From a virus: a stretch of 22,643 nucleotides of DNA. A model generated the notes under the pieces. The model searched no databases, had not been told where the DNA came from, and saw only the letters and a list, made by a program, of their open reading frames with translations. Location: positions 1 to 22,643 of the IMG/VR virus record IMGVR_UViG_3300010391_000290; one strand, 5' to 3'. The translations under genes were made by a program, and so were the position numbers. Below, in pieces: positions 1 to 22,643 of this stretch. Every line of letters starts with the position of its first letter. Position 1 is the first letter of the stretch.

Positions 1-101
1 AGGTCATTGACATTCTTTGTCAAGGTCTCAAGACCAGTTTCCAGTCGAGCGACTCGGGGTTCCAAGTGTTGTTCGTATTTAGGCATAAGTGTAGTGGTCA
101 T
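1..101 (-). CDS. 5' part of an unknown gene, cut by the window edge
   Basis: An open frame starts at the ATG at 101-99 and runs off the left edge after 33 codons. A GGAG ribosome-binding sequence lies 10 bases before the ATG. The visible protein begins MTTTLMPKYEQHLEPRVARL and continues with spaced leucines and valines (RLETGLETLTKNV), which looks like an amphipathic helix or short coiled coil. It is the next minus-strand gene after the ribonucleotide reductase and its likely terminator. Small phage proteins of this look are common and mostly uncharacterised, so no function is proposed. The start and ribosome site make the gene itself likely. Confidence 0.6.
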   Translation of the reverse strand, partial: MTTTLMPKYEQHLEPRVARLETGLETLTKNVND

Positions 102-162
102 AGAGAAAAATCTCCTATATTGATTACCGCCTATAAATATACATTTACATACACAAACATAT

Positions 163-205
163 AAAAAAATGAAGATTAACTACAATGGACTTTATTGTAG
201 TCAAC
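163..205 (-). terminator. Probable terminator after the ribonucleotide reductase gene
   Basis: Just after the reductase stop codon, the minus-strand RNA can form a stem with arms ACTACAAT and ATTGTAGT around a 7-base loop. It extends to about 12 pairs if two G-U pairs are allowed; those wobbles favour the minus-strand RNA. A run of seven U follows (A7 at 163-169 on the plus strand), but 5 bases separate it from the stem, so it is not a textbook intrinsic terminator. The remaining bases between genes (102-162) hold the ribosome site of the next gene and a plus-strand TATAAATA with no plus gene behind it. Confidence 0.5.
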
Positions 206-208
206 TAT

Positions 209-2830
209 TTACGAACACTTAGAATATCCACAATTACAACTTACACATCCATCCATATAATGAAGAGTTTTGGCACCACACAGCGGACAAGACTGTCCAC
301 TCGCCATTTCTCCATCAGGAATATATTTTTTCAACACCCGAGCGGCTGCTGCCGCCATTGATGTGATGTCATTCTGAGCCTTTTGAAGTTGTTCTGTTAC
401 AAATTTTAATGGAACTCCATGCCGCATAGCCATAGAAGCCATACGAAAAAGAATTTGCTCGGTAGGAGTGAATTGTTTGGAGAAATCATCAATGCTAATA
501 TCATCCATCTCAAGGGCATATTGTCCCCTTTTAACTTTGGTAATCTTACCCTTCTTCTGGGCGAACTTGAAACTGAACCCATTGATGTGCCCACCGAAGA
601 TTTCGTATGGCTGATTATTCTGAATGCCGACCACAATGACGAATTTTTCACCCTTAACAGATACGACATGAATATCGGCATCAATAGACGGAAGACGTTT
701 AGGATACTCAATGGTCTTATGCTGAATGCTCTCACGGGAGAGGTTCAACTCTTTAAGTTCATCGTCCGAGAAGTTCTGGTGCCCGATGACTACGTTCTCA
801 TCCTTAAGTTTGAATGCAAGGGTCTTAAATGGCATGTTGCTGACAATGCCGTACATCTTCTTGTCGGGGAAGGCGGCAATAGATTTGACTTCCTTCCTGT
901 GGGCTTCAAGGATGAAGTTGTAAACTTCCTTCCACGTCGAGCCAAGGGGAAGCATGTAGGTTACAGAGATGGAGCTATCAATCCATTTCATCGTCTTGGA
1001 CATCAACTCAAGTTTGTCCATAGCAGTCACGTCAATGGACTCCTTGAACTTGAACTTGTGTCGGTGTTCTTCAATGAACTTGACAATAGGAACACCAATC
1101 TTACCATCCCACGTATCTTTGATGCTATCCGAGTTCATTGGAATAGGAATACCTGCCTCGGCAAATGCATCACGAATAACTCGGGGGACGCAGAAATAGT
1201 ACTCATACTTTCCAGCCATACGAGTACGTTTCCAGAAGTACATGAAGAAGGCGGGTTCAATGCCATAAGAAAGCACAAAGTCACGGAACATCAATGACAG
1301 TGTGCCCGTGGGAGCAATAGAACTGACAGTGACGTTACGAGCATGAGTACCTTTGAGTACGGGAACCTTGAATTCGTCGTGCATCTTCTCCGATTCTTTA
1401 ATGATACGAGATACAAATGGGGCTTCACGCCACTTCTCCTTATTGAACAACCCAAAGTCGCCCTTCTCAAGCCCAAGTTCCTCGGTGCTGATATAGAGCC
1501 AGTAGTTGTACCACTTGATAAACTCTTCGATGGCTTCATTTCCCTCTTTCGAGCCGTAAACAAGATTCCGCTTGAAAAGCCATGCCGCAATGTTCGTTAC
1601 ACCCGCACCAGTGCGGCGTAACTTACGAATAGCCAACTCTTGGTGCGGCGTAGCGAAGGTCTGATTGACTAATTCACATTCATTAACGTTATCAAGGAAG
1701 CGATTGATGGAATGGCCTATTTTGTCCAATTGACCAGCGAAAATTTCCCGCTTGGCTGAGAACCTACCACAGTTGATTGACGCTAGGACGCATAGCGACT
1801 CACGGGAAAGGTATTGCTCGGAACAGGCATTGGTCGAAAGAATACGAGAATCATATTCATCCTTCTCATCGTACAAGGCATCTGAATTGCTATACTTACG
1901 AGCAATGTCAATGTTTTGGATACCGGGTTCGGCGTTCTGATGCATGTTCTTGGCAATCAGTTCCATCAACTTGCGGGCCTTGACTATCTTGGAGAAAACT
2001 TCCTTCTTACGATCATGCGTGGCAAGACGGTAATAGCGACCAGTATCCTTCTCCTTCGTGGTATGCATATCAATACTATGCACGTCCACATAAATTTTGT
2101 CGCCCTTCTTGATAGCAGGCACAGTGAATGACATTTCCCAATCTTCATCATTTTCCACGGCTTTGTAAAACTTTTCCGTGCATTGGACACTGATGTTGGC
2201 GTTCTGAATCTTGGTGTAATCAGACTTGACTTGGATGAACTCTTCTACGTCAGGATGGTCACAGGAAATACTGAATAGCATGGCGGGAATACGGCCCTTT
2301 TGACCAACAAAATAACCGATTTTGTCCTCAAACTCCATCCAATGGACTGCGCCAGTGCTTTGATTGGCCGAATTCAATACTTTACAGCCATTCGGACGAA
2401 GACGACTGAAATCAATACCTAATCCCTGACGATAAGCAGCACACTTGGCGATAGTATAGGCAGCATTCTTAATGATTGCCTCAAGACTATCCCACTCTTC
2501 GTCTTCTCGTTTGGCTCCGAGGGATACCGTGGTACAATTGGCCAGTGAAATCTTGCGATTAGAACCAGCGCCCTGCATGATTCCGCCCGAGGGATGCCAC
2601 CAATCGTTATAGATTTCATCGAACCACCGAGCACTCCAATATTCTCGAAGTTCTTGAGTGGATTCTACGGAAGCTACAAAATCACATACTCTTTTGACTG
2701 ATTGGGGATACAATTCATCAGACGTAAGTGCGTACTTCTTTTTATACGCATCTATACTGAACTGATTGCCTTGAAAATATTCTTCTGTCGTGACTTTTTT
2801 TACATCTTCGAACTTGGTTACGGTTTCCAT
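209..2830 (-). CDS. nrdJ: Class II (adenosylcobalamin-dependent) ribonucleoside reductase
   Basis: An 873-residue reductase that would make deoxyribonucleotides for phage DNA synthesis in the host cytoplasm. The catalytic landmarks are visible: the first redox cysteine in SLANCTTVSLG (Cys99), the finger-loop motif NACSEQ (Asn334, radical Cys336, Glu338), the second redox cysteine in ESLCVLASINCG (Cys347) and the phosphate-binding IAPTGTLSLM. The last 28 residues hold paired cysteines (CPLCG, CNCGYSKC), the zinc-ribbon and redox tail typical of NrdJ. A region near 690-760 with QPYEIFGG matches the TSCPD-type domain of that family. No small (beta) subunit gene is nearby, as expected for class II, which works aerobically or anaerobically but needs vitamin B12. 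The family usually has Pro (NPCGEQ) where Ala335 is found here. It follows the helicase gene after about 100 bases; that gap contains a 6-bp hairpin (CAAGAA/TTCTTG, 2886-2900) and no strong ribosome site. Confidence 0.93.
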   Translation of the reverse strand: METVTKFEDVKKVTTEEYFQGNQFSIDAYKKKYALTSDELYPQSVKRVCDFVASVESTQELREYWSARWFDEIYNDWWHPSGGIMQGAGSNRKISLANCTTVSLGAKREDEEWDSLEAIIKNAAYTIAKCAAYRQGLGIDFSRLRPNGCKVLNSANQSTGAVHWMEFEDKIGYFVGQKGRIPAMLFSISCDHPDVEEFIQVKSDYTKIQNANISVQCTEKFYKAVENDEDWEMSFTVPAIKKGDKIYVDVHSIDMHTTKEKDTGRYYRLATHDRKKEVFSKIVKARKLMELIAKNMHQNAEPGIQNIDIARKYSNSDALYDEKDEYDSRILSTNACSEQYLSRESLCVLASINCGRFSAKREIFAGQLDKIGHSINRFLDNVNECELVNQTFATPHQELAIRKLRRTGAGVTNIAAWLFKRNLVYGSKEGNEAIEEFIKWYNYWLYISTEELGLEKGDFGLFNKEKWREAPFVSRIIKESEKMHDEFKVPVLKGTHARNVTVSSIAPTGTLSLMFRDFVLSYGIEPAFFMYFWKRTRMAGKYEYYFCVPRVIRDAFAEAGIPIPMNSDSIKDTWDGKIGVPIVKFIEEHRHKFKFKESIDVTAMDKLELMSKTMKWIDSSISVTYMLPLGSTWKEVYNFILEAHRKEVKSIAAFPDKKMYGIVSNMPFKTLAFKLKDENVVIGHQNFSDDELKELNLSRESIQHKTIEYPKRLPSIDADIHVVSVKGEKFVIVVGIQNNQPYEIFGGHINGFSFKFAQKKGKITKVKRGQYALEMDDISIDDFSKQFTPTEQILFRMASMAMRHGVPLKFVTEQLQKAQNDITSMAAAAARVLKKYIPDGEMASGQSCPLCGAKTLHYMDGCVSCNCGYSKCS

Positions 2831-2932
2831 ATCTTTTTATTTTTTGAGGACTGGTATAAGTAGATAATTTTAATGTGTAACCACTCAAGAAAAGTTCTTG
2901 CGCTGAGTACGTTCTACCTTTAGGCTCGCTAT

Positions 2933-4336
2933 TTAGTGACCGGCGTCGTCATGAGTCTCTTTCCAACGCTTACCGAAAATTTCCTTGAGTTGTTCTTCGG
3001 CAGTTTTGACTCTGCTAAGAATTTCCATTCCCTCTACGGAGTTACGCTCGAATATGTCCACCTTACCGCAAGAAGTATCAAAAGCACATGGATACCAAAC
3101 ACCATCGGGACCAAAGCGGTTCTTCATAATGTAAATACGACCAGTGCCCGCCATCTTGTCTTCCTTCTTCCTCGACAACGACATGATGAAGTCACCAATC
3201 ATAATCTTGCGATAACTGTCAGCCACACCCATTGCTTCAATGATGTCTTCTTCGTGGACACCACGGTTGGCTTGTGAAGCAGTCCACCCCGGCACTTGAA
3301 GTTCACCGAGCATACCACGAAGTTCATCATACACGTTTCCCGCTTCATTATAGGAATTGGAATTCCGCTCTTGCATAAACGGACGAAGAAGGTCGGCATA
3401 GTCAACAATCACAAGGTCAATCTTGACTCCCGTGATTAACTGCAACCGTTCAATATGCATCTTCAATGTTGCAGACGATGCAGTTTTGGTTGGAAAGTAT
3501 TTGATGAATAGTTTGCCACACCCCTTAGACTTGATTTCATCCAACTTCTTCTGAATAATGGGTTGATTCTTACGAACTTCTTGAAATGCTACCCCCGAAA
3601 AGATAGAGTCATATCGAAGCCCAACATATTTATCATTCAACTCCATTGTGAAATGCATGACGTTCTTACCTTGCATCATAGCCTCGGCTCCAATGTGAGC
3701 CAAGAACCATGATTTACCGCTACCAGCGGGAGCCACAATAAATCCGAGTTCACCCTTGCCAAGACCACCATCAAGATGAGTATCAATGAGAGACCAATTT
3801 GTCTTGATGACTTCACGAGCCATTGCCGACATACGCAGGTCAATTTCGGCGAGATACTCATGCCCAAGGTTACGTTCCATCCCCGCCTTTGATGCTTCGT
3901 TGATGGTGTTCCATATACCTTCGTAGTCACCTTCCTTCAACAAAATTTGAGAGGCCCAAATAGCATTCTTCAACTTCTGATTGCGACAAAAGGTCAAGAA
4001 CTGTTCCTTGATGTACGGCAAGTCCTTAGAAGTTGATACTTCGTTGTACGCCATCTTGACTTGTTCCCGCACCGCAACTTGCATCAACGGGTCTTGTATT
4101 CGCATGATTTCACACGCAAACACCGACATCGTTGGAATGTCTCGATATGCAGGGAAATAGGTGGAAACGAATTTCACGACCCAGCGATGAGCATCTGTCT
4201 CGAAATAATCGGGGGACATGATGTCAATGATTCTTTCCAAAAACGCACGGTCTGATAGCATTGCAGCCAAACACTTCGCCTGAAAGGGAGTGCCGAATTT
4301 CTTGAGGTTGTTTACCTCACCTGATTGTGGTTCCAT
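2933..4336 (-). CDS. Replicative DNA helicase, DnaB/T4 gp41-like
   Basis: A RecA-fold hexameric helicase of 467 residues that would unwind DNA at the phage fork. Walker A is APAGSGKS (about residues 202-209) and Walker B is DLVIVDYADLL (about 307-317). A later WTASQANRG motif and a basic SLSRKKEDK segment match the sensor and arginine-finger regions of DnaB-family enzymes. The N-terminal 130 residues (NLKKFGTPFQAKCLAAMLSD and following) resemble the gp41/DnaB N-terminal domain that contacts primase. The start is placed at the ATG at 4336 (MEPQSGEV), because the upstream codons overlap the truncated endonuclease gene and look unlike a helicase; a weak AGAAG lies before this ATG. It overlaps the endonuclease reading frame by 20 bases. 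Family is clear; the exact start is less so. Confidence 0.92.
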   Translation of the reverse strand: MEPQSGEVNNLKKFGTPFQAKCLAAMLSDRAFLERIIDIMSPDYFETDAHRWVVKFVSTYFPAYRDIPTMSVFACEIMRIQDPLMQVAVREQVKMAYNEVSTSKDLPYIKEQFLTFCRNQKLKNAIWASQILLKEGDYEGIWNTINEASKAGMERNLGHEYLAEIDLRMSAMAREVIKTNWSLIDTHLDGGLGKGELGFIVAPAGSGKSWFLAHIGAEAMMQGKNVMHFTMELNDKYVGLRYDSIFSGVAFQEVRKNQPIIQKKLDEIKSKGCGKLFIKYFPTKTASSATLKMHIERLQLITGVKIDLVIVDYADLLRPFMQERNSNSYNEAGNVYDELRGMLGELQVPGWTASQANRGVHEEDIIEAMGVADSYRKIMIGDFIMSLSRKKEDKMAGTGRIYIMKNRFGPDGVWYPCAFDTSCGKVDIFERNSVEGMEILSRVKTAEEQLKEIFGKRWKETHDDAGH

Positions 4337-4877
4337 AAATCTTCTTGTATGCAGTCGTATCCGGCTTGTTTTTTCTATCAAACCCAACATTAAGCCCACT
4401 CAACGCACATTTCCCATCTTGCATCAAATAGAGGTTCCATATTTGTTCAATGGTTATGGTGAACTCCAATTTTTTCTGTCGGGCATGTGCCCTAATATTC
4501 GCAAAATGATGCCCGTCTATATCGCCAACCCTAACCTGATGTAAACAACCACAACTTTTTACTTCTCCGCTTTTAAGACGAGACGCCTTGACAATTTTGT
4601 GTTTTCCACATTCGCACAAACAATTCCACAATGCTTGTTGTTTACAATCGGTTCCCACAAACTGCTCGACAATCAACTTTCCAAACGGTTTATTTTCTAA
4701 GTTTTCATATTGCCGCTTCCTCGGTATTTTGTAAGCCTTTATCTTGGACTGAACATATGGATAACTTAGCCCAGTCAATGCTGCTATTTCTCGAACCCTC
4801 ATATTTTTCACGGAATAGTGGGTTTCTAAAAATTTCTTTGTTAAAATAATACTCATATTACGGATTTTTCTTTTCAT
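4317..4877 (-). pseudogene. C-terminally truncated HNH-type homing endonuclease
   Basis: A 186-residue frame with the layout of free-standing phage HNH homing endonucleases. It has an N-terminal helix-turn-helix (REIAALTGLSYPYVQSKI, about 29-46), a cysteine-rich DNA-binding domain (WNCLCECGKHKIVKASRL, then KSCGCL, about 84-112), and the start of the nuclease domain (the IRAHARQKKLEFTI stretch, then GKCALSGLNVGFDR). Family members normally continue with a DRIDS-like strand and a GY..GN.QWVH segment carrying the catalytic His and Asn; here the frame stops about 20 residues after CALSG, inside the helicase start. None of the three forward frames shows the missing part. It is therefore probably nuclease-dead, perhaps the remains of a homing gene that had settled next to the helicase. 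A start at the internal ATG (4856) is also possible; neither has a good ribosome site. It might still be expressed as a DNA-binding protein. Confidence 0.7.
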
Positions 4878-4917
4878 CCAATAAATAGTAGTGAGAATAT
4901 TGTAAATCCGATTTCAG

Positions 4918-4946
4918 TTGACACATTTCTAATTTTCTGGCATACT
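4918..4946 (+). promoter_or_regulatory. Sigma70-like promoter for the 342-residue gene
   Basis: A perfect TTGACA at 4918-4923 is followed after 17 bases by CATACT at 4941-4946 (4 of 6 matches to TATAAT). A second -10-like TATGAT lies at 4947-4952 but its spacing from the -35 is too long. Transcription would start near 4953, about 48 bases before the ATG at 5001. Confidence 0.6.
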
Positions 4947-4952
4947 TATGAT

Positions 4953-4991
4953 TGTTCAGTAAAACGCTGAACATAAAAATCTCCAAAGGAG
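4953..4991 (+). promoter_or_regulatory. Inverted repeat and ribosome site in the leader of the 342-residue gene
   Basis: A perfect 7-bp inverted repeat, TGTTCAG (4953-4959) and CTGAACA (4967-4973), sits where transcription should begin. It could be a repressor operator or a 5' RNA hairpin. Further on, AAGGAG (4986-4991) is a strong ribosome site 9 bases before the ATG. It can itself pair with CTCC at 4981-4984 in a small hairpin (CTCC-AAA-GGAG) that would hide part of it. Confidence 0.5.
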
Positions 4992-5000
4992 TAAAATAGT

Positions 5001-6029
5001 ATGATAAACGAAAACTACACTGTTGACATCCTCATCAACGATAAACCAGTGAGGAAATTCCCATTCAATGACAAACTCTTCGTCGAAGCACGGAAAGGGC
5101 AAGAATACTCAATCCGCATCAAAAACAATTCATACAGCCGAATTCTGGCTGTATCTTCCGTTGATGGATTAGACGTTCTCACAGGAAAATCAGCACTTGA
5201 AAATGGGAATGGATACGTCATAAATGGTTATAATTCATTGACTATTGACGGGTTCCGTGTCTCGAATGAAAAGGTTGCGAAATTCCTCTTCGACTTCAAA
5301 GGCGGCTCCTATGCTGCCTCCAAGGAAGATGGTTCGGAGCGCAATGTCGGTGTAATCGGTGCCCGCATCTTCACCGAGAAAGTCAAGCCACCGCCTCCCG
5401 TTGTCATTCGGGAAGAGCATCATCACCACCACGATCATTACCCCAATCCTCCGTGGTACAACCGCCCCTATTGGTGGGACAACCCTACCATCTGGTGTGG
5501 TGGACTGACCAGAGATGGTGATACAGCTAGTTATGGTACGTCCTACAACTCTATGGGCGACATGGCCAGAGGCGATGATGGACTCGGCTTCGCTGACGAG
5601 TGTCTGTACTCCTGTGACAGCATTCCTACCAAGGGTGCTCCCCTTGGGCGTTCTTCTACGAAATCGTCTGCAATGGGACAGAGTACAAGAGGCATTACCA
5701 GCCAAAAACTGAGTTTCGCAGGCAATTCCTCGGCTCAAGCATCCAACACCACTGACGAGAATCTGACCCGTGGTATGAGAAGTTTGTGCAGCCAGCCCGA
5801 ACCTCTTGGCTTCGACATGGGCACAAAATGGGGTGAGGCCAAAGAAAGCCGAGTCATCGAAGTGGAATTTGAGAAGGGTCTCCTTGCTCTTACCACGAAC
5901 ATCTATTACGCTAGTCGTCAATCGCTTATCGAGATGGGTGTGCCACTCGGAAATGAGAAACAAGTAAGCTTCCCAGAACCTTTCAAGGACGGGAAGTATG
6001 CGGAACCACCGAAGAACTGGAAGGGTTAA
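5001..6029 (+). CDS. Uncharacterised conserved phage protein with a His-rich middle
   Basis: A 342-residue soluble protein with no signal peptide or membrane segment. The N-terminal 125 residues form a beta-rich domain (VDILINDKPVRKF, YSIRIKNNSYSRILAVSSVDGL, then NGYVINGYNSLTIDGFRV and NVGVIGARIF). This resembles an unnamed family I recall in phages and some bacteria; its function is unknown to me. A proline stretch and the cluster REEHHHHHDHYPNPPWY (about 137-153) follow and could bind a metal. The middle is rich in Gly, Ser and Thr and looks disordered. The last 60 residues return to a folded pattern and end in YAEPPKNWKG, also a recurring ending in that family. It reads against its neighbours, has its own promoter, and its stop overlaps that of the converging gene. 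A structural or decoration role is possible but not shown. Confidence 0.8.
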   Translation: MINENYTVDILINDKPVRKFPFNDKLFVEARKGQEYSIRIKNNSYSRILAVSSVDGLDVLTGKSALENGNGYVINGYNSLTIDGFRVSNEKVAKFLFDFKGGSYAASKEDGSERNVGVIGARIFTEKVKPPPPVVIREEHHHHHDHYPNPPWYNRPYWWDNPTIWCGGLTRDGDTASYGTSYNSMGDMARGDDGLGFADECLYSCDSIPTKGAPLGRSSTKSSAMGQSTRGITSQKLSFAGNSSAQASNTTDENLTRGMRSLCSQPEPLGFDMGTKWGEAKESRVIEVEFEKGLLALTTNIYYASRQSLIEMGVPLGNEKQVSFPEPFKDGKYAEPPKNWKG

Positions 6030-6292
6030 TACCTGACCAACTTTACACTTCGTCCCTCTCCATGATTATACGCCACATTGGCGTACTCTTGGGGTGGGAT
6101 TTCTATCCAATAGCCATCGTTCGGAACAATGCGAGACTGAATGTTGATTCTATACGGGATGAAATCCCGACAGGTGTGACTGACTTGAAAAGTGTAACCG
6201 TGCTTCTTATTCCCGCCCATTAATGCAATGGCAAAATCACCATTCTTAGTGAGATAACAATGACCATGCCTGAGTAGTCTGTATTTTTTCAT
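6026..6292 (-). CDS. Unknown 88-residue protein
   Basis: A small basic protein (begins MKKYRLLRHGHCYLTKNGDF) with no recognised motif, membrane segment or signal peptide. It is rich in Tyr, His and Arg and looks like a small mixed alpha/beta fold. Its ATG overlaps the stop of the methyltransferase gene (ATGA), so the two are probably translated in a coupled way. Its stop codon shares the palindrome TTAA with the stop of the converging plus-strand gene. The coupling and tight fit argue that it is a real gene. Confidence 0.65.
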   Translation of the reverse strand: MKKYRLLRHGHCYLTKNGDFAIALMGGNKKHGYTFQVSHTCRDFIPYRINIQSRIVPNDGYWIEIPPQEYANVAYNHGEGRSVKLVRY

Positions 6293-6867
6293 ACCATTTC
6301 AATCTCCACTGATGGGTCGAAAAGAACTATACCAGAACCAGTATGGTGGCCATATTTCGTAATATCTACTTTTTTCAGGGCAATAGAATTCCAGAAATCA
6401 CGCAACTGGGGATACCTATCCGTGTTCGTATCATCCATGTACAACATACCCTTGTAAGAGTTATCTGACAAGTACAACATAAACTGTTCCTCAAACACTC
6501 CGTCGTGAGGATCAACATCCAATGATATAAATGACGATGCTATCAGTCTTTCTTTCCACTCAGACATTTCCAAGATATTGCCAATGTGATAAGTGACATT
6601 TTTATGCGGTAATGGAGCGGTGTTATAAATATCAAATGAATGAACATGATTAGATGGATTGAATGCCAAAGCGCAAGCCGATGCCCCAGAACGGGTTCCT
6701 ATATCAAGGAAAACAGCATCGTCAAACTGCTGACTAAAATAAGCAAGCAGCCGATAGTGGTTATGGCCGCTCTTATCATTCCTAAAATCAATAAACAGCG
6801 GATTTTCGGGATGAACATAACTCATATCAAGTTTATCCAATACTTCATTTTTTAGTGTAATAATCAT
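6289..6867 (-). CDS. Small class I SAM-dependent methyltransferase-like protein
   Basis: A 192-residue protein with a Rossmann-fold methyltransferase pattern. Motif I is FLDIGTRSGASA (about 53-64), which would bind S-adenosylmethionine. It is followed by an acidic strand end (HSFDIYN, about 76-82) and a late strand with SLDVDPHDGVFE (about 115-126). This resembles the compact Methyltransf_24/TylF-like group, some members of which act on sugars or small molecules. There is no DPPY or PC motif, so a DNA base methyltransferase is not indicated, and the substrate cannot be predicted. It follows the nuclease gene with a TAATG overlap and leads into the 88-residue gene with an ATGA overlap. The fold is likely; activity is not proven. 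Confidence 0.72.
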   Translation of the reverse strand: MIITLKNEVLDKLDMSYVHPENPLFIDFRNDKSGHNHYRLLAYFSQQFDDAVFLDIGTRSGASACALAFNPSNHVHSFDIYNTAPLPHKNVTYHIGNILEMSEWKERLIASSFISLDVDPHDGVFEEQFMLYLSDNSYKGMLYMDDTNTDRYPQLRDFWNSIALKKVDITKYGHHTGSGIVLFDPSVEIEMV

Positions 6868-7940
6868 TATTCTTTCCTCGTTACTGAATCAAGTGGGCCA
6901 AAGACATCGCCGACCCAAGTGACATGGTTTGGTAAGTTGCTATCAATTCCGTCCTCCCGCACCATCTTGAAAAACGCATTGCGGTCAAGCATAGGAATCT
7001 TCGATGGCTCAAGGCACTGATTGCAATGTAATTGACCTATTGTCGTCAACATCGTCTCCTTCAATTGCATAAGAGCCACATTCCTATCCAGAACACTTTT
7101 CCCATTGAATATGTTGTCACAAACCTTATACTTGTTCTTGAACCCATCGGCGTGCTTAATAAGTTCATCAACAGTGTGTTCCGTAGATTCATTTAGCCAC
7201 GGAAAATGCTTCACAATGGTCTTGGGTCCAGCAAGTTCAATACCGGGAACATTGTCTGAATCATCTCCATCAAGTGCCCGATATAGCACGAAATTATTAG
7301 GATGAATGTTGTAATCGGCCAGAACTTCGGCAGTACCATAGATGCGTTTTTTGGTTGGAGAATAGACACTTACACGCCCATCACAAAGTTGCAAGAAATC
7401 CTTGTCAGATGACATTATGTACACCTTCTCGGATGCCTTGAAATAATCCGTGGCAAGATAGGCAATAACGTCATCCGCCTCAACATGGTCAATGGAAAGC
7501 ATATTTACGGGGAGAACTTGCAGATAGTTAGTAAGCCGCAAATACTGATTTCGACATTGTTCCTCTTCGGTAGGTGCATCGGACATTTCCTCGTAAGCAC
7601 GATTGAGACGGATTTTTCCTTTGCGATGCTCTTTGTAGTTGGGGAAAATCTGACGACGCTTGAATGACCCGCCGACGCCATCAAAGATAATGATACATCG
7701 TGTGGGTGCTAAAAGTTTGATGGCATAGCCAACCGACTTCAAGAACCCCACAATGCCGCCAGTGTGATTACCATTCTCGTCCATTGATGGATTAGCACAC
7801 CAACAACGCATGAAGGTATTAGTACCATCTACCAATAGAATGCTGGAATTGGTATCTCGTTTCCAGTCCTTCTTCGGGCCAGCCTTCATGTTTTGAAGGA
7901 TGCCGTAGAGTCTGGATTTCTCTTGTTGGGAGAGTTCCAT
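6867..7940 (-). CDS. 5'-3' exonuclease / flap endonuclease (T4 RNase H-like)
   Basis: A 357-residue nuclease of the FEN/5'-exonuclease family, expected to remove RNA primers and flaps from lagging-strand DNA. The acidic metal-binding residues appear in family order: LLVDGTN (Asp38), IIFDGVGG (Asp87), HVEADDVIA (Glu154, Asp156, Asp157), SSDKDF (Asp179, Asp181) and ALDGDDSDN (Asp224 to Asp229). A helix-hairpin-helix segment follows at VPGIELAGPKT (about 231-241). The family A polymerase in this window lacks this domain, so this free-standing enzyme would supply the activity. It overlaps uvsX upstream and the methyltransferase downstream through TAATG junctions, which suggests coupled translation within one operon. 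Confidence 0.92.
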   Translation of the reverse strand: MELSQQEKSRLYGILQNMKAGPKKDWKRDTNSSILLVDGTNTFMRCWCANPSMDENGNHTGGIVGFLKSVGYAIKLLAPTRCIIIFDGVGGSFKRRQIFPNYKEHRKGKIRLNRAYEEMSDAPTEEEQCRNQYLRLTNYLQVLPVNMLSIDHVEADDVIAYLATDYFKASEKVYIMSSDKDFLQLCDGRVSVYSPTKKRIYGTAEVLADYNIHPNNFVLYRALDGDDSDNVPGIELAGPKTIVKHFPWLNESTEHTVDELIKHADGFKNKYKVCDNIFNGKSVLDRNVALMQLKETMLTTIGQLHCNQCLEPSKIPMLDRNAFFKMVREDGIDSNLPNHVTWVGDVFGPLDSVTRKE

Positions 7941-9136
7941 TAGCCTTCGTCTTCTTTGACCGCATCTTTGGTGATGTCATCGTCTTCCGTGTTAGTTTCT
8001 TCCACGTCTTCTACAATTTTACTATTCGGGTCTCTATACGCCATTATGTACTCATTGCAGAGGGCTTGATAGACTTCTTCTCGCAAGTCCTTATCCGTGT
8101 TCATGAGTTCCACGAACTTCGCAGTGTCAAACTCAACCTTGGTGCCATCGGCTCTTTTGAATGTGTATCCGCTCTTATCACCCGTAATAAGGCCGTGGAG
8201 TTTCATGTAAGTGAGCCAACTCGAAAGGTCTTGAATTCCACTGTCGTAGTGGATTTCAAATTGTGCTTGACGATAGCCGGGGCCGCAACGATTTTTGATG
8301 ACTTGGGATGAACACTTCATGCCGATGACTTCCTTTTGACCGCTTCGGGTAATTTTAAGCTTCCCTAAGTTGGCAAGGCGAATACGAACAGAACAAGCGA
8401 ACGGCAGCGCCTTTCCACCGGGAACAATCCACTTGTCTCCGAAGGGACCGGCGTTCATGTTGTAACGGACTTGGTTTGTGTAAACAATCAAGACACGCTG
8501 ATTGGAAACAAGATTAGTAATCTTCCGCATTGCTTTGCTGAGAATGATTGCCTTGCCCGTGTTGTATCCACTGACTCCATGCTCTGATTCCATTTCAGTC
8601 TCAACCGAGGCTTGAGCAACCGAGTCAATAAAAATAGTAAGTAGCCGCCCGTCATCCTTTTTGCGGAACACACCGATAACGAGTTCAATCATGGTGAAGA
8701 GTTCTTCGAGGGTCGTGAACTTCTGGTAATTGACGTTTCGGATGTTTACTCCAAGGGCTGTCCAGAATTTCTTATCAACGCTTGATTCCGAATCGAAAAA
8801 CACGGCGAGACCGCCACGCTTTTGAGTTTCAGCAATGATTTGAGCACACATCAAACTCTTACCCGTACTTTCCAATCCGCTCAGTTCCACCATTCGTCCT
8901 ACGGGGAACCCGCCGTGTGGGCGATTTGAGATAGCCAAATCAAGAAGAGTAGAACCAGTACTAACCCACTCTCGCACGTCAACGGGGTTGTCATCTTCAT
9001 CCAAGAAGAAAGACACCTTCGTTCCATCCTTCTGTGCCTTGTTAAGTTCTTTTTGAAGTAAGACTGCCAATTCATCACGATCAATGTTGGCGTCACTTTC
9101 GACATGCTTGCTGGGGTTCTTCTTTTTTTCGGCCAT
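7940..9136 (-). CDS. uvsX: UvsX/RecA-like recombinase
   Basis: A 398-residue RecA-family ATPase that would form filaments on single-stranded DNA and catalyse strand invasion for repair and recombination-dependent replication. Walker A is GLESTGKS (87-94), close to the RecA GPESSGKT. Walker B is LLTIFIDS (about 166-173). The loop segment VPGGKALPFACSVRIRLA matches the RecA/UvsX region after the DNA-binding loop. The N-terminal 30 residues are charged and probably flexible, and the C-terminus is strongly acidic, as in many RecA proteins. AAGGA lies 7 bases before the ATG. It follows the ssDNA-binding protein gene, its normal partner, with a strong RNA hairpin between them, and overlaps the exonuclease gene at its end. 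Confidence 0.93.
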   Translation of the reverse strand: MAEKKKNPSKHVESDANIDRDELAVLLQKELNKAQKDGTKVSFFLDEDDNPVDVREWVSTGSTLLDLAISNRPHGGFPVGRMVELSGLESTGKSLMCAQIIAETQKRGGLAVFFDSESSVDKKFWTALGVNIRNVNYQKFTTLEELFTMIELVIGVFRKKDDGRLLTIFIDSVAQASVETEMESEHGVSGYNTGKAIILSKAMRKITNLVSNQRVLIVYTNQVRYNMNAGPFGDKWIVPGGKALPFACSVRIRLANLGKLKITRSGQKEVIGMKCSSQVIKNRCGPGYRQAQFEIHYDSGIQDLSSWLTYMKLHGLITGDKSGYTFKRADGTKVEFDTAKFVELMNTDKDLREEVYQALCNEYIMAYRDPNSKIVEDVEETNTEDDDITKDAVKEDEG

Positions 9137-9156
9137 AGAAATTCCTTATTTAGATG

Positions 9157-9192
9157 CTTGCGAGGATAGCACTTTCGCACCATCCTCGCAAG
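9157..9192 (-). ncRNA. Strong GAAA-capped RNA hairpin between ssb and uvsX
   Basis: In the minus-strand RNA, perfect 11-base arms CTTGCGAGGAT and ATCCTCGCAAG enclose GGTGC-GAAA-GTGCT. The inner five pairs (three of them G-U) close on a GAAA tetraloop, giving about 16 continuous pairs. The wobble pairs become A-C mismatches in the plus-strand RNA, so the structure is built for the minus-strand message. No U run follows it, so it is not a classic terminator. It ends about 20 bases before the uvsX start and may act in RNA stability, processing or attenuation. Confidence 0.7.
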
Positions 9193-9215
9193 TTATTTTA
9201 ACTATCCTTACCAGA

Positions 9216-10097
9216 TTAGCTCTGGAAGAATTTCTCAAATTCATTCGCAAGGTTGGCGTTTGACGGCGTGGCCGTTGCGGTTGTGGCTTGAGTTACAGGA
9301 GCAGCGGTTGTGGTCGCTGGCGTTGGCGTTGCGGCAGGAGTTGCCGCTGGTTGGGAGGGAGCAGCCGCAGCGGTTTGAGTTACCGGCTCTGCTTCGGCGG
9401 CAGCAACCGCATCGGCATCATCGGGATTCAACCACTTTTCAACAGCGGCCTTGAGTTCGTCGTAAGACTTCAAGGGGAAGATTGTAAGGATGTCTGTTTG
9501 CTCCTTCAACTTCTCCATGTAATCACGGCGAGTTGGGTCCACTACGGGAGTAGTGTTTGGGTCAGCAAGAATCGTGGTCTCGGGGAATGACTTCCCGTCT
9601 TTGCCCTTCTTCTTGCTCTCTTTGTGGAATTCCACTTCGATGTCTCTGCCCTCAGTCCACGACGTAATGTCGCCGTACTTGGCGTTGGTCATCAGCTTGA
9701 GAAGCTGCTTGTAAACCTGCACACCAAATCCCCAGAAACGAACCCCTTGGTCCTCTTCGCCACGCACAATGATTGGTGCATAGGTACGAGTGACAGGAGC
9801 GAGTTTTGAGGCGATTTCCTTCTCTTCGTTGCTTCCGCTTGCACGGAGGGCTTCGATGGTTTCCAGAATGGGGTCTGGCTTGCCGAAGGTACACGGAGCG
9901 AGGTAGTTGTTACCACCAAGCTTGTAATAAAACTTCAACTCGATGAAAGGATTCTCGGGGTTGAACTTGTATGGGACGATACGGACGGTTTGCGTTCCTT
10001 CTTTGGGTTTCCAAAGGAGTTTTGCGAATTCTGAGGCTTTTGCGCCGTCTTCAAATTGCTTGAGGCGCTCTGCAAGCTTTGCTACATTGACTGGCAT
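9216..10097 (-). CDS. Single-stranded DNA-binding protein, gp32-like
   Basis: A 293-residue protein that would coat single-stranded DNA during replication and recombination. The first 220 residues resemble the phage gp32-type core (FAKLLWKPKEGTQTVRIVPY, then FIELKFYYKLGGNNYLAPC, and GVRFWGFGVQVYKQLL). The zinc-binding His/Cys set of T4 gp32 is missing; only one cysteine is visible. From about 230 to 280 there is a long linker made almost only of Ala, Pro, Thr and Gln. The protein ends in ANLANEFEKFFQS, a short acidic and aromatic tip like the partner-binding tails of ssDNA-binding proteins. AAGGA is well placed before the ATG. Its position directly before uvsX supports the assignment. Confidence 0.88.
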   Translation of the reverse strand: MPVNVAKLAERLKQFEDGAKASEFAKLLWKPKEGTQTVRIVPYKFNPENPFIELKFYYKLGGNNYLAPCTFGKPDPILETIEALRASGSNEEKEIASKLAPVTRTYAPIIVRGEEDQGVRFWGFGVQVYKQLLKLMTNAKYGDITSWTEGRDIEVEFHKESKKKGKDGKSFPETTILADPNTTPVVDPTRRDYMEKLKEQTDILTIFPLKSYDELKAAVEKWLNPDDADAVAAAEAEPVTQTAAAAPSQPAATPAATPTPATTTAAPVTQATTATATPSNANLANEFEKFFQS

Positions 10098-10250
10098 ATG
10101 ATTTCCTTTTTAATTGGTTAACTAGAGTAATCAGTCAATCGTTGAATCAGAGAATCAAGTCTTGAACTAATAACCCTTATACATAGCACAGTATCGCAGA
10201 AAAGTGCGAATCTAACAACTTATTATATCGAAATGAGGACTTATATTAAC
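10098..10250 (-). promoter_or_regulatory. Leader of the ssb gene with candidate promoter and GATT repeats
   Basis: A possible promoter on the minus strand has TTGTTA (10218-10213) and GATACT (10195-10190), 17 bases apart, each matching 4 of 6 consensus bases. A 5-bp inverted repeat, TCGCA/TGCGA (10194-10209), overlaps the spacer and the -10. Downstream, the leader holds four GATT units spaced about 7-9 bases apart, and GGTTA near its start can pair with TAACC near the ATG. gp32 of T4 represses its own translation by binding its leader, so an autoregulatory site is plausible, but this is inference. Confidence 0.35.
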
Positions 10251-10649
10251 TCAGTCCAAGATTGAAGCAATTTTGAGAGGAATAATGCGGATGGAAACGT
10301 CGCCAGTTATTATAAGAGAGTTCTCATACAGCTTCCAACTGACTATGTAAGTCTTGTCGGCGTGTCCATTTTCTTCTTCAATGAGGCGGTTCATTGCGTT
10401 CAAAGTATAAAGCGTATTGGTCTGCTTCTTACGGTGGATGAGAATTGTATTTGGAAACTTCGGAGCATCCTTTCGCATGTTCAGAACGTTGTACGTCAAA
10501 TACACTTCATTTGGGTTTTTCACATTTGAGAAGGCAAAAATGCGATTGCTGTACACCTCGTAAAATTTGCGTACCTCTTCGGCAACGGTATGGAAATCCT
10601 TGGCATTGGAAAAGGTACACAATAACTGTCTAGTGTCTTGATCTGTCAT
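10251..10649 (-). CDS. Unknown 132-residue phage protein
   Basis: A soluble protein of 132 residues beginning MTDQDTRQLLCTFSNAKDFH. No catalytic motif, membrane segment or signal peptide is visible. The middle (NTILIHRKKQTNTLYTLNAM) and the end (SWKLYENSLIITGDVSIRII) have strong beta-strand patterns. This suggests a small compact domain, and the look of the middle segment is one I associate with uncharacterised proteins of T4-like phages. It lies between an acidic unknown gene (19 bases upstream) and the ssDNA-binding protein gene, so a link to replication or its control is possible but unsupported. Confidence 0.7.
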   Translation of the reverse strand: MTDQDTRQLLCTFSNAKDFHTVAEEVRKFYEVYSNRIFAFSNVKNPNEVYLTYNVLNMRKDAPKFPNTILIHRKKQTNTLYTLNAMNRLIEEENGHADKTYIVSWKLYENSLIITGDVSIRIIPLKIASILD

Positions 10650-10668
10650 AGGCTTGAAACGTAACTTA

Positions 10669-11424
10669 TTACGGCTTTACATAATGGGACAAAAATTTAA
10701 CGGCTTCTCGAAGCCCCATCTCGTCAGCTTTTTTGAAGAGTTCTTGCAGTTGTTCTTTTACCACACTCGTTACGGGTATAGCGGGGTTAGAAAGACCTGC
10801 ATCATCGGTTGCTAGAATCTGTCGTACGACTTCCTTTTCTGCGGCCACTCGCTGAGGGGTTCGTGGAGCAGGAGGAACAGTTGGTGTTGGCGGCTGTGGT
10901 GGTTGTTCTGGCGTGTCTCCCCGAGGAGGTTCTACCGCCAATTGCTTGTCACCTTGGAAAATCGTTGGTTCTTTGCTTCCGCCATGACTACCCCCACCAC
11001 CTATATCGTCATCGTCATCGTCGTCCTTCCCATGTTTGTCATTATCGTCATCATCGGGTGGAAGTTCCCCCGGTTCTGGTTTTGACCCCGCCGGGGCTTG
11101 CTTGGGTTCTTCTGTTTCGGGCCTGTGAACTTGAGGGACGGGGTTCTTCTCAAAATGAGTACCACGAGCAATTGCACGGGCTTTATGTTGGGGGGTGGGG
11201 AAGGTTACAAGAATACCATCCTTGTTATAGGCTTGCCGTTCAGGAAAACGACCTTCAACCATGCGATTGGTAACATGGACTGCGGCCTCTCTTGTCACGC
11301 CCTTCTTGAGAAAATAATCACGCAAAGCGTCCATGTGAGTGGCATTTTCCATCTGGAAAATTCCATCGGTGATTCTTTCGTCTAGGCAAACTTCATTGAA
11401 AACTCGATCTAAAATGTTACTCAT
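10669..11424 (-). CDS. Unknown 251-residue protein with Asp-rich and Pro-rich linker
   Basis: Two folded ends are joined by a disordered middle. The N-terminal 90 residues (MSNILDRVFNEVCLDERITD, then YNKDGILVTFPTPQHKARAI, ending GTHFEKNP) form a conserved-looking domain that I cannot name. Residues about 95-195 are low complexity: first Pro/Glu/Lys, then long Asp runs with Gly and His (DDDDNDKHGKDDDDDDD), then Pro/Thr/Pro repeats. The last 55 residues (VAAEKEVVRQIL, then VKEQLQELFKKADEMGLREA) are predicted to be helical. The polyaspartate is encoded by GAC/GAT repeats that form a simple sequence repeat in the DNA. It is transcribed away from the J-domain gene; the 56 bases between them carry promoter-like sequences in both directions. 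Confidence 0.72.
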   Translation of the reverse strand: MSNILDRVFNEVCLDERITDGIFQMENATHMDALRDYFLKKGVTREAAVHVTNRMVEGRFPERQAYNKDGILVTFPTPQHKARAIARGTHFEKNPVPQVHRPETEEPKQAPAGSKPEPGELPPDDDDNDKHGKDDDDDDDIGGGGSHGGSKEPTIFQGDKQLAVEPPRGDTPEQPPQPPTPTVPPAPRTPQRVAAEKEVVRQILATDDAGLSNPAIPVTSVVKEQLQELFKKADEMGLREAVKFLSHYVKP

Positions 11425-11435
11425 ACTATTTGGAT

Positions 11436-11443
11436 TATAAATA
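11436..11443 (+). promoter_or_regulatory. TATAAATA late-type promoter before the J-domain gene
   Basis: An exact copy of the T4 late promoter box TATAAATA lies 37 bases before the GTG start of the J-domain gene. The same bases read on the other strand include TATAAT, which could serve the diverging 251-residue gene, although no good -35 is seen for it. A matching late sigma factor is not visible in this window. Confidence 0.5.
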
Positions 11444-11480
11444 TCCTATTTCCACCCCAAAGTACCTTATATTTATTCGT

Positions 11481-11996
11481 GTGATACGTCTCAGAAACAT
11501 ACTGTTAGAGGGAATGACCCCGGCTGTCGCCAACACCATTTTCGCCAAATTTGGTGTACCAAATGCTGCTAAAATGGAAAGGGGGGCATTGAAGAATTAC
11601 TACATTGCCCTTGTCAAAAAGCATCACCCCGACGTAGGAGGAAATAATGATGACATGCGATTCATCAATGCCGCCTATGATGTTCTCAAAGACCCCATTA
11701 AATTGGTTATACCGAAAGAAAAGATGGATGCACGCTTACAAAAGATAAGCGTACAATTTCGATTTGATGATGAGACAGTTATTGCCTCGGGTAAGAGTGA
11801 CTACTTCGATCTTGTCAAGATATACCAAAAGTTAAAACTATTTAGGATTACAGTGATGTTTGATCCACACACCCCTTACGACGAAGTGAATAAAAAGTGG
11901 CTTACGAAGAAGATTTTGATTTACGTGAGAAGCAATATAAGAACAAGAGAATACATGATCAATGTCATCCGAGGCGCTTGCGAAACCTATTTCTAA
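11481..11996 (+). CDS. J-domain (DnaJ-like) cochaperone
   Basis: A 171-residue protein whose first part carries a J-domain. Helix II and the loop read YYIALVKKHHPDVGGNNDDM with the invariant HPD motif, and helix III reads FINAAYDVLKDP. J-domains stimulate the ATPase of DnaK (Hsp70), so the protein could recruit the host chaperone to a phage target. There is no Gly/Phe region or zinc-finger domain, so it is not a full DnaJ. The C-terminal 90 residues form an unknown basic domain (ISVQFRFDDETVIASGK, then KWLTKKILIYVR) that may bind the client. The start is placed at GTG 11481, because the resulting IRLRNILLEG beginning resembles the opening of other T4-like phage proteins; ATG 11514 is the alternative. 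Neither has a clear ribosome site. Its stop overlaps the polymerase stop. Confidence 0.83.
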   Translation: MIRLRNILLEGMTPAVANTIFAKFGVPNAAKMERGALKNYYIALVKKHHPDVGGNNDDMRFINAAYDVLKDPIKLVIPKEKMDARLQKISVQFRFDDETVIASGKSDYFDLVKIYQKLKLFRITVMFDPHTPYDEVNKKWLTKKILIYVRSNIRTREYMINVIRGACETYF

Positions 11997-13372
11997 ATTT
12001 GTATCTGTTTCACATCCCGATAGTTGTTCCCCATATAAGCCTTCATCGGAAAACGCCCCTCGAAACTCATAATCTTCTGAATGTTCCTCAGAAGGTCCAT
12101 CCCCTCGGGCTTATAATAATCAAAAAGGACGGCATCGTACGTATAGAGCACCGCACAAGTCTTGTACCCCTGTAAAAAGTCCAAAACGGCTTTGACCTTG
12201 GGGATGCTTAATTCGCCCTCAGTCGCTTGGAGGATGTAATTGAACATTTTGGGTGGGTCAGGCTCGGAAACGTGCTTAGACGTAATCCTACGCTTAAAGA
12301 AGGGGGTCTGGACGTATCCTTGGCTCTTGAACAAGCCCCATTGCTCATTCATAAAGTCCCTGATAGATGCCAAAAACTTGATATGTGAGTACTTATCCTC
12401 AATACCACCGTAAAATTGCCTAAAAGTGATGGCCTTGGCCTCTTTGATGTCAGTTTCGTCCACCGTTTTCTTGTTGAAGTACAGCTTGGCCAGATACCCA
12501 TAAATATCAGTGGTTATCGGAACGTCATATTTTACGAGCCTACTGATAATTCGAGGATGGAAGGCGGTATAGTCCAGAACTACGACTGCCCCATTCTCGC
12601 CATACCTTGAGATAAAACATTTTCGGGTGCCGTCAGTCTGATTGAGGGCCGCATAGTTCACTCCACCATAACGATTACTTGGACGCCCAGTGGAAGTGTA
12701 AATGTTGTATTGACTATAGGTGATACCCGTGATGCCGGGGTCTTGCTTATAGCGTTCCTTAAACAACTCTCTGTTCACACAGATACCTTGCTTCTCCAAA
12801 TCCCCGAGAGTTCCAATGATAAGGTCATTGAATCGTGTGAACATCAAATCGGGTTCATAATCCTTCACCACTTCTGTAAGGTCATCCGCCAAATCGTCAA
12901 ACATTTCCTTGTGCTTCATCAATGGAATAACAAGGTTCATACAGTCATGTCCCGCTGCATTCTTTCGGATGAGATAATGAGCAGGAGTTTCGTATTCCGA
13001 AAGTTCGAAAATCTCATTGGTTCGCATCCACGAAAGAGCATTGACATCATAGACATTCGGAACTCTCCAATAGCAATGGTCAAAGGCTTTCTTGTCAAGT
13101 GCCCATTTACAATTCGGCATTTGAAGAATGCTACGAACCATTTCGGGGGTTACTTGAGGCTTGGAATCGGGGTGATGAAAAGCATAGTAATATGTCTTCC
13201 CTGTGAACATATTACGAATGAAGAGAATGCTTGGTTGAGCCGTGGCGGGGTGACTGTCGGGGATGGGCACCGAATGTACAATCCAAGCGCCTTGCTGGTT
13301 TTCCAGTTGGAACTTGGTCAAATCTGAAATGGTCTCTATCATCACCCGCATCATAGCAGGTGCTACAGCCAT
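11993..13372 (-). CDS. polA: Family A DNA polymerase, without clear proofreading motifs
   Basis: A 459-residue polymerase. The dNTP- and metal-binding motifs can be followed: the TGRPSNRYGGVN segment (about 228-239), motif A in VVVLDYTAFHPRI (catalytic Asp267), motif B (O helix) in KAITFRQFYGG (Lys313, Phe317, Tyr321) and motif C in YTYDAVLFDY (Asp413). Motif C is normally HDE and is YDA here. The N-terminal 160 residues look like a worn 3'-5' exonuclease domain (WALDKKAFDHCYW and VYDVNALSW), but no DxE of motif Exo I is visible. It may lack proofreading, or a separate gene may supply it, as in Rhodothermus phage RM378. The start is set at ATG 13372, 10 bases after the stop of the hub gene; ATG 13342 is possible. 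It is far shorter than Pol I and has no 5' nuclease domain, which is encoded separately at 6867-7940. Confidence 0.87.
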   Translation of the reverse strand: MAVAPAMMRVMIETISDLTKFQLENQQGAWIVHSVPIPDSHPATAQPSILFIRNMFTGKTYYYAFHHPDSKPQVTPEMVRSILQMPNCKWALDKKAFDHCYWRVPNVYDVNALSWMRTNEIFELSEYETPAHYLIRKNAAGHDCMNLVIPLMKHKEMFDDLADDLTEVVKDYEPDLMFTRFNDLIIGTLGDLEKQGICVNRELFKERYKQDPGITGITYSQYNIYTSTGRPSNRYGGVNYAALNQTDGTRKCFISRYGENGAVVVLDYTAFHPRIISRLVKYDVPITTDIYGYLAKLYFNKKTVDETDIKEAKAITFRQFYGGIEDKYSHIKFLASIRDFMNEQWGLFKSQGYVQTPFFKRRITSKHVSEPDPPKMFNYILQATEGELSIPKVKAVLDFLQGYKTCAVLYTYDAVLFDYYKPEGMDLLRNIQKIMSFEGRFPMKAYMGNNYRDVKQIQI

Positions 13373-13382
13373 AGTCAAGTTT

Positions 13383-15848
13383 TTACGTAATCCCGAGGCG
13401 GGCCTTGATATGCTCTCGGAGAGGAATGACACCAGCAGTAATTTGAGTTGTCCACTTACCCGACTCAACGGTCTCCTGAACATCAACGATGCGGAAAATT
13501 ATATTTTTCTCCGAATACGGCTCGGGAAGATTTCTCACCAAAAACATCATGAAAGTACGCAACCCACCAATGCCTTGAATAGTGAATGTCGCCTGAATAC
13601 CCGGCATAATTCCCGTATATTTCGGGTTATTTTCTTCGTCACCGTCATCAAGTAAAAGCTGTTGAATGTCTGTTGCTGGCAGACAGAGGCGAAAGGCGTG
13701 AGCACCTGTTGTCATTGGATATGAATTATCACATGGGATAATGCATTGCAACTCACGCATGGTATCTTCAAATCCGCTCCTGTCTGGTTTTGGTGTTGGA
13801 GCATTGCCGACATTTTCCCCCAAATGTAATCTATCCTTGAATTTGTAGTCGAGTAATTCGTTATTTCCATTTGTAACGGTCGTCTTATTATCGGGGTTAT
13901 TGGTTGGAGCGTAAATGGTACGAATAGCCTGTGCATTACTCAGTGTGGGCTTAAATCCAATACCAAGCAGCAAACTATCCGAATCAAAATAATCAAATGC
14001 CCACACAAGGCCACGGTTAGAGAACGACATGAACTTGTAGTCCACAATTTTCATCGGGGCGGGTTCGTCGGGAGGTATAGTCTTATCCCCAAGACCACTA
14101 ACAAGGCGTAAATCCCAAAATCCACCACATGCCGAATTCACTCCGTCAAGAATTTTCTCTACAAATTGGTAATAGGTCGTAACATCAGAACTACTAACAA
14201 GCAATCCCTTCAAAAACGATAGACTGACATAAATATGGCGAAGATACCCCGAATAATGAGCGGGATATAAGTTGCTTTTATTGTGAATCGAGGGGGTGTC
14301 ATTTCTGAATGGAAAAGCACATGTTCCCGATGCAATTCCCTTTTGGTATCGTATTGCATTGATAACTTGGTCAATATCATCACGACTAACCTTACCATCC
14401 AATTGCATACCAACCGTATAAAGTCTATAATCCGCAAGGCCACCCCTCGCCTTCTTAGCTTTCGATCTCGGTAGTATTGCTTTAACTGCACTATCGGCTA
14501 ACCTCAACTTGTAATAATCGTTAGAGCTATTACCAAAGGAAGTTGGTACAGCATCATAACCATACTTTCCATAAAAATACTTGGGCGATTCGAAATTTGG
14601 GATGAGACAAGTGGAACCATCACTTGAAATCATATTGGGGTGCGCCCCAACAACGACATCATCAATGTCCACCCGCAGCATTTCTTTACCTTTTGTACCC
14701 TTAAGAGGTCCAGCATGAAAATTGATGGCTTCAATTATAAGCCCCAAGTTCAACCACAATTCGTCGGATTTATTGTCAAAATCTTTCTTGTCCGGATTTT
14801 TTTGGAATTTGTTCTGTTTATCCTCCTTATCCCTACCACCAAAGACACCGTAGAGATATTCATTGGCGTTGCCCTTCACTCCATTCTTTTTTGGGTGTGC
14901 AGCACGAACATATTTGGTAAAATCTTCAAGCCCGGGTATTAAATCCGGTGCCGTCTTCCACACTCCACGGAATTTATCAAGATATTTATCAACAAACTCG
15001 GTGAGACTATTGAATATTTTGACGCTTTTCTCCTCATTCTCATCAACAGATGATTTATCCTCCGAATTGGAATCCACAATCAGACCAGCGTAAATACGGT
15101 CCTTTGACGTGATTTCCGTTTTGCATCGAAATTTGTTGCCATCTACTGTCCATTCAAAGTTGGTAATGATGCCGAAAATGACATCATAGTTTCCTCTCGA
15201 TTTTATGATGTTTTGCGTATAGAGAGGATAGGGATTATTAAACAAGTTTTCAAGTTTTTCTGTGTCCGTCAAATCCACCAGTGACTCGGGATTGTAGAGG
15301 TTCCATCCCCACTCCATGATGCACGAAATCCCCGGAATGAGGAAGTAAGGAGTCATGTACTCCAATTGTTTTTTAGAAAAACATGTCCATTCCACCGAAG
15401 CACGTCGGTAGAGTTCTTTCTGAATGGTTACATGAATACGTTCAATCTCAGGAGCAGGAACGTGAATGGGATAATCCTTAGTAAGATCATTGTCTATAGT
15501 GTGAGGGTTAATCCCCGCACTTGGAACATATCCAATGATTGATGGGTTATTGCTGTTGTTCTTGCTAAATCCATAATCGGAATAGAATCCCTTACCGCCA
15601 TAAAACACAAACCCTTGTTTCTCACAATCCCCCGACTTTGGGCTTTCTGGCCCTTTGCTATTGGAGCAGAGGCGAACCCACGGAATCATTGGCCCACGGT
15701 AATTCGACCAATCTCCCGTTTTCAATTTCCAACTTTCGCTATTATTGTCGGTATATCGAAAACTACGATTCTTCTTTCGACGATTCATCTCGTCTTGAAT
15801 CTCTTCGGGGATATTTGATGGCTCCCACGGTATAATTGGTGCTGGCAT
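13383..15848 (-). CDS. Large baseplate hub-like structural protein
   Basis: An 821-residue protein with no membrane segments. An N-terminal region (about 130-190, IQKELYRRASVEWTCFSKKQ then GISCIMEWGWNLYNPESL) and a middle stretch (YDVIFGIITNFEWTVDGNKF, then CKTEITSKDRIYAG) have the look of baseplate hub proteins. The C-terminal 90 residues (IMPGIQATFTIQGIGGLRTF, then FRIVDVQETVESGKWTTQIT) match the pattern seen at the end of gp27/VgrG-type hub domains in large phages. About 400 residues between them, rich in Asn, Asp and Lys, are not recognised. Position supports the role: it comes after the tape measure, tube-junction and wedge genes. It would sit at the centre of the baseplate beneath the tube. 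No lysozyme motif is visible. Exact homology to T4 gp27 needs a profile search. Confidence 0.68.
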   Translation of the reverse strand: MPAPIIPWEPSNIPEEIQDEMNRRKKNRSFRYTDNNSESWKLKTGDWSNYRGPMIPWVRLCSNSKGPESPKSGDCEKQGFVFYGGKGFYSDYGFSKNNSNNPSIIGYVPSAGINPHTIDNDLTKDYPIHVPAPEIERIHVTIQKELYRRASVEWTCFSKKQLEYMTPYFLIPGISCIMEWGWNLYNPESLVDLTDTEKLENLFNNPYPLYTQNIIKSRGNYDVIFGIITNFEWTVDGNKFRCKTEITSKDRIYAGLIVDSNSEDKSSVDENEEKSVKIFNSLTEFVDKYLDKFRGVWKTAPDLIPGLEDFTKYVRAAHPKKNGVKGNANEYLYGVFGGRDKEDKQNKFQKNPDKKDFDNKSDELWLNLGLIIEAINFHAGPLKGTKGKEMLRVDIDDVVVGAHPNMISSDGSTCLIPNFESPKYFYGKYGYDAVPTSFGNSSNDYYKLRLADSAVKAILPRSKAKKARGGLADYRLYTVGMQLDGKVSRDDIDQVINAIRYQKGIASGTCAFPFRNDTPSIHNKSNLYPAHYSGYLRHIYVSLSFLKGLLVSSSDVTTYYQFVEKILDGVNSACGGFWDLRLVSGLGDKTIPPDEPAPMKIVDYKFMSFSNRGLVWAFDYFDSDSLLLGIGFKPTLSNAQAIRTIYAPTNNPDNKTTVTNGNNELLDYKFKDRLHLGENVGNAPTPKPDRSGFEDTMRELQCIIPCDNSYPMTTGAHAFRLCLPATDIQQLLLDDGDEENNPKYTGIMPGIQATFTIQGIGGLRTFMMFLVRNLPEPYSEKNIIFRIVDVQETVESGKWTTQITAGVIPLREHIKARLGIT

Positions 15849-15853
15849 AACTA

Positions 15854-16150
15854 TTATGAGTTGATGTGGCTGTAATTTGCAAGAATTTGGCTTATGTCAA
15901 TGGGAATACGTAGTGTCACCCCGGATGGAACACTCAAACGTCCTTTACCCAGATTATTGGCTAATGCGATAACCCAATACAACGTTGGGTCTCCATAGTA
16001 CTTAAGCGCCAGCGAATCGAGGTAATCCTCAGAGTTAGATACTATCTGAATATCACTGTCTTGTGGAATAATGACGGGGTAGGAAGCTGTCTTATAGACT
16101 CGCTTTCCATCCCACCTGTTCTGAATCGAAATGTTATCGTATCGTCTCAT
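15854..16150 (-). CDS. 53: gp53/LysM-like baseplate wedge protein
   Basis: A 98-residue protein with a LysM-like pattern: EDYLDSLALKYYGDPTLYWV followed by IALANN and, later, VPSGVTLRIP. The YGDPTLYWV segment closely resembles YGNPQLYWV in T4 gp53, a baseplate wedge component. Its small size matches the short LysM-type baseplate proteins that follow tape measure genes in many myoviruses. The start is set at ATG 16150, one base after the stop of the upstream gene, with GGATTGGA before it. An in-frame TTG at 16159 would add three residues. It ends 5 bases before the hub gene. It would help join the hub to the surrounding wedges. Confidence 0.82.
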   Translation of the reverse strand: MRRYDNISIQNRWDGKRVYKTASYPVIIPQDSDIQIVSNSEDYLDSLALKYYGDPTLYWVIALANNLGKGRLSVPSGVTLRIPIDISQILANYSHINS

Positions 16151-16151
16151 A

Positions 16152-18458
16152 TTATCCAATCCCCGATGTACTACTATGTTTAGGTTTTACTTGAGAAGGA
16201 GTAGTATCAATGACATCCCGGACCACGTAATTCCTATTCCAGTAATTCAGTGCCTTGCTGTCAGGAACAGTATCAGTATTCCACTCTGAAAAATCTTCGG
16301 TTCTTGGTGCATGACCGAAGTTAGCCCCACCAACAACCGCACGCTCTTTCTCAAGCAATACCATCGTGAACCCAAGTTCGATTTCCCGAGGAACTTGACC
16401 AAAATTCCGTCCTTTGGCTTGAATATACTTATCTGCCAGATAATACCAGTCACCTTTACCCTGATTGTCTTCATTCAAAGTTTCCCATGCAGCATCCTCG
16501 GGAATATTCATTGTTACAGACTGAATAAGAATAGGTTGGTCTCTGTACAGGTCTCCAAGTGTAAGCATGAACATTGGAGGAACCATGAACCTGTCATATG
16601 TACTATTTCCACTTGAAACTTTTGATGCCTTCGTGTAATTGGATGGTTTGTATGATGTCATCATATAATTAATACGTTGCCATGTAGGAGCTAACTCCAC
16701 AATACTATTGATGAGAATTTTAATACTAAAACTCAGATTACGACTGAACCCACCATATGAATACACCTTGTCGGCACGACCAATAAACGACATTTCTTCC
16801 CACGATGCATTCCCCGCCTCATCAATGCCTTTGATGGACGCACGGAATGGAATATACTTTTGGTTAACTACATCATAGAAGTACAACGCAACCAAGTCAT
16901 CTTTGAACGGCTCCCATGTTACCCATCCTTTTAGTGTCAAATTAGTTACATTTCGATTCTTGTCCAGAACATCCAAAGTATTGATTGCATCGAACGTGCC
17001 ATTGGTTGGAAGTTTGTAAGTCTGATTGGACTTGAATTTGAGCGTCTGATCAACAGTGGTGATGGCACTCTCTCTATAATCAGACAACATTCCGAGTGGA
17101 TAATCAGTTGGACTAACTCCCCGTTCTCTATCCATTCCCTTCGTCGTCGAATACACTCGGTCATATCCATCCGAACTTCGGTTTGGACTGGTAATTACTT
17201 TGGAATCCAACGGAAGATTGATTTTGTAAATGTTTCCATTACCAATATTTGGCACTTTATCAAGAAGCTTTTGAAGGTCTTTATTGTAGGCATCAACACT
17301 TTTTTTATCCGTTTTCTTGGTAGGATAAAGATTGCCCTTCTGAGCGTACATGCTATATTGAACCATTATCTCGGAAGCATCATGACCCTCATCAACTTTA
17401 CTTCCAACTGACTCTCCATACATGTATGAAGTAGTAATATCATACCCAACTCGTGCAATTCCCGGAAGGCGGTCCCTAACAATACTTCCCCCCGAAACTC
17501 TTACTCTGATGGGTTTTCCGTTTGGAAGCATAAACGAACGATAAGGAGTCAATACCTTCTGAGTATCTTTCCGTATTCCCCCCGGGTCACCCGCTATCCA
17601 TAATGGTCCGAAATTTACGGGACTACCATCAGCATCAAGATAAATAAACTTGGTACTTCCAGCAACAATCATCAATCCATAAGCACCTTCATCACTCCGA
17701 TATTTAATCCCATCTTGTGTTTGAGGAATGAAATTTTGGAACATAGAGGTAACAAGCCCCTTAATGGAGAATCCCTTCTGTGTGCCTCCCTGCCATGCCT
17801 GTTCTAAGTGAGATTTACCTCTATTCGCATCACCAGCACGAAGTAATCCTTTTGTGCCTATAGTCAATGTGGCCGTTGGCAAAGCGTTAGGATTATTTGC
17901 TAGAGTTGTTCCCGCAACTGGATTCGTCTTCGGAGCACCAAAAATAGCACTGCCAGCACTTCCAAGCAACGTAGTAGCAATGCCTGTAAGACCCGCCGAG
18001 GTATCGAAATTTCTCATTGGCCGCACAGTACCAAGAGTCAACGTCAATCCAGCAGCAACTATTGGAGACGTTGGATTGTAAATACGAGTTTCGTTGTATG
18101 CTTGTCCTGTTTGAAGGAGAAATTGCTTTGCGAGGAAAGTAACACCACGCCCCGAAACTAGGAACTTGGAGACACGAATAATGTCAATTGGCCCCGACCC
18201 CAATGGAAACAACCGTGACTCATACTTACGCAAAGCGGTCAATCCGCTATTACCTTGGTCAGGATAAACATAGTAATAAGGCTCATCGCCCCAATCAAGA
18301 AGCCCTTGATGATAGTTAGAATATGGCGAGAGACGATGATACATAGACTTAGAGTTCGCCCTCCAAATCAATTCGGGCTTGCCAACGGCTGGCTGAACTG
18401 GGTAGCCTCCGGGCCGTTTAATCATCGCCCATGTTGGTTCAAAATGTGCTTGTGCCAT
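16152..18458 (-). CDS. Large tail/baseplate protein with gp48/gp54-like C-terminal region
   Basis: A 768-residue structural protein. The C-terminal 200 residues run from SFIGRADKVYSYGGFSRNLS (about 553) through the PPMFMLTLGDLYRDQPILIQ stretch and end with a PREIELGFTMVLLEKE strand. This is the pattern of the tail-tube-like domain found in tube-initiator and junction proteins such as T4 gp48 and gp54. The N-terminal 160 residues (ALRKYESRLFPLGSGPIDII, then QFLLQTGQAYNETRIYNPTS) look well folded and recur, as I remember, in structural proteins of large phages. The middle is loosely ordered. Its place between the tape measure and the gp53-like gene fits a protein that caps the baseplate and seeds the tail tube. 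Lack of a clear ribosome site before the ATG suggests coupling to the tape measure gene, whose stop lies 12 bases upstream. Confidence 0.65.
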   Translation of the reverse strand: MAQAHFEPTWAMIKRPGGYPVQPAVGKPELIWRANSKSMYHRLSPYSNYHQGLLDWGDEPYYYVYPDQGNSGLTALRKYESRLFPLGSGPIDIIRVSKFLVSGRGVTFLAKQFLLQTGQAYNETRIYNPTSPIVAAGLTLTLGTVRPMRNFDTSAGLTGIATTLLGSAGSAIFGAPKTNPVAGTTLANNPNALPTATLTIGTKGLLRAGDANRGKSHLEQAWQGGTQKGFSIKGLVTSMFQNFIPQTQDGIKYRSDEGAYGLMIVAGSTKFIYLDADGSPVNFGPLWIAGDPGGIRKDTQKVLTPYRSFMLPNGKPIRVRVSGGSIVRDRLPGIARVGYDITTSYMYGESVGSKVDEGHDASEIMVQYSMYAQKGNLYPTKKTDKKSVDAYNKDLQKLLDKVPNIGNGNIYKINLPLDSKVITSPNRSSDGYDRVYSTTKGMDRERGVSPTDYPLGMLSDYRESAITTVDQTLKFKSNQTYKLPTNGTFDAINTLDVLDKNRNVTNLTLKGWVTWEPFKDDLVALYFYDVVNQKYIPFRASIKGIDEAGNASWEEMSFIGRADKVYSYGGFSRNLSFSIKILINSIVELAPTWQRINYMMTSYKPSNYTKASKVSSGNSTYDRFMVPPMFMLTLGDLYRDQPILIQSVTMNIPEDAAWETLNEDNQGKGDWYYLADKYIQAKGRNFGQVPREIELGFTMVLLEKERAVVGGANFGHAPRTEDFSEWNTDTVPDSKALNYWNRNYVVRDVIDTTPSQVKPKHSSTSGIG

Positions 18459-18470
18459 ATGATATAAATA

Positions 18471-21089
18471 TTATGCTACCTTGTTTACCCCGTATCCGCC
18501 ACGAAATTCAGTCTGGCGAGCGAGATGTGTACTAAGTAACTGACCATCCATTTTGATATTGTTGTCCTTGGCGAGTATCTTCTCAAGTAATGAGCAGATT
18601 TTCTGTCCAGTTGCCTCAGACATTGGAGGAGAATCTTTTTCACTTTCTTTGCCAGCTTCGCCGGGCTTTTTCTTGAGTGATGCAACCTCAGTTCCTTTAG
18701 GACTTACTGTGACCGCAGGAATATAAGCGGCAGTAGCTTTCTTTTCTACAGAACCACCGGCCTTACCCGCACCAAACAATTTTCCGACAAATTTTCCAAT
18801 GCTGGCAAATTTATCCATTATCCATGTAAATGCCTTTCGGAACGGGGATGTAAGAACATCAAACAGCATTCCACCAACAGACTTGATTCCCTCGACTATG
18901 CTAAGTCCAAATGCCGATGGTGATTTCCCGGGTATTCCACTGGTTCCGTACCACCAGTTCGCAAATTTATCAAACGGCCACTTCATCCATCCGTATATGG
19001 CACTTGAAACGGATTTTATCCCCGACACTGCCCCGTCCCACATATCAAACAACTTAAGCCATACCCACGTAGCAAACTCATCAATAACAGCAAATTTTTT
19101 TCTAAGCCATGTACCAATTGCCCACCCCCCAATTGCCGACGCTATAACAAGTCCTGCTGCTGTCATAATTGCGCCAATACCCATAGCAAAAATCCCCGAA
19201 ATTGATGTGGTAAGGAGGGTGCCAAGAAATGGTAATAAACCAGTAAAAATCCCCGAAATTGATGTCCACAGTGTTCCAGCCCATCCAACAATATTCATAC
19301 CAAACGCAAACAACATTGGCCCCAATCCCAAAAGTGCTCTCGTTATTCCCGGGAGATATTTCGCCATTCCATAGCCAAGTGACCGACCAATATTGAAGGC
19401 GGATAGTCTGTTTTTCAGTAATAACAAATTTTGAAATATCAGAGCACGATTGGTTGCAAGTATTATCAATTTATTTGCCAACCAAATTCCACCAATGACA
19501 ATACTTATCCACTTGATTGTATCGAAGCTCTTAACGATGAATCCAAGAAACTTATCAATGACTGGAAGAAAAACCTGTTGTATCTTAGCAAGCAATTGAT
19601 TCCACTTAGCTGTAATTGCCGTGATTCGCTCTTGGTTTGCCTTTGCCTGAATCATAAGCCCAACATCTTTGGCTCTGGCTTTTGCGGCTGCGGCATTTTC
19701 TTTACTCATCTTCTCGTACAACGCAAGTTGCGCCTTCTGCTCTGGAGTTCCCCGACGCCTTATCTGTTCAATTTGCTTATCGGTCTGCAACATATTAAGC
19801 AATTCCTCAACACTCTTACCAGTTGCGGCAGCATATGCCTGTTGCTGAAACACATCAAGTTTTTCGAAATTAACTTGTTTGGTAATACGAAGAATTTCCT
19901 TCGTTGAACCCACAAGGTCTCTTCGATATGCTAACTCACGAGCACGTTGTAGGTTAATACCTCTCCCCAATAACACCGAAGCTTCCATTTCCTCATTTAC
20001 ACTTTCTGTGAAATCCAAAATATGTCGGCTGGAATCTGCGACCGCATTCATGTCGGTTCCCATTCGACGAAGTTCAATTGCCGACCGCAAAGCTACATTC
20101 GGAAGACGAGACATCATTATAAGGGTTTTGGAAGACTTAGTAGCCACGTCACCCATAACATCACTGAGTTGAACTCCTGCCGCCGAAGACATGGCTTGGG
20201 CCATGTACATCATATTGCTCTGGGATTCCATCGAACTCTTGGAAACTGATGCCAAATTGCGTAGGAACCTTGCACTCATCTCTTCGGAAATACCAAGTTG
20301 AGCCGCCATGACTGATACATCCTTAACCAGTTCAGCCGAAACATTGTGAACACCACCCATTGACTTCCCGAGGGCTTGGTAGGACTTGTAAACGCTCTCC
20401 ACGGTTACGCCAATATGCATGTAGTCAATGGCAATCCGTTGGGCAATCTTTTGAATAACAGCCGACTCAGCACGAGTCATGCCCATTGCCTTGCGAAAAT
20501 CCCATGCTGCTTTATCAAACTTAAGGAAGAGTTTGTATGCTCCTTGAAGCATTACTACAATAGCAGCTAATGTATAAGCAAGCCCCCGACTTATACCGCC
20601 CAATTTGAATAATTCAGTCCCGATTTTTTTGGTTAGGTCATATTCATTTACTTTTATTCCAAAAAGTTCTTTCGCTTGAGAGAACGCAAACTTGGAAAAC
20701 CTGTGTGCATCGGCATAACGACGTTTCGCCATATCCATCTCCGCTCTATTAGCTTCCTGAGACATATTGATGAGATTCCATTTAGCATCCATTTCGTCTT
20801 CTATGTCTTGAATTATTTGGTTAGCACGTTCCCGTGCGGCACCTACCGTCCCTACTGCTGCTGCCACTTGCACTTGATGTTCGAGAACTTTGGTCTGAAT
20901 CTCGTCCATCATTCGCTTTTCGTTCTGGCGACGTTGAATTATTCGCCTCTCAAGTTGGAGGTCTATAATCCCGATTTCCGACCGGAGAGTCTTCTCGGCC
21001 ATTAACAACTCAAGATGCGACTTCTGTACATCTATGAAGTCTCGAAATCTGGCAATATTAGTTTCATCTGGGAATGTAGGAATATCCAT
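18471..21089 (-). CDS. Tail tape measure protein
   Basis: An 872-residue protein with classic tape measure features. The first 150 residues are a long charged coiled coil (LRSEIGIIDLQLERRIIQRR, and heptads to about 130). Residues 150-520 are mainly helical with many Ala, Met and Lys. Residues 525-690 contain several hydrophobic stretches (WISIVIGGIWLANKLIILAT and MGIGAIMTAAGLVIASAIGG among them). The C-terminus ends in IKMDGQLLSTHLARQTEF, like the short end domain of other tape measures. At about 0.15 nm per residue it would set a tail near 130 nm. The tail genes on either side support the call. The ATG at 21089 is preceded by an in-frame stop, so no earlier start exists. There is no ribosome site, and a palindrome lies just upstream. 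Confidence 0.88.
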   Translation of the reverse strand: MDIPTFPDETNIARFRDFIDVQKSHLELLMAEKTLRSEIGIIDLQLERRIIQRRQNEKRMMDEIQTKVLEHQVQVAAAVGTVGAARERANQIIQDIEDEMDAKWNLINMSQEANRAEMDMAKRRYADAHRFSKFAFSQAKELFGIKVNEYDLTKKIGTELFKLGGISRGLAYTLAAIVVMLQGAYKLFLKFDKAAWDFRKAMGMTRAESAVIQKIAQRIAIDYMHIGVTVESVYKSYQALGKSMGGVHNVSAELVKDVSVMAAQLGISEEMSARFLRNLASVSKSSMESQSNMMYMAQAMSSAAGVQLSDVMGDVATKSSKTLIMMSRLPNVALRSAIELRRMGTDMNAVADSSRHILDFTESVNEEMEASVLLGRGINLQRARELAYRRDLVGSTKEILRITKQVNFEKLDVFQQQAYAAATGKSVEELLNMLQTDKQIEQIRRRGTPEQKAQLALYEKMSKENAAAAKARAKDVGLMIQAKANQERITAITAKWNQLLAKIQQVFLPVIDKFLGFIVKSFDTIKWISIVIGGIWLANKLIILATNRALIFQNLLLLKNRLSAFNIGRSLGYGMAKYLPGITRALLGLGPMLFAFGMNIVGWAGTLWTSISGIFTGLLPFLGTLLTTSISGIFAMGIGAIMTAAGLVIASAIGGWAIGTWLRKKFAVIDEFATWVWLKLFDMWDGAVSGIKSVSSAIYGWMKWPFDKFANWWYGTSGIPGKSPSAFGLSIVEGIKSVGGMLFDVLTSPFRKAFTWIMDKFASIGKFVGKLFGAGKAGGSVEKKATAAYIPAVTVSPKGTEVASLKKKPGEAGKESEKDSPPMSEATGQKICSLLEKILAKDNNIKMDGQLLSTHLARQTEFRGGYGVNKVA
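19188..19265 (-). repeat. Perfect direct repeat inside the tape measure gene
   Basis: A 21-base sequence at 19188-19208 is repeated exactly at 19245-19265, 57 bases apart (19 codons). It encodes TSISGIF twice, within the hydrophobic part of the protein. Identity at silent positions suggests a recent local duplication or gene conversion. Confidence 0.75.
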
Positions 21090-21094
21090 AAATT

Positions 21095-21117
21095 ACGCAT
21101 TGCGTCATTTATAAATA
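21095..21117. promoter_or_regulatory. Palindrome and two-way TATAAATA-like box at the tape measure start
   Basis: ACGCATTGCGT (21095-21105) is a perfect palindrome 6 bases before the tape measure ATG. Next to it, TATAAATA (21110-21117) reads on the plus strand toward the 84-residue gene, and the overlapping TATAAATG (21114-21107) reads on the minus strand toward the tape measure. Both resemble the T4 late promoter box. A minus-strand start here would leave a leader of only about 10 bases. Confidence 0.45.
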
Positions 21118-21143
21118 GGGAGAGAAAGCAGTTTTCGCAAAGC

Positions 21144-21174
21144 TTGACAGCATTATAAAAACATGATATGCTGT
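21144..21174 (+). promoter_or_regulatory. Sigma70-like promoter with overlapping operator-like repeat
   Basis: TTGACA (21144-21149) and TATGCT (21167-21172) are 17 bases apart, with the extended -10 TG at 21164-21165. An inverted repeat, ACAGCAT (21147-21153) and ATGCTGT (21168-21174), covers both boxes and is well placed for a repressor. The predicted start of transcription falls at about 21179, on the ATG itself, so this promoter would give a leaderless or nearly leaderless message. Confidence 0.6.
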
Positions 21175-21178
21175 AGGA

Positions 21179-21433
21179 ATGAATGAAACAACTGAAAATC
21201 ATTGGCTCTCACGGCTGATAATTGGAATTGGGGTCGTCGGAGTACTGGCGGTGTTGGTGGGATGTATGATTGCCCCCTTGTTTGGGCCGTGGTTCCGCCA
21301 AAGAAAGATAATGGAATACGCCATTTATTCCGACTGTGAAAGCCGAGTGGATACTGAAATGGTCGGGGTCTATGTGATCCTGTGGATTATTGCAATAGCA
21401 GCTTGGGCTATTGTCATTGTTTGTAACATTTAA
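21179..21433 (+). CDS. Small two-helix membrane protein, unknown
   Basis: An 84-residue protein with two hydrophobic helices: about 13-33 (RLIIGIGVVGVLAVLVGCMI) and about 62-82 (VYVILWIIAIAAWAIVIVCN). A short charged loop between them contains RQRKIMEY and DCESRVD. No catalytic motif is visible. It reads on the strand opposite to the tail genes that surround it, has a strong promoter with an operator-like repeat, and its stop overlaps the stop of the converging gp51-like frame. Such a single-gene insert with its own promoter resembles a moron. An inner-membrane role such as superinfection exclusion or lysis control is conceivable, but nothing in the sequence shows it. Confidence 0.7.
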   Translation: MNETTENHWLSRLIIGIGVVGVLAVLVGCMIAPLFGPWFRQRKIMEYAIYSDCESRVDTEMVGVYVILWIIAIAAWAIVIVCNI

Positions 21434-21673
21434 CGCCGGTCAATCCCCGGCCCCCTAACTATTGACGACTGAGAGGGAGCATCTTTTTCTCCCGATGCCT
21501 TATCCATATTATGTTTCTCCTTCTCCTTCGTATTGACAAGCTTGCGGAGATAAAATGACCTGTATTGCACAGGCATTTCGTACACGGCGAAGTATTCAAT
21601 GTTCCCAAAATGGGTCAAATCGAATATGAGTTCGTGGAGTTGTACTTTATACTCCTGAGTTAGGCCAAAAAAA
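21430..21673 (-). CDS. 51: gp51-like baseplate/tape-measure chaperone segment, reached by frameshift
   Basis: After the T7 run, a second frame continues for 78 codons past the frame of the gp26-like protein: GLTQEYKVQLHELIFDLTHF, then EYFAVYEMPVQYRSFYLRKL, then a charged tail. The pattern of a helix, Tyr/Phe-rich strand, MPVQYRSFYLRKLV and a lysine-rich helix resembles the small gp51-type proteins of T4-like phages, which assist baseplate hub assembly. No ATG or GTG starts it near the junction; the upstream part of the frame is the shadow of gp26, and only two TTG codons lie close by. It is therefore probably translated as a gp26-gp51 fusion by +1 or -2 frameshifting at 21667-21673. It sits just before the tape measure gene, where many phages carry frameshifted tail chaperones (G/GT of lambda). 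Confidence 0.62.
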
Positions 21674-22480
21674 GGATACGCCCATCGGGGTCTCCTCCTT
21701 CCGTTCAAGATTACAGTTTGAACAGATGAAATCAAATGTAGTATCAATGTCAGGCATGTTCGCCCGTAAGTGAATGCGGAGAGCAAGACTATCCTTGGAA
21801 ACAAGTTCTTCATTAACAAAACGACGAATGGCTGCACGATCAGTATTACCATTGATGGCGGTGATGATATGACCAAGGCGGGTCGTAATCTCACGGCGTA
21901 GGTCTTTAGATACCTTCTCCATACCCTTCAATTCTTGGTCAATCAGATTTTCATCCTTTTTGGTTAAAAGCTTGAAGGTAACAGTATGCCCCGAATATGG
22001 AAGTTTGAATTGGAAAGCGTTATCTCCCTTGGGATACTTCTCAAAATCGAAAGGGCGGTTATCCATCTTATCGAGATTAATGGTAATGGAATTTTCCTTG
22101 CCGCAACGCCCACAAGTCAATGTGGCATCGTAAGCATCACCATAGGCTAATCGGCGAATGGCAAAAAAAGCAGCATTCCTATCACAAATGAGCATATCAT
22201 CAAGAACAATGGCCTTGTTGACTGTCACCGATTCAAGAAGTTTATCCAGAACAATGTTCTTTTGAATGAGGTTTGGAGAAGTTAAAATGTCCTCTTCCTT
22301 AGCAGTCATCATCTTGAGTTCAAGTGTGCCAATGGAAAGCGGACTTTCTGCGGGGTAAAACCATCCTTTTGAAGGGAGATTGATAACTTCTGTCGGAAAC
22401 TTTGATTCCATCTTCTGTGGAGCAGAAGCGGGTTGACTTACTGTCGGCCTAGTGATTGGTATGATTTGGTCGTTTGGCAT
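21647..22480 (-). CDS. 26: gp26-like baseplate protein with zinc-binding cysteines
   Basis: A 277-residue protein of the T4 gp26 family. The hallmark is LPSKGWFYPAESPLSIGTLE followed by LKMMTAKEEDILTSPN (about 35-70). Two cysteine pairs (CGRC at 123-126 and CSNC at 253-256) can together bind one zinc. The C-terminal FFWP is, as I recall, the usual ending in this family, so the zero-frame stop shortly after it is probably natural. The family is needed to build the baseplate hub; in T4 it acts together with gp51. The N-terminal 25 residues are Pro/Ser/Thr rich and flexible. It begins 10 bases after the stop of the partial upstream gene. Its last 13 codons overlap the gp51-like frame in another register. 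Confidence 0.9.
   Translation of the reverse strand: MPNDQIIPITRPTVSQPASAPQKMESKFPTEVINLPSKGWFYPAESPLSIGTLELKMMTAKEEDILTSPNLIQKNIVLDKLLESVTVNKAIVLDDMLICDRNAAFFAIRRLAYGDAYDATLTCGRCGKENSITINLDKMDNRPFDFEKYPKGDNAFQFKLPYSGHTVTFKLLTKKDENLIDQELKGMEKVSKDLRREITTRLGHIITAINGNTDRAAIRRFVNEELVSKDSLALRIHLRANMPDIDTTFDFICSNCNLERKEETPMGVSFFWPNSGV
21667..21700 (-). promoter_or_regulatory. Candidate programmed frameshift site: T7 run with upstream SD-like sequence
   Basis: The gp26 frame reads TCC TTT TTT TGG, and seven consecutive T (21667-21673) let the tRNA re-pair after slipping +1 or -2 into the gp51-like frame. A -1 slip would meet a stop two codons later. A perfect Shine-Dalgarno-like AAGGAGGAG (21700-21692) lies 18 bases before the run. 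Internal SD sequences stimulate several known bacterial frameshifts, although usually at shorter distance. No strong downstream hairpin was seen. Confidence 0.5.
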
Positions 22481-22489
22481 AGTTGTAAT

Positions 22490-22643
22490 CTATTTGCTAT
22501 CTTTCCAATACATAGAGTCAAATTCCAAAAATTCAGAAATTATTTTATCAACCGATTTGCAGACCTGATGAATACTTCGTACAGTGTCGATCGCATCACC
22601 GCTATAGAGCAAGACATGTTTAGTCAAACTGTATTGGAGATGC
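22490..22643 (-). CDS. 3' end of an unknown gene, cut by the window edge
   Basis: An open frame enters from the right edge and ends with TAG at 22492-22490. The last 50 residues include the segment LYSGDAIDTVRSIHQVCKSV and finish with FDSMYWKDSK. They look helical and soluble, with no motif that I recognise. It ends 9 bases before the gp26-like ATG, so the two are probably in one operon. Other frames on this strand close within a few codons. It is likely another tail or baseplate gene from its position, but that is inference. Confidence 0.55.
   Translation of the reverse strand, partial: HLQYSLTKHVLLYSGDAIDTVRSIHQVCKSVDKIISEFLEFDSMYWKDSK

Follow-up and report, generated by a model that had tools for sequence, protein, structure and literature searches.

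Probable +1 recoding links gp26-like and gp51-like frames before the tape measure gene in a clade of T4-related phages

How is a gp51-like domain made when it lies in a different frame at the end of a gp26-like gene, directly before a tape measure gene? The locus is on the minus strand of IMG/VR virus record IMGVR_UViG_3300010391_000290, analysed here as one stretch of 22,643 nucleotides (the window). The gp26-like gene (22480..21647) encodes 277 aa, the short form with the tail assembly chaperone N domain, identified from its ORF, its PF12322 and phrog_150 matches and its AlphaFold2 model. It ends at a normal stop as the initial annotation stated, though four codons after FFWP, its C-terminal end being SFFWPNSGV*. 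The junction reads, 5' to 3' on the minus strand, GTA TCC TTT TTT TGG CCT AAC TCA GGA GTA TAA. It holds a T7 run (21667..21673, minus strand; zero frame TTT TTT T(GG)) with the shift site YTT_T, recognized from the sequence and its homologues. The proposed P-site codon is TTT (21668..21670, minus strand), with +1 re-pairing onto TTT 21669..21667; the next codon is TGG in the zero frame and GGC in the +1 frame. From 21673..21667 the +1 frame does continue, as the initial annotation had it, as a conserved gp51-like C-terminal domain of 79 aa (FGLTQEYKVQLHELIF; 21433..21669, minus strand; dN/dS, hhalign, AlphaFold2), reading FF and then GLTQEYKVQLHELIFDL / GLTQEYKVQLHELIFDLTHFGN up to a stop codon at 21432..21430. 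Translation that skips one base at the shift site gives the predicted long product of 349 aa (21433..22480, minus strand), the putative counterpart of lambda GT and T4 gp51, and in this fusion the phrog_150 match grows across the junction (residues 28-294). The −1 frame reads TTG GCC TAA, a stop after two codons, in agreement with the initial annotation. The next gene downstream (18471..21089, minus strand, 872 aa) matches the protein annotated as tape measure in Flavobacterium phage immuto (BLASTP E 6e-20), which bears out the proposed position of the pair; in immuto, too, the annotated tape measure gene directly follows the chaperone locus.

We estimate at roughly 90% the probability that programmed recoding joins the two frames, judging from comparative sequence evidence; our confidence in the precise mechanism, +1 slippage in the P-site, is somewhat lower. 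From the offset, site, domain and selection that comparison establishes below, we infer the ribosomal shift itself, its course as +1 P-site slippage and its rate as follows. Most ribosomes would terminate at the end of the gp26-like frame and release the 277-aa short form. In a minority, at UUU UUU UGG, the peptidyl-tRNA on the second UUU would slip +1 onto the overlapping UUU and reading would restart at GGC, yielding the long form of 349 aa, which carries the three-helix gp51-like domain. By analogy with lambda G/GT, and from what is known of the family, both forms would coat the tape measure protein encoded by the next gene, and the C-terminal domain would recruit the tail tube.

The N-terminal part matches PF12322 (E 3e-13, above the cut-off) and phrog_150, a baseplate hub family (E 8e-16). 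The N and C parts were modelled by AlphaFold2 separately; the N-part model has a pLDDT of 86.8 and a pTM of 0.80. Searched with Foldseek, it matched the HK97 tail assembly chaperone 2ob9_B at rank 10 by E among the matches listed. The match is weak (E 2.4, TM 0.50 on the target), with a probability of 0.30 that is the highest among the matches listed, and the likeness of the model to the HK97 chaperone fold is suggestive only. A PDB sequence search gave no match.

The identity of the C-terminal part was established through profiles. The profile of the +1 domain (alignment A2, 40 members) matched gp51 of cyanophages, pelagiphage HTVC008M, phiM12 and PhiW-14 in hhalign (96%, E 2e-9), and this cyanophage-group gp51 matched the C-terminus of T4 gp51 (88%). 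Both cyanophage-group gp51 and T4 gp51 match phrog_634 (baseplate hub assembly catalyst). Compared directly, the +1 domain and T4 gp51 alone gave no significant match; the cyanophages provide the link. On this profile evidence the C-terminal part is homologous to gp51. Its model is a three-helix unit (pLDDT 84), and the matches listed in a fold search against viral models include gp51 of Prochlorococcus phage P-HM1 (probability 0.89, TM 0.82 on the target, E 1.1). Pfam DUF6760 was matched by 9 of the 40 C domains (best 3e-5); as an aside, DUF6760 looks like a gp51-type C domain. PF12322 and DUF6760 occur in one frame in an ORF that follows a tube gene of the T4 gp19 type, within an injection-system-like locus (L300:862-1623) of one searched genome from the same phylum as a Flavobacteriales bin. 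Going by these domain matches, the ORF is a natural one-frame fusion of both halves.

Homologous loci were then compared across the junction. Scanning IMG/VR with the gp26-like protein yielded 80 loci (identity of the best segment 91-45%), of which those read across the junction had the same +1 offset. When a broader profile scan and one of GTDB genome contigs were added, the total rose to 171 loci (144 distinct), with gp26 identity down to about 36%. The peptide patterns of the two viral scans were placed away from the junction; in the GTDB genome scan (16 loci) one pattern included FFWP. A search for DNA-level relatives among phages found none. The +1 offset and the YTT_T site are kept in 143 of the 144 distinct loci, the sites being TTT TTT TGG (118), TTT CTT TGG (14), TTT TTT TAC (6), TTC TTT TGG (4) and TTT TTT TTC (1). 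The single outlier, TTT CTA, is from an uncultured phage (L083, LR756508). P-site codons are thus UUU (129) or CUU (14), near-exclusively, and the A-site codons are all sense codons (UGG 136, UAC 6, UUC 1). Few columns of the alignment are as synonymously frozen as the slip codons, and TTC and CTC never occur as the last Phe/Leu codon at the site. The zero-frame stop follows 3 to 10 codons after the site. Aligning homologous loci, as the initial annotation had proposed, thus bore out its offset and slippery site; its T7 run fared less well, being interrupted in 18 of the 144 sites (TTT CTT TGG and TTC TTT TGG) with the ORF and offset still kept.

The +1 ORF is present in all 171 loci (144 distinct) with a length of 62 to 114 codons. 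This is beyond chance, because the zero frame over the same DNA is full of stops (1129 in 10315 codons, about one per 9 codons). Past the zero-frame stop the median dN/dS is 0.09 (100 pairs of loci), which indicates that the +1 domain is under strong purifying selection. The same arrangement occurs in isolates, among them Microcystis phage Mel-JY01 and Flavobacterium phage immuto. In the more distant Bacillus phage SP-15 (site TTT TTT CAC) and Streptococcus phage GXN1 (site TTC TTT CGT), the +1 product matches the domain in hhalign at 91% and 84%, respectively. Rhodothermus phage RM378 has a T7 run with an open +1 frame, the product of which showed no detectable similarity to the gp51-like domain.

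Could the gp51-like frame be an independent gene that has a start codon of its own, possibly a coupled one? In the window alone it could: no stop interrupts the +1 frame over the 86 codons before the site, and GTG, ATG and TTG codons occur both there, where there are several, and downstream. An ATG also lies at the gp26 stop in P-SSM2, S-PM2, phiM12 and PhiW-14, and in Atu_ph07 and LR756511. The initial annotation's statement that this frame has no convincing start therefore cannot be drawn from the window and stands through the relatives, in many of which no ATG, GTG or TTG could start the +1 frame ahead of the domain. In 103 of the 144 distinct loci a stop closes the +1 frame no more than 12 codons before the site; from the upstream stop, no ATG, GTG or TTG is found through 8 codons past the site in 74 loci, nor through 20 codons past it in 49. 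The shift codon is where conservation of the domain sets in (FGLT). Directly behind TGG, 59 of 60 loci have CCT, a codon that accounts for 27% of proline codons elsewhere; the preference is explained by its last two bases, which open the +1 leucine codon CTN. A separate start would leave the frozen YTT_T unexplained as well, and we consider it very unlikely. Homologues with a separate gp51 start are present only in other branches.

Existing annotations have called the +1 region a short ORF or omitted part of it: SP-15 gp46 begins inside the domain and immuto 232 has 36 aa. We also observed that at L087:4755-4874 (SP15_046), L082:4851-4961 and L081:4746-4982 the C domain is annotated as truncated or doubtfully started hypothetical proteins.

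A −2 shift in place of +1 would reach the same frame with one extra residue, and the initial annotation had left both open. The T7 run permits either, and −2 shifting is known in Mu-type chaperones, which we counted in its favour. However, −2 re-pairing would be poor at TTT CTT TGG, where it would place the CUU-reading tRNA on UUC, and at TTC TTT TGG, where it would place the UUU-reading tRNA on UCU; for +1, every one of the 143 sites offers good re-pairing onto UUU. We regard a −2 shift as no more probable than a separate start. The site variants argue that the shift is +1 and that YTT_T is its essential element; the T7 run as such is dispensable, because 18 of the 144 sites interrupt it.

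Slippage of RNA polymerase on the T run, giving mixed mRNAs, is less probable still. Most members do have a homopolymer of seven, but a run of this length is short for efficient transcriptional slippage in bacteria, and the 18 loci with a broken run retain the ORF and the offset. Polymerase slippage is known for Citrobacter tssM (PMC4256274) and used in some secretion-system genes. The main alternative of the initial annotation, a one-base sequencing or assembly error (6 or 8 T) in a gene that is really one frame, has a negligible probability: T7 runs are error-prone on some platforms and the window is a single contig, but the homologues exclude it, with the same offset in 171 loci (144 distinct) from many metagenomes and the isolates Mel-JY01 and immuto, also at sites with just 3 or 4 T in a row. 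A classic −1 frameshift (X_XXY_YYZ) was considered and rejected; the −1 frame closes within 4 codons in 113 of the 144 loci.

We return to programmed +1 slippage and what might promote it. All 143 YTT_T sites permit perfect or prfB-like +1 re-pairing (UUU_U to UUU, CUU_U to UUU). CUU is the codon of the prfB site, where CCC and UUU are the next most slippery (PMC10885494); the match of the UUU and CUU P-site codons to these slippery codons was counted in favour of +1 slippage. The tetramer alone is insufficient for a shift, since TTT T is present in frame elsewhere in the gp26-like gene and TTT TGG was found 11 times elsewhere in 437 ORFs. An argument that the site must be slippery because TTT TGG is avoided elsewhere was considered and dropped, the cases being too few. 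No Shine-Dalgarno-like stimulator is conserved near the site, only a minority having GGGG or GGGT at 7-8 nt; the alignment showed no RNA structure conserved downstream (−1.2 kcal/mol), and an Rfam search gave no match. Downstream folding is somewhat more stable than in shuffled sequences (mean z −1.2, control −0.1). A candidate stimulator is the conserved peptide directly before the site (...VPMTVxFF, P[M/L]xVxFF). We tentatively propose, while thinking it rather less than an even bet, a new class of +1 site in a deep clade of phages related to T4, with members isolated on, or binned with, Bacteroidota, Bacillota and other groups. In this class a sense codon (UGG, UAC or UUC) would follow YUU_U, and the site would work without an internal Shine-Dalgarno or conserved RNA structure, perhaps stimulated by the nascent peptide (...P[M/L]xVxFF).

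How do other members of the T4 family make the pair? In T4, gp26 and gp51 are encoded on opposite strands and both match PF12322, gp51 having an extra C domain. By these matches the two are paralogues, gp51 being a gp26-like protein with an added C-terminal domain, and thus T4 makes its short and long forms by duplication. Campylobacter phage CP220 likewise has a short copy and a long copy. We also looked for versions of the pair in one uninterrupted frame, and found only these T4 and Campylobacter-phage duplicates and the injection-system-like locus described above. A single phrog_150 copy per genome was present in 11 of 11 records searched, frameshift types among them. In cyanophages gp26 is present once, and T_TTT_TTC is followed by the C domain in the −1 frame; this heptamer is invariant in 64 of 64 distinct IMG/VR cyanophage loci (L216-L295), with an ATG 5 nt past the stop. 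In pelagiphage HTVC008M the run is T8 and no ATG, GTG or TTG precedes the domain, so that a −1 shift is the simplest reading there. In Kyanoviridae, by extension from these sequences, the long chaperone may come from a −1 shift and not from restart. A tree of the N domain, in which many end branches are long, places the +1, −1-offset and duplicated types in separate groups (support 99/94, 99/88 and 96/81).

Two further observations concern these branches. T_TTT_TTC, or T8 in the case of HTVC008M, occurs at the gp26 end in the cyanophage loci (L216-L295) and in L097, L098 and L099. In the jumbo phages Atu_ph07 and LR756511 (L088 and L084, where the gp26-like gene ends near 4805 and 4802) the downstream ORF is in the −1 frame and has its own overlapping ATG.

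Like lambda G/GT, the locus would encode a short protein and a low-abundance C-terminally extended form (PMC5009743) in a single gene that immediately precedes the tape measure gene, with the shift near the end of the first ORF. It differs in that lambda shifts −1 and this locus +1 at YUU_U, and in its N domain, which is the T4 PF12322 type with no sequence similarity to G shown. With T4 gp26/gp51, the hub assembly chaperones, it shares the two domains, gp26 being the short form and gp51 a short-form-like domain plus the C domain; T4, however, has two paralogous genes on opposite strands, and here there is one gene with putative recoding. P-SSM2, S-PM2 and HTVC008M are alike in having a single gp26, adjacent to gp51 on one strand, and a poly-T encoding FF at the junction, but their offset is −1. 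The closest parallel to the shift site is prfB (release factor 2, CUU_UGA), which also has a P-site YUU followed by U and re-pairs +1 onto UUU; it has a UGA stop in the A site and an internal Shine-Dalgarno ~3 nt upstream, whereas the A-site codons here are UGG, UAC or UUC and no internal Shine-Dalgarno lies at a fixed spacing. From a different phage group, Bacillus phage 0305phi8-36 makes its chaperone pair from two paralogous genes (gp143/gp144), a G/GT pair without frameshifting (PMC2147016). The haloarchaeal myovirus HSTV-2, also from outside this phage group, is a precedent for the direction, a very likely case of a +1 shift in a tail chaperone (PMC5009743).

Frameshifting between G and T is widely conserved, with T4 as the exception (review, Atkins et al., 2016, PMC5009743). 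Papers citing Vladimirov, Gautam and Davidson (Virology 2022) credit that study with the duplication of the T4-like chaperones (PMC10885494) and, for T4-like phages, with −1 sites at poly-T (PMC12846349), and its title argues for a mechanism other than frameshifting for T4-like chaperones. As far as can be told from these citations, its scheme of TAC-N and TAC-NC, with T4-like duplication and some poly-T −1 sites, resembles ours, and gp26/gp51 were already known as short and long tail assembly chaperones. Our literature search, in which the 2022 study was judged via the papers that cite it, found no description of the +1 clade. The initial annotation's suggestion that such recoding was undescribed for the family thus holds for +1 shifting and falls short for the chaperones, the duplication and the poly-T −1 sites; what looks new is the deep clade using +1. 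Its central proposal, that the gp26/gp51 pair is the counterpart of G/GT made by recoding, is supported by the comparison over 144 loci, the gp51 homology and the tape measure gene next door. By these sequence criteria the predicted product pair corresponds to lambda G/GT.

A large sister clade that frameshifts +1, as the comparative evidence indicates, would mean that recoding belongs to the wider T4 family and that the two genes of T4 are one among several solutions. If true, the T4 superfamily would have settled in three ways, by +1 shifting, by −1 shifting or restart, and by duplication, on the same short and long chaperone pair. Recoding of the +1 type would also account for the small truncated or missing gp51 annotations in immuto, SP-15 and Mel-JY01. 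The 143 natural +1 site variants offer material on the causes of forward ribosomal slippage at a sense codon.

Some features of the window are recorded as separate observations. The gp26-like protein (21647-22480, minus strand) has two CxxC pairs, C123/C126 and C253/C256, which look zinc-ribbon-like; they are kept in most relatives and absent in immuto and Mel-JY01. A 342-aa ORF at 5001-6029 (plus strand) encodes a His-rich and a Trp/Tyr/Pro-rich stretch, EEHHHHHDHYPNPPWYNRPYWW, and lies on the strand opposite to most neighbouring genes. Between a helicase-like gene and this plus-strand ORF, a 186-aa ORF at 4317-4877 (minus strand) has a helix-turn-helix-like start and may be an insertion of the homing-endonuclease type.
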